From the NCBI RefSeq assembly GCF_000003815.2, contig NC_049995.1, positions 17,580,356 through 17,644,355 of the forward strand: 64,000 nucleotides of DNA, given 5' to 3'. The translations under genes were made by a program, and so were the position numbers. Under the pieces are notes generated by a model. That model made no database searches. It saw nothing but the letters and a program-made list of their open reading frames with translations, and was not told the origin of the DNA. Source of the DNA: Branchiostoma floridae (taxonomy: Eukaryota > Chordata > Leptocardii > Amphioxiformes > Branchiostomatidae). How positions within the stretch are numbered: the first letter of the stretch is position 1; every line of letters starts with the position of its first letter. Positions 1 to 64,000 of the stretch are shown piece by piece.

Positions 1-79
1 CGAGCTAAATTCTTGATTTGTAAACGGGGCTTCATGGGGACCCTATCCTGCATCACTCCTTCCTTCCATCTAACGCTAC
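1..79 (-). CDS. Possible last ligand-binding-domain exon (truncated by window edge)
   Basis: After a GTTTGTGGCAG acceptor the frame required by the upstream phase-1 donor at 605 stays open to base 1. It reads VRWKEGVM and then PMKPRLQIKNLAR, which could be the final strand before the first membrane helix. This rests on phase and openness only; the similarity is weak. Confidence 0.35.
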
Positions 80-3000
80 CTGCCACAAACATCAAGACAC
101 TGTACATGTATGTCAGGGGGAAAAGACGCAGTAATGGAAGTAAAATTCAGACATGGCCGGTCAGTGGATGACAGGCTAATACAGAACATCGATATATTAC
201 TGCAAGTTAGCATAAAGAATGTAACAACCACTGCAGTTAATTCATAGCTTACGTTATAGTTGGTAAAACAAACTACCAATTTATTCAGAAGAGCATAATT
301 TCGTTAATTTCTTCATTTCAACAAACTGACCAAAAATTGGCCCGAAGGGCGCGGTCACATGGGTCGTGCGATCGTCGTACGATTTTTTTGATGCCATAGG
401 ATTTTCAAGCAGGTCGTAACAGAAGATCCAAAACAGCTTTTTGTGTAGCATTAGACAGCTAGACTATGTCGGACACATGCATCACTGTCCCCAAAATGCC
501 CGAAGTTAGCGATCGTACGACGATCGCACGACCTATGTGATCGCGCCTTAAGATGCAAACTGTATGCTCTGCAATACAGATACAGATCAAATCTTGGCCC
601 TCACCTGACTCAGTCTTGTCTGCCTGCTGTACTGAAGACTGGACTGTCAGTCCCGTCAGTTCGAACTGAGACACGACAGCGGTCATGTCGGTGGTGACGG
701 GGCCGGGGGAGCTGAGGGTCTTCGCCGGTTGGAGGGGGAAATTCAGCCCGTTGTCTGCAGAAGAAACCGATAGAGTAATGCTAAAACAACACGTTAGAAC
801 CAGCGTTAGAACATAAAGTATACAATTTATTGCGATACAAGAAAATGTTCATTATACAATTATAGTAATAATAATGAGCAAAATGATAATTGTGCTAACA
901 ATAATAATAGAATTTTTGGCAGATGATGAAGATTTAAATACAATCCACCTCAGAAAACATCAAATAAACATAATTACTACCTGAGAGTATACATACAGTA
1001 CAAGATAGAGTCAGTACAATAGTTGCTTCATGATACAATTTAAAGAATGATTGAATATCCTTACATCCATGAAGTTTGAAGCTACACTCTTGTTTATCCA
1101 TGGGATACCTCGCCATACCGGGCACACACGTCAGGTAAAGGGCCCTCCTGTGGAGGGGGAAATTACCTTGTTGGCATAAGGAGCACTCGTACTTCTAATA
1201 CTGTAGCCCTTTGATATATATGCATAGCATTACATATATCGTAAGTGGTTCATACACATAACACAATTAGGTCCCGTTTTGTTGTCCTTTGAGGAATATT
1301 GAAGAAATTTTCTGAAAGACTCTTAAGATTCTAAAGATTGTCCCTTTTATATATTGAATTGTTTTATAGATATCATAGAGTATATAGATAAACATTGGGG
1401 ATGTTTTTACAAGTGTCTTTATCTTTTGCAGAGCATGAAGTGATTTCAGTCACAACTTAGCAACAGGGCAGGATTGCCACGTGTTGGTCAGCAGATACAA
1501 GAAGAAAACTCACGTCAGTTTGTGGACTAAGATTCCAGACGGATGGAGCCACATGCTGATGTCATGATTGTCTCCTCCTCTCCCTCTCTTGCTCTTCATC
1601 CTCCTAGTGACGTCAGCAGCCCTCCGCACGGCCGGTCCGAACGCCAGAGGAGGCGCCCACATCAAAGCTGCCGGCACTGGGGTCCATTTGGTGGTTAGGG
1701 CGCGGAGCCGGGGGTCTACCCAGGCCATGGTGTACTGTACCGTCACGGACAGGTTCTGTAAACAACAACAAAAACAACAACAACCAATTACATCAAAGGT
1801 GCCGGCACTGATATCGACCCAGGCCACGGTGTAATGTACCGTCACGGAGAGGTTCTGTAAACAACAACAACAACAACAACAACAATCACATCAGAGCTGC
1901 CGGCACGGGTGTCCAGCTGGTGGACAGGCCACGGAGACGGGGGTCAACCCAGGCCATGGTGTACTGTACCGTCACGGACAGGTTCTGTAAACAATAATAA
2001 CAACCCAAGTCAATAATTTTTAACCTCCTTAGGAAGCTCTGATTTTCAAAATGGGCTGAAGTTCTTTAATGCCTAAGTAAGGGAGTTTCTGGTATTTGAG
2101 AACCTTAGCCCATGTAGAAATTTGTGAATCAGCACTTCTGCTAGAAATTGTCTGCAAAAGAGACTAGATGAGGGAAACATTTCTCTGATTTTGAAGTACT
2201 GCTTAATGATAATAATAATGCTTGATAATAGCTTGAAGGCCAGGGAATAGGAGGGGAGTCCAAAGGCGGTGGGAACATGACACTGGTCTATATTCCCACA
2301 AAATGTCATGAAATTTCTGCTCGAGACCAAACAAGTGCAATGGATATCATAAGATACTGACCGCGTGCTCTTCAGACAGAGGTCCAACGTGAAGAATCGT
2401 CACTGTCGATGTCACTTCAAGTTTCTCTCCTGTCAATGAAAAAAAAGAAGGTATCAAGGATGGTTTCAAACTGCAATACATTGGAAATATAAAAACGAAT
2501 ATAACGCTAGTTCACCTATTACCAGGGTTAACCTATATCCGTTATATCGACGGAAGGTGGTTTCTGATTGCAGATATTTTCAAAATATTACAGTTGAAAA
2601 CCACCATCCATCGACATCCATAGGACTGCTTGCCCTGTTTTTAGAGACAACGAATATAGGTTATCCTGCAGATAAAGAAGAACTAGTGTTAGGTTACCAA
2701 TTGAGCGGACAAAGGTGACTACCGTTACACAGAACACCGCCACATACCTACGCCAAATAGCAGTTATTCAAGCAACTGGATATGATTTAGCAAACGGTCA
2801 GACACTTCAGGTAGAACCCACTATCTTTCGTCGATGACGACTTCAGTGGTCACTGACGAAAGGTAGTGGGTTCTGTCTTAAACGTCTGAGTGTTTCCAAA
2901 ATCATATCCAGTTGGTATGAGTAACTGCTGTCTACTCTTATTACTGTAAATGCAGAAATGTTCGCGGTGGATTAACGTTTGCGGTTTTCGCGGTAACCAC

Positions 3001-6000
3001 TTTAACGCGAACTTAAAACCACCGCGAACATTTTTCTATCATGGTATTAGATTGCAGTCTATGGTGTTACCGCGAAATTAAAACACCACAAAAAGTCCTT
3101 TTTCCCGCTACCGCGAAATTAAATCCCCGGGAACTTAAATGCATTTACAGTACCTGGATACTTAAACCTTCATCGACCTGCAGCATACCTGTCTGGGGGC
3201 TGGCGTTGCTGTCGTACCCTCCGGGCATGCGCTGTCCGGATCTCCATCCGTCCCACTCTGCCTGTGTCGCGTTGTCCGCGCTCGCCAGCTCCGACTGGAA
3301 CGCCGAGACGTCTTCAAACATCTTCTTCAAGACGGTCTTCCTTTCTTCCTCCACTTCTGGCAGGACCGTGTCATCGAAAACTCCTGTGGTTGGTACCGAC
3401 GCTGATTCCGATCGCGAAGTGCTTTCCCCCGGTGTTGGCGACCTTGCCCCTAACGACGAGGTGATTTTGTTTGTGGCATGAGATGTACCAGGATGGGATG
3501 GGGTATACGTAGCAGCTGCTGTAGTAGCATCCGTAGCATCAGTAGTGGTAGTTTCAGTAGTAGTTGCTGCATCAGTAGAAGCAGCAGTGCTTGAAGGTGT
3601 AAAAGTGGTAGAATCAGTAGTTACAGTAGTAGTAACAACAGTAGTAGCTAATTCAGTGTAAGTAGCAGCATAAGTAGCGGCAGTAGTAGCTAAATCAATA
3701 GTAGAGGCTACACTAGTAGCAGCAGTAGAAGATGTAGTAGTAGTAGCAGTAGTATCAGCAGTAGTAGCTGGGTTAGTAGTGGTAGCTACAGTAGTATCAG
3801 CAGTAGTAATTGCAGTAGAAGATGAAGTAGCAGTAGTTTTAGTAGTAGTAGTAGTGATAGAAGCTGTAGTAGTCATTACCGCCGTTGTTCGTGTAGTCAT
3901 AGCCGTGGATGAAGGTAGGGCTATAGTAGTTTGGGCTGCAAATTGAAAATGAACAACAACACAGTTGAGGGAAATGTTCTCTGATTTTATGCATACAACA
4001 CGCAGAAAACACAGGGTAAGTCTATCGATTTGAGATACTCGATATTATGTAACTTGAGCGCACTAAATGTATAAGTTTGATTAGTAGACTATGACATGAA
4101 ATATTAGATATGATGTTGACCTTGACATTGCTGTGTCCCCTCCCACTGTCCGCCAGGGCCGCATGTCCTGATGACGTCACCTCCTGCGTCATGATATCCC
4201 GTGATGCACTTGTACCTGCATCTCTCGCAGGTGCATGCTGGGCCAGACTCGACAGTGTGGTCAACGGTTGGAGGCTCGGCACACGCTGTAAAGTCTTTCG
4301 GCAAAAAACGTATTGTTGATTGTCATACATTTGTGTAGAGTCACAGTAAATAAAATCTTCTTATAACAATTATCATTTTATATTCTAGAAAATGGATATA
4401 CTAGCCAGGCGTCTGGAGGCTTAAGAGCGAAGCTGAGTAGAGTACAATCATACTGTCTACTCATTTGTACTAGCCTCCTTCACCAGCCTCTCTGTTATTA
4501 GGCTTTGGTCACAGTAAGTTGTTGGGGGCATAAATATTTGTGGAACCACGTACAGATAGTATGACAACCAGGTTTTCGGAACCCTTCTCAGTTTTGTGTT
4601 CTCAATGTTGCACTTGCCTGTCCATTTTCTGATGTCGTCCATCTTTTCTGTTGTCTATACACAAAGAAAACAGTAACCTACCTGGACAACAGAAGCGGAC
4701 TTCGTAGTCCAAGCAGCTCCCGTCCGCCTGATGGGTATTGTTACAGAAAAAGCCAATTGTTGTGTCGTAGTAGACGAAGGTTTCCCCGGTGAGGGAGGCC
4801 TCCTGTTGGGTGGAGACGACGCGGGCGTGAACTCCTGTGGGATGGGGGCAGATCTGGCCGGGGTTTTCCCTACAGAGGTGGGACAGGAGTTCCCTGTCAC
4901 CTCTCCCACCCGAGCCATCTCGGTTGAACCAGACCGTCCAGTTGTCGCAAGGTTCTGAGATGGGAGAAAGTGCACAGAGTTTTATATCGATGGCTACACA
5001 CACCGGTGCAATGGCCGAGTGGGTAGAGTGTTTGCCTTGCATACGGTAGGTCGTGAGTTCGATCCCCGGCCGAGTCATACCAAAGACTTCAAAATGGTAC
5101 ATGCTACTTTCTCTGCTTAGCACTCAGCACTAATGAGGAAGAGTATGGAAGTTAAACACACATCACTACCAGCAGACCTGCCCCCTGCTGTAGTGACTTG
5201 CACAAATGTGTGGCCCAAGGGCTTCGAAGTGGAGATGGGCGCCACCCTACGCATCTTAGATGTATGGGCAAACTTTAACTTTTAACTACACACACGTTAA
5301 GATTACAATAAAAAAATAGATGTGATGTTCACCTTGACATTGCTGTGTTCCCTCCCACTCTCCATCAGTGCCGCATGTCCTGGTGACGTAACTCCCTGCG
5401 GCATTGGATCTCATGATGCACTTGTACGTGCAGATCTTCCCAGGCCAGTAGGGACAGGTACAGTCTGGGGCAGACTCGGCAGTGTGGGCAAGAGTTGGAG
5501 GCTCGGAACACACTGTAAAGTCTTTCGGCAGAAAAAAAAACAATGAATGTTACGCTCGGTCGTTTATTTGGTGGTTATAGGAACCGACCTTAGATTAAGG
5601 CACTGTGTCCACATTAGGGCGGGTCATTAACTCTTTATTATCATAAGAACTGTTCAATTGTCCTTCTAAAGCAACAGTTTCTTTCAGTCCCGGACAGCGA
5701 AGTTATGGAAATCTCTTGACGACTCTTGTTTCCCTCCTGTCTACAACTTATCAGCCTTCAAAACAATTTTCTGCCGCTATCTCCGTGCACAGTTATTTCC
5801 TTCTTTGTTCTTTTTACTTCTTAGTTCATTGCCTTGAAACGGTCTCTTGACCTTGCTTTGAACGACCTCGAAAAAAAAAGAAGTGGCTTATTACACATTG
5901 TGTACCACTATATATGAAATGCACCTACAAATTATGTTAAATTCCGTATTTCATTTTGATTTCGTTTACTACATGTATATGCAATGTGACCTCGATAACC

Positions 6001-8016
6001 TATGCTTATGAAAGGTGTTACGTCGCTTTTCTGTGCATAGAATCAACTTATGTAACAATAAGCAATATATGTATCTTGGACTATCTTTTCTTAATTATAT
6101 CGCACAGTCAAACCTACCCTTATTCCAATGGTTTCCTATAGTCAACAAAGTTGATGTTCTCGCATTCGGGAAAGTTGCATATTAAAAAACTATCGCCCGA
6201 ATCTGTGGCAATGACGAGTTAGTTTAATAATATTCCGAGTTGTTTGAGTAACTTCTATATTGTGAATATCTTACCTTGTGCACAGTTAAACCGGAACTGC
6301 CCATTCGGGTCGTTTGCCCCGTACCCCACGTAGTTGATTTCCTTGGGATTGTTGTCGGTTGTTGCCATGAACGGTTCAGTCTCTCCATCTCTCCCCACCG
6401 CTATGTACATGTTGTTGTTCCCCCTTTTCCAGCAGATCCAGAAGCGTCTAAAGTCGTTTGGCGACAGAATACCTGCATGGGGATAGAAATGGAATAATGT
6501 TTGATAGAACAAGGCTAGGGCCAATTCTGCAAGCATGAGTTAACACTGTCACTGTATCCAATTCCCATCATTTTAGAGTTTATAGACAATAGATACAAAA
6601 TCCGGAAATTCAGCTGCAGAACCAAAGTCAGCCGTCAGGAAGCGTCTTTCAACACACACAACACAAACAAGAGCTGAAACACACACGCGCACACACACAC
6701 ACATTCACATGAACACACAATACAGATTCAAACAGACACACACACTCCAACACACACACACAAGCGCACAGATACACAATCCAACACACACACAGAAGCA
6801 CACAGACACACAATCCAACACACACACACACAAGCACACAGACACACACACAGACACACACACTCCAACACACACACACAAATACGCACACACACAAATA
6901 CGCACACACACTCCAACACACAAGCATACCCACACAGACACACACACATACGCCACGGTGCATATGCACACGCACACACACCACACACACACACATGCAC
7001 TGAGACACACACACACACCAAATACTATGCCGCCATTTTTGTTGGAGATAATCAACTTGAGTATTTACCTGATGTATTTACTTTTTTCCAGCTTGGATTG
7101 ATGCTCGACCTGGTATTCCAGTCAATCCCGATGTGAACCTCATATTGCTGACCAACACCAAGGAACCTGTTCTCTGCAGACAGAGTGATGTGAATCCGGC
7201 CCTCACTACGTGCCTCGAACACAACAGGTTGGCGCACGGGTGAGAAGACGGTTTGCAAGTCAAATGCATAATTGCGCCACGAGTCGTTGTTGTAGAAGGC
7301 CTTTGTTTCTGTGCAGGATGCTGGACAAACGAAAATATGTATAACAACTCTACAAATCTTGACAAGCATGTTTAAATTTACAAAAATTGGAACTGTAACG
7401 TTAGATATGTACCTGTAGATGCCATATTTTCATTGTATTACAACAGCCTGTATTGGCAGGGTATACAACAAATATCATCAGTTAAATGTATCATTATAAT
7501 TTATTATTATTTAATCAAGAGTTGACAAATTGCATGGACAGGGTTTGATAAATTTGAGTTTGGTTGGAAGCCTTAAAAAGAAATCTTAAACCTTATAAGA
7601 AAAAATCTTAAACCCAGCAAAGTCTAATAGATGTCAACAAAGGGTTTTATTGATATTCTAAATGACGCGTAAATTCAAAATAAACAGCCTCTATGCGCTA
7701 ATGCTTTCACAATAGATGAGCAGGGAAATTTGTGAGTAATAAATTATTCACAAGCAGGTCTTTTCTTACACGGGAATTTCATTAGTCACGCAGGTAAAAT
7801 CACATCAAACATGGTGTAAAATACGTTTATGTGTGTGTGCGTGCGTGTACGTGTCAGTGTGTGTGTGTGCGTATGTGTGTCTGTGTGTGTGTACATATGT
7901 GTGTGTGTGTACATGTGTGTGTGTGTGTGAGTGTTTTTCTGTGTGTGTGTGTCTGTGTGTACATGTGTGTGTGTGTGTGTGTGTGCACATTGTGTGTGTG
8001 AGTGTGAGTGTTTTTC

Positions 8017-8059
<43 letters not shown>

Positions 8060-11000
8060 GTGTATGCTTGTTTGTGTGTGACGTTTTCACATTTTACATT
8101 TTGACAGAATGTTATGAAATTTATTTGATCTTAATACTACAGATATCTTTTTAAGAAACCTACTGTCTCTATTGCATCCCAAGAGCTCGACCCTCATGCT
8201 GATCCACTCAGACTGCCAAGTGAGAGGGTAGAACCGCACGTAACGTGCGTCTACCGGGTGGTCCAACAGGTTGGTTACGGGGGTGTCCTTGTCCGTGTTA
8301 CCTGGGAACACCTGCAAAACAGGTACAGGAGTTAACTCCGCTTCACCTTTATCCTTGGGGTAACCTATATCCGTTGTTTTTAAAGGGAGAGCATCTAGGT
8401 ACACCAAAACGACAGACGGTGTTTTAAATTCTAGCTATAGAACTGTAGTTATGTAGAAGCCATACTTTGTACCTTGTACAATTGTTGTGCGATAAAGTTA
8501 TTATTTAATGTTTTCAAACTATCGCAGTTAATTTTCAAATTTTATAGACACCATCCGTTTACCTGAAACATCAACATGCCATGTCTTTGAAAATGACGGA
8601 TATAAGTTACCCCACGGATAATGGTGAACTAGCGTTATATCGTCATTGGTTGGTTTCCATTTGGGACATCATAGTTCAAGCCCCGACCGGCCAAGCATCT
8701 ATGGTTGACTACTTTAGGTTAGGGACGTAACTCGGATATGGCGTTAGATGAAGTTCCTGTGTTTGAGGAGAGCCACACCTCGAGCACGTCATTAAAGAAC
8801 CCACCACACTTTTATCGTCAGTAAAAGACGACATGTCTTCAAACTGTTATTGTTATGTCAATGCAGAGATAAGTTGTACTTGAGCACCGACAACAACCAA
8901 ATCACTAATTACAAAATAAAGCAACAATTCTTTATTAGCTGGACTGTCAGTTCAAATGTTCTCCTTCCAAATATTTATGGAAAAATAAAAGAGAAAAGTA
9001 CAGTTTAAAGTTTAACGTTCTTCCAACAACAAAGTATACACGGACCACTGTCACCACGTTCAGGATCAATACTGTATATAACAGTAACTGTAGTATTGAT
9101 CAATACATCAGTATTGATTCTTTAGAATCAATACAAAATTTGATCAGAGCGCGTTGGAAGGAAGTTTGGCAATTTACTATATAATGATAAACACACATGA
9201 GCTTCCATCATGATGATAATAAGTGAAAAGTACTAAATATACGTAATGTCAGTGTCTGGGATACCTTTTCTTCGCCATTGTTGTGTCTGTAGATCTCCAA
9301 ACTGTCCTCCTCTATGCCATGCTGTAGTGCGAATGACGTCACCCACGCATCGTACCAGCCACGTCCCTGGATAATGGTGCCCGTCAGTCGCTTCACTTCT
9401 CCCAAATCCACCTGAAAAATTTGTCACGCAATATAATGCACATCATAGACGAAAATAGCTTCGAATAGATCTCCCTTTCCAGCCACTATCCTGGAGTATT
9501 GATTGGAATACTACGATTCTATTTTACACTGTAACCGTAGTTCACCTTTGTACGCAGGATACCTATATCCGTTTATTTTAACAGACTCTGAGTATCAGTT
9601 AGAGATATCAAGTGGTTTCAAATTACACTTTTTTCAAAACGGCATTTGAGGATATCAAGTCAACGGACGAAGGTTAGAAACTGCGATATTTTGAAAGTAT
9701 AGAGATTTTTAGGAGTTTGAAACCACCACATAATATTCCATCGCCTTGATAATTCCCTTCAAGCCCTGTTTGAAAACAAAACAATCGATATACTATAGGT
9801 GAACTTGAGCGTAATACATTATGAAACAATTTTAAACTTTATATCCAAACATAAAAATAAAGCCCTTACCAACAAGCTTTTGATCAGTCCTCTGATCATT
9901 TTTAAGTTCGAAAGCTAATTGTTGGTAAGCGCTTTATTTTTGTGTACGGTTATAAAGTTTTAAAAATTGTTTCATAATGTTGATTTACCGTCACAGACGA
10001 ACAAATACCCGAGTATAGTGTCAGTCTGTGTTATAACTGTTACAGTATATGGTCAAATGGGCAGACAAATGTTGGAATTGAAAAGAAGTCAATGTCCCAA
10101 CGTTAACTGTGAGCCGACACCTGTCAGTATCTCTAATATGTTAAGTTCATTAATATTGTGATATCCCTACCTGCAGCCACTGCCCGATGTTGTTATTTTC
10201 AGCTCGCCACGCCTTCATGTTCTTGTTTAACCGAGCGTAGTGAGACTTGTAATTGCCGTTAAATTCTGACGATGCGGTGATGCGTTCATCAGGTATGGCT
10301 CCAGATTCCATCCCAAGTGGACCATGGCAAGCTGGAAGACAAAGAGAGGAGTTACCCCTAAGATGTCTTGTGAAAAAGCACATGTGGAAAGAGTGATTTC
10401 TACACCGTGTAGTCTCAGGGAAGAGAAACAATAACCTGTAGCTTAAATACTGTGGCTTTTTAAGACATTCTTCACTCCAGAGAAGAGTGTTATTTTCTAA
10501 AAGACAACATTTTTATGAACACTGGCCAAGTTCAATGTCAAGTGGCCGATACAATTACGTTTTGGGATTCAGAAAAATATTACTAGCAGAAATGGAACAC
10601 TCTCCTCTGGAGTACATTAAGTCTTAAAGCGTCATTCTTTAACTAACTCAGGTTTGGGCATGAATTGTAAGAACCGAATACTGATGACTTCCAGATCAAC
10701 TTTGCCAGCGTAAAGTTTTAATCCTGCAAAGTAGAAATATATTTCAAAGTAATGTCAGAATGTCCTGAAATCGCTTCACAACAAAATAAAAGAGTGTCAT
10801 TTTCTAAATGCCTTGGAAATATGAATTGGCTGTTTCCACAACAGACGAGCCGGGTAATTTGTGAGCAATAATTTATTCATAAGCAGGTATTATCATTACA
10901 CAGGAAATGGCATTGGTACACAGGTAACAGTCGTCATCAAACATTCTGTAAGCTTCCGTTACAGAATGCTTGATCTGTCAGATACAGAATTTTTATAAGG

Positions 11001-14000
11001 TGTAGGCTAAAGGGTTAACACAACCTCCGTGACATTTTGCACACAAGTTAGTACAACAGACTCCGCTGGTATGACCTGGTGCAAAGAATGACCCATGAGT
11101 ATTGACAATTGGCCAAGAAAGGTCATGAACTTGTCTGTAGTGGGTCAGAATCCTCCTAGCCACCTCAAGATGAGATGGGTAGACAGTGTCAAGGAAGATA
11201 TTCGAAACTGAACATGCAAAAAGCCAAATATTCTTCTGGAGATCAGCAATAAGACCTAATGGCATCCCGTAATGTCCAACCCTTGCATGACACGGAACAA
11301 TCAATGCTAATCCTGGTAGTGAGTGAATCATCAAGGAATACACTAATACTACCAGGATTACATGCTGTATTCTTCCTTTCACACGAGAGGGGGAATGAGC
11401 CAGAACGCCGTCTGAATAAAAAATCTTTGTATATTCCAGCTGGATATTTGTAGTGCATTCTAGAAATTCTAACTCGTCCACAGTTGTGTACCTGTAAATG
11501 TACTACTTTGTACCTTGTACAATTGTTGTGCAATAAAGTTGTTGTTATTGTTGTCATTGTGCGGGCCAGGGGCTGAATTGCGAGGAGACTACAATAGGCG
11601 AGGATATAGAAGAACTTGCACGACAATTGTACATGGTACAATGTATGGCCACGACTATTACACAAAGTACAAATTAGATGTATAGAATGACTTAACATCA
11701 TAATTAACATAATGATAAGGGCTAATACAAGTTTTTGATATTTGTGACAAGGGTCTGGAGCGGCTGCAATTTGGCGCCACTCAGGTGACCTCAAAAGTAG
11801 TTGCGGTTATTACTAAGTATGAAATTATAAAACATTCCACTATAGCACACGTATACATAAACTGCTAGCTCACCTTCTTCGCAGTACTTTCCTTTCCATC
11901 CAGCCGGGCACGAACAGGAGTACAGCCCAGTGCCCGACCCCTCTGGGGTTACTGTTCCGCCATTTTTACAGCTTCCTGACAAAAATAAGTACAATGGAAT
12001 GGGTTGAATTATATTGTAGCATCTTCACATCCATTGTTTTTTCAGTTTGATCACTTCCCTGTCTAATCGTAGGAGTTAGCACTGCACGTACGACACATTG
12101 TATCACTAAAAACAAAACAAAAAGTTATTTCTAGTGTTGGAAAATATAGTTCACCTTTTTCCAGGCAACACTGAACATGTCGCGTATAATAATTAAAAGG
12201 CCCAATAATGAACCATAATGTAACACGGGGTACATTGTACGTTGCATTGTTAGGCTATGTCACCATTCGTGACAAGTAGCATGAAATAAGGGTTGGGGTA
12301 AGAGAAGCATTCGCAAGCAAATAATAATTGAAAAAATAAAGATTAGAAACAGAATGAAATAAAAAAAAAAACGATGAAAGAAAACTAGAGGAGAGGACAA
12401 CAATTGTGATATTTTCCTTCTATTCAACTCCACCCTGCCTTTAAGTTATCAATTCGAGCAGGTAAATATGATATCATTTGGCATAATGCGCGCTGAACCA
12501 AGGAATATTTTAGTGCGATGGTGTTATCAATTATGATAATATTTGTAAGGCGATATATTGCATACCGTGATCTAGTTGACAAATGAATGGATGCGTCTGG
12601 CTGCATGGCAGATCAATCCACGCAGACCCACTATACCCGATGGCAGCACAGTCTTCTTCATTGTTCACATTGTTTGGTTCGCCGATTCCCCAGAAGCCTG
12701 TTGACTCCAGGGTTTGTCCGTCCTCAAACACCCAACGGCCTTCGGTGTCGATGTCATTCAGGCCGATCCAGTGGATTCCGTTTCCTAGTCCGACGATAAA
12801 GTCGTTGGTCGCGCTGTCTCTCGGCATGGCCAACAGTCCCCCGTCTGAGGCACAGGTCTCTCTGGCCTGAAAGTAGGTCTCCCCCCCAGCAAAGTGCTTG
12901 TAGCAAACCCCGTTAAAACGACTGTAGCCTGGCTTTGGACACCCTGTAGTGTAGAGGGAAGAAAAAAATTTGTTATTTATTAAAATCTTTAGTTATTAGT
13001 AAGCATCACTCTTCGACTAAATAGGTGCGAAATGTAGGTTCCTTGCTTAGGAGGTAAATAGAGAGGTCAGAAAGTAGGAATTGTATATCAAAAGTGGGGC
13101 TACCAATAGTTAATAAATGATAATTTCATTAACGCATGTTTACAAAATTCCAATCTTTGTTGCAATCTATGGCAAATGTAACGTCTTTCAAGTACTTGTC
13201 TTGTAGTATTTGATTCGTTTGATTCGTTTGACACAAATGATGTACCAAACACACTTACATGGGTAATCAGTAGGCCTGATCATCACCATTACTTTCTTCA
13301 ATGAGTAACGGTACCCCCTCCAGGTTTTCCAGACGATGCCTTGAGCATGCTCGCAATTGGCGTTACATCCGGCCAGATACTGCCCGTTTAACATGGCGTA
13401 ACCACAGCTTGGCGGGTACCACCAACCACCCTTTCCATTTACGGCCGCACAGCTGTAAATGTTGTTGTCGTTGTCTTGGTCCTTGGTGCTGAACTTCTGG
13501 TTGTTCATGTTGAACCGCCCGTTGTCGTAGTTTGACGTTATGCTATCCGTGGCGTTGCCGCTGTACCCACTGACTGTAGCCGTGTACGTGCTTTCTGCAT
13601 TTGAATGAATGAATGAATGAATGGATGGATAGATGGATGGATGGATGGGTGTGTGGGGGGGGATGGATGGATGAATGAATGAATGAATGTATGAATGAAT
13701 GAATGAATGAATGAATGAATGAATTTGGGATACCAAATCGACAGGCGGTGTTTTCAAATCGCAATATTTTCCAAAAATTGCAGTTATTTTCAAAATGTTG
13801 CACCGTCCGTTGACTTGATACATCTAACTGCCATGTTTTTAAAAATGACAGATAAAAGTTACCCCACGGATAAAGGTAAACATACCTGCATCTCTCACAG
13901 AAAACTCGCTGTACTTCGCGAACATACTCTCTCCTTCCCAGTCCTCCAGAGAGATGTACAGTTCGTGACTTTGCTGTGCGGTGAGGCGGTGTAAACGGTC

Positions 14001-15629
14001 CAGTCCGAGCCAGAACTCTCCGCTGACGTTCCCGAATCCCTGCAAGTAATGGTTCGAAAGGGGAGTTAGAGAGGCAATATACGAGAAGAATGTACAACCC
14101 CATCCTTAACAGGAAAGGAGACCTACGGATCGAACTTTCCGGCACTTGGGACCTCCCCCCCCCCCCCCCAAGAGACAATATTAGTAATCTCTAGGCTTCT
14201 CTAGGCAGATGTGGCATAAGGAGTTTAGCTGGCCAAGGAGTGTTCTGAGCCACCAGGGCTCAAAACACTTCTCACCCAGCTAAACTCCTTATGCCACCGG
14301 TACATCTGCCTAGAGATTAAATATTTAGCTCCTGTACTCCAACAAAATAGACCTTGGTTTGCCTATTGGATCATATTGCCGGCCGAGTCCCCTGGCATAC
14401 TATTCAGTCTACTTGGCCAATTTCCATTACTTGCCCATCGATCCGCGGAGCCTGGTAGAGGCTATAAGTAACTGTTATTTGGCGTACCTGCACGTACTGG
14501 TCCCAGGTGTTGTCGAACGGCACCGACCCGTCTTGCCGTCGCTGTATGACCGTCCACCCGCCGCCATCCGTGTCCATGTCACAGGACACCTGGAACGGTT
14601 CCGGGTAGCCAACAGAGTACGTGCCGCTTTCCTGTACCCCGAGAATGTACAGATCCGCACAGTTCTGGGGAGCCACCCTTCCTACAGAAGGACACAAGAA
14701 AAGTCAACATTTTTCAAGATATAAAAGACGGCGATCGCGATGCGCTCTCACTGCGAACTAAATATGATATGTGTAGCCTCTGATTTCATACTGGGTATAT
14801 AGTACAGCATGTAAAAGTGTGACTGAGAGGACAGCAAAACGCACAAAGTGTAAAAAAAATCGTTTCTTTTCTCATGTTGTTGAGCGATCTGTCAAATTCT
14901 ATGTCGCAGAGAGAGCACAGCGAGAGCGCCGTCCTATTGGATATGGGATATTATTGATTTGACAATTATTAACAACATCCTTAATATTAACTTAAGTACC
15001 CATCATGACAAACTAAGTGTCTAAAGTCTTGTTGTACAGCGACGCAAGTCTGTGGCTAGAGTCTATATTTCATAAGATATCAATGTAATGCACTTTTACA
15101 GCCCGATGATCACTGAGGTTAGGGCCAACATCAAATACTTTGCTTCCTTAAACTAAGCAAGCTATGAAATGCTTTTCAGATTAATAAGGTGTAATTCAAA
15201 GATACAAAAATCTAAACGACCAATGTGAATACGAGTTACCCGACTTGAAAAAAAAAGTCTTGAGTACTTCGAGTTCTTGTGATTAACACCATGGAACACT
15301 GCAATATTTTTGTATAAAACTGAAGATTATTCAATGAACATAGAGACTGAATCCGGATCGATCATGGTTGAAACAAGCCAAACAAGAGAAAGAATCACTC
15401 ATTGGCTTAATTCTAAACTATTAGACAGGACAATTTTTAAAACTAAATGGCGGATGAAATTACAAACAGATCTTAACAAAAGCTGCAAACACTCGCACAA
15501 TAATGGAACAAAACTCGACACATTTATAAAGTACAGAAAACATTTCTTACCGGACGGTGGTTCAGAAGAGTCGACTAGAAAAATGGCAAACGCAACGGCA
15601 ACAGCCAAGCCTAGACCCAACCTGGCCAT
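1..15629 (-). CDS. Chimeric Cys-loop receptor-like protein with lectin/fibrinogen/discoidin/sushi ectodomain (3' end outside window)
   Basis: Exons read on the minus strand: 15551-15629, 14488-14681, 13886-14039, 13259-13594, 12566-12943, 11874-11975, 10171-10331, 9265-9411, 8164-8311, 7069-7320, 6275-6472, 5333-5512, 4682-4954, 4121-4285, 3189-3935, 2362-2429, 1514-1755, 1065-1147, 605-754 and possibly 1-79. Every junction has GT/AG borders and the phases agree throughout, giving about 1352 residues before the tentative last exon. Domain order: signal peptide, fibrinogen C-terminal, C-type lectin, EGF, F5/8C, FAMeT, sushi, WxxW, sushi, mucin, Cys-loop ligand-binding domain. Nearly all module borders are phase 1, as expected of exon-shuffled extracellular modules. 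Inference: a surface receptor whose large recognition ectodomain is fused to a ligand-gated channel binding domain. The channel membrane segments would lie left of base 1, so a secreted binding-protein form cannot be excluded. I know no named orthologue. Confidence 0.82.
605..2429 (-). CDS. Cys-loop (pentameric ligand-gated channel) ligand-binding domain
   Basis: Exons 2362-2429, 1514-1755, 1065-1147 and 605-754 join in phases 1-0-2-1-1. Family marks in order: a beta-strand pair ending PLSEEHA, then MAWVDPRL (W.D.RL), MWAPPLAF, WLHPSGILVHKL, a Cys loop CVPGMARYPMDKQEC with exactly 13 residues between cysteines and the usual P-x-D pattern, and SQFELTGLTV. This is the extracellular agonist domain of nicotinic/GABA/glycine-type receptors. 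The exon at 1514-1755 is preceded by two partial copies of itself, at 1984 and 1854. The ligand cannot be predicted. Confidence 0.87.
1790..1984 (-). repeat. Two partial upstream copies of the ligand-binding-domain exon
   Basis: Copies of the 5' part of the exon at 1514-1755, each with its own TTTACAG acceptor, begin at 1984 and 1854 (the full exon begins at 1755). All three start NLSVTV. The first copy runs into TGA after about 30 codons. The second is 99 bp (33 codons) upstream of the complete copy and stays in frame with it. Each acceptor is preceded by a TTG-type microsatellite (GTTGTTGTT...) that may serve as its pyrimidine tract. Confidence 0.85.
2502..2694. mobile_element. MITE-like element, family A (copy 1)
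   Basis: Inverted termini of the form ACGCTAGTTCACC...GGTAACCTATATCCG on the left and their reverse complement on the right. The same termini recur at 8325-8637, 9536-9813, 13735-13885 (partial) and 33060-33277. No open reading frame; non-autonomous DNA element by inference. Confidence 0.75.
2757..2936. mobile_element. Inverted-repeat element, family L
   Basis: Long inverted repeat: CAACTGGATATGATT on the left is matched by AATCATATCCAGTTG on the right, and AGAACCCACTA by TAGTGGGTTCT in the centre. A diverged relative with the same GCAACTGGATA start lies near 54725-54850. Confidence 0.65.
2942..3152. mobile_element. MITE-like element, family B (copy 1)
   Basis: Bounded by TACTGTAAATGCA and TGCATTTACAGTA. 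The interior carries repeated GCGGT/ACCGC blocks (CGCGGTAACC, ACCGCGAA) giving internal pairing. Same family at 16991-17196 and about 52010-52325. Confidence 0.75.
3189..3935 (-). CDS. Thr/Ala-rich mucin-like exon with charged tail
   Basis: One long exon (747 bp, phase 1-1, 249 residues). The first two thirds are almost entirely Thr, Ala and Ser with runs such as TTTTTK and ATTAATYA, expected to be heavily O-glycosylated and extended. The last third changes to an acidic and then helical-looking segment (LPEVEEERKTVLKKMFEDV) followed by WDGWRSGQRMPGG, leading into the ligand-binding domain. The DNA is a degenerate trinucleotide repeat, so length polymorphism is likely. Antisense open frames over this exon are by-products. 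Confidence 0.8.
4121..4285 (-). CDS. Sushi (CCP) domain 2
   Basis: A phase 1-1 exon of about 55 residues with CAEPPTVDHT at the start, RYKCITGYHD in the middle and CGPGGQWEGTQQC at the end. It shares intron-exon flanks with the sushi exon at 5333-5512, including the poly-T plus CCGAAAG upstream of ACTTTACAG. It lacks the long internal insertion of the first copy. Confidence 0.82.
4682..4954 (-). CDS. WxxW domain (mucin-2/CILP type)
   Basis: The exon encodes about 91 residues, phase 1-1. It opens with EPCDNWTVWFNRDGSGG and GDRELL, contains CPHPTGV and GFFCNN, and ends CLDYEVRFCCPG. This is the WxxW module of gel-forming mucins and cartilage intermediate layer protein: CDxWTxWF(N/D)xD at the start and CxDYEVRxxC at the end. 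Its placement between two sushi modules and before a mucin-like segment is unusual. Confidence 0.85.
5005..5285 (+). mobile_element. tRNA-derived SINE, family A
   Basis: Head resembles a tRNA with an A box (TGGCCGAGTGG) and a B box (GAGTTCGATCCCC), followed by a non-tRNA body containing GTGGCCCAAGGGCT and GGAGATGGGCGCC and an AACTTTAACTTTTAA tail. The outer arms do not form an acceptor stem, so this is a SINE and not a tRNA gene. Related copies or fragments are near 45240-45975 (minus), 28570-28620, 49640-49720, 59930-60410 and 61290-61400. Confidence 0.8.
5333..5512 (-). CDS. Sushi (CCP) domain 1
   Basis: A phase 1-1 exon of about 60 residues reads VCSEPPTLAHT at its start and CGTDGEWEGTQQC at its end, with an internal YKCIM, the normal CCP layout. 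The first part carries an extra CTCPYWPGKIC insertion with additional cysteines. The acceptor could lie nine bases upstream, after a poly-T tract and CCGAAAG, which would add three residues in the same frame. It is a close copy of the sushi exon at 4121-4285, with matching flanks, so the two arose by duplication. Confidence 0.8.
6275..7320 (-). CDS. Farnesoic acid O-methyltransferase-like (FAMeT) domain, two exons
   Basis: Exons 7069-7320 and 6275-6472 give about 149 residues in phase 1-1-1. Features of the Methyltransf_FA family are a YAFDLQ...VVFEARSEGRIHITLS strand pair, YEVHIG, a central FWICW and MYIAVGRDGE, then INYVGYG near the end. The family is named after a crustacean enzyme but the domain is found as a non-enzymatic extracellular module in many invertebrate surface proteins; I infer a binding role. 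The intron between the two exons holds a CA-rich microsatellite at 6650-7020. I chose the donor at 7068 (TCAG then GTAAAT) over one at 7081 because only it keeps phase. Confidence 0.78.
6650..7020. repeat. CA/TG-rich microsatellite
   Basis: About 370 bp of imperfect CA dinucleotides with interspersed CTCCAACACAC blocks, in the intron that splits the FAMeT domain. Open frames over it are artefacts of the repeat. Confidence 0.95.
7830..8080. repeat. GT-rich microsatellite
   Basis: About 250 bp of GT repeats with TTTTTCTGTG and GTACATGTG interruptions, in the intron between the F5/8C and FAMeT exons. Confidence 0.95.
8164..10331 (-). CDS. F5/8 type C (discoidin) domain, three exons
   Basis: Exons 10171-10331, 9265-9411 and 8164-8311 join in phases 1-0-0-1 to give about 152 residues, one full discoidin domain. 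Motifs in order: ACHGPLGMESGAIPDERITA (start of domain, first Cys), ITASSEF, WRAENNNIGQWLQVDLGE, TGTIIQGRG, WVTSFAL, VFPGNTD and ARYVRFYPLTW with a terminal RVELLGC. These domains usually bind phospholipids or glycans at membranes. The introns carry inverted-repeat elements at 9536-9813 and 8325-8637. Confidence 0.9.
8325..8637. mobile_element. MITE-like element, family A (copy 2), with nested retrotransposon-type tail
   Basis: Left terminus TTCACCTTTATCC...GGGTAACCTATATCCG, right terminus CGGATATAAGTTACCCC...GGTGAACTAGCG. It is about 100 bp longer than other members because TTTGTACCTTGTACAATTG and a GATAAAGTTATT tail, also seen at about 11500-11540, sits inside. It begins about 15 bp upstream of the acceptor of the exon at 8311. 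Confidence 0.65.
9536..9813. mobile_element. MITE-like element, family A (copy 3)
   Basis: Termini GTAGTTCACCTTTGTACGC and ATAGGTGAACTTGAGC with the family ACCTATATCCG block inside. Lies in the intron before the second F5/8C exon (in transcript order, after it at 9265). Confidence 0.6.
9822..9980. mobile_element. Short hairpin element
   Basis: Inverted repeat of about 70-bp arms: CATTATGAAACAATTTT on the left, AAAATTGTTTCATAATG on the right, with AATAAAGC and GCTTTATT and then ACCAACAA/TTGTTGGT inside. A compact foldback element in an F5/8C intron. Confidence 0.7.
11480..11560 (+). mobile_element. 3' end of a non-LTR-like element
   Basis: TTTGTACCTTGTACAATTG, TGCAATAAAG and a GTTGTTGTTATTG tail. 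The same end is present near 8450-8500 inside another element. Upstream sequence to about 11250 may belong to the same decayed element; no domain is recognisable. Confidence 0.45.
11874..11975 (-). CDS. EGF-like exon lacking the C1-C3 disulfide
   Basis: A 102-bp symmetrical phase-1 exon encodes SCKNGG followed by CSCPAGWKGKYCEE, clearly an EGF module. Only four cysteines are present. Aligned to the family they are C2, C4, C5 and C6; the position of C3 (GGTC in typical modules) is Val, and no C1 is seen before SCKNGG. Both partners of the C1-C3 bond are therefore missing while C2-C4 and C5-C6 remain, which suggests coordinated loss rather than random decay. Confidence 0.8.
12566..12943 (-). 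CDS. C-type lectin domain exon
   Basis: One exon of 378 bp, phase 1 to phase 1, encodes a complete long-form C-type lectin domain of about 125 residues. It has six cysteines (the N-terminal hairpin pair plus the two canonical pairs), WIGLND, the sugar-site tripeptide EPN within WGIGEPNNVNNEEDC, and the final CSQTHPFIC. In the family EPN goes with mannose/GlcNAc-type calcium-dependent binding. The usual WND motif reads WID here, so one calcium ligand (Asn) is replaced by Ile; sugar binding may be weakened. The domain sits between fibrinogen and EGF modules. Confidence 0.9.
13259..14681 (-). CDS. Fibrinogen C-terminal-like domain, three exons
   Basis: Exons 14488-14681, 13886-14039 and 13259-13594 together give about 228 residues, the usual length of a fibrinogen-related domain. 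Visible hallmarks are the N-terminal Cys followed by GGGWTVIQRR, FWLGLDRLHRLT, a calcium-type acidic cluster (DQDNDNN), GGWWYPPSCGYAMLNGQY, and a C-terminal stretch with a Trp, YSLKKV and IRP. Such domains bind acetylated sugars and other pathogen or self ligands in ficolins and tachylectins; that role here is inferred. The block starts and ends in phase 1. The middle exon donor touches an inverted-repeat element, and a TGAA microsatellite precedes the last acceptor. Confidence 0.88.
13600..13728. repeat. TGAA/TGGA tetranucleotide microsatellite
   Basis: GAATGAATGAATG runs flank a GGATGGATGGAT core. The array lies directly upstream, in transcript direction, of the acceptor at 13594, so TTCATTCATTC supplies the pyrimidine tract of the last fibrinogen exon. 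Confidence 0.95.
13735..13885. mobile_element. MITE-like element, family A (right half), abutting a splice donor
   Basis: Only one terminus is clear: GATAAAAGTTACCCCACGG and ATAAAGGT just before the donor of the exon 13886-14039. The first roughly 40 intron bases correspond to the family terminal repeat. Confidence 0.55.
14184..14319. mobile_element. Hairpin MITE
   Basis: Near-perfect inverted repeat: TAATCTCTAGGC...GCATAAGGAGTTTAGCTGG on the left mirrored by CCAGCTAAACTCCTTATGC and GCCTAGAGATTA on the right. In the first intron between the two fibrinogen exons. Confidence 0.8.
15551..15629 (-). CDS. Signal-peptide exon of the chimeric receptor
   Basis: The chosen ATG is at 15629-15627. It opens a 26-residue leader with a short polar start, a hydrophobic core (LGLGLAVAVAFAIFLV) and a polar end rich in Ser, Glu and Pro, typical of a cleaved secretory signal. 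The exon ends in phase 1 at a good GTAAG donor, matching the phase-1 start of the fibrinogen exon at 14681. No other ATG in frame lies between this one and the next exon. The presumed promoter lies at about 15650-15800; I see no convincing TATA box there. Confidence 0.75.
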
Positions 15630-16990
15630 GTTCTTGCCTGTTCGGCTGACCTAAACGTCGCGGCCGAAAATACGACAAAATAACCTGCACAGAACAGCAC
15701 TAGTAACAAGCCTTTGTGCGAAGTGAGCACCTATATTCCCAGGGGAAATTATACAGACATCCTCTGGATAGTAACGCGTGTCTGGGGCCTAACAACTCCA
15801 TAGAGCATAATAAGTGTACAGGGATATTAATGGCCATATTGAGTAATGAAATTTGAAAGTTTGATGATGCCTAGTGTAGTTGCCAACTGTTGCATGCCAA
15901 GCTAACAATGGGGAGTTCATACCCCGTGGCAAATTCTATTTCATGCCCATCATTAGTGAGATGGCATGACGTATTGCTCTTTCTGAGAATACACATACAA
16001 ATTTAGTATTGTGTATATTAAGATATAATAACTTATATACATGAATAGGAAAGTTATATGCTTTTCATATATTAATTTCAATAAAAAAATGGCCCTTTGG
16101 AATGGTTTTTCTCTACCTTTATAAATTTCACGTGACGACATAGGTGTGCCATATGGGGGTGGTCACAGCTTTTTGTATACCAGTGAACCAGACTTCAACT
16201 GACAAGTGTCCAGAGATCTAGTGATCTTCTAACACTCTTGAAAATCCATATCCATTGTGCACAGCTCACTGAAATAACCACCATGTACCAGGATATCACA
16301 TAAAGCATGATGAAATAAATATAAACTGAACGAAATCCATTAAACATTAGATAAAACAAGTTCTGACCAGCATAATTCTTGAGAAGGTGATCTCATAGTG
16401 TCTCAAGACATGACTCAAACTAATGAGAAATTTCCCAATTTTCTTATGAAGACATTACAAAGTGGGCCTCACTCGGACCCTAGAAACAACTAGCTAAAAT
16501 AAGTCATGATTGACTTTGATTATGACAAATAAAAATTAATGTCCCTCATAAGCATTGAAAGGACAAAGCAATGTCTGAGTCATAATTTTAAAAAGACCAA
16601 TACATGTACATGTAAAACAATCATATGTACACACACACACATGCACAATGGAAATCCTGAATAAAAAAAAGAGGAAAATTCATATGGTGTTTTGCATATT
16701 TGATATTCATTTCAAGTTTCAAATACATGCATGCCACGATGACACAATAAGTGTTATTTTAGCATTAAATACCTACATGTATGTAGTTAACTGAATAGAT
16801 ATCAAAAACAACACTTTCCACTGAGATACAAGTATGGGCCATCACAAGTTTATTTTAATCACTATCATATTGAATTCTTTCATAATACAAACATATCCAT
16901 TCCATTTTCGTAAAACACAAAACATACCAACACTTATATTTCTACTGTCTTCTTTTCTACAAATGTTCAAGTTTTGAGGCTACTTGAGAT
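15630..16990. other. Intergenic stretch, no gene seen
   Basis: AT-rich sequence between the divergent 5' end of the chimeric receptor and the 3' end of MIC27. I see no supported exon, RNA gene or element here apart from a short ACACACAC run near 16630. Confidence 0.5.
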
Positions 16991-17196
16991 TACTGTAAAT
17001 GCATTTAAGTTTGCGGGGATTAAATTCCGCGTTAGCGGGAAAATGGACTTTTTGGGGTGGTTTTAAGTTTGCGGTAGCACCATGCACTGTAGTCTCTTAC
17101 TGCCATGGAAAATTGTTTGCGGTGGTTAAGCAATGAAGCGGCCACTGCGTAAACAGCAAAAATCAAACCACCTTGAAAGTTTCTGCATTTACAGTA
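16991..17196. mobile_element. MITE-like element, family B (copy 2)
   Basis: Termini TACTGTAAATGCA and TGCATTTACAGTA as in the copy at 2942, interior with GTTTGCGGTAGC and GCGGTGGTT blocks. It probably lies downstream of, or inside, the MIC27 3' UTR. Confidence 0.75.
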
Positions 17197-17669
17197 CTGT
17201 AATTCACTTTGTCTTCTCGGTACCAAACTTTCAAGGTCTGACAAAATTTATCTTGTTCTCGGAACTAAATGTTCACGATGGCAGCATGTGCGCATAAAAA
17301 AAGTATGTGAATTATTTGTTATCTGTAATGATAAGTTCACGTTACAGTCGTCACAGTGAAAACCGTGAACATAAAAGTACAGTGAAAAAATCAGGAATTA
17401 CAGTATTTACCAAACTGAAAGGTACATATTACACATCACATAGCCATGCAGAACTGGATGTGGACCCTTCATGCTTTTATTATTCTGATACTGATTTTTA
17501 CTAGGCAGTGACTAGCAGCTCCCCTATAAACTGCTGCAGTTTATAATGAATCTACATTATCCTGAAGTTAAAGTCCTGTAAAAGTCTTGTTACTCATGTA
17601 ACAGGTTTGATTTGCAATCTAAACGTCACTTCTTAATCATTGAAGGTTTCATCATTATCATAACTTATT

Positions 17670-20113
17670 TTAACCGCCTCTCGTTGTGTACATGTCCTTG
17701 TCTTCAGGGTTCGACTGTCCAAAGTCACCCTCTACTGCAGGCTTTTCCTTTGCAGGTTCAGCTGCCGCAGGTGCAGATTCCTCAGCTGCAGGTGTTTCAG
17801 GTGCAGAAGCTTCAGGTGCTGATGGCACAACTTCAGCCTCCAGCGCTTTTTTGGGGGGCTGAAATTTGAAATCAGATCAATTATATATAGATACATTATG
17901 TATGAACTTAACAGAATACCCTTTGAATAAATGACTTTCTGTACTGATTGATTGATTGATTTGATTGATTGACTGACAGACTAACCTTGCCCCATTGGTT
18001 TGCCCCCTTGTTGTACTGCTCCAATATTAGATCCCAAACCCTGAGGTACTGATTGATTGATTGATTGACTGATTGATTGACATATTGACAGACTAACCTT
18101 GTTCCTAGGTTCCCCCCCCCCCCCCCTGCCGTAGGCTGTTATACTGCTCCAATGTTAAGTCCCTGTTACATCCTAGAATGTCGTCTATCCTAAAAGCGCT
18201 TTTAGGATAGAAGCACTTTTAGGATAGACCGGCATCCAAAATGTGCTTCTATCCTAAAAGCGCTTATGGGATATCCAGAACACGTCGCAAGCGAGGAGCG
18301 CATTCTGGATATCCTGAATGCGCTTCTGTCGGAGCGCATTCAGGATAAGCCGGCGTGTTTATCCAGAACGTGCACTTGTGGGAGGAGCTTAGTGTCTTAG
18401 GAGGCGGAGACTATCTTGTATGTGATTTTTCGTAGTCAACCTGAGGCCGCCATCTTTGTTCTCCCACGAGGTCACTTCCGGGTTTGATTGTGATAGAAGA
18501 TCGCATATACTTACACCAAATCAACGTAGTTTGCAAAAACCAAATCAGTTTTGGGGACTCCGTGGCCCGATCTAACCCTCACATAATCACGTAAAATCTA
18601 GGTTCAGCGCTTGCTTTATAAACTGCGTATTTCCATCACGTAGATTACGGCAGGTGTCGCGAGGTCGAACTAAATATGGAAACTTTGGTGTAAACAATCG
18701 CCAGAAGTGACCGCTGCCATTTTCTCGTGACGTGTTGACTGCATGGACCCAACACACCGAGGTAGTATCGCTATCTCCGGTTCGATAGTTCGAAACAAAA
18801 CCAGAAGCTGAAATTCAGGAAACCATTAACAAAGTCAACCTGCACAGGAGAAGACAGATGTCGGCCGCCTACGACAGGAGCGCATTCAGGATATCCAGAA
18901 TGCGCTTCTTCGCTTGCGACGTGTTCTGGATATCCTAGAAGCGCTTTTAGGATAGACGCAGATTTTGGATGCAGATCTATCCCAAATGTGCTTCTATCCC
19001 AAAAGCGCTTCTAGGATATCGAGAATGCGCTCCTTCGCTTGCGACGTATTCTGGATATCCCAGAAGCGCTTTTGGGATACAGCACATTTTATCCCAGAAG
19101 CGCTTTTTAGGATAGACGACAAGATACTTTTCTTGTTAGACGAACATCTGCTTCTATCCCAGAAGCACTTTTGCGATAGAATACAACCTGGGAACTGAAT
19201 GGCTTGGGGATTTGATCAATGTGCAGCTGGACGTTTTCACTGACTGTCATCATGTTTTATTATGGTACATTTTGTAATACATTTTATATGGTACATTTTG
19301 TAGTACATCTTGGGATGCACTATTGAGAATTGCTTTCTGTGTCTTCCATGCACAATTAGATTGATGAAAATCATATAGTGAGAATCAAAAGGACAAAATA
19401 GTGTTTAATCTGCATGGAATTAAGTTTGATAAATGTCCCATTATCTGTGTACACTGTATACATTGTATTCAGCAGTGTATAATTACCTCTGTGCATTAAC
19501 TTGCAATAAAGATAACTTCCATTAGAAGATTTGTCATCTTTTCTTTTCATATCCATGAAGGAGAAATAAAAGCTACTATACAGTACGACAGGGCTTTGAG
19601 AAATTTCATCACTAACTAAAAAGACTGTTGCAGATATATATCATCACATTCAGTCCCTCCATGCTTTTATTTCAGAAACAAGATGTCTTGAATAAATGAC
19701 TCTAAATGGTGGAATTCGCACATCAGCCAGCATTCAGCGCAATTATCGCAAGTAGACTGTCGCGACGTCTCGCGATCGCGAGGTCGAACCAAATATGGAA
19801 ACAATCACCGCTTGCGGTCCTGTCAATCACCATGATTGACGGCGACAAAGAAGCGCGTCTGGGATATCCAGGATGCGCTCTGACTTAGGGCGCTTTTAGA
19901 ATAGAAGCACATTTAGGATGCAGGCTTATCCCAGAAGTGCTTCTATCCTAAAAGCGCTTTTGGGATAGAGCACATTTGGGATAGTACAGTCCCTAAGCTT
20001 GAGGTACTGAATGATTGATTGACAGATTGACAGTCTCACCTTGCTCCTGGGTTTGCCCCCCTGCCGTATGTTGTTGTACGGCCCAAACTGTGAAGTCCCT
20101 CACCCTGAGGTTC

Positions 20114-20160
<47 letters not shown>

Positions 20161-23100
20161 CTGATTGATTGAATGACAGATTGACAGCCTCACCTTACTC
20201 CTAGGTTTGCCCCCCTGCCGTATGCTGTTGTACTGGTCCAGTGTGAAGTCCTTAACTCTGAGGTAACCACTCTGGGAGATGGCCACAGCCTGGTTAGGGT
20301 AACACAGGGAGGCTGCCGCTCCGGCAAGGGTGGTGGAGTAGACAGCCTTCTTTATCAAACCTCCTGTAGAGTAGGAACAGAGTAGTTAGTAACAGGAAAC
20401 AGAGTAGTTAGTAACAGAAGTGTACAGGTTAGGGTAACACAGGAAGGCTGCCGCTCCGGCAAGGGTGGTGGAGTAGACAGCCTTCTTTATCAAACCTCCT
20501 GTAGAGTAGGAAACAGAGTAGTTAGTAACAGAAGTGTACAGGTTAGGGTAACACATGTACAAGAAGGCTGCAGCTCCAGCAAGGGTGGTAGAGTATACAG
20601 CCTTCTTAATCAAACCTCCTGTAGAGTAGAGAACAGAGTAGTTAGTAACAGAAGTGTACAGGTTAGGGTAACATAGAGAGGCAGCTGCTCCGGCAAGAGT
20701 AGTGGAGTAGACAGCCTTCTTAATCAAACCTCCTGTAGAGTAGGAAACAGAGTAGTTAGTAACAGAAGTGTACAGGTTAGGGTAACACATGTACAGGAAG
20801 GCTGCAGCTCCAGCAAGAGTGGTGGAGTATACAGCCTTCTTAATCAAACCTCCTGTAGAGTAGGAAATGAAAAACAGTACTTGATAACATTTGTCAGTTT
20901 ACAAAATTAATGTTTATCTTCAGTCTTCCCTGATGGAGAACAATAGTGAGACAATAAACCAGATAGTGATTTAGTGAGTGAGTGAGTTTTAGGTTAAGAC
21001 TTTAACTCTAACAGAAGAAGACAAAGCGTAACATTAAAAAAAATTTGTTGTTACACTGATCAAGATGTACAAGATGATGGACAAGATGATAACGAAAGCG
21101 GTCCTCGTCGACTCGACGGACGAACAACACAACAACTACACTGGTCTGTTTCTGCTAAATTTGATTTCCTTGGCGTCGAGCTGTTTGTAGCCAGGTAGTG
21201 ATGAATAATCCTATATTGAAAGCACTTTAACATAGTTAACTTACCTCTGGCCCCCAGTACTAGTCCTGTCAGACCTGAGAGTGTGATCACACCGAGCCGT
21301 GGGAAGAACCCTTCTTCACTTTGGACATACTCCAGTCCATCTGCAACAAAGTCATATCATTAGTGCTGCATACCTAACGCCAAGGAGATTGATAAAAGCT
21401 CCTTGCCAACACTAACATCATGCTGCCGCGCCGCGTGCCTGCGAAGCTGGTGTGTTACGCCGAAGGGCGGTTAAACCGGCTATATAGATACAGATACAGA
21501 AGCTGGTATGTTACGCCGAAGGGCGGTTATACCAGCTATATAGATACAGATACAGAAGCTGGTGTGTTACGCCGAAGGGCGCGCTTATACCGGCTATATA
21601 GATACAGATACAGAAGCTGGTGTGTTACGCCGAACTTCAAGGTGGTCATACCGGCTATATAGATACAGATACAGAAGCTGATGTGTTACGCCGAAGGGCG
21701 GTTATACCGGCTATATAGATACAGATACAGAAGCTGGTGTGTTACGCCGAAGGGCGGTTATACCGGCTATATAGATACAGATACAAAGCTGATGTGTTAC
21801 GCCGAAGGGCGGTTATACCGGCTATATAGATACAGATACAGAAGCTGGTGTGTTACGCCGAAGGGCGGTTATACCGGCTTTATAGATACAGATACAGAAG
21901 CTGGTGTGTTACGCCGAAGGGCGGTTATACCGGCTATATAGATACAGATACAGAAGCTGGTGTGTTACGCCGAAGGGCGGTTATACCGGCTATATAGATA
22001 CAGATACAGAAGCTGGTGTGTTACGCCGAAGGGCGGTTATACCGGCTATATAGATACAGATACAGATACAGATGCTAACACTAACATCAGTTAGGTCGAG
22101 TCGCATTTTCAAACTGGTGCCATGCCATAGAAATGTATACGTAAAAATATGCACAAACAATGCCCACGACTATTCTCTTTATATCTTGTGCAATTTGTTG
22201 TCTTTTAAGTTTTATATCATACTTTTTGTTTCCCAAAGCTGCCTGGCTGCATGGGCCTTGGTTTGGAAATGTGATGAAAGCTTTACTTGATGGAACAGAA
22301 CATCGGGGACTAACTATGGTGTATACAGACATAAAATATCTAAATCACAAAACATTGAATAGATCAAACATAAGACAAAAGTTGTTTGTTCCAACTCCAT
22401 CCCATCAGTGGCATTAAACATTTTTGATAAATTGAATAACACCTTGGCTTCTGAAAAGTGAGACAAGAATGATTTGAAACAAAGAAAATTCTACATAATT
22501 ATATTACTCACCTGTGGTTTTCTTCTCTGCAATTCTGTATTTGTCAACAACATACACTCTTGTACCCTGCAATAGTGACCAATGGTTTCTATTAGTACTG
22601 GCAATGTAGTTGTGTTCTTGTGAAAGGCTCTTAACACGTCTTTTCCCACTCCAGCCAGGTGTGAAAAAATGGGGACCTGACTTTGGTTGGGAGGGGGGGG
22701 GGGGGTTAAAGGCGGTAGAAGTAGAGGGATGGGCTCAACCTACCAATACCGCAACCTAGACACAGTGGATAACAACACATTGCCCCTATGTACAGGTTCA
22801 GAAAGGGAATGGAACCCTCACAAACCCCTTTGTACAGCCTCAAGTCAAGGACTATGTGTAAATCAACCACTTAAGAAGACTTTCCTCACTCCACCCAGGT
22901 GTAAAAATAGGTACCTGACTTCGGTTGTTGAGGTAAAAAGTGGTAGAAGGACAGTGATTTCTCTACCTTTTAGTACTAAGCCCCAGACACACACACTCAC
23001 TCACTCACTATCCGGTTTAGCGTCCGTTCTTCCCTGATAAAAATCCACTGCTCCTAGGTAAGGCCTCTAGGACTATGGAACTTTACCTACATGTAAAGAC

Positions 23101-24783
23101 CGTGATATCAAACGAGTTTGACCCCTACCTCCATCTTGTCCAACCCCGTCCACACGGCCTGTCTGACCTTTGACACGTGCTGCCTCAGGAAGCCGACATC
23201 CTCCTCGATGTAGGTGTACTGTTCAAGGTCGGTGGGCTGGTCATAGATGGGCAGCTGGGGAACAGTGGTGTGAGACATTAGGAACAGTGGTGTGAGACAT
23301 AAGGAACAGCAGCATGTTATATTAGGAACAGCAGAGTGATGCATTACGGACATACAATGTATTACAGTCATTAGGAACAAGAAAGACTTTCTGAGGTGAA
23401 AAACACCACTANNNNNNNNNNNNNNNNNNNNNNNNNNNNNNNNNNNNNNNNNNNNNNNNNNNNNNNNNNNNNNNNNNNNNNNNNNNNNNNNNNNNNNNNN
23501 NNNNNNNNNNNACTAGTACTAGTACTAGGCAATACAACTCGAGTTTGGATGAAATACCTAGGAAGTGATACTCCACATTTATTGCTGCTTACTCTGGTGT
23601 TGGAGACCTAACTGAGACCTGAACTTGGCAGAGTCTGGTATTTGAATGGCTGTACATATGCATGTGCCTACTGTAGTGAATGGCCAAATGGCTATGAAAT
23701 TAGAGATGTACACAACCAGAGGGGCGAGTAGAACAGAAAGAAACAACATCCCGACTCCCGGGATTCGAACCCGTGCCGAACCCGGGCAGCCGGATCACAA
23801 ATCACGACTGCTATTGCTGTCGCCACAAAAGCACTAGTGCCCTTGGGCAAGGACGATAGGCAGTACTTGAACACCACTGTTACACTTACAAATGTAACTT
23901 CAAGTACAATGATGGCAAGAGTTGTACCGACCTCTGAGATGCCGACTGTTTTCTTCTTCTTGCCACATCCACAGTCCGTCTCCTCCTTCTTCACAGCCTC
24001 TGCCGCGTAAACCGCTCCCAGAGATGCACTGCCTGGGAGGGCCACTAGGGGGAGCAGTCGCCGGAACTGTGAGGGACAATTATCATTTTGTTATTATTCA
24101 ATTGTAATACTACATGTTATAGTACTTAGTCTTTAGTATCCCATCATGGGATTTGCTGCATTTAGCCCACATGGGCAGGAACATGCAAATAAAGATCATT
24201 CATTCATTATCATTAATGCTGGTTTATTATCTTCTTGGTTTTAATTTCTCCAAGCATGTTTTATGAAACATCTTTCATTTCTTGCTTCAGTGTATGTAAC
24301 CCGTTATGCACCAAATAACACAATTTAATACATTCTCCTACTACTTGCTGAAAAAGGAGTCAAACCCTAAAATGGCTCTAAAATGGCTCTACAATTTTAT
24401 TACAATAAATTCGTCATACATTTTAGCATGGCAATTTTCGCTTTTAATAATTGTAAACATGCGGTATAGTAATGTTTTGCCATGTTTGCAACTAGCTTTC
24501 GAACAATGTATTGCAATTATTTATGATTTATCATTATTTTATAATAATCAAGTTGATCATTGGAAATACTTAGATAGAAGTGGTCGTCGTCAATCGCATG
24601 TGACGGATTTGCGCCAATTTTGGGTACTTACTAACAAGAAATTATAACTTCTGATCATGAATTGTGCGCTTAAGGGTCTGTAGAATTCAATGTGGGTGTT
24701 TTATATCGTATGCCTTGCAAGGAAATGAATTTATGACAATAAAACATCACAAATATCAAAATTTCTCTCACCTTGGCGGCCAT
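17670..24783 (-). CDS. APOOL: MICOS complex subunit MIC27/MIC26-like (apolipoprotein O-like)
   Basis: Seven exons on the minus strand: 24772-24783, 23932-24066, 23129-23254, 22512-22566, 21245-21340, 20194-20363 and 17670-17858; all phases agree and the product is 260 aa, close to vertebrate MIC27. It starts MAAK then FRRLLPLVAL, a mitochondrial-type leader. It continues LPIYDQPTDLEQYTYIEE, the conserved LGVITLSGLTGLVLGARGG membrane helix, GLIKKAVYSTTLAGAAASL with a second helix, an Ala/Glu/Pro-rich linker, and a conserved tail ending NPEDKDMYTTRGG. The family sits in the inner mitochondrial membrane and shapes cristae junctions with MIC60/MIC10 and cardiolipin. Exon 6 has four partial upstream copies and its 3' part has three extra downstream copies. 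An N gap lies in the intron at 23411-23511. Confidence 0.93.
17986..18162 (-). repeat. Two copies of the 3' part of MIC27 exon 6 with splice donors
   Basis: Segments at 17986-18040 and 18098-18162 match the end of exon 20194-20363 (TACCTCAG...CAGTACAAC...GGCAAG then GTTAG). The first stays open (reads EQYNKGANQWGK). The second is broken by a long C/G homopolymer. Both sit among TGATTGATTGA repeats. They lie between the full exon and the terminal exon and could be extra or decaying exons. Confidence 0.75.
18179..19121. mobile_element. Foldback element with palindromic subterminal arrays
   Basis: Bounded by GTCGTCTATCCTAAAA on the left and TTTTAGGATAGACGAC on the right. Both ends hold arrays of the palindrome CCTAAAAGCGCTTTTAGG and of GCGCATTCTGGATATCC-type units. 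The centre (about 18380-18880) is unrelated, GC-richer sequence with GGCCGCCATCTTTG and no open frame of note. Related arrays recur at 19135-19185 and 19850-19985. Confidence 0.7.
19700..19985. repeat. Smaller relative of the AAAGCGCTTT foldback element
   Basis: Carries AGGTCGAACCAAATATGGAA (also present near 18662 as AGGTCGAACTAAATATGGAA) and a terminal array of CCTAAAAGCGCTTTTGGG-type palindromes. Likely an internally deleted copy. Confidence 0.6.
20040..20104 (-). repeat. Further copy of the 3' part of MIC27 exon 6
   Basis: Begins after CCTCAG, contains ACAACATACGGCAGGGGGGC and ends GGAGCAAG before GTGAGACT, like the true exon end. A small deletion shifts the frame. A TGAT-repeat array (20110-20175) separates it from the functional exon. 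Confidence 0.75.
20105..20178. repeat. TGAT microsatellite
   Basis: About 16 TGAT units. Shorter runs of the same motif flank each duplicated exon fragment at 17946-17975, 18050-18085 and 20008-20025, so the fragments and microsatellite appear to have spread as one unit. Confidence 0.9.
20364..20860 (-). repeat. Four partial tandem copies of the 5' half of MIC27 exon 6
   Basis: Starts (first exon base after ACAG) lie at 20852, 20732, 20618 and 20498; the complete exon starts at 20363. Spacings are 120, 114, 120 and 135 bp, all multiples of three. Each copy has a TACTCTACAG acceptor and encodes GLIKKAVYSTTLAGAAA, then runs into intron-derived codons (LYTSVTNYSV) instead of a donor. Read-through from the first copies stays in frame until a stop at 20386-20388, just before the functional exon. 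Confidence 0.9.
21420..22080. repeat. Tandem array, about 56-bp unit, 11 copies
   Basis: Unit contains AAGCTGGTGTGTTACGCCGA, AGGGCGGTTATACCGGC and TATATAGATACAGATACAG. Copies start near 21445, 21501, 21557, 21615, 21676, 21732, 21787, 21843, 21899, 21955 and 22011. It lies in MIC27 intron 4. Single copies of the same unit occur at about 51710-51800 and, diverged, at 44655-44745. Confidence 0.92.
23411..23511. other. Assembly gap (N run)
   Basis: A run of 101 N inside MIC27 intron 2, flanked on the right by ACTAGTACTAGTACTAG, probably a collapsed microsatellite. Confidence 0.99.
23700..23885 (-). mobile_element. tRNA-derived SINE, family B (copy 1)
   Basis: On the minus strand a B box GGGTTCGAATCCCGGGAG and a body with GTGCCCTTGGGCAAGGACG upstream and TTTCTTTCTGTTCTACTCGC downstream. 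Same family at 46440-46620 (plus) and 58725-58915 (minus). Confidence 0.75.
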
Positions 24784-25055
24784 CTTGGCTGGTGCACGAT
24801 GGGAAATGTACATCCGGGGTATGGGGCAACTCACTGATCAAGACCCCATAAACCTTTCGATAAGTCTAATGATTGAAATCCAAAGATATTGTTTGAAGAT
24901 ATAAACATTCGTTTTATATACAAATACACGTTTATTACGTGTTTAATTATATTTTGATTAATTAATAGGATGAAGAGAAGGTTATAAGCGTGAAAAAATT
25001 AGTATTGTTATGTAACACAAGAAAAGAGCTTTGGGTTCTTGCTATTGTTTCCAAC
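24784..25055. promoter_or_regulatory. Bidirectional promoter region between MIC27 and SMNDC1
   Basis: Only 272 bp separate the two divergent start codons, both for housekeeping genes, so a shared promoter is likely. No TATA box in a convincing place. A ZNF143/THAP11-type site lies near the MIC27 start. Confidence 0.6.
24793..24810 (-). promoter_or_regulatory. ZNF143/THAP11 (Ronin)-like site
   Basis: TACATTTCCCATCGTGCA on the minus strand differs at two positions from the corresponding part of the vertebrate ACTACATTTCCCAGCATGCA-type motif. Such sites are common at promoters of mitochondrial and bidirectional gene pairs. Function here is inferred. Confidence 0.5.
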
Positions 25056-28000
25056 ATGGCCGACATGGGTGAGGATCAGATCACGACGTACAAAGCACAA
25101 TTACAGCAGGTTTGTGCCTTGAAATTACTCTTTATCGCTCAAAACTATCGTTTAGGTGTTACAGAAGAAGTTATGGAAGATTAATGTGTGAAAATTATGG
25201 CGGTTTAGTGCACATGTTAGCGTAGAATGGCCGTGTTTTGTTGGTGGAAAGCAACTGGTTGGCAGCTGTTTTCATCATATTTATGGCACGAAAAATGAAA
25301 ATAAAACCATTTTGTACCCTTTTACGTTGTAGATTCTGTTGTATTATGTGGATCCACAACTTTTGTCCCTTTCTGTTTGTAACTTAAAGATTAGATCGTT
25401 ACAAATTTGAGTAATATTTCATTCATTTTCTAAACCAATTTCTTTTAAAATATCAGAAGTTTCCTTTTGTTATCATCATCATCATTATAGCATCATAAAT
25501 TCATATTCAATCGCACCAGTTTCAAGCGCCAAAAGCATCTAACAAGAAGCCACCAGCATTCAAAGGTTGACAGTAGTGTGGAGTTTTGTATTTTTGTTGG
25601 CATCCTTCTGTCTCGGGAGACAATGGAATTAAGTGTGTATACTCAGTCATAATTCTAAATTTACAAATAGCAGGGATAAACAAGTCCACTAGCCCTATTG
25701 TCCAGGGCAAGTGAAAGTGCTGTTCGGGCAAGTGCATGTCCTACCCCACTTGTCCGATCGGGCAAGTAAGATTTTTCCATTGATTTTAGTGCAATTTTGA
25801 TATACTTGTTACTTTTTACAGTCATGACATCAAGCAATTGTCTACAGAGAATTCCATTGCTGGAAGTGAAAATGCATATACTAGTAACAGTGACATTTGA
25901 ATTTTGGGCAAGTGAAAAATTGGTTCGGGCAAGTACATTTTTTATGTGCTTGCCCGATGGGACAAGTGGATTTTAGAAAACTTGTTCAACCCTGATATAG
26001 TCTTATGTTTCTCTCTGTACAGGTGGAAGCAGCCCTGACCACAGACCCCAACAATGAAGACTTGTTAAAACTCAAGCAGGACTTACAGGTAAGACATGCC
26101 GGGGAAACTCATCATTTTCATCATAACTTAGGCCACAGCAAGTAAATTTTATGGATGACATCAGCGCGCACATTAATTTTCACCTGATTTCAGGAAAAAA
26201 AACTAGAATTTTTTTCTTCTGCAGGGATGTCAACATGACGATAAAGTACCAAAATGAGCAAATATATTGTGTTGTAGCCTAATGATTGTACTTGCAGAAG
26301 TGACACTTGCGAAGTACCCAGGGCTATAGTAACTGTTGTAGAAATGAAACTTATTGGATAGTTGTAATAAAAGTGACACCAATATGAAAGCCATGAGTAT
26401 GGTTACCAACTTTGTTGGTGATGCCAGTCTACCACACAAGTGTCACTTTTACCACACCAGTACATCATGTCTTGAATACAGGAATGAATACCTTGTTGGC
26501 TCTGATACCATGTTTTGTCCCTTTAATTCTTGTTACAACATTCATCACAACTTTATGGTGCCTATTTTTGAAAACCTAGCCATCTTGTTTTTTTTCGCCC
26601 TATCGCACTATTTTTGCAGTCTGCAGAGGATGTCATCCATAAAATTTACTTGCTGTGGCCTTATTATAGCAGACATAGAATATTTAGGAAATGAGGTCAG
26701 AAATTGCAATGGTAGATTGTGCTGTTTTCTTAAAACAGATTCAACTTAGAACATTAATTCTGCAAATTTGAAATGGCTATGTGAACTGTAAAAGAGGTTA
26801 AATGAGTTACTAGTAAGGGGACACTAAATGCTAATGATTGAACAAGAATAAAGAAAGAAATCTGTAACCTTATGTTTATTATCTACATGTGTGAACTAGA
26901 ACAAGTATTTAAAGTGGCTGATTGATGTGTGTTAGTTTAGAGGAAAAATCAGCACTGCAACCATATGCCACTTTAAGCAACTTGTAAAAATTGAATAGAT
27001 CATGTAGTATTGCGTCACTAATTTTGTGCATCATTCTAGATGTAAAATCTATTCTGTATATTGTCTCTAACTCTTGAGTCTGTCCATGATCCACAGGAAG
27101 TGATAGACTTGTCGTTAGACTTAGCGAAAGCCGGTCAGAGCGGCACCGGTCCGTCCGGGGAGGGCGCCGCCCCACAACCTGTCAAGGAATGGCAGGTGGG
27201 GGACATGTGTATGGCTCCGTGGAGCGAGGATGGAGGGTGAGTAGGCTTACCTTGCCTTACATAGTTACTATTGTACCTACAGTCCACAGGCTTTTGGCTA
27301 GGATTTTATCATAGGGTGTCCAAATTTCTTGCTGCTCGGCGAGCGCTGCAGGCGCGAGTATTGTAGGGGGTCTGGGGACATCCTCACTTAGAAAGTTTTG
27401 AAATTTATAACTCTCTGAAACACCATTTCCCACATCTTGAGTTGCAATTTTGGGGGAATGAAGCAAATTCACTGTCAGACAGGCCACATGTGACCCATAG
27501 CATCCCTGGTCAATCAGAATTTCATGCTTGTCAGAGGATGTGCTCCCCAGTGTAAGGGTGTACAATTTGTGCTATTCTTTTTAACAGGGTGTACATTGTA
27601 CGCCTGCCTGGCTAAAAGCCTGCCTACAGACTATCTTTGAAGGACACTTTGTGGTCACAGTAGAAGACTGTGACCACAAATGACCTGGTGGCATCCCTGG
27701 TCAATCAGAATTTCATGCTTGTCAGAGGATCTGCTCCCCAGTGTAAGGGCATCACGTGCATCCAATTTCTTGTTATTTTAAGAAAAGCCTGTTCAGATGA
27801 TGCCAAGACGCAAGCCTGGAACAGGACAGTATAAGCTAACCTTACCTTAGGATGGGCTCATGACGTTCATTTTAGTTGTTAAATATGTCATTTTAAGATT
27901 TTCAAAACGTGGGACTTCTGGATTATTGTCCAGCATTTGTAGTGGCATTGCAAAGTGGCGCACAATAAAAACAAACAAACGTGTTTCTAATAGTAGAGCA

Positions 28001-31000
28001 CTTGATGTGATGACTGTAGATGATAATTTTTGTTTGTTAATTTCAGGTTTTACGAGGCCACGATAGATGAGAAGCTTGAAGGAGGCAGAGTCACGGTCAC
28101 GTTTGAAGGTTGGGGAAACAGTGAGATAGCTCTGGTGAGGAAGACAATAGACTTTGGTCAATAGTTGTGATAAATGGTTTGAATGTAGGGGCAGGGTTGG
28201 ACAAGTCCACTAGCCCGATTGTCCTGGGCAAGTGAAAGTGTCCATCGGGCAAGTAAGATTTTTCCATGAGATTTTGATATACATGTTGCTTATCACAGTT
28301 ACTGCATCAAGCATTGGTCAACACAGAAAAATAGAGCCAATAATAAAAGAATTCCATTGCTGCACGTGAAAATACATAGTGAAAAATGTTAGTTAAATTT
28401 TTGGGCAAGCAGAAAGCTGGTTCGGGCAAGTAAATTTTGCATGTACTTGCCCGATAGGACAAGTGAATTTTTAGAAAACTTGTTAAACCCTGAGGGGTGG
28501 GTACCAGGACAGAGTATTCAGGTGCAGATACGGTTCAGGACTTCAGGTCCAGACTAAAGGTAGCTTCACTAGTGTGGCCCAAGGGCTACAAAAATGGAGA
28601 TGGGCACCGCCCTATGTACTAAACAGTATAACTAGAGAAGGATTTGAAATGTCATGGTAGTTTAACACATACCACTGCTTGTAGTGAAATATTCTTATTT
28701 AATAACTCTGTCCTCTTAGCAAAAGATCTGGACCACACGATCTTTGCTGTGATCTTTGTCAAAGATTTGTCTTAAGACTTTGCCATGTTTTTTCCCTTCA
28801 ATTTAATTCAGGACTACCAGCTGAAGTTACCAGAAGAATCCAGTAAAAGATCAGCATCAGAAGCCGGACTGGGTGGGGACTGGGACAAACCAAAATCAAA
28901 GTAAGGGGTGTCCGAGTCTAACACGTATGCACTAAACATGTAGTTTTGATTTACTGTACGTAGTTTATATTGGACTTGGGGTTTTCTTGTACACAACCAG
29001 TGAAGTAAGTTTGATTTGTCTTTTATCTGATAGACACCCAAAACGTAAGCAGGTCAGAGACTGGTTCTGTAGAAGAAAACTCCAAAATCCTATTTTCTTC
29101 TACCCACGTTCTCATTGCTTTTATTACCCTCCATTTTCCCTTACTTGGAAAATACATTGTTGTAGAGTGGAAGGCATTTACAGTCAGGGCTCGGAATTCA
29201 TTTTTGGCATTAGGTGCACTGGTGCGCCCAGCTTAAAAAATTAGGTGCACCAAAAATTTTTGGGTGCACCACTTAAATTTAAGTAGAATGTCAAAAACAA
29301 ACTAATAACAAAACATAGTAACAAGCTATCAAATTCTTAAACAAATAACATGACAGACATTTTTATTATCTTTCTAACATTAGATGTCCAGAATATGATG
29401 CATAATAGTATACTTGATATGTTTCCATGCATAAACCTAAGAAAATATTTGGATGCACCCTGTGCACCCACTGAAAAAAAATTGGGTGCACAGTTCCAAT
29501 TTTGGGTGCACATGCACCCAGTATTTCGAGCCCTGTACAGTATATTCTGAAGGAAAATGTCTGATCTTGTTTTCCAAAGAAAAGAAATGCTGAAAGCAAA
29601 ACAAGAATACAAGAAGAAGAAGAACATGAAGAAGGCTCTCCGGCTCAAGGAGATCGAAGAAGCAAGAGAGTCGGAGAAAAACAAATGGCAAGACTTTAAC
29701 AATAAGGTGGGTCATAAAGTAAATAAAAACATATAAATAAATAAACAAGGTGGGTGCTATTCATGGGAGGGGCATTATGCACATGTTTTTATTGTATTAC
29801 TACAATTTATGTTTTTTTCTACATACGTGAACTAACTGTTACTATGTTTTGTAGTCCGATGTTTTTTCCAGAACCATTTCTTTTATTCATTTTTTATTTC
29901 TGACTGATGCTCTATTAGATACTTGGATACTCAATTTAGCCCATATTGTTTTGCTGTTTTTAAAGAAAAGTGAAAAAACTTACTAAGTAATAATAGTTAC
30001 ATCGGAAAAAGTACTGTGACTGTTCAACACAAATTTGGAAGTCCTGGTATGGACTTCGCTTCTATAGAATGTATTTGACAAATATGTTATGTGGAGGATA
30101 ATGATCATCGGAGTCAGGTATTGTACTACCCTGGCCTCTCGCTGCAGACTTTACAAGGTGAGAATCATTATCACTTCTGTACTGATATGTGACAGATGTC
30201 TGTTCTTTCCATGCCTTTTATACTGTACAGTTTGAAATAGATGGAAGGCTCTTTTATGTAAGTATTGACTGTAAATATGAAAGATATAGCAAGCAGAATA
30301 AAAAGATACAACTACAACTTCTGATATGTTCCGTTTGGTGGAAGATTTAGACTGTTTTGTGCTGGTGCTTGTGCTTATAAGTTTTCAGCTTAACTGTCAA
30401 GGAAATGATATATAAGAAGCAAAAGTCCCAAAATCTACTAGTATACTTGTCTGGTATCCTTCTCAAAATTTGTTAAGCAAACTTTTTTTTTTGAAACTTT
30501 GAAAAAAATCAAAGTTGGTATTGTGCCCTTCTATTGTAAATTACCCCGACTGTCTACCACCAAAGTATGGGGGCAGAACTTAATATTACATTTTGGATGT
30601 TCCTGAAAATGTAAAAAGAATGTGAAGAAGCTATTTTGAAGATATAAATCAAAGACGAAAGTCTGGGGGTTGTCTTGTCAGATTGGCAAAGACTACTGTC
30701 CTGTGTTGTTCTATATTCCACAGTCCAGAAATGAGTAAAATCTCTGAGTGGGGGGATGCTGAACACCCCTGGAGAAGCAATGGTATGTCCCGACACAGGT
30801 GCTGTGTACTGTACTACTGTGTAGGTCTAACTTTTCACACTTTGCATGTAAGTTATCCTTCAGTTTGGGTGGAAGTAAATTTGAAATAAGACTGTACGTG
30901 GATTGAAAACAGTGTTCTTTTTGTTCTACTCTGGCTTTTAGGGGTTTAAAAGTCTTACACTAGTTACAGTGACTAAAACTTTACCCCAATGGTGATTTGT

Positions 31001-33035
31001 TGTTTTTGTTGCTTCAAAGAATAGGTTATCTTTTCAATGACACTATAGTAAGGATGATTAAGTTGCGGTGGGAAACATCTTTGGACAATTCTAGTATTTA
31101 TTAAGTAACGTTAAATTTTAAACATCAGTATAAGCTTAAGCTTAATACAGAGCTCTCAAAAAAGCCATTTGACAAAAGTTGTTTATACCACTACTGGTCA
31201 GTAGGATGAAATGTATTGTGGATCCGATGGCTTTGTTAGAGAGCCTTTATAAGCTTTGAATAAAGAGACTCTTTTTTACACAACCGTTGCTTTATTTCCA
31301 CTGACGTTTTGGTGACTGTTGTGTCAAAAGAGTGTCTTTAGTCAATGACTTACCAACCAGATGAAACTATTCACGGATATTTGTAAGTTTGTAACAAACT
31401 ATGAGGGGCGCAAAAATCCAGTAACCTCTGTCTTATTACGATCAGTGCTCTGATACAACCAAGGCTCATGGGACATGAAGAACAGCCACCTCGGAATGGG
31501 GTAAGGTCTATCAGGTACCAGGTAAGGCAGGTAAGATGGTAGCAGGTACAAGATTTAATGTAGTGCAGATTTTCTATCGTACAAAGATTTCTGCAGTTTG
31601 GTAAGCTTAGATGTTTAGGCCACAGCGATTTAATTTCTTGGTTCACGGATTCGCTCGCTCCTATTTTTTGGGAAAAAAAATAAAAATAAAAATTACTACT
31701 CAGCAAATTCTCACCATTAATGAAACCATTCACCAACTTTCTGGTGTAGCAAATTGGCCTTTATATTATAAGCTCCTTAAAGTGTGGGTACAGGTGCTGT
31801 TACTTTACAAAAATAGTGTTTTTATACTTTTTTCAAGCTGAAAACTTTTTTTCTTAATGTTTTGCATTAGCCATTACCTTTACCCCAACCATTTTACAAT
31901 TTTTATTTTTATTTCGCCCTCTCGCTCCATATTTTTTATGAAAAAATCAGTGAACCAAGAAATTAAATTGGTATGGCCTTATAGATGAGTTGCAGACTGT
32001 TTCAAGTGTTCAACATATTCTTTCGTGCTACTTTATAAGTCTTTTACTTAATGTCAATTTTTTACACTTTTAAGCTAGTAGAAATCAGTTTCCCAAAAAA
32101 TGTTCATATACAATTTGTAATTTGAAGAAACCGATTTTGTACAATTATGGCTTTAAAAAAGCAAGTTTCACAAAGTAACACTAACAGGATTTACTTGCAA
32201 TCAACCAATCACAAATACTCAGTCATATGCATCATACTTGAAGAGCCAATCACAAGCCAGCTCATCATATCCCTACAACCAATAGGAAACAAGCTAAAAA
32301 GTTGTATGACACTGACCAATGGAAAATGAGGTTGCAAAGGCTTACTTGGAAGCTGTATCACTAGTGCATGGAGCCTTTTCATTGGTCAGTGCCTTGTGCA
32401 GGATGTGCTGTGCATTAACGCCCCCTGGCTTCCCTCTGGTGTGTTGCAGGCCTTCAACAAGGGCCACAAGAAGGGAAAGGTGAAGAAGAGCATATTCGCC
32501 TCCCCGGAATCCGTAGATGGGCGGGTAAGTTGCCATGACAACTTGATTTTGAATATTGAAATTGTAATTGCTGTTAGACTAAGTGTTCATGACTGACCTT
32601 TTTGTGCTAATAACTGTATGCCATAGTTTGGGCCATAGGGTTCAAATCCACTTTTTTTTCGTATTTGCTTACTCAACTTTAACACTACAAGGAAGCTTTG
32701 CAGTAAAATGAAGAAAAAAAAACACAAACACAAACAGTCCTTAATGATTCAATGTCTACAGTTTGATTAAAAAAACAGATGTACTTCTGGATGTTTTGAG
32801 TGACATCCATCACTCTTCTTCAGCATCACTGGAATGGCAGTAAATCTCCTTCTTTCGAGAATTTGTAGGGATTGAATTGTATTTGAATATTTTGTACCTG
32901 GATGTCTAACCTTCATAAACCTAATGACACCTGTTGTTCCCCCAGGTCGGAGTGGGCACCTGTGGGATCGCAGACAAGCCGATGACCAAGTACGAAGCTC
33001 CTCCTCAGTACGCCAGATTCCTCCCTCCTCAGTAA
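25056..33035 (+). CDS. SMNDC1: Survival motor neuron domain-containing protein 1 (splicing factor SPF30)
   Basis: Eight exons: 25056-25109, 26023-26088, 27097-27236, 28047-28134, 28812-28900, 29580-29706, 32450-32524 and 32946-33035 (TAA). Phases agree and the product is 242 aa (human 238). Order: N-terminal helical segment (TTYKAQLQQVEAAL, LLKLKQDLQEVIDLS); a Tudor domain of about 60 residues (WQVGDMCMAPWSEDGGFYEA, VTFEGWGNSEIAL); a Lys-rich region (EYKKKKNMKKALRLKEIEEA); and the conserved KSIFASPESVDGRVGVGTCG and ADKPMT tail. It recruits the tri-snRNP during spliceosome assembly through dimethyl-arginine binding by the Tudor domain. The second start-proximal ATG at 24990 is in frame, but the MADMGED start at 25056 matches the family. 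Confidence 0.97.
25671..25994. mobile_element. CAGGG-ended MITE, family G (copy 1)
   Basis: Ends CAGGGATAAACAAGTCC and its inverse ACTTGTTCAACCCTG; interior has repeated GGGCAAGTG blocks. Same family at 28192-28492 and 39748-40081. In SMNDC1 intron 1. Confidence 0.75.
27287..27622. mobile_element. hAT-like MITE, family I (copy 1)
   Basis: Ends CAGGCTTTTGGCTAGGATT and GGCTAAAAGCCTG. Flanks CCTACAGT and CCTACAGA suggest an 8-bp target duplication with one change. A fragment of its interior (GGTCAATCAGAATTTCATGC) is repeated at about 27690-27745. Confidence 0.65.
28192..28492. mobile_element. CAGGG-ended MITE, family G (copy 2)
   Basis: Ends CAGGGTTGGACAAGTCC and TTGTTAAACCCTG, flanked on both sides by AGGGG. 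In SMNDC1 intron 4. Confidence 0.75.
29185..29535. mobile_element. CAGGG-ended MITE, family F
   Basis: Ends CAGGGCTCGGAAT and ATTTCGAGCCCTG, with TACAGT directly repeated outside both ends (29179-29184 and 29536-29541). Interior has GGTGCACC-type blocks. It ends 44 bp before SMNDC1 exon 6. Confidence 0.75.
31618..31978. mobile_element. Harbinger-like MITE, family C (copy 1)
   Basis: Long inverted termini: GGCCACAGCGATTTAATTTC left, AAATTAAATTGGTATGGCC right, then TTCGCTCGCTCC/CCCTCTCGCTCC. Flanked by TTA on both sides. Same family at 33671-34030 (TTT) and 59968-60332 (TGA). Three-base duplications fit PIF/Harbinger. Confidence 0.8.
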
Positions 33036-33059
33036 CATGTCCGTAACCCGGAACTGTGT

Positions 33060-33277
33060 AACGCTAGTTCACCTTTCTCTGCAGGGTAACCTATATCCGT
33101 GGCTTTAAAAACTTTGTATTTTGGGGTATCAAGTCTACGAACTGTGGTTTAAAATTGCAGTTTATTGATGATATTGTGATTTGAAACCACAGTTCGTCAA
33201 CTTGATATTCCTGAATACACCGTGTTTGAAAAAAACGGATATAGGTTACCCCCGGATAAAGGTGAACTAGCGTAAAC
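33060..33277. mobile_element. MITE-like element, family A (copy 4, best preserved)
   Basis: AACGCTAGTTCACCTTTCTC with GTAACCTATATCCGTGG on the left, inverted as ACGGATATAGGTTACCCC and GGTGAACTAGCGT on the right. A central inverted repeat is visible (AACTGTGGTTT/AAACCACAGTT). Begins 25 bp after the SMNDC1 stop codon, so inside its 3' UTR. Confidence 0.85.
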
Positions 33278-33670
33278 TCAGTAACATGTAACCCCGAACT
33301 ATGGACTGTCAGGGCTGTTTCTAGCTTTCACTAGTCTCTGCCAGACCGAGTAGACTGGCTATTATATGGAGAATATTTTGTCAGGGGGGTTTCCCACCAG
33401 ATTTGGTTTGGCCAGCTGCGCAGCAGCTGAGGAGAAACCTTAACCTTAGCGTGGACTGACTCCCTGGTCAATTTTCTTGATTTTTTTCCAAATTCTACGA
33501 TCGTTGTACTCCTGTGGGAATGCCTGGTGGAGGCTTAGCTTTCATGTTTTTTCTGTTTTCCGTCCCTCCATGTGTTTGGGAGCCCATTTTGTAGTTCATT
33601 TCTGTTGTAAAGTAGATGTCATTTTAAGCTTACAGTTTCATCAGTATCATGTCAGGAAGTTCAGACCTTT

Positions 33671-34030
33671 GGCCACACCAATTTAATTTCTTGGTTCACG
33701 GATTCGCTCGCTCCTATTTTTTGGAAAATAAAATAAAAATAAAAAGTACCAAATTTTCACCATTAATGAAACCATTCACCAGCTTTCTGGTGTAGCAAAT
33801 TGGCCTTTATATTATAAGCTCCTTAAAGTGTGGGTACAGGTGCTGTTACTGTACAATAATAGTGTTTTTGTACTTTTTTCAAGCTGAAAACTTTTTTTCT
33901 TTATGTTTTGGATTAGCCGTTACCTTTACCCCAACCATTTTACAATTTTTATTTTTATTTTTATTTCGCCCTCTCACTCCATATCTTTTATGAAAAAATC
34001 TGTGAACCAAGAAATTAATTTGGTGTGGCC
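33671..34030. mobile_element. Harbinger-like MITE, family C (copy 2)
   Basis: GGCCACACCAATTTAATTTC to AAATTAATTTGGTGTGGCC, flanked by TTT. Near-identical to the copies at 31618 and 59968, which implies recent activity. Confidence 0.85.
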
Positions 34031-34757
34031 TTTTGGACAGATAAAAAAATTTTGTCTGTCCGAACAAGCAAAATTGGGTTCAAGGATGGAGGTGCTAGAG
34101 ACAGCCCTGGCCATGACTATCCTTTATATTTTGTGAGTTTTTACCCTGCACAGAAGAGAACTTTGTTTTGACAAAAAAATGTGATTTTAGGAGTTACTTG
34201 CCAGATCTATTCAAATGTACATTATCCTTGCAGTCAGCTAAAATACGAAATTTGTCTATTTTTTTCCAAGTTTGAAGCTCAACTGTCCTTAATTTTTTTT
34301 TCTTATGAGCATCAGAATTTTAAGAAAGTTACCATTTACTTTTCCTAAGCCACAACCTCAGATTTTGTCTATTTTTGCCAAGCTAGATAAACATTGGTCA
34401 AAATACACAAAGGCTGTTGTCATATGCACTGCAATTAAGTACAAATGAATATTTTTGATCGAAAAAGAAAAGAATTCACAACCCCTTTACTGTATTATTT
34501 GACACTTAGTTGCATAGGTAAGAAGAGCATCTAGTAATACTTGTGTCGTGTCCATTCTCGGCTTTAAGTTTGGGCAACAGAAGCTAGATTCTAGTATGAT
34601 TGACGTATGTCAAAATATGTTAGAATGAGAGAACATGTTATGTCATAAATTAAAATAGAGATGCAAAATTTTCATCAGATTTTGGGTCCGTTAAACTCGT
34701 CCACAGGTTCAAGTTTATGTAGCCTAAGTGTATGTTGTTCAACTGAGTTCTAGTACA

Positions 34758-35113
34758 CAGGCTTTTAGCCAGACATGCGTCAACGCATCATCTGGACGCA
34801 CTTTTCTTAGAATAAGAAGAAATTTGACGCTCTGGACGCCCTTACGCTGGGGAAAAAATCCTCTGACAGGCATGAAATTTGATTGACCAGGGATGCTATC
34901 AGGTCATCTGTGGTCACAGTCTTCTACTATGACCTCTGTAACAGTATTTTTTACCTCTTTAAGGATACCTTAGAATGCACCATTTTAACTTAAAATCATC
35001 ACAATCTCTGCACCATGGAAGGTGGATGCCCCCGGACCCCCCTACAATAGTCACTTACCGTGACTCACCAATAAATTTGGACTCCCTATAATAAAATCCT
35101 AGCTAAAAGCCTG
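34758..35113. mobile_element. hAT-like MITE, family I (copy 2)
   Basis: Ends CAGGCTTTTAGCC and GCTAAAAGCCTG. A perfect 8-bp direct repeat, CTAGTACA, flanks both sides. Eight-base duplications are characteristic of hAT transposition. Confidence 0.85.
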
Positions 35114-35896
35114 CTAGTACATGCACTTAGTACATGTCTATCACACTGGTCTTGTGTGTAGCCTTATAACATGTACGATGTATGATAGATTTGTGTATTG
35201 TCATTTTTCCATACGCAGTTCTATGTAAAAAAAAATTTGCAAGACCATCAGGCATATTGAGCCGTACTGACCATATGCCTGCGTACATAAACCAACAAAA
35301 AACAATTAACGTGCTTGTATTGTGCATACGACTGTGTATGAAAGTATTGCAAATACAGCTCCCTTAGATACAACTTTTACCTGTAGGACCTGGTTGTATA
35401 CCATGGCTGTACAAAGATGTGTCCCATAATGTATATACTTAAACCCCTTCCCACTTGAAGTAGTAAATGCACTGAGTCTCGTCAGCAACCAAATATATCT
35501 CAGATCATGTGACAAATTTCATATATATAAACTTAAGATTGTTCTGGGAAATGTTGTATTTTCTTGTTTCCTTTTGGGATTATACTTTTAAATCTTGCAT
35601 CATATTCTAGTTGTGACACGAAGCCAATTTTGGTCGCTGTTCAGTCAACCTGAGTGTTTGCTGTCTGTCTGGTGGAAAGTGGGTCTTAGAGATTAATTTT
35701 GTACCAAGTTGTATCCACCCCCCCCCCCCCCACACACACACATACATGTATACAATGTACACAGCCTTAAGCCAACTATATAGATGTGTCAGTCACTTGT
35801 CAGTCTTGAATAAGTATGTTTTTGTGGCCATCTTTGTGTCTGTAAATAATGTTCTACGGTATGTAAGTGACCTTATTTGTTTTCTATATGGAGTAA

Positions 35897-35902
35897 AATA
35901 AA
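35897..35902 (+). terminator. Candidate polyadenylation signal for SMNDC1
   Basis: AATAAA within GTAAAATAAAATG, followed about 30 bases later by a TATGTGTCATTCTTGTT element. No competing signal outside mobile elements is as well placed. Confidence 0.35.
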
Positions 35903-35954
35903 ATGAAAAAGTACAGACTGGTAAAATATGTGTCATTCTTGTTCAGGTTAACGC

Positions 35955-36200
35955 AGGCTTCTAGACAGCGTCCATCTTTTGATGGAATTTTGTACTCTCA
36001 AAGCAGAGGTTAGGCTCCGAGCCTCCGGCTGTTTTTTTTAGTCGTTTTTATCGGGCGTTCTATTTCTTATTTTATCTTGCTGTGTCAAAACCTTGGCTGG
36101 CGTACTTCAAGAAAAATGACAAAATAGAAAGCCCGGCAAAAACGACTAAAAAAAAGTTACAAAAACAGCCGGAGCCTAACCTCTGCTTGGAGAGTAGGAA
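35955..36200. mobile_element. Inverted-repeat element, family J
   Basis: TACTCTCAAAGCAGAGGTTA with GGCTCCG on the left and CGGAGCCTAACCTCTGC with TTGGAGAGTA on the right, then CCGGCTGTTTTTTTTAG against AAAAACAGCCGG. The interior also pairs (TAGTCGTTTTT/AAAAACGACTA). Confidence 0.75.
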
Positions 36201-36661
36201 TTTTGTAGCTGGGGACGAACAAAAATCAGCATGTACCTGTACAGATATCAATTGAACCAAAATTTTCCTGGGGGAGCATGCCCGTGGACCCACTTGGATC
36301 ACAGTGCCTTCTACAGAATTTATTTCAAAATCAAGGGGAGAAAAAAACTTTTGGCTGGCAAGAACACTGGGCTTTAACGTTACATTTCCACAAACAGGCC
36401 TGGCGAGCAGTTTTTGGGAACAAAGGGTATGAATGAATGAATGAATGATTTTATTACTCTTCAATCGTACAGGGTACAATGTATGGCAACCAATAACAAC
36501 TAATGGCTATACAGACAATACAAGAGACAAAACGGACCAAAAATTATGCAACAGCAACTGGTAGATAAACTTTTTACTTTGACTTTGACTTTATTAAGAT
36601 CCACAATTTGAAATTCTTGTTACTGCAAAAAGGCCCCTGGGTAGGAATTATGACGTAGGCC

Positions 36662-37023
36662 CAGGGTAGTAGCCAGCACCCGTCCTTCAGTCCCTGAAGG
36701 AATTTTGCAGCTGGGGACAGAAAAAAATTTTGCCCATTCCGTCCTCTGTAATGGACAAAAATCTATATGTAAAGTCAGTAAAGATATAAAAAACTGTCTT
36801 CTTGTGTAATTTTAACAAAAACAGATGAACAGCTTAGTCTACCAGCAAAATCTACACCTCAAAATGCAGAAAACTGGGTTTAAGGTGGTCAAGATTTCAA
36901 AATTTTTCAGGGGAATATGCCCCTGGATCCCCTTAGGAACATTATGCCTTCGGCTCGACGTCTCGTTCTATTTGATTCAAAATCGAGGGGACTGAAAATG
37001 ATTTCAGGCTGGCTACAACCCTG
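36662..37023. mobile_element. hAT-like MITE, family D (copy 1)
   Basis: Ends CAGGGTAGTAGCCAGC and GCTGGCTACAACCCTG. Flanks CGTAGGCC and TGTAGGCC form an 8-bp duplication with one change. Opposite orientation to the copy at 38984. Confidence 0.85.
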
Positions 37024-37369
37024 TGTAGGCCTATTATTTATAAGGGCTATTAGCATGAAGTCATCCTGGGAAATAATCAGCTATTTGTACATGCTTTATT
37101 TTCAGCAAAACTAAAAGTGGCCCTAGCAACAGTGGGTCGCAGCTCTATGAATATAAACTCAGACATAAAATGCAGAAACTGCGGGCGCAATTATAACTGT
37201 GGTGTGATGCCGCAACCATTTCCTGGCACCCCATTTGCACGGGGCTGTGAGAATGTGAGACAGCGAGCTCCGTACCATACGTGCCAGTCTACCACTACAT
37301 ACTTTGCATATAGCTCGGGCCTGACAAGTTTAAACAATGTCTATAGTACAGGCTGATTGCATCAGGTTG

Positions 37370-37605
37370 GTACGTCACTGAATAAAGTGACTTTTTACAA
37401 CCATTGCTTTATTCACACCAACTATTCGGTGACTGTCTGTCCCCTTCTTCAGGCCAATTCTGACTTGTGAACTGTTAGCAGCGCCACCTGTCCTGCAGTA
37501 CAATGTGAACCTGTCAGAATTGCCCTGAAGAAGGTGACAGACGGTCACTGAAACGTCAGGGTGAATAAAATAATGGTTGTGTAAAAAGAGTCTCTTTATT
37601 CAGGC
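37370..37605. mobile_element. Inverted pair of hammerhead-like retroelement ends
   Basis: The plus-strand part has CTGAAGA, a hairpin GTGAC...GTCAC, then TGAAACGTC and a tail ATAAAATAATGGTTGTG. The same unit in reverse occupies 37370-37465. A related tail is at 31260-31335. The layout resembles hammerhead-bearing Penelope-like elements, but the core is degenerate. Confidence 0.45.
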
Positions 37606-38983
37606 TGATTGCATGTTGAAACGTACAGTCAAACATGTAACCACCTCTACAATGTACATATGGACCACCTGGCCATTGTGACACTTGACATTTTGTTTTT
37701 CGCAACTGACAGAAGCATTAGAAATCTCAGAGACCAGATTTTATAATAATAATGAAAGACCTTTATTGTACATTCATGCCTCGACGGGCTAGGTACAGGT
37801 CAGTGATAACAGACATATGCAGAGACAACAAGATACAATTTAACTAATTGAAGGTACTAGGCTAACAGGATGGTCGACATCTTCTCGCTTCTTTGTACAG
37901 GTGTAGATATAGGAACAGATAATGTTTGATATACAGGGTTTATCTAGGCGCATAAAATTAGTCATGCTCACAGTGCAAAAGAAGTCTTTTAAATAATTAT
38001 ATTTAGTTTGCCTCACCCAAGTCTGATCTCTTCAAATTTAGAAAGTTTTATGGTCAGCGTGTTGGTATCCTGGTGACATCAGCTCCCACATTGGTTCCCT
38101 TCGACTGCCACAGTGACTGGCATTAAAAAATCCCGAGGTCTGCACACTTTCAAGTTATACCTTTTTGAGAAGGCCTTGATGACAATGGAAGTCATAGGGT
38201 GATTTTTATAAGATAACCGATTTATGATAGATGAGTTCCTCTTAGGTTTGATACATTCTAAGCAATATACTGATGATTTTTGACTGTTCAAAATTCCAGT
38301 GTTTAAAACAATGTCAAATGGTATCTTAAAAGTTTGTATACATGATTTTCATAACCTTTAAGTCCTCTTCAAATTTTATGTGTTGATGAATATCATTTAG
38401 TTCTATTAGCAGCACTAAAGGCTACAGAGACTTATTTTTAGAGTGTTTCTTATCTCTGTCAGAATTATCAACAAATCAGAAATAGAAATACTGTCCCTGC
38501 CTTGAAATACACAACATAGAGGGCATGTAATCGAACAGAAATGCACATGAACTTGATAGGGGTGAAAAGTTCGCCACTCATAAACCATTTGCAGAGCGAA
38601 CGCTCCCGCCACGTGCTAGTGTGTCACATATAATGTCAGGGTTAACTGCTTCTCAAACACCAAGCCCAAGTTCATCAACACGACAAAGTTCGAGCCCAAC
38701 TGGCAATTGAAACTGACCCTGACCCCATGTCCCCAAAAGACAGGCTCGCCAAAACTCGGGTCAAACGAGACTTTGAAACAAGACCGTTTGTATTTGAGCG
38801 GGATGTTGATAGAAATAACTGGGTGTACATTGTATATTCCAATCAAAATGGCATCCCTAAATGGGGAAGGCATGTCATTGATGTATGAGGGAGTTTGTCT
38901 GAATCCAAACTGGCAATGATGTCACCCTGAAGTACTGTCAACACTGTCAAAACAGAGTCATCTGTCTTTGTCATGCAGTAGAG

Positions 38984-39348
38984 CAGGGTTGTAGCCAGCC
39001 TGAAATCATTTTCAGTCCCCTCGATTTTGAATCAGAAAGAATGAGACGTCGAGCCGAAGGCATAACGTTCCTAAGGGGATCCGGGTGCATACTCCCCTGA
39101 AAAATTTTGAAATCTAGACCACCTTAAACCCAATTTTCTGCATTTTGAGGTGTAGATTTTGCTGGTAGACTAAGCTGTTCATCTGTTTTTGTTAAAATTA
39201 CACAAGAAGACAGTTTTTTTATATCTTTACTGACTTTACAAATATAGTTTTTGTCCATTACAGAGGACGGAATGGGGAAAACTTTTTTCAGTCCCCAGCT
39301 GCAAAATTCCTTCAAAGGACTGAAGGACGGGTGCTGGCTACTACCCTG
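38984..39348. mobile_element. hAT-like MITE, family D (copy 2)
   Basis: CAGGGTTGTAGCCAGC to GGCTACTACCCTG with a perfect 8-bp direct repeat CAGTAGAG on both sides. Confidence 0.9.
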
Positions 39349-39747
39349 CAGTAGAGGGAAGATGTCCACGTGTTATAGAGAAGACTATCTGTTTTTTTCG
39401 GGTTTGCTTCCTCAATATTGTAGATGCACATGACACAAAAATATATATGTTTGTCAGATTGAACCACCATGATATGTTGATGGTACTGCAATATTTTTTA
39501 TTATTCAATTGTCAGCTAAACTTAAAAATGTTCAACAGGCCTTTTGAAGGAGCTTGTTTTCATTCCTCTATTTCTCTAATGTCAGTTCCTACAGATTTGT
39601 GGGGACTCGCTTTAAAGAATTGGACAACAGATTGCAAATATGTTGTGTCTTTCCAAACTTAAGTTAACATCTGCTTTTGCTGGCTCATATATGTCTGCTC
39701 TCCTAGCCCTACAACGAGAAACATTAACCATTATACATGCTTCCCTC

Positions 39748-40081
39748 CAGGGATAAACAAGTCCACTAGCCCTATAGTGCCGGGCAAGTGAAAATGCCAA
39801 TCAGGCAAGTGCATGTCCTTCCCCACTTGCCCGATCGGACAAGTTAGCTTTTCTCGATTGTGGGAGATTTTGATGTACTTGCTACCTTTCAAAGTCATGA
39901 CATCAAGCATTGATTAACACAGAAAATAGAGCCAATAACAAAAATTCCATTGAAGGCCATGAATATACATAGAAAAATGTCATTTAGTTTTCGGGCAAGT
40001 GAAAAGTTGGTTCGGGCAAGTAAATTTTTTAAGTACTTGCCCGATAGGACAAGTCAATTTTAGAAAACTTGTCCAACCCTG
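39748..40081. mobile_element. CAGGG-ended MITE, family G (copy 3)
   Basis: CAGGGATAAACAAGTCC to ACTTGTCCAACCCTG with a 5-bp direct repeat CCCTC on both sides. Confidence 0.8.
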
Positions 40082-41351
40082 CCCTCTATCTATTGTAGAA
40101 GAGGTATGCTGCGACAATGACAACTGTATCACAGCAGTTAGTTCTTGGAAACATTTTGCATTAAATTTTGCAGATCCAACCATGACTAAAAACCACCACG
40201 AAAAAAAAGCAAAGTCATATGTACACATCCTTCGGTACATTGATATACATGTTTATTGCAATGCCATACCCCTTACATTAAAATTTTCTAATTTTTAAAA
40301 AACCTTCCTGTAGGTATAAGGGGACAGCACAATATTGTGCATGTATCTAGCTGTTACTTACCAGTATATTGAGGTACTAGAAACCTGGCATGTCTTTAAC
40401 TGTAGCAAATTTGGCGGTTTCTAATTCTATTTCAAGCAATACAATACGGATATGGTCTCGGAAATGTGTTTCACAAAATAACATTTTCCCTTCAAGCTTT
40501 TGTCTTAAATGTTGAAAGTACAAATCCAAGAGAAAATATACACACAGAATACATATCATGATGGCATGTTAAAAACTTCATCCCGTCAACTTTCCCCCTT
40601 AATCAAATCATATGTACTCGCATACAAAAACCATTGGTTAGTTAATATTAAGCACTTTTATACAAATTTCATAAAAACAATTTCCATCAAACATCTACAA
40701 TGCCATAATTCTAACTACTTAATATCATCAAGATATACATTGGCAAGATCATTAAAAGATACAGCAAGGCCATAAAATGATACTGACTTGCATACTGTCC
40801 ATTCAAAGAGCACTGTTCAACCTAATAAAATGGAAAATTTGTTGTTATCTTTTTCAAGTCTTGTTAAAACTTTCAAGTACAGTGCTTCATCACAAAAGAA
40901 TGACCGTCACAATACTTTCCAAAGCGACACGTTTTGAAGGCACCACTCATACTTGGTCACGGGTAACTTTGAGTGAAATTTTGTTACACTTTTTCTACAC
41001 GTACTTCAAATAATGTAACAGTCAGCTTAATACAAAACTGTAGTACATATCATGTATAGGCAAGAGGTTGCGGTCCAAGAGGTTTGTTTCCAAATTACTT
41101 TTTACAGAGTATTTAGCAGTAGATATAAAGGATGTGATAATGCGATACGTAACATTATCTATTAATTATAATGGTAACATTCAAAATTATTTTAAAATCA
41201 ATGTTGTAGCTATCTAAAGATGACCAAAGAAAACATTGTATACAGTTTGGTGCACGATCATGATTTCTTGCATCATGCATGCATAGGCACAACCAAATTT
41301 TGGCTAGCTTTCAGTTATAAAAACAGTGTGTTAAGAAACGTTATGCCACTG
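40082..41351. other. Intergenic stretch, no gene seen
   Basis: AT-rich; short open frames only, none with recognisable domains or coding-like composition. Confidence 0.5.
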
Positions 41352-41692
41352 CAGGGCTCTAGCCAGCGTCCGTTTTTCCGTCAATTGACGGAAATGTGCT
41401 GCGTCTGACGGAAAATTTTTAAAACCAATCCGTCAACCTTGACGGACAAAAATCCTTGGTAGAAGCTACAGGCGGCTTGGGGACGCTGTCCACGGCCGTT
41501 AAAAGCCACACACTGTTTGTTTTGCTATTGTTATGATTGTGGACAATGTGTGTCGGCGCCCTTTCGCATACGATAATCTCATTAAAACCCGTTTTTCCAG
41601 GTCTCAGTTCAGTCCTTCTAATTAATTTTTGCGGTTTTCCCGACGATTGTAATTGGCTGACGGAAAAAAATTTCGAGCTGGCTAAAGCCCTG
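41352..41692. mobile_element. hAT-like MITE, family E (copy 1)
   Basis: CAGGGCTCTAGCCAGC to GCTGGCTAAAGCCCTG, perfect 8-bp direct repeat TGCCACTG outside. Interior has CCGTCAATTGACGG palindromes. Confidence 0.9.
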
Positions 41693-41864
41693 TGCCACTG
41701 GTATGCAACAATGTATGATTCTATAGGGCAAATTAATGCACCGCAAGAAGTCTTACTGAATCGCAAGGCGTCAACTATCAAAAATGAGAGGACCCATCTG
41801 GCTATCGTCAGTGATGATAATTATAAAATGCCTGTCATATCCTAATGTTGGTACTTTCTCACAT

Positions 41865-42216
41865 CAGGGCTCTAGCCAGCGTCCGCTTTCCCGTCAATTG
41901 ACGGAAATTTGTTGCGTCTGACGGAAAATTTTTTAAACCAATCCGTCAACTTTGACGGACAAAAATCTGATAAAAGCTCCTTGGTGGAAGCTACAGGCTG
42001 CTTGGAGACGCCGTCCACGGCCGTAAAAGCCACACACTGTTTGTTTTGCTATTGTTATGATTGTTGATAATGTGTGTCGGTGCCCTTTCACATACGATAA
42101 TCTCATTAAAACCCGTTTTTCAAGGTCTCAGTTCAGTCTCTCTAACTCCTGGAATAGTGTTTTCGCGACAAAGGAAATGGCTGACGGAAAAAAATGTCGA
42201 GCTGGCTAGAGCCCTG
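41865..42216. mobile_element. hAT-like MITE, family E (copy 2)
   Basis: CAGGGCTCTAGCCAGC to GCTGGCTAGAGCCCTG, perfect 8-bp direct repeat TCTCACAT outside. Lies only 172 bp from copy 1. Confidence 0.9.
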
Positions 42217-43030
42217 TCTCACATCATATTCAGAATCTCAAGGGGGTTATATCATGATAATAACCCCATACCAATCGCAATCATAATTGAATATGGTTAC
42301 AGTGTACCTAATGGTTGTTTAACATCATAATTACTTAATGTCAACTTGGGCCAGAGTCACCACAGCACTGTGATCATCATGATGATTCTTTGTAAACTTG
42401 AAGGTTGCATTATGAAAGTCAACTATTTTCCTTACAATTTACATGATTAAGCCTTCAAAATTTACAAGGTACATGTATATGCTAGCATGACAGTGTTCCT
42501 TCTAGGTCTACTTCTGCTTCAACCCTAAGTAAAGTGAAAAGTCTCATTCAATTGAAATATTCAAGTTTTTTCTGACTGGTAAACGGAGGTCAACAAGTTT
42601 CATATTTCATGGCTGTATCTCCAGCCTTCTTCAGTTCGAATGATCCACTACCTGCAAGTGTCAATTTTGTGACAGGTCAGACAGTGTCATAGACAAGAAA
42701 CTGATAAAAATCTTTTTTTTACCTTAAAATGACAGATCTAACAATACAAACTAATAAGGTTCCCAAGCGAACGGTGGGATGGGGGAAAATTACTTCAGGA
42801 GACAACCCTGCGTGTCATGTGACTCAACCAGCAATGGTCATTCTACATGACGAAGGCCAGAGACATAATAGCCAACAATTTGGTAGGCCCTAGCACCATT
42901 CCATATGCAAGGGTAGAAAAATCTTATTTCGAAAATCGCATCTTTTACTGGACATGGGTGAACTTATGAAAATGCAAAAATGTCCTTGTTGGCTAATTAG
43001 TGCTAATTACAGAGCTATAACGAGTTGCCA

Positions 43031-46000
43031 TTAGCAACAGCTGCCCCGCCCTTCTGGCTCATCTGTGGTTGTTCCGTCCAGCATGATCTTGTCTTTGTCC
43101 ACTTGATCGTCGTAACTGTTCGCCTTGTCATTCGCTAGTATCTGTGATGGGAACACAACAAAATAACATCGTAACTGTTCGCCTTGTCATTCGCTAGTAT
43201 CTGTAATGGGAACACAACAAAATAACATCGTAACTGTTCGCCTTGTCATTCGCTAGTATCTGTAATGGGAACACAACAAAATAACATCGTAACTGTTCGC
43301 CTTGTCGTTCGCTAGTATCTGTAATGGGAACACAACAAAATAACATCGTAACTGGCCGCCTTGTCATTCGCTAGTATCTGTAATGGGAACACAACAAAAT
43401 AACATCGTAACTGTTGGCCTTGTCGTTCGCTAGTATCTGTAATGGGAACACAACAAAATAACATCGTAAGTGTTCGCCTTGTCGTTCGCTAGTATCTGTA
43501 ATGGGAACACAACAAAATAACATCGTAACTGTTCGCCTTGTCGTTCGCTAATATCTGTAATGGGAACACAACAAAATAACATCGTAACTGTTCGCCTTGT
43601 CGTTCGCTAATATCTGTAATGGGAACACAACAAAATAACATTGTAAGTGTTCGCCTTGTCATTCGCTAGTATCTATGATTGAGAACAAAATGAGATATTG
43701 TTCGAGAAAAAAAAATTTTCTCACATAAAGTGTGTACTTTTTTAACTTTTCAAAATTTGAAAGGTGTTGCAAGTTGTTGCCAAAGTTGGGGTGCATACTT
43801 TAAATGAGGTTAGCATCTACTGTACATATAGCTTTTATTTTGATCAGATGATATACATATATTTATAGGACCCATTCTAGAACTAAGGAACCTTGAAAAC
43901 ACCTCCCCCAAAAATAGAAATATCATGTAAATTTGTCATTCCCTTGTTTAGTTATCCTCCCTACGAGATTTCGACAAAACCACCCTTGCAGTTCCAGAGT
44001 AACCTGCTAGGGGGTCCAAACATACACCATGTATCTCTTATGTCACAAGCTAATGACAAACCAGGGGGCCCAAACTTGACCTTGACCATTTTTCATGAGA
44101 TAATAAGACCTACCCTTGTGACGAGATATCTGGCGGCCTCGTCTATGTTGATATTCTCCTTGGCAGACGTCTCGAACCAACCGATGAAACTTTTCTCCTT
44201 ACAGTACTCGTCCATCTGGGACGTGTTGTTTACCATGCCTTCCTTTGCCTGGTCACACTGAAACAAAAACATATACACAAACATAAACACAAATATAAAC
44301 ATCAACATAAACATGAGTCTATGTGAGATGTGTTGTTTACCATGCCTTCCTTTGCCTGGTCACACTGAGACAGAAAATTCTCAAATTAGAGTCATTTCTA
44401 CACAGACACAGTTTAAACAGATATAGGTACCGGCAACACAGATACATAATTATACAAAAGCCTAGCCTCCTTCACAGATTTCGATTGGGGATTCCAACAG
44501 GGCTGGCTGTACGCTGGTTCACAATTTTCAATGTTGGTTCTCTGATGTTGGGAAAGGAAGTATGCATAGGAAAGGAGTCTGCCGTGGAAGGGAGTTTGTA
44601 GGGGAATCAGGGCAAAACTCCCTTCCTGCCCTGCCCCCCCAAAGAAAGCCCGCTCAAAGTCTGCAAAGCCGGTGTGTTGAGCCAAGGGGCAGAAATACCA
44701 GCTAGTACATGATTGTATATATACATATAGATACAGATACAGATCTTGTAGAAAAGTTTTCTCACCTTATTGGCCAATAAGACAGCAGGAATGGACTGGC
44801 CGTTGGGAAGCTGAACTTTGCTGTCAAGGTCGTTTTTCCACTTGGAGACGGCCTCGAAGGTCGATGCTCTCGTGACGTCGAACACTACAAACGCCCCTAC
44901 TGCCTCCTTGTAGTATACTCTGGTCATGTTGCCGAACCGCTCTTGTCCTGTATTTTACACACAAAAAATAGTACACTTAAAGTGACTGTATCATTAAAAT
45001 GATGACATATTTTGCTAATAACAGTTGTGCCCAAGCAGAGTTCCGCATGTAGAAAAATGGTAAGTAGAAATTTCAATCTATTTGTGCTGAAATTTAAACT
45101 GACAAATATGTTGAAAACTCAGCAGCTATACTTCACATGATTCCAATCAATTGTAAAATGTGAAAATTTAAACTATCAATTTTTTTACAGTTGAAAAGCA
45201 GCTGTTCGCAAATGCCAAATTTCTACATTAAATCATTCAAAAAGGGTCAAGTTGCCCATGCATCTGAGTGTATTTGACAGATGCTTAAGCATGGTGCCAA
45301 TCTCCATTTCTGTACTAGTATGTGAGCCCTTGGGCCACGCATTTGTGCAAGTCACTATAGCAGGAGGCTGGTCCTCTCCTGGTAGAATTTCTAGTGCTGT
45401 GTGTTTAACTCCCACACTAGTACTCTTCATCATTAGTGCTCAGTACCAAGGAGAGAATGCAGCATGTATCATGTTCAAAGTGTATGGTATGACTCAGCCG
45501 GGGATCAAACTAAAGACCTACTGATCATGATCATGAATGCAAGGCAAAGACTCTACCCCAGGGTTGTAGCCAGCCCGAAATCATTTTCAGTCCCCTTGAT
45601 TTTGAATGGGAATCCTATCGAGCACCGGCATGGCGTGACGTTGCGTGTCATTTCTAGGGGGTCTGGGTCCCAGAAAATCTTTAAATCAAGACCGTCTGAA
45701 ACACTTTTTCCTGTATTTTGAGGTGCAAATTTTGCTTGTAGACTAAGCTGTTCAATGGCATTTGTTTTGGTGAAGAAGAACACATGGTTTTTTTTTTATA
45801 TCTTTACATATCAATTTTTGTCTGTCCCAGGGGACAGAATGGGGAAAACTTTTTTCAGTCCCCAGCTGCAAAATTCCTTCAAAGGACTTATTTCTTTTTT
45901 ATTATATACATGTAGGAGGACAGGTGCTGGCTACAACCTTGCTCTACCCACATGTCGACTGCACCAGCTATGTTTTATTTTGCTTTAAGAATCAATGGAT

Positions 46001-49000
46001 GAAACTTTTACCTGCGATGTCCCATAGTTGTAACCTGATCAGTGTGTCCGCATCCCAGTTGATGACCTTCAGGGCGAAGTCCACCCCAATCTGTGGTCTG
46101 AAGGTCAGGGACCACAAACAAAATATTGTACCATTCACTCATAATGACGTAATTTAGTTCCAAATTTTAACCTTTATGTGGTAACTAGCACCCTTATGAA
46201 ATTCATTCTCAAGTTTTGCAAACCAAAACTATCAAATGTTATAACATGATTGATTAAATTTTCATAACTCCATCCGGTGCCAGAATACTGCCACATCCAA
46301 AAAAAATTATGTCAAAGTTGATATTAATTCAGAGTAAGCTTATTACTTTGTAAGTTCAGTTCAGTTTGTCCTATGTGAAAACTTACCAAAAGGCAGAACT
46401 AGGATCTTCAAGAGCTCAACCATGAGACTGTAACAGAGTGGTATTCAAGTACCGCCTACTGTCCTTGCCCAAGGGCTCTAGAGCTTTTGTGGTGACAGCG
46501 ATAGCGGCCATGACTTGTAATCTGCCACCCCGGGTTTGATCCCGGGTGGGGGCATGTTGTTTCTTTCTGTTCTACTCGCCCCTCTGGTTGTTTCAAGGCT
46601 ACCAGGCTGAGGTTAGCTACAGGAACAGGCTTCCCTCGGAATCTATACCGTCAGTAATATATTTTGGAAATTTCTCCCAGTGAAAACCCAGTAGAAGGAT
46701 ACAGTGGCCCTGTAGTGCTGTGAGAAGAACAGGTGCACGTATCTCTTGATGATGGAAGTCTTCCTTAAGTTACTAGTATATTAACCAGACTTAAGCTACA
46801 GGGACACCCCTCTGAATTTATACCATCAGTAGTATTTACATGCACAGAAAACTTAGTAAAAGGATACAGTAGCCCTGTAGTGCTGAGAGAAGAACTGGTG
46901 CACGTATCTCTTGATGATGGAGGTTTTTCCCGTCCCCAGGTCTCCGATCACCAGGATCTTGTACAGGTGCTCCTTCTTGTCTCCTGAGGACGCCTGAAGA
47001 AACAGAGGAAGACGTCTTGGCTTAGAATAGGTGTGATGGGTTGTTCAGTACATTATTGTATATATTACAACATACAGCACACGTATAATATTTGTAACCA
47101 ATGGCTAGTTGGGTAATATTGGCTAATTGTACAGCCAAACAAATGAATCTGATTAGAAATGAATAAATACAATGTAACCAGCTGCTGCCTCTCTCTATGC
47201 CTTCAAAGCTGGTGTCACCAGAGGAGAATATTATTAAAATGAAAAAAGTTATTGACACATTGATATATGGGGAATGAGAGCATAATTAATATTGAGACAC
47301 AACACAAGACAGCTGCAAAGCAAAGGTATGATATTAAGTCAGAGTTTTTTTCTACATGCAAAATTGCACGATCAGAGTACCTTTACATAATTATAAATCC
47401 AACACAAACAGTTAATCTGATGAGCTAGTTACAGGTACATATTAATACAAAACCTATCAAAGTCACCTCCTTTCCCTTCCTTTTGAACATTTTCCAATTC
47501 TAGCCTGCTACTCTTTGTAGACAGGTAAAATGATAGAGAAGGAAAACCTTACAGTCTTACTTCCTTTAGATAATGTTACACAATGAAATGTAGACTTTGC
47601 TCCGACTATTGTCCCTTTAGAAAGGGCACTGAACTTTGCAACCCTTGACCTATGAAAATTACCAGTCAGAGCAGAGTTATCAGTTAACTCACTTGTATAA
47701 TACATAGATTTGGAATTTTGGAAATTAAATTACATTTTTTTCCAAGAAGAACTGTTACAATAATTGTCTGTTTGAACCTTTATTTATTCATGAGAAGCTC
47801 AAACCGACCTACAGGTTGCTTTTTAATGAGGTCACGAGGGAGGTAAGGGTCAGATAAAATACAACAGAGATACAGATTGCATCGAGTCCTAATAAATCTA
47901 CTAACAAATGTAGTAAATCTCTTAATCGATGTCCAAAACTAAACCCTTAAACTGCCAAACCCGGATATATCCGGCACACATATACATGCCGTGTGCCGTG
48001 CCTGGATATATCCGGGATAGCGTATTCCCCCGAAGGAGCAACTTTGCGCCCGCGAAACGCACGAACCCCGGAAGTTAGGGACTTCAGCCTTGTTCGGGGG
48101 TTCTTTTTGGAGGTCAGCAGCCAACCCTGGCACTTATTGCATTTTATAGTGCTGAAACTCCAGCAGTTTAAGGGTTAATGTTGGAAAAATGTAACAATTA
48201 TTAATTCTTACTATATATTGTGTATCTGTACCACCAGCGCTATATATAAGCCTTCCTATAGAGACTAACTTATAATTAGGTTAGGCAGTCTAGTATACAT
48301 ATTAAATACACATCAATTAAACTATCCCTCATTTAGACTGCGCATGTATATACAAATATACGTACATGTGTTGTTGACATATCCACTGGTGATTGGTGGG
48401 ACTGAATAGGGGTCAACGAACTTTAATTGCTAATAGTAATACAGGGGTCACTGAACCCTAGCTGACCCAGAATTATCTACTGGTACACCTGTACATAATT
48501 CTGTCATTTACTGGAAAGTTAGAATATATATTGATCCGCAAAAATTTATGATCATAGGGCCAAATTCTGAAAAAAAGGTTTTCTATGTAATTACAACAAT
48601 ACAGAGGTCACTAAACTCAAACTGACCTAGAATTACCTACACATGTGCATATATTTGTCATTAACTAAAACGTTAAAATCTAACGATCTGCAAAAAAATT
48701 ATGATTGTGGAGCAACTTATAATAGTTATATGTGAAAAGGTTGTCTAAAAACAACAGTTAGCATTGACACAGTAATGGTACGAATAGATTTGTACTGTTT
48801 TTGATGTTGGTATTAGCAGAACCAATAGCTGATGATTAGGTATAATTATCTAATTAATCTACTTAATCTGCTTTAAGTGGAGGGATTTCAAGAAAGCCTA
48901 AAGGGGGTTCAAACCAATGTAGGCAGCAGAACACAGTGGACTACTTTACAGACAAACACTAATGGTGACGAGGGCCTAGAATCTGTGTCATTAAATACAA

Positions 49001-52000
49001 AACATGTGTCTATAATTTGTTCAGAAAACAAATATCTTTCAAAGGACAAAGACAAGCCTTAGGGTGAACTACTGTGAATTTCTTATGGTTTATAGGAGAA
49101 GGAAAAAGCTGGCTTTCCTGTTGTTCAAATTTGGTTGAAACTATTCTGTTGCAGAGTTGTCATAGAAGGCTGACTTATTTTCATTTGACAACATTATGAA
49201 TTTGGGACGAAATAATCATAACAACTAAAAATACCGCAAAACTAGAAAGGCAACATTTTATAATTAATCAATTTACTGTACACGGAAAGCCTAACAAGTG
49301 TCATCTGCTAAAAATAGTTACACTCACAGTCTTAATTATAATGAAAAGAATCCTAATGGTATAATTAACATTCTTGTGTTAACGATATGCATCCTGTCCT
49401 GTGTAGGTAATAATTAAATGGCACACCTGTGGATTTTTTCCTTCGGGCACTTCTGGCCTGCCCTGACCACTGATGGGGGCCTCTCCTTATTTAGACAGCC
49501 ACTGAGTACCACTCAGATGTCCAATTTGAGAATCATGACAAATATTTTCTATTACAAGATCATTAATTACTATCTTCATTTGTGAACTGGTGCCACTTAA
49601 ACAGTGTTTATTTCTCTCATCCTACACTTTTTGCCATATAGGTTGGTGCCCATTACTATTTCTGTAGCCCTTGGGCCACACAGTTTAGTGCAATCACTAC
49701 AGCAGGGGGCTTCATCAACTACCATAATCTTTCATATAACAGCTACAAATTACAACACATAAATCATATAATAATATCGGGTGTATTTTGCAGCCAGTAC
49801 TAGTAGGCACCCAAAGTGTGGGCAAGGAGGTTAAAAAAAACATTTTTAACCTCCTTGGTGTGGGTAAGGAGGCTGTTTAACGTGGTCGAGGCACCTCCTC
49901 GAGCACGGGACCCCCGTTTTACGTCCCTCCCGGAAGACAATTTCGTGGAAAGCTTCATGAGGCTACAGCAATCCGGACGTCCTTGGTTGGGGACTCCCAT
50001 CCAAGCACTATCCGGACCGCGCGTTGCTTAACTTCCGAGATCGAGGGATCGGGTGTACCAACGCGCCACGTGGCAAGTGCTGAAATCATTACCATCATGA
50101 CTTGTATTCATCTTATAAGCTCAGCATAGTTACAAGAATTGTCCTATAAATACTACATGTAGTACCACTAGTAGTCATTCCTTGCACACCTGAAGTTGGC
50201 TGAACATACTGTAAACTATACTTCTCACAGTATCAAACTTTAAAGGTCTAAGCTGTCCCAGACCAGGTGAGATGAGGGAAGTGGTTGATACACCTGGTAA
50301 CCCGATCCTCAACTGCGTAACCAGACACTCTACTCCACCCGTATTTCCCACCCAAAGCTGATCTGAGTAAACTGTTGTGCGAGGAGCTTTGCTGCCACCC
50401 TCCCCTCCCCTTAACAAGGTCTTCTTTGTTCTCCAGAAAGGCTACAAGTATGGGAAACTGGATGGTGATGAATACTTTCATAATACAACTAGGTACAGAT
50501 ACTAAACAAAATTATCAGTATCTTGCTGTTCGAGTTAGATGGTATTTGTCATCCAGGGTCCCCAAAAAAACAGGCTGTAGCCCCAGGGAAAAATGAAATG
50601 AAACCTCAAAAAGCCTGTTGAAAAAGGAGATTTATTGCAGCAATGAATAACACTACAGCCTGGTATAAGAAACCATGTTATCTCAGATGACTCTAACTTG
50701 TAATTTTACTTTGCTCCTGACACAAGCTCAGTTATTCAGATTTTATTGAATCACACACAGTAAATCTGAAAATATTTACGGTGATTCGTCTTTCCTCTCT
50801 TAAGTGAAAATCACTTCCAAATGCATTTACATTGTACTATTGCATGTACACTTGACAACAATAATTGTTTCAAGTCTATGGTGTATGTTATTTATTATGA
50901 ATTTGCAGTTAAGTCACCCCAAAATCTGTGGTACTACAATGTGAAAGTCTCCCAATCCACATACAGTACAGTCGACCAGTGAATTCCCCCTACTGTGTTA
51001 CCCACACATCCCCCTGACCCTACCCAGGTTGGTGTCGGCTTACCAGGTATTTTGAGTACTTTCTCCTCAGGTGGAGCCAAAGACAAGGAGGTCTCTGTTT
51101 GGGGCAGGTTCTGTCTCAGGTGAGGCATGGCAGGGGAGGGAAAATATCATGGGAAGAGTGGGCTTCATCTGAAGGGGCGGGGCAACTAAGGCCCAATCTA
51201 GACACAGTTTTTACCGATATCTGTGGAGATGTCGGGAGGGATCTAGAACGTTGGGGACGGGACACCAGTGGCGCTTGCAGTCATAAACAGCTATATAGCC
51301 TAACGAGCCCGCTTTATAAGCTAATGAGCCCTCCTGAAGTCGGGACACATCTACACGCGCGCTGAAGCTGTCAGGGACCCCCGCTAAGCTATCGGGGACC
51401 CCTGCTAAGCTATCGTACGAATGGTCCGGACCTTTCGGGAGAAATTTTCCCGATATCTTTATGGCGATATTGCAGTTCCATCTAGACGCTGAAAAAAAGG
51501 TGTCGGCGAGAGGTTGTTGGCTCGCCGATATCGGGAAAAAACGTGTCTAGATCGTGCCTAACCCAGAAGTGTTCACTTCATATAGTTCCTTCAGAAGTAG
51601 CCCCCTGTTGTTGTGCTAACAGTAGGGGCATCTTCTCTGGATAGGTTTAAAGAACGCTTGCAGATCGATGTGCAAAAGTTAGGTGTGACGGGCACTTATG
51701 TGTAATATAACCAGCTGCTGCCGCGCGGCGTGCCTGCGAAGCTGGTGTGTTACGCCGAAGGGTAGTTATACCAGCTATATAGATACAGATACAGATAATA
51801 TCAACTAATCAACTAATCTGCCATCCATCCATCCATCCATCCATCAATCAACCAACCTTTCCTAGGCATCATAGTCTGAAAGACTCTGATGCATACTGGC
51901 TATACACAGACAGTTCGGTGCAGCTTGTTGGCCATACTCCCTACATGCAGCGCTTATGGTATCATAGATTATACTGTGAGGCCTATGGGCTATATAGAAA

Positions 52001-55000
52001 CCTGATATATTAGTAATTTAAGTTCGCAGGGATTCAATTTCACAAAAGTGGGAAAATGGATTTGACCTTTGAGTTCGCAGTAGTGCCATATACTAGTACT
52101 GTAGTCACACACTGCCATATAGGAAAATATTTGTGGTTTTGAGTTCACAGTGACGTGGCTTCTTCTTCTTCTTCTTCTTAGTGTTTAGGTGGCCACCATC
52201 AACTTGCTGATGTTTCTGCCACACTTAACAGAGGTTCTGGTACAGAAGGTTGTCTGTTGTAGTTGTGGCTACCAAAAAAATCGTGAACATAAAACTACCT
52301 TGAATGTTTCTGCACTTACAGTACTTACTAAATGGTGTGGGAAGAGCTTTTTTTAACCTAACAATAACCGATGGTACAGTGGACCTAACTTTAAACAGAA
52401 ATCATCTTAAAATTTAGAATTTGTACAATTTTGTCCATCCCAACATGTTCAATGGAAACAGCATATATTCGTGAGCAATTTGCGGTCGAAAGAAACCCAG
52501 CTCAACGCCTAAAATAAACCTGATCTAATGAATCAGAACTGCCCGCCTGACCAACGATCATGTCCTATTTTAAAAGACGACACTAGAGGGGGGCGGGGGT
52601 AATGAGTTTCCGTAGACGTGACCTGGCGCGACCTCTCGGCAAAGATCAACAGTCGCACCGGCCTGCCAAAAATCAGAGGAATGCCCCCGAACCTGCCAAG
52701 GACAAGTCACCACCAGAACAGGCCTGATGGGACAACATGACAAGACTTCCAGTACCATCGGAACATTAATTGTTTGCTTCATGCTTGTGTTATTGCATTT
52801 TCATGCCCATTCTGTGCTACTAGTAATGTAGCTATAACATATAAATATAAATATCAAAAAGTATTCTTTCTTCTGCTCATGTTTCTTTTAGTTTAACCCA
52901 GTTTCTTGGTACATTGCTATGATTTATCATTTAACTTTTAAAGTATAAAATTATAGTTTTCCTGAATACTTTTTGAAATCTGTGATTTACTTTGATATAC
53001 AAATAGATGAGTAAGGATTTGAGCCTGAATAAACTCGAAGCAATTTGACATGTATGCTGAACATATCACATGGACATGGATAAAATCTGACTGTTTTACT
53101 TTCCAAAATGTAGGACTTATTTATACAAATAGTATCTACTAGTATGTGTATAACATTATTATAATAGTAGTATTGTCTATTATCAAATGTTACTTGTATT
53201 ATAGAAAGCATATGGAACTATCTACACAATGCTGACCTGATATTTTAATAGTAATCAATATTTCCATATCTGGAAAACACAAGTTGTCAACAGAATACCC
53301 CTATTGTACCATTTTTAAGACCAAATTTCATGGTACATTGCTATGTTTTGTCATTTAGAAATTATAGTTTTCCTGGATACTTTTTAAAAACTGTAATCTA
53401 CTTTAATTTATAGCTGATTAAGCATTTGGGCCTAATTTTGCATACAAATGCGTGCAACATATTTTAGAGGTAACATTAGTAATACATGGATAAAAGTCTG
53501 ACTGCTTTAGCTTAAAATCAAATCATCCAAAAGGTAGGACCTGTTTTACAAACAGTAGATTATGTACATAGTAGTATTGAAGTCTATGATCATTGGTATT
53601 TGTCTAATAGAAATCTTTACTGCTGTATACACAAGATAACAATATTTTCATTCAATATTTCCAAAGCTGAAAAACACCTGGCACAGTGATGTCATAGACA
53701 TATGATTGGATCACATGATCTACATCAAACATGTTTCATTTTTGACTCCCCTAATAATAAAGAAAATCACATTTTGCAAGTTGGAACAACAAAAACACAT
53801 TGTGCAAAGACTTTGCCACTGAATGCAAATTGTATGTAAATGGTAATTAACACAAATAAGTTATATCTGATATACTATATAGCAAGGAATTTGGACCATG
53901 GTTTTAACACTTTCTCTTCTTTTAATTGATTTCTCAAGAGTATAATGCTTAAACTTTTAAGTGCTAACGATCAATTTACTTAAGACTCTTCATTAGAGGG
54001 GGCGTGGCACCGTAACCTTAAGTACACGTGAAAATGAAGGAAGTCGAGCGACACTAAATTTTAATATTGACTCGTGAAAGCAACGTACAGGTGGGAAATA
54101 GGATTTCGGTAAACAGTCGTAGCAAAGGAGTTTTAAAACAATTAATTGTACTTTAACAGAACATCACTGTGTGATAATCCAAACATCAAACAGGAGTACA
54201 GGAAATGCCTTTTACGGTATGAACCCAACAGGGTTCTCCCCAGAGGGTGGAATAAGGGAGGCCCTCCACTATACTCTCAGCCAGCTCCACTATACTATTT
54301 TTCAAATTTAGTGTGTTTCTTCCCTATTTTCCCTAAAATTACTGACAATTCACAGATTTTTGTGCCAAGTGGCATCACATTTCCAGTCAGCATTGTCTAC
54401 AAAAACTTGTGAATGAGCAATGATCAAAACAATAGTCGTTTTGCCACTTCACAGCAAAGGAATCACAACAATATATTATACTTGTAGTATTTGACACCCT
54501 CTGTCATTGCAAAATGAACCCATTTTCATGAAAGTGCAGCGCGTTGGTGCGGGTTATTTTTGCCAGCCCCTCCACTATACTAAAAGATTCTGGGGAGAAC
54601 CCTGCCCAACCAAAAGGAGTTGAACCAAGCATTTTAGTTTTTACCAACTACAAATCAGCTGGTGTCTGATCATGAGTACCGTGAATGAAAGTTAGACATC
54701 CAGGTAGATGTACCAAAAGCAGTTAGTCTAGCAACTGGATACAATTTTGGAAACGGTCAGACGTTTTGACTAGCATCTACTAGTTTTCCAAAGTCATATT
54801 TCCGAAATTGAGTGACTCTTTTTTGGCGTATCTGAGTGTCTACTTGTATCAGACCATTAATATTGAACTTTCTGATATCCGTGTATCTTACTGAAATGTA
54901 TGTCACAGATCTATTTCTCTCTTCCTTTTCTGTAACAGAGGACCACACAGGCGAGGGAACATGTCGTGTTATTTGAAGCAACCGTGTCAACAAGAGTGTT

Positions 55001-56368
55001 TAAACAGCACACAAACAAGAAAGCACTAAAATAACAAACTAGCAAAAAAGGAAGCACACCCCTACACTGGGGGGATGGAAACACTTCTAAGAAAGAAGAA
55101 GACTCAAGTTTAAGAACGTTGCTATTTTCTTAAGACAAAAGAATTCCTTGTTTCAGACAACAATAGGTTGCACTGTGACATGACAAGAAGGAATGGCAAG
55201 CGAATCAGAGTAGAATTTGCATGAGAACCCGTGCCTGTTTGAAATGAACACTTAGGGAGGGAAGCGCCAAAACCACATCCTGAATGAACAACTGGACATA
55301 GTCTGGACTTCAAAGTCTGCTTGTTTGATTGTTTGACAGTTTCCGTAACTTTAAACCACTCCGATTCCGCGGGCAAAAAAGAAATACCGTCTCACATTCA
55401 GAGCAGAAAATGTAAAACATACTACATACTGCAAACATGCAGGAAATGTTGTACTTGTTGTAGTAAAATTCAGTGGTTTTTAAAACATCCTAGGAATTTT
55501 CTGGGTGTTGGTGGTAGGTTTGATTTTATACAAGTCTTGGTTATAGTTGGATTTTCATGTTAGGTTAAAGTTAAACAGAAAATGTAAAATATACTAACTT
55601 TACATTCTGTTAGCGCAAACATGCAGCAAGAAGTTGTAGTAAAATTCAGAGGTTTTTAGACAGGGATCCTAGGAATTTTCTGGGTGTTGGTGGTAGGTTT
55701 GATTTTATACAAGTCTTGGTTATAGTTGGATTTTCATGTTAGGTTAAAGTTAAACAGAAAATGTAAAATATACTAACTTTACATTCTGTTAGCGCAAACA
55801 TGCAGCAAGAAGTTGTAGTAAAATTCAGAGGTTTTTAGACAGGTATCCTAGGAATTTTCTGGGTGTTGGTGGTAGGTTTGATTTTATACAAGTCTTGGTT
55901 ATAGTTGGATTTTCATGTTAGGTTAAAGTTAAACAGAAAATGTAAAATATACTAACTTTACATTCTGTTAGTGCAAACATGCAGCAAGAAGTTGTAGTAA
56001 AATTCAGAGGTTTTTAGACAGGGATCCTAGGAATTTTCAGGGTGTTGGTGGTAGGTTTGACTTCAGACAAGTCTTGGCTATAGTTGGATTTTTATGTTGG
56101 GTTAAACAGCAAGACAAGCGGTTTCTATTGGCACTGAGAACGAAAGGAAAACTTTGGCGGGTCCGAAAATATGGGGAGAGTCGCCAGAAACTTGGCACAG
56201 CGTCTTGTAATTATAAGACACAAAGTCTAGCCTTGACGACTTTTATTAAGACGCTGGAACGTCTTATAACTCTCCTTAGAACACTTCCACTTCCTAACCT
56301 TCAGGAAGACATGATCATGGTTCATCTTTTGTCGATAATTTGTCTAGAAAAGAAGGAAAACTCACCAT
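43031..56368 (-). CDS. RAB32: Rab32/Rab38-family small GTPase
   Basis: Exons on the minus strand: 56366-56368 (ATG only, tentative), 46868-46993, 46012-46090, 44766-44947, 44114-44257 and 43031-43141. All phases agree; 214 aa, between human RAB38 and RAB32. P-loop GDLGTGKTS, switch I RATIGVDFAL, WDIAGQERFG (DIAG in place of DTAG is the Rab32/38 signature), NKCDQ, ETSAK, and a C-terminal CC prenylation motif after GRGS. The subfamily acts in biogenesis of lysosome-related organelles and at mitochondria-ER contacts and binds VARP/AKAP partners. Exon 2 has no upstream in-frame ATG, so a first exon elsewhere is needed; ATG followed by GTGAG at 56368-56361, with CAAA before it and a CpG-rich, CCAAT-bearing region upstream, fits phase 0. 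Splice edges of exons 2, 5 and 6 are duplicated. Confidence 0.92.
43111..43690 (-). repeat. 59-bp minisatellite made from the Rab32 last-exon acceptor, 10 copies
   Basis: Copies begin at 43111 and every 59 bp to 43642. Each contains, on the minus strand, the intron end CCCATTACAG, the exon start ATACTAGCGAATGACAAGG and 5-10 further exon bases. Only the first (43111-43141) continues into the real exon; the other nine lie upstream in the intron and carry the same acceptor. Confidence 0.93.
44312..44370 (-). repeat. Partial copy of Rab32 exon 5 start with acceptor
   Basis: Matches the first part of the exon 44114-44257 (GTGTTGTTTACCATGCCTTC and CAGTGTGACCAGG on the minus strand) with its CAG acceptor, about 100 bp upstream of the true exon in transcript direction. 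Confidence 0.85.
45240..45975 (-). mobile_element. SINE family A copy, split by a hAT-like MITE
   Basis: Reverse-orientation SINE body (GAGCCCTTGGGCCACGC, CAGCCGGGGATC, GCAAGGCAAAGACTCTACCC) runs to 45558, is interrupted by the element at 45559-45941, and resumes at CTCTACCCACATGTCGACTG to about 45975, completing the tRNA-like head. Confidence 0.8.
45559..45941. mobile_element. hAT-like MITE, family D (copy 3), nested in a SINE
   Basis: CAGGGTTGTAGCCAGC to GCTGGCTACAACCTTG, perfect 8-bp direct repeat CTCTACCC at 45551-45558 and 45942-45949. The host SINE has only one such CTCTACCC, so the duplication is real. Confidence 0.92.
46440..46620 (+). mobile_element. tRNA-derived SINE, family B (copy 2)
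   Basis: GTCCTTGCCCAAGGGCTC, a tRNA-like segment with B box GGGTTTGATCCCGGGTG, then TTTCTTTCTGTTCTACTCGC. In Rab32 intron 2. Confidence 0.75.
46676..46768 (-). repeat. Partial copy of Rab32 exon 2 end with donor
   Basis: Matches 46850-46930: minus strand TCATCAAGAGATACGTGCAC, then TTCT...CAGCACTACAGGGC and a GTATCC donor. It lies about 170 bp downstream of the real exon and lacks the P-loop half. Confidence 0.85.
47940..48178. mobile_element. piggyBac-like MITE
   Basis: CCCTTAAACTGCC on the left and GCAGTTTAAGGG on the right; TTAA follows on the right and TAAA precedes on the left, fitting a TTAA duplication with one change. Interior holds CCGGATATATCCGG palindromes. Confidence 0.65.
48180..49800. 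other. Rab32 intron 1, no other feature seen
   Basis: AT-rich, short frames only. A fragment of SINE family A (GCCCTTGGGCCACAC) lies at about 49640-49720. Confidence 0.45.
49815..50075 (-). mobile_element. 5S rRNA-derived SINE (5S-like head at 49960-50075)
   Basis: On the minus strand: CCCGATC...GATCTCGGAAGTTAAGCAA, then AGTGCTTGGATGGGAGTCC and GCTGTAGCCT, i.e. box A, intermediate element and box C of 5S rRNA at the right spacing over about 116 bp. It is followed by a non-5S body (GGGACGTAAAACGGGGGTCC, CCTCCTTACCCACACC) and an inverted AAGGAGGTTAAAAA end. Several substitutions exclude a functional 5S gene. Confidence 0.8.
51180..51560. mobile_element. Inverted-repeat element, family K
   Basis: CCCAATCTAGACACAG with ACCGATATC on the left; GATATCGGG with CGTGTCTAGATCGTG on the right. 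GC-richer than its surroundings. Confidence 0.65.
51700..51800. repeat. Single copy of the 56-bp unit of the 21420-22080 array
   Basis: Contains GCGTGCCTGCGAAGCTGG, GTTACGCCGAAGGGTAG and TATATAGATACAGATACAG, including the CTGCCGCGC head that precedes the big array. Confidence 0.85.
52010..52325. mobile_element. MITE-like element, family B (copy 3)
   Basis: Diverged ends AGTAATTTAAGTTCGCAGGG and CTGCACTTACAGTA, interior GAGTTCGCAGTAG. A TTCTTCTTCTTCTTC insertion and following sequence interrupt it at about 52160. Confidence 0.6.
52850..53660. repeat. Diverged direct duplication, about 430-bp unit
   Basis: The blocks TGGTACATTGCTATG, AATTATAGTTTTCCTG and CATGGATAAAA...TCTGACTG occur in the same order at about 52908-53100 and 53330-53500. 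No coding potential. Confidence 0.6.
54229..54604. mobile_element. CAGGG-ended MITE, family H
   Basis: CAGGGTTCTCCCCAGA to TCTGGGGAGAACCCTG, 5-bp direct repeat CCCAA outside, internal CTCCACTATACT repeats. Confidence 0.85.
55390..56095. repeat. Tandem array, 179-bp unit, about 4 copies
   Basis: AGGAATTTTC recurs at 55492, 55671, 55850 and 56029, an exact 179-bp period. The unit contains AACAGAAAATGTAAA...TTTACATTCTGTT, itself an inverted repeat. In Rab32 intron 1 close to the putative first exon. Confidence 0.92.
56366..56368 (-). CDS. Putative Rab32 first exon end: initiator ATG directly at the splice donor
   Basis: Minus strand CTTACAAAATG then GTGAGT. Joined to exon 2 it gives MASSGDKKEHLYK, the usual short head of Rab32/38 proteins. 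Upstream bases contribute only 5' UTR because the preceding frame carries a stop. Confidence 0.5.
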
Positions 56369-56439
56369 TTTGTAAGGATCCGATCACTAAGAAGTCCTGC
56401 TCCGTGCTAGGTGCGAGGTTTGTGATAGAATGTCATATG

Positions 56440-56500
56440 ACACGCGCGAGGGGCAGGGGTCAGATTACCGCGCGCTGATTGGTCCAGACTTCATCAAATG
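56440..56500 (-). promoter_or_regulatory. Putative Rab32 promoter
   Basis: CpG-rich stretch (GCGCGCGGTAAT, CGCGCG) with a CCAAT box on the minus strand (complement of ATTGG at 56478-56482) about 110 bp upstream of the candidate ATG. No TATA box seen. Confidence 0.4.
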
Positions 56501-56974
56501 AAGGCTAGTCCAACTTATACGGTGGGGACTGAAAATTAAAATCGAAGAATTTTCGTTTAGTATTACAACAGATACAATGAAAAGGATATATATACATTAA
56601 CATACATCGTTTTAATCAGGCCTAAACCTAGATGCTAATGTTTCAAACTGGTTTTGTTGATCTGAATATTAGGAAAACCTACCCCCTAGAGTTAGAGTGA
56701 ACTCGCCGAAAGTCAACCTTTGACTTTTGACACCAGAAAGAAACACGGAAGTGGGAAAAAAGTTGCAGGTAAAAATTTAGGCTGCGCCTGTTTAAATAGT
56801 ATAGAAAACGGGGCTTACGACAGGTGGATCATTTATGTATGTGGATTATAGAGTTGGACATCCATAATATTTTAAAGTTAGAGTGTTGAATTTGTGTTTA
56901 TTCATGATTTAGTGTTTTGCACATGTGTCCTGGTCCAATGATTATGTAAGGATGATGTGGCACTTATGAAGTGG

Positions 56975-57956
56975 TAGCCGCAGAGTCGACTGTTGGCCTA
57001 TTATCGCTTATACTACTAACGCTCCCGGCCAACAGTCGCAGACTTCAACATTGAACGGAATTAAAAAATCGCCGAATAAACCAGCCGCTGCACTAATCCT
57101 CGGATCTCTGGGTGTCCCTCACTTCCTAACAGCCTTACCTAGCCAGCCGGAGCGTTTTCCGGCTCAAAAACCCCCTTCGCAAGCCGCGCCGGGACTAAAT
57201 GCACTCCGATCGCACTGTTTATACACACCGAGTGGCGGCCATATTGGAAATACCAGCTTAGCCGGCGCTCCGAATCAGCCGCGCGAATAAGAGACTACTT
57301 TTCTGATAAGCCATTCCTATGTGGGGAAAGTTGGGAAGTTCCCTGAAATTTCAAATAAACTATATTCAAGCAGAGTAACAAACTGGAAAGGGCCTTGGAT
57401 ATTCTTATATGAGTTCAACATGTTTTTTTTTTTTTTTCAAAACAAGTCACAAACATTAAAACATGAAACACTTTTGTCTCAAAATCACAATGGAATATTA
57501 TCAAAAACATATTGAACTCATTGAAAAAATATCCAAGGCCCTTTCCAGTTTGTTATTCTGCTTGAATATAGTTTATTTGAAATTTCAGGGAACTTCCCAA
57601 CTTTCCCCACATAGGAATGGCTTATCAGAAAAGTAGTCTCTTATTCGCGCGGCCGATTCGGAGCGCCAGCTAAGCTGGTAATTCCAATATGGCCGCCACT
57701 CGGTGTGTATAAACAGTGCGATCGGAGTGCATTTAGTCCCGGCGCGGCTAGCGAAGGGGGTTTTTGAGCCGGAAAACGCTCCGGCTGGCTAGGTAAGGCT
57801 GTTAGGAAGTGAGGGACACCCAGAGATCCGAGGATTAGTGCAGCGGCTGGTTTATTCGGCGATTTTTTAATTCCGTTCAATGTTGAAGTCTGCGACTGTT
57901 GGCCGGGAGCGTTAGTAGTATAAGCGATAATAGGCCAACAGTCGACTCTGCGGCTA
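56975..57956. mobile_element. 982-bp palindromic (foldback, Mutator-like) element
   Basis: Two near-identical arms of about 450 bp run from 56975 to about 57428 and, inverted, from about 57500 to 57956, separated by an AT-rich spacer of some 70 bp. Ends are TAGCCGCAGAGTCGACTG and its reverse complement. A perfect 9-bp direct repeat, ATGAAGTGG, lies at 56966-56974 and 57957-57965. Each arm contains an identical open frame of about 80 codons starting MNGIKKSPNKP, which is a consequence of the palindrome. Long terminal repeats and a 9-bp duplication fit Mutator-like or foldback elements; there is no transposase. Confidence 0.9.
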
Positions 57957-57978
57957 ATGAAGTGGTTGTATGTATAGG

Positions 57979-58157
57979 TAGTCTCCAAGCAGACCCAACG
58001 GTGCCTTAGAGATAGTATCAAAGCTGGCCAGGGACTTAGCATGGCACCAGGTGCCCGTTTGACTCCCTTAGCCGGCTATCTCCCTTTGGCCAGCTATACT
58101 CCTTTGCCAGCTTTAATATATTATCTCTAAGGCACCGATGGGTCTGCTTGGAGACTA
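57979..58157. mobile_element. Hairpin MITE, family M (copy 1)
   Basis: TAGTCTCCAAGCAGACCC on the left and GGGTCTGCTTGGAGACTA on the right, with GCCTTAGAGATA/TATCTCTAAGGC and GGCCAGC blocks inside. Located only 22 bp from the palindromic element. Confidence 0.85.
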
Positions 58158-58463
58158 GTATGTAGGTCCCGATTGGGGTGTGGGCAATGGTGATTTTTAC
58201 TGCCTGAAAAAAAATCTCCTTGTTTTGAATCAATCTTCTTTGCCCTACTCAGATTCTTTACAATTGACAATGTTGTTGTTGTTGTTGTTGTTGTCCTCAT
58301 TTAACGTCTATTATTTCGCTAGACGTGGTCTCTTGGTGCTGAAAGAAAAATTTTTCTGTGTCAGATAGAAACAGGAACCATGTTAAAGTTGTAAGACACC
58401 AACACACCAAATAAGGAGACTCATTAATACAATGCGTTCTGATCTATGTCAAAAGAATTATCT

Positions 58464-58655
58464 GGTGTAATCTCCAAGCAGATCCATGGTGGCGTAATAT
58501 AGTATATATCCCACCGTAATCTCCAAGCAGATCCACGATTGCGTAATATAGTATCAAACCCACCGGTGCCCGTTTGACTTCCTCTGGCCAGCTATACTCC
58601 TTGGCCAGCTTTGATACTATCTTATGGCACTGTAGGATCTGCTTGGAGATTATAT
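58464..58655. mobile_element. Hairpin MITE, family M (copy 2)
   Basis: TAATCTCCAAGCAGATCC on the left (present twice) and GGATCTGCTTGGAGATTA on the right, sharing GTGCCCGTTTGACT and GGCCAGCTATACTCC with copy 1. Confidence 0.85.
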
Positions 58656-58724
58656 CTGATGGACTAAACTGAATGTAAAATGTTCCATATCCCTGTGTGG
58701 CATCTCTTCTAGCCTGTTACTCCC

Positions 58725-58915
58725 AGGGTTTGTGTGGGAACTAATGTAAGAATTAGGATTAGAAACAGACAGAAACAATATCCTGGCTCCCAGGATTCGA
58801 ACCCGCGGCGAATCCGGGTCGCCAGATCACAACCCCCTGCACTAAACCGTAACGCCAAAAGGATCAGAGCCATTTGGCATGGTCTGTTTGGCGGTGCTTG
58901 AACCCCACTGTTATA
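58725..58915 (-). mobile_element. tRNA-derived SINE, family B (copy 3)
   Basis: Minus strand: GGGGTTCAAGCACCGCC, then a tRNA-like head with GCGGGTTCGAATCCTGGGAG as B box, and TTGTTTCTGTCTGTTTC tail. Confidence 0.75.
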
Positions 58916-59043
58916 CAGATGACATTTTTTTTCAGTGAGTGTCAGATTTCTTTTGATACTGATGATATTAAACACAATTGTTTCAAGGAACAAAATTATT
59001 TCAGGATATAATATCATATATTTCTGCAGAAGCAGGTGCTGAT

Positions 59044-62000
59044 ATGGCTGCCACAGGGGAAACTGCAGCCATGGATGGAGCATCAGGGTCAAAGGGTCAA
59101 GGTCAGGAAAGGTTAGGGGTCAACTTTCAACTTCTATGTCTCTTTTTTATTGTGTTGGCCAGCTATCAAGTTTTCTGTGGTACATGTGTACACATACATA
59201 ATTGCAGAAGTAAAATCAGCTTTGAATGTAAATGAAAACATGCTCATTCAAAATTTACCAATTGTTGCTTACCCAACATGTATGCTACGGAGAGGGTTGC
59301 TGTCTTTAGGATGGGACGTTAAGCTGTGGTCCACTGTTCATTGTGCTTGTCTTAAAGAGCTAGGGGGATTTCCCTGTACAATAACAAACCTGTAAATATT
59401 AAACATAGCATCTGCCATGACCTGAGTGGAAGACTGAGCTCTTGAGTCAGCTAAAACTGGATTGAGATCTTGTTTGATAACTTGTTATCACTAAATTACT
59501 TTCTAAATACGGACAATTCTATTTTTTTAATTCCAGCCATGAGGAAGAGCTGACATCAGCATCAGGTCTGCCCCCCTCCCAGAGGAAGCTGGTTCTGCTG
59601 ATGACTCACCTCAACATCGCCATGTACAGCACTTGTTTCTGGATCCAACAGGGGGCACTGCCGGTATGAACTCTATATGTATATAGAAAGACTTGCAAAA
59701 TTGCTTAGAAATCAAACAATACTTTGCACACTTCGTTGACATCCACTGGTTAACAACATTTCAAGGACAATTCATTCCCTACACCCTGATAAGATATAGA
59801 CTGAGATTTACTTCCGGATGTTTTGAGTGACATCCATCACTCTTAGCTTCTTCAGTGTCACCAGGATGTCCTGGCAGAACTTGATATTATCAGGGCTATT
59901 TTACTGGTTACCAGGTAGTGGTGTGTCTTTAACTCCCATTATATATAGTCTTTTACATACACGCTGAGGCCACACCAATTTAATTTCTTGGTTCACGGAT
60001 TCGCTCGCTCCTATTTTTTGGAAAAAAAATAAAAATAAAAATTACCACTCAGCAAATTTTCACCATTAATGAAACCATTCACCAACTTTCTGGTGTAGCA
60101 AATTGGCCTTTATATTATAAGCTCCTTAAAGTGTGGGTACAGGTGCTGTTACTGTACAAAAATAGTGTTTTTGTACTTTTTTCAAGCTGAAAAAATTTTT
60201 CTTTATGTTTTGGATTAGCCGTTACCTTTACCCCAACCATTTTACAATTTTTATTTTTATTTTTATTTTGCCCTCTCGCTCCATATTTTTTATGAAAAAA
60301 TCCGTGAACCAAGAAATTAAATTGGTGTGGCCTGAGTGTTAAGAAGTAAAAGCAGTGGCTATCTGTACCATTTTTCAAGTATTTGGTATTACTCGGCCGG
60401 GTATATAAAGATTCTAATAATTCTAACAAATCTGTGTTTTTCTGCAGTACCTGACCAAGAAGCTAGGAGTGGATCCCGTGGTGTACGGTTACCTCCAGAC
60501 GACCTTCGCGGTGGTGCAGTTGTGCGGCGGGCCGCTCTTCGGACGGTTTGTTTGTTTGTTTGTTTGTTTGTTTGTTTGTTTATTAGGATCTCCATTAGTT
60601 ACATCAAACTATTATTCCTCTATAGCTACATCATGTCTCGAAATACTTTTCTCTGCAAATCTGCACAGGTGCAGGTAACATTTGAAATGACCTGCACCAC
60701 ACAACTTTTACATGCACCTCTCAGATTTAGGAAGTATTGATCATACTAAAATCTGTTCAGAAAACATTGCCATTATTTCTCCATATGCGGTAACTGTCAA
60801 TACTAGTCATCATGAAACACACATAAACCCAGTACATGGACCAGTGCAGGTTAGGTGCAGGTAGACACCAGATATACCTGCACAGCTTTAATTTTACCTG
60901 CACTAATGTGCATATGCAGGTAGTATATCGAGCCGTGCACATCAATCCAAGAAAATACATTATAGTAAATTGCACATACAATGTCAATCAGTCAATTAGC
61001 GTCAGTCAATAACATCATTAAACATATCATATTATACGATACAATGAATTACACATCAATTGTCAATCAGGTTCGGCGATCTGTTCGGCACCCGGTCGGC
61101 GCTGGTGCTCGCCTTCTCTGCGGCTGCCATGTCCTATGGCCTTCTGGGAATGGCGGAGGGGATGCTGCTGCTGTTTCTGTCTCGACTCCCTTCGTTCCTC
61201 ATGCACTCCATGCAAGGTGGGTGATTGACTTATGGTCACGGTAAAGCTTGCACAGTGATTTAAACTGTTGAAATTGTGTATAGAGAAGTTTTCGAATCTT
61301 GGCCGGGTCATACCTTTAAAAACGGTACAGACTTCTTTTTCTCCTGGAGTCTGGTGTGGACGTTTTAACTTGACGGCAACTGATAAAAGATTATGTTGCT
61401 ATACATGTAGCTAATTAGTTTGATGAACATTAATGTGTTAACTTTCTTAAATCTCTCCTTTGCTTGTAGTAAATGTTACTTACTGACAAGAAAGGTGTAA
61501 AAAGAAACTATAACATTCAAATATCTGAACTAGACAAGATCAGGCAGAGGTTCAGGTCCAGCCCTGAACTTAAACCTCTGGAACTTAAAAACCTGGACCT
61601 GATTAATAGATACACCAAAGGCAAGTCTTTAGATAACTGAGAAATCACAGAAATGCCATCAAATATAACGCTTCTAAAATGCTTTCATTTATATTTAGTG
61701 TTGAACATGTTGAATGTTCTACCTGAAGTAAACCATGGCCCTGTGTATTTGTGTAATTTGCCAGGTGCCCAGATGATAGTGACGGACATCTCAGACGAGG
61801 GTAACCGTGCAGACGCTCTGGGGAAGCTGGGTCTCTCCTACGGCATCGGCATGATCGTGGGGCCGTTCTTAGGGGGACAGGTCACCAAGTACTTCAGGTC
61901 AGTTCTTAGGGTCACAGGTCACAGGTTAGTTCTTAGGGTCACAGGTCAGTTCTTAGGGTCACAGGTCAGTTCTTAGGGTCACAGGTCACCAAGTAATAAA

Positions 62001-63965
62001 GGTCAGTTCTTAGGGTCACAGGTCAGTTCTTAGGGTCACAGGTCACCAAGTACTAAAGGTCAGTTCTTAGGGTCACAGGTCAGTTCTTAGGGGGCAGGTC
62101 ACCAAGTACTTCAGGTCAGTCCTTAAGGTCGCAGGTCATAGGTCAGTTCTTAGGGGGCAGTTGTACTTCAGGTGTGTTCCTAGGGGGGATGCTAGGGGTG
62201 GATCCACATAGATCAAGTTTCTGAACTTCTATTCAGCCTGTCAAACCAGTTTCATTGCGTACAACTTCTTCGGGGGATAGAGCCTTATTGACACAAGTTT
62301 GTGAAGCTCTCTCTCTCTTAGCCTGATTAAATCTCGCTTATAGCAGCCCGCCAAACATCCGCCGGCCCTCTATTTACTGGTTTCCATGGTAATGTGGGCT
62401 CAACCTTAATCCTGGCCTACCATTGGTGTTGAAACATTCCACAACAGTTTCCTCAGCTTATAGCTAGTGGAGCACAAACTCCGCGGGAGGGGCCAGTTAC
62501 AGCCCTGGACAGCGGAGTTTGTGTTACACAGACTATCTCTCTCTGTTCATTCTGTTATATCTGACTCTTTCCCTCCTTCCATCCAGTGAACAACACTCTG
62601 CCTATCTAGCCATGGTGGGTTCCCTGGTCAGTATAGTGCTGGTGGTGCTGTTTATTCCTTTATATGTGACTCTTTCCTTCCCTCTCTCCAGTGAACAACA
62701 CTCTGCCTACCTGGCCATGGCGGGTTCCCTGGTCAGTATAGTGCTGGTGGTGCTGTTTATTCCTTTATATGTGACTCTTTCCCTCTCTCCCTCCAGTGAA
62801 CAACACTCTGCATACCTAGCCATGGCGGGTTCCCTGGTCAGTATAGTACTGGTGGTGCTGTTTATTCCTTTATATGTGACTCTTTCCCTCCTTCTCTCCA
62901 GTGAACAACACTCTGCCTACCTGGCCATGGCGGGTTCCCTGGTCAGTATAGTACTGGTGGTGCTGTTTATTCCTTTATATGTGACTCTTTCCTTCCTTCT
63001 CTCCAGTGAACAACACTCTGCATACCTAGCCATGGCAGGTTCCCTGGTCAGTATAGTACTGGTGGTGCTGTTTATTCCTTTATATGTGACTCTTTCCCTC
63101 CCTCTCTCCAGTGAACAACACTCTGCCTACCTGGCCATGGCAGGTTCCCTGGTAGTATAGAACTGGCGGAGCTGTTTATTCCTTTATATGTGACTCTTTC
63201 CCTCCTTCTCTCCAGTGAACAACACTCTGCCTACCTGGTCATGGCGGGTTCCCTGGTCAGTATAGTACTGGCGGTGCTGTTTATTCCTTTATATGGGACT
63301 CTTTCCTTCCTTCTCTCCAGTGAACAACACTCTGCATACCTAGCCATGGCGGGTTCCCTGGATCAGTATAGTACTGGAGGTGCTGTTTATTCCTTTATAT
63401 GAGACTCTTTCCCTCCCTCTCTCCAGTGAACAACACTCTGCCTACCTGGCCATGGCAGGTTCCCTGGTCAGTATAGTACTGGTGGTGCTGTTTATTCCTT
63501 TATATGTGACTCTTTCCCTCCTTCTCTCCAGTGAACAACACTCTGCCTACCTGGCCATGGCAGGTTCCCTGGTCAGTATAGTACTGGTGGTGCTGTTTAT
63601 TCCTTTATATGTGACTCTTTCCCTCCTTCTCTCCAGTGAACAACACTCTGCCTACCTGGCCATGGCGGGTTCCCTGGTCAGTATAGTTCTGGTGGCGCTG
63701 TTTATTCCTTTATATGTGACTCTTTCCCTCCCTCCCTCCAGTGAACAACACTCAGCCTACCTTGCCATGGCGGGTTCCCTGGTCAGTATAGTACTGGTGG
63801 TGCTGTTTATTCCTTTATATCTGACTCTTTCCCTCCCTCTCTCCAGTGAACAACACTCTGCCTACTTGGCCATGGCAGGTTCCCTGGTCAGTATAGTCCT
63901 GGTGGTGCTGTTTATTCCTTCTAACACCAAGGCTGGGAAAAAGGACTCAGATTCCAAGAAGGAGG
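59044..63965 (+). CDS. SLC22A18: MFS transporter, SLC22A18 (ORCTL2/TSSC5)-like, 5' half
   Basis: Exons 59044-59111, 59537-59663, 60448-60545, 61071-61216, 61765-61897 and 63847-63965 with matching phases; the gene continues beyond the window. The start is the first ATG after a CTGCAG acceptor-like site (MAATGETAAMDG); an upstream exon is possible. Visible: helix 1 (KLVLLMTHLNIAMYS); YLTKKLGVDPVVYGYLQTTF; helix 2 ending GGPLFGR; MFS motif A-like FGDLFGTRSAL; helix 4 with LSRLPSFLMHSMQ; GAQMIVTDISDEGNRADALG; helix 5 GIGMIVGPFLGG; helix 6 AYLAMAGSLVSIVLVVLFIP; and a Lys/Asp-rich loop. Vertebrate SLC22A18 is a putative organic cation transporter in an imprinted tumour-suppressor region. Two minisatellites made from this gene's own splice edges lie between 61870 and 63850. 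Confidence 0.9.
59968..60332. mobile_element. Harbinger-like MITE, family C (copy 3), nested in a SINE
   Basis: GGCCACACCAATTTAATTTC to AAATTAAATTGGTGTGGCC, TGA on both sides. Flanking sequence is a reverse SINE family A fragment in which an intact copy reads GCTGAGTGCTAAG, so removing the element and one TGA restores it. In SLC22A18 intron 2. Confidence 0.9.
60545..60582. repeat. TTTG microsatellite beginning at a splice donor
   Basis: About nine GTTT units start at the donor of the exon 60448-60545, which therefore reads CG followed by GTTTGT. Confidence 0.9.
61870..62170 (+). repeat. Minisatellite derived from the donor edge of SLC22A18 exon 61765-61897
   Basis: Irregular copies of GGTCAGTTCTTAGGGTCACA and GGTCACCAAGTACTTCAG. 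The exon end itself (CTTAGGGGGACAGGTCACC, AAGTACTTCAG then GTCAGT) is the first member, so exon end plus donor has been copied downstream at least six times. Confidence 0.88.
62578..63910 (+). repeat. 105-bp minisatellite of an SLC22A18 exon acceptor edge, 13 copies
   Basis: The acceptor G of each copy is at 62586, 62691, 62796, 62901, 63006, 63111, 63215, 63320, 63426, 63531, 63636, 63741 and 63846. Each has a CTCTCTCCAG acceptor followed by about 70 exon bases coding SEQHSAYLAMAGSLVSIV and VLFIP, then intron-type TTTATATGTGACTC. Only the last copy reads on into the exon (SNTKAGKK) and a donor. Spacing is 105 bp (35 codons) except 104 and 106 at two places. Confidence 0.95.
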
Positions 63966-64000
63966 GTAAGTTTCAATTCTTACAAATTACTATTACAGTG

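Follow-up and report, generated by a model that had tools for sequence, protein, structure and literature searches.

Pentameric channels with additional extracellular domains at their N terminus are described from prokaryotes, with DeCLIC as the structural example (PMC9897478, PMC549065), and according to PMC9897478 no eukaryotic homologue of these channels has been observed to carry N-terminal domains. In the text of PMC4795631, the evidence for other domains associated with the channel architecture is confined to the genome level. For lancelets, the main text of PMC4967905 mentions an ortholog pair, 269420_PRF0, with a novel architecture that includes Neur_chan_memb and other domains left unnamed there, and its authors leave open whether such novel lancelet architectures are real. 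That hint aside, our literature search, with subscription journals and supplementary files outside its scope, found no title or abstract opening that describes a lectin-headed Cys-loop channel. Polycystin-1 and adhesion GPCRs place a membrane signalling core beneath a long shuffled ectodomain.

Here, we analyse a stretch of 64,000 nucleotides of the 513-Mb genome of Branchiostoma floridae (C17:17580356-17644355, hereafter the window). It probably holds most of one Cys-loop subunit gene of the GABA-A/glycine branch, on the minus strand, with about 1100 residues of shuffled extracellular modules before the ligand-binding domain (LBD); from this layout we infer how the protein would assemble, carry a stalk, bind and gate. 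A minus-strand chain of 19 exons from 15629 to 605, with borders chosen by hand and then checked, keeps consistent phases. All 18 introns within the window start with GT and end with AG, and the joined in-window frame runs for 1352 residues without a stop. From the N to the C terminus, the order is signal peptide, fibrinogen-like, C-type lectin, EGF, F5/8C, FAMeT, sushi, WxxW, sushi, mucin and LBD, as listed below with whole-protein E values for Pfam and with identities to a tandem paralog.

15551..15629, minus strand: exon 1, start codon and signal peptide (MARLGLGLAVAVAFAIFLV...), hydrophobic at residues 1-19 by hydropathy; donor GT, leaves phase 1; 18 of 26 residues identical in the paralog
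13259..14681, minus strand: exons 2-4 (14681-14488, 14039-13886, 13594-13259), fibrinogen-like domain; Pfam Fibrinogen_C 3.6e-66
12566..12943, minus strand: exon 5, C-type lectin domain; Pfam Lectin_C 1.2e-20
11874..11975, minus strand: exon 6, EGF-like domain; Pfam EGF PF00008 22.4 bits, just above the cut-off of 21.5
8164..10331, minus strand: exons 7-9 (10331-10171, 9411-9265, 8311-8164), F5/8 type C domain; Pfam F5_F8_type_C 4.9e-27
6275..7320, minus strand: exons 10-11 (7320-7069, 6472-6275), FAMeT domain; Pfam Methyltransf_FA 1.5e-19
5333..5512, minus strand: exon 12, sushi domain 1, weak alone (5334-5510; Pfam 14.7 bits, below the cut-off of 20.7)
4682..4954, minus strand: exon 13, mucin-2 WxxW domain; Pfam Mucin2_WxxW 5.4e-19
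4121..4285, minus strand: exon 14, sushi domain 2 (4122-4283; Pfam Sushi 23.1 bits, above the cut-off of 20.7)
3189..3935, minus strand: exon 15, mucin stretch and N-terminal part of the LBD (about 3381-3189), the latter with counterparts at related loci
2362..2429, minus strand: exon 16, first strand of the LBD; 22 of 22 residues identical in the paralog
1895..1984, minus strand: truncated tandem copy of exon 17 that ends in a stop; 27 of 30 residues identical
about 1855-1790, minus strand: second, more broken copy of exon 17, from reading the sequence
1514..1755, minus strand: exon 17, LBD (NLSVTVQYTMAWVDPRL...), by Pfam; 62 of 80 residues identical in the paralog
1065..1147, minus strand: exon 18, Cys loop (C, 13 residues, C; YPMD), by exon chain and Pfam
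605..754, minus strand: exon 19, LBD beyond the Cys loop, by exon chain

The phase-consistent chain of modules that the first-pass annotation had read on this strand is thus borne out in its phases, borders and Pfam domains, with one border to be moved: it had started the LBD at the exon at 2429-2362, whereas the true start lies inside the mucin exon (3935-3189), whose last part at about 3381-3189 has counterparts upstream of the LBD exons of related loci (by tblastn, at C9 by eye only). The first sushi domain aligns with the second over 60 positions at 57% identity (E 3.5e-17). The lectin of exon 5 bears an EPN motif, which we take to be typical of mannose-type lectins, and the mucin stretch of exon 15 comprises 185 residues rich in threonine, serine and alanine (73 T, 24 S and 33 A).

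To the left of the window edge lie 4143 N, inside intron 19; these bases, perhaps an assembly gap, could hide exons. Beyond them (stretch L009, C17:17572000-17581999, where the window position equals the L009 position minus 8356), four more exons follow in matching phase, each continuing the frame, and then a stop codon:

-4499 to -4651 on the window scale, minus strand: cysteine-rich insert exon
-5124 to -5338 on the window scale, minus strand: exon with beta-10 and M1-M2
-5698 to -5805 on the window scale, minus strand: M3 exon
-6387 to -6572 on the window scale, minus strand: exon with M4 and the stop codon

The extension to the left and search for four membrane helices that had been suggested from the window alone therefore leads through M1-M2, M3 and M4 to a stop. 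All 23 exons (19 in the window and 4 to its left) are open with GT-AG borders, and together they encode 1572 residues. At the genome level, this is not a secreted lectin or fibrinogen-related protein without a membrane part, as the frame runs into M1-M4.

Neur_chan_LBD matches the in-window protein with 44.1 bits (2.1e-11) and the channel part with 45.2 bits (cut-off 26 for both), and Neur_chan_memb matches the channel part with 55.4 bits (cut-off 28.1). The Cys loop proposed earlier is present, with two cysteines 13 residues apart (C-VPGMARYPMDKQE-C) and the aromatic-Pro-x-Asp motif as YPMD. Hydropathy picks out M1, M3 and M4 as well as the signal peptide, and M2 is placed by alignment only. 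Against the PDB, the channel part matched 120 sequences, the best being GABA-A beta-1 (6dw0, E 4.9e-24), and the best 60 of these 120 comprise GABA-A, glycine and GluCl channels and a pH-gated chloride channel; at least among those 60, GABA-A and glycine receptors appear to be its closest solved relatives. The link between M1 and M2 reads NARV, where canonical channels of this genome (C6, C7 and C14) have PARV, and we take both to be pore links of the anion type. A functional anion channel is the probable product.

The gene shares with GABA-A and glycine receptors the LBD, a 13-residue Cys loop with (F/Y)PxD, M1-M4 and an anion-type pore motif, and differs from them by the roughly 1100 residues of modules in front and by a cysteine-rich insert in loop C. 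With polycystin-1 and adhesion GPCRs it has a long ectodomain in common, whereas the membrane core is different, and Pfam finds neither a GAIN nor a TRP-type domain in the in-window protein or the channel part. Extra extracellular domains before the LBD are a feature that it shares with prokaryotic channels such as DeCLIC, as far as these are described in the sources cited above; their N-terminal domains differ, however, as the lancelet modules are of animal lectin type and Pfam, at E up to 0.01, detects no PBP-I, Cache or MCP-N domain in the in-window protein. The likeness to 269420_PRF0, taken from its main-text mention only, is that of another lancelet architecture called novel with Neur_chan_memb in it (PMC4967905). 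The first-pass annotation had not been aware of any description of the architecture, which agrees with the statement on eukaryotic homologues in PMC9897478 and, given the mention of 269420_PRF0 in PMC4967905, is only nearly right. Its interpretation is supported in part: at the genome level, modules of the recognition type and a complete Cys-loop subunit are joined in one gene, while a sensory or immune receptor whose pore is opened by glycan binding would be a further, hypothetical step.

That modules and channel are fused in a single gene is, on the genomic evidence, very probable. The best evidence is exon 15, as the mucin stretch and the N-terminal part of the LBD occupy one open exon. False fusions do occur among lancelet gene models, and the text of PMC4967905 gives an example with Lectin_C. 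By this known type of error, two neighbours on the same strand might have been wrongly joined here, a secreted multi-lectin protein (exons 1-14) and a channel that begins with exon 15 or at an internal start, and the in-frame ATGs before exons 13 and 16 (5042 and 2481) would offer such starts. We consider this highly improbable. The intron between exons 14 and 15, from sushi 2 to mucin, measures only 185 bases and holds neither an ATG in frame with exon 15 nor an AATAAA or ATTAAA. The ATG at 2481 is followed by a weakly hydrophobic stretch and would drop exon 15, the last part of which recurs at related loci. In addition, the paralog repeats the arrangement, and at four more loci the last module lies within 334-516 bases of the channel N-terminus.

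A scan of introns 12-16 together with exon 15, directed at starts, leader-like hydrophobic stretches and AATAAA or ATTAAA, found a single such hexamer, the ATTAAA at position 2070 in intron 16. A second scan covered in-frame ATGs in unspliced read-through before exons 2-19, scored by simple hydropathy as a 12-residue peak. Such ATGs precede 6 of the 18 internal exons (4, 7, 10, 11, 13 and 16). Their peaks range from 0.45 to 2.18, where exon 1 reaches 3.12, and none is convincing as a signal-peptide start. Just upstream of 2429, where a promoter and signal peptide would have spoken for a separate channel gene according to the first-pass annotation, the sole in-frame ATG is that at 2481, with a peak of 1.0 against 3.12 and at the cost of the LBD part in exon 15. 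The in-frame ATGs do not weaken the argument from exon 15. The most hydrophobic of them, at 5042 before exon 13 (peak 2.18), sits in an apparent repeat with similar sequence in L009. Translation might in principle also begin there, which would remove the lectin heads but leave WxxW, sushi 2, mucin and channel in place.

Such a start, alternative splicing or shedding might also yield a separate soluble lectin and a head-less channel from the one gene. Many module exons are phase 1-1 and could be skipped without a frame shift, and the ATG at 5042 is in frame with exon 13, yet no scanned start comes near the hydrophobic peak of exon 1 (at most 2.18 against 3.12, by simple hydropathy on unspliced read-through), and we regard separate products as rather unlikely.

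A second gene starts about 1.6 kb beyond the stop codon and opens with a near copy of exon 1. It encodes a signal peptide, a C-type lectin (Lectin_C 9.4e-21), an F5/8C domain (2.7e-13), mucin, LBD, the cysteine-rich insert and M1 to M4, with 100 N between its F5/8C and mucin exons; as predicted from its exons, it follows the plan of the window gene with fewer modules. Over eleven segments, the two genes differ by a dS of 0.318 and a dN of 0.120. Their nine channel segments give, by our own sums and with the full-length one of several M3 copies, a dN of 0.085 and a dS of 0.30, and their C-type lectins a dN of 0.24 and a dS of 0.41; the channel is under tighter constraint than the lectin.

The paralog (L010) also contains a second signal-peptide exon between its lectin and F5/8C exons, with an early stop and the GT donor kept, which is likely a trace of unequal exchange between the tandem genes. 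At the paralog lie six short M3 copies beside one full copy, and four partial M4 matches follow just past it (L010 1878-987; L043 9973-9377); these and the exon 17 copies of the window look like exon-plus-intron minisatellites. The locus might instead be a decaying series of duplicated exons and genes that yields no working product, which would suit the truncated exon copies (exon 17 in the window, M3 and M4 at the paralog) and the broken signal-peptide exon. Against this stand the 23 exons that are open with GT-AG borders and the dN of the channel segments, well under dS, and we consider decay very unlikely.

Searched against the genome, an M1-M3 query gave 73 matches, canonical channels included, and a ligand-binding query gave 38. 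Lectin-type, EGF or other extracellular modules lie upstream on the same strand at nine of ten family loci, with the window gene and its paralog counted and with C2:11.13 Mb, C2:14.28 Mb and other copies on C4 and C9 left out of the count. The other eight loci are the following:

C19:3.68 Mb: EGF array (11 tblastn matches) plus a C-type lectin whose second half passes Pfam at 29.2 bits, with no Pfam match for its first half
C2:10.77 Mb: EGF array (15 tblastn matches)
C2:10.79 Mb: EGF array (8 tblastn matches)
C2:10.82 Mb: EGF array (11 tblastn matches)
C5:26.30 Mb: EGF array (12 tblastn matches)
C2:11.115 Mb: two Fibrinogen_C domains in part (2.5e-33 at best), of which the nearer lies, by our arithmetic, some 1 kb upstream of the LBD N-terminus; membrane exons with weak matches (E about 8e-4)
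C9:3.49 Mb: Pentaxin (8.6e-21) and F5/8C (Pfam cut-off narrowly passed by the first half and missed by the second), then a Thr/Ser-rich stretch, an LBD exon (2.8e-14; 14 bits in Pfam when alone) and an M1-M2 exon (1.1e-15)
C4:11.006 Mb: the tenth family locus, no module within 3.5 kb upstream

Two EGF repeats, one each from C19 and C5, were put through Pfam, and each passes the cut-off of one EGF model. At four loci (C5, C2:10.77, C2:10.79 and C19), 334-516 bases separate the last module motif from the first conserved N-terminal residues of the LBD; inspected by eye, the borders are phase 1 on either side, which also holds for the window gene. As a control, we searched 12 other Cys-loop loci (13 stretches) with the module queries: 11 of the 12 gave no match and one (L055) a weak F5/8 match (E 0.004). 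The comparison is uneven in that the queries are family sequences, visual inspection was added for the family loci, and only about 1.5 kb of upstream sequence was covered for 8 of the 12 controls. Genome-wide, Neur_chan_LBD matches at least 156 times when counted by exon, with clusters at C2:26.40-26.50 Mb, C3:12.22-12.44 Mb and C13:11.57-11.70 Mb, and Cys-loop genes seem expanded.

Loop C normally caps the agonist site. A cysteine-rich exon of 51 residues is placed in this loop, between beta-9 and beta-10, at seven loci, and C137 has a fainter relative; the insert query gave 8 matches in the genome, two of them at E above 0.1. In the alignment of six of the seven sequences (C2:10.82 Mb, nearly the same as C2:10.79 Mb, was left out), seven cysteines are invariant and the eighth is shifted. 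From the Cys-loop region to beta-10, the protein is about 55 residues longer than 6dw0 by our arithmetic. The insert found no match in the PDB up to E 10 and no Pfam family above cut-off. Below threshold, Toxin_12 appeared for two of six members (best E 0.05) and Defensin_int for one of six, and we believe neither. Where the canonical agonist cap would be, there is a cysteine-rich exon without a known family, which makes a pocket of the ordinary GABA or glycine type doubtful, and, because the insert sits in the normal agonist cap, binding of a ligand in the standard way is unlikely.

We propose that five subunits would assemble as an anion channel, with the mucin stalk raising multi-lectin heads off the membrane. 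The heads may then bind glycans, mucus or microbes polyvalently, which we see as their most likely role, and such binding could either tether the channel at these surfaces or pull on or crowd the ligand-binding ring and so alter gating. Gating of the pore by head binding and mere anchoring of the channel are, in our view, about evenly balanced. That the heads take part in ligand sensing or gating at all falls, in our estimate, only just short of an even chance.

If the heads were anchors only, the ectodomain would place the channel in mucus, matrix or cell contact, and a small ligand or proton would open the pore conventionally. The heads vary by locus (the lectin and FAMeT set, EGF arrays, fibrinogen, pentraxin) while the channel stays recognisable, as expected of interchangeable targeting parts, and a Thr-rich stalk also fits. 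It is the cysteine-rich insert at seven loci that speaks against pure anchoring: it occupies loop C, the usual agonist cap, so the usual agonist pocket is altered. We hold anchoring alone to be possible, at somewhat less than an even chance. More tentatively, and on balance improbably, an animal Cys-loop family may have swapped neurotransmitter sensing for pattern recognition, with lectin, fibrinogen, pentraxin and EGF heads that vary by locus, sense glycans or microbes and gate a chloride current through the ligand-binding ring, whose loop C would serve as a disulfide-rich coupling module.

If the proposed fusion of heads and channel is true, animal channels with large and varied recognition heads would break the rule, as worded in PMC9897478, that N-terminal domains are confined to prokaryotic channels, and would show a fast channel core wired to extracellular recognition modules via exon shuffling. 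They may also reveal a chloride-based sensing route in what would be surface or immune cells of an invertebrate chordate.

Elsewhere in the window, two further coding-like segments were seen by eye: a Rab-type GTPase exon (NTGQERFGNMTRVYYKEAVGAFVVFDVTRASTF) at 44954-44610 on the minus strand and, at 62468-64000 on the plus strand, a tandemly repeated unit (SSEQHSAYLAMAGSLVSIVLVVLFIPLY) similar to a membrane-transporter exon in duplicate.
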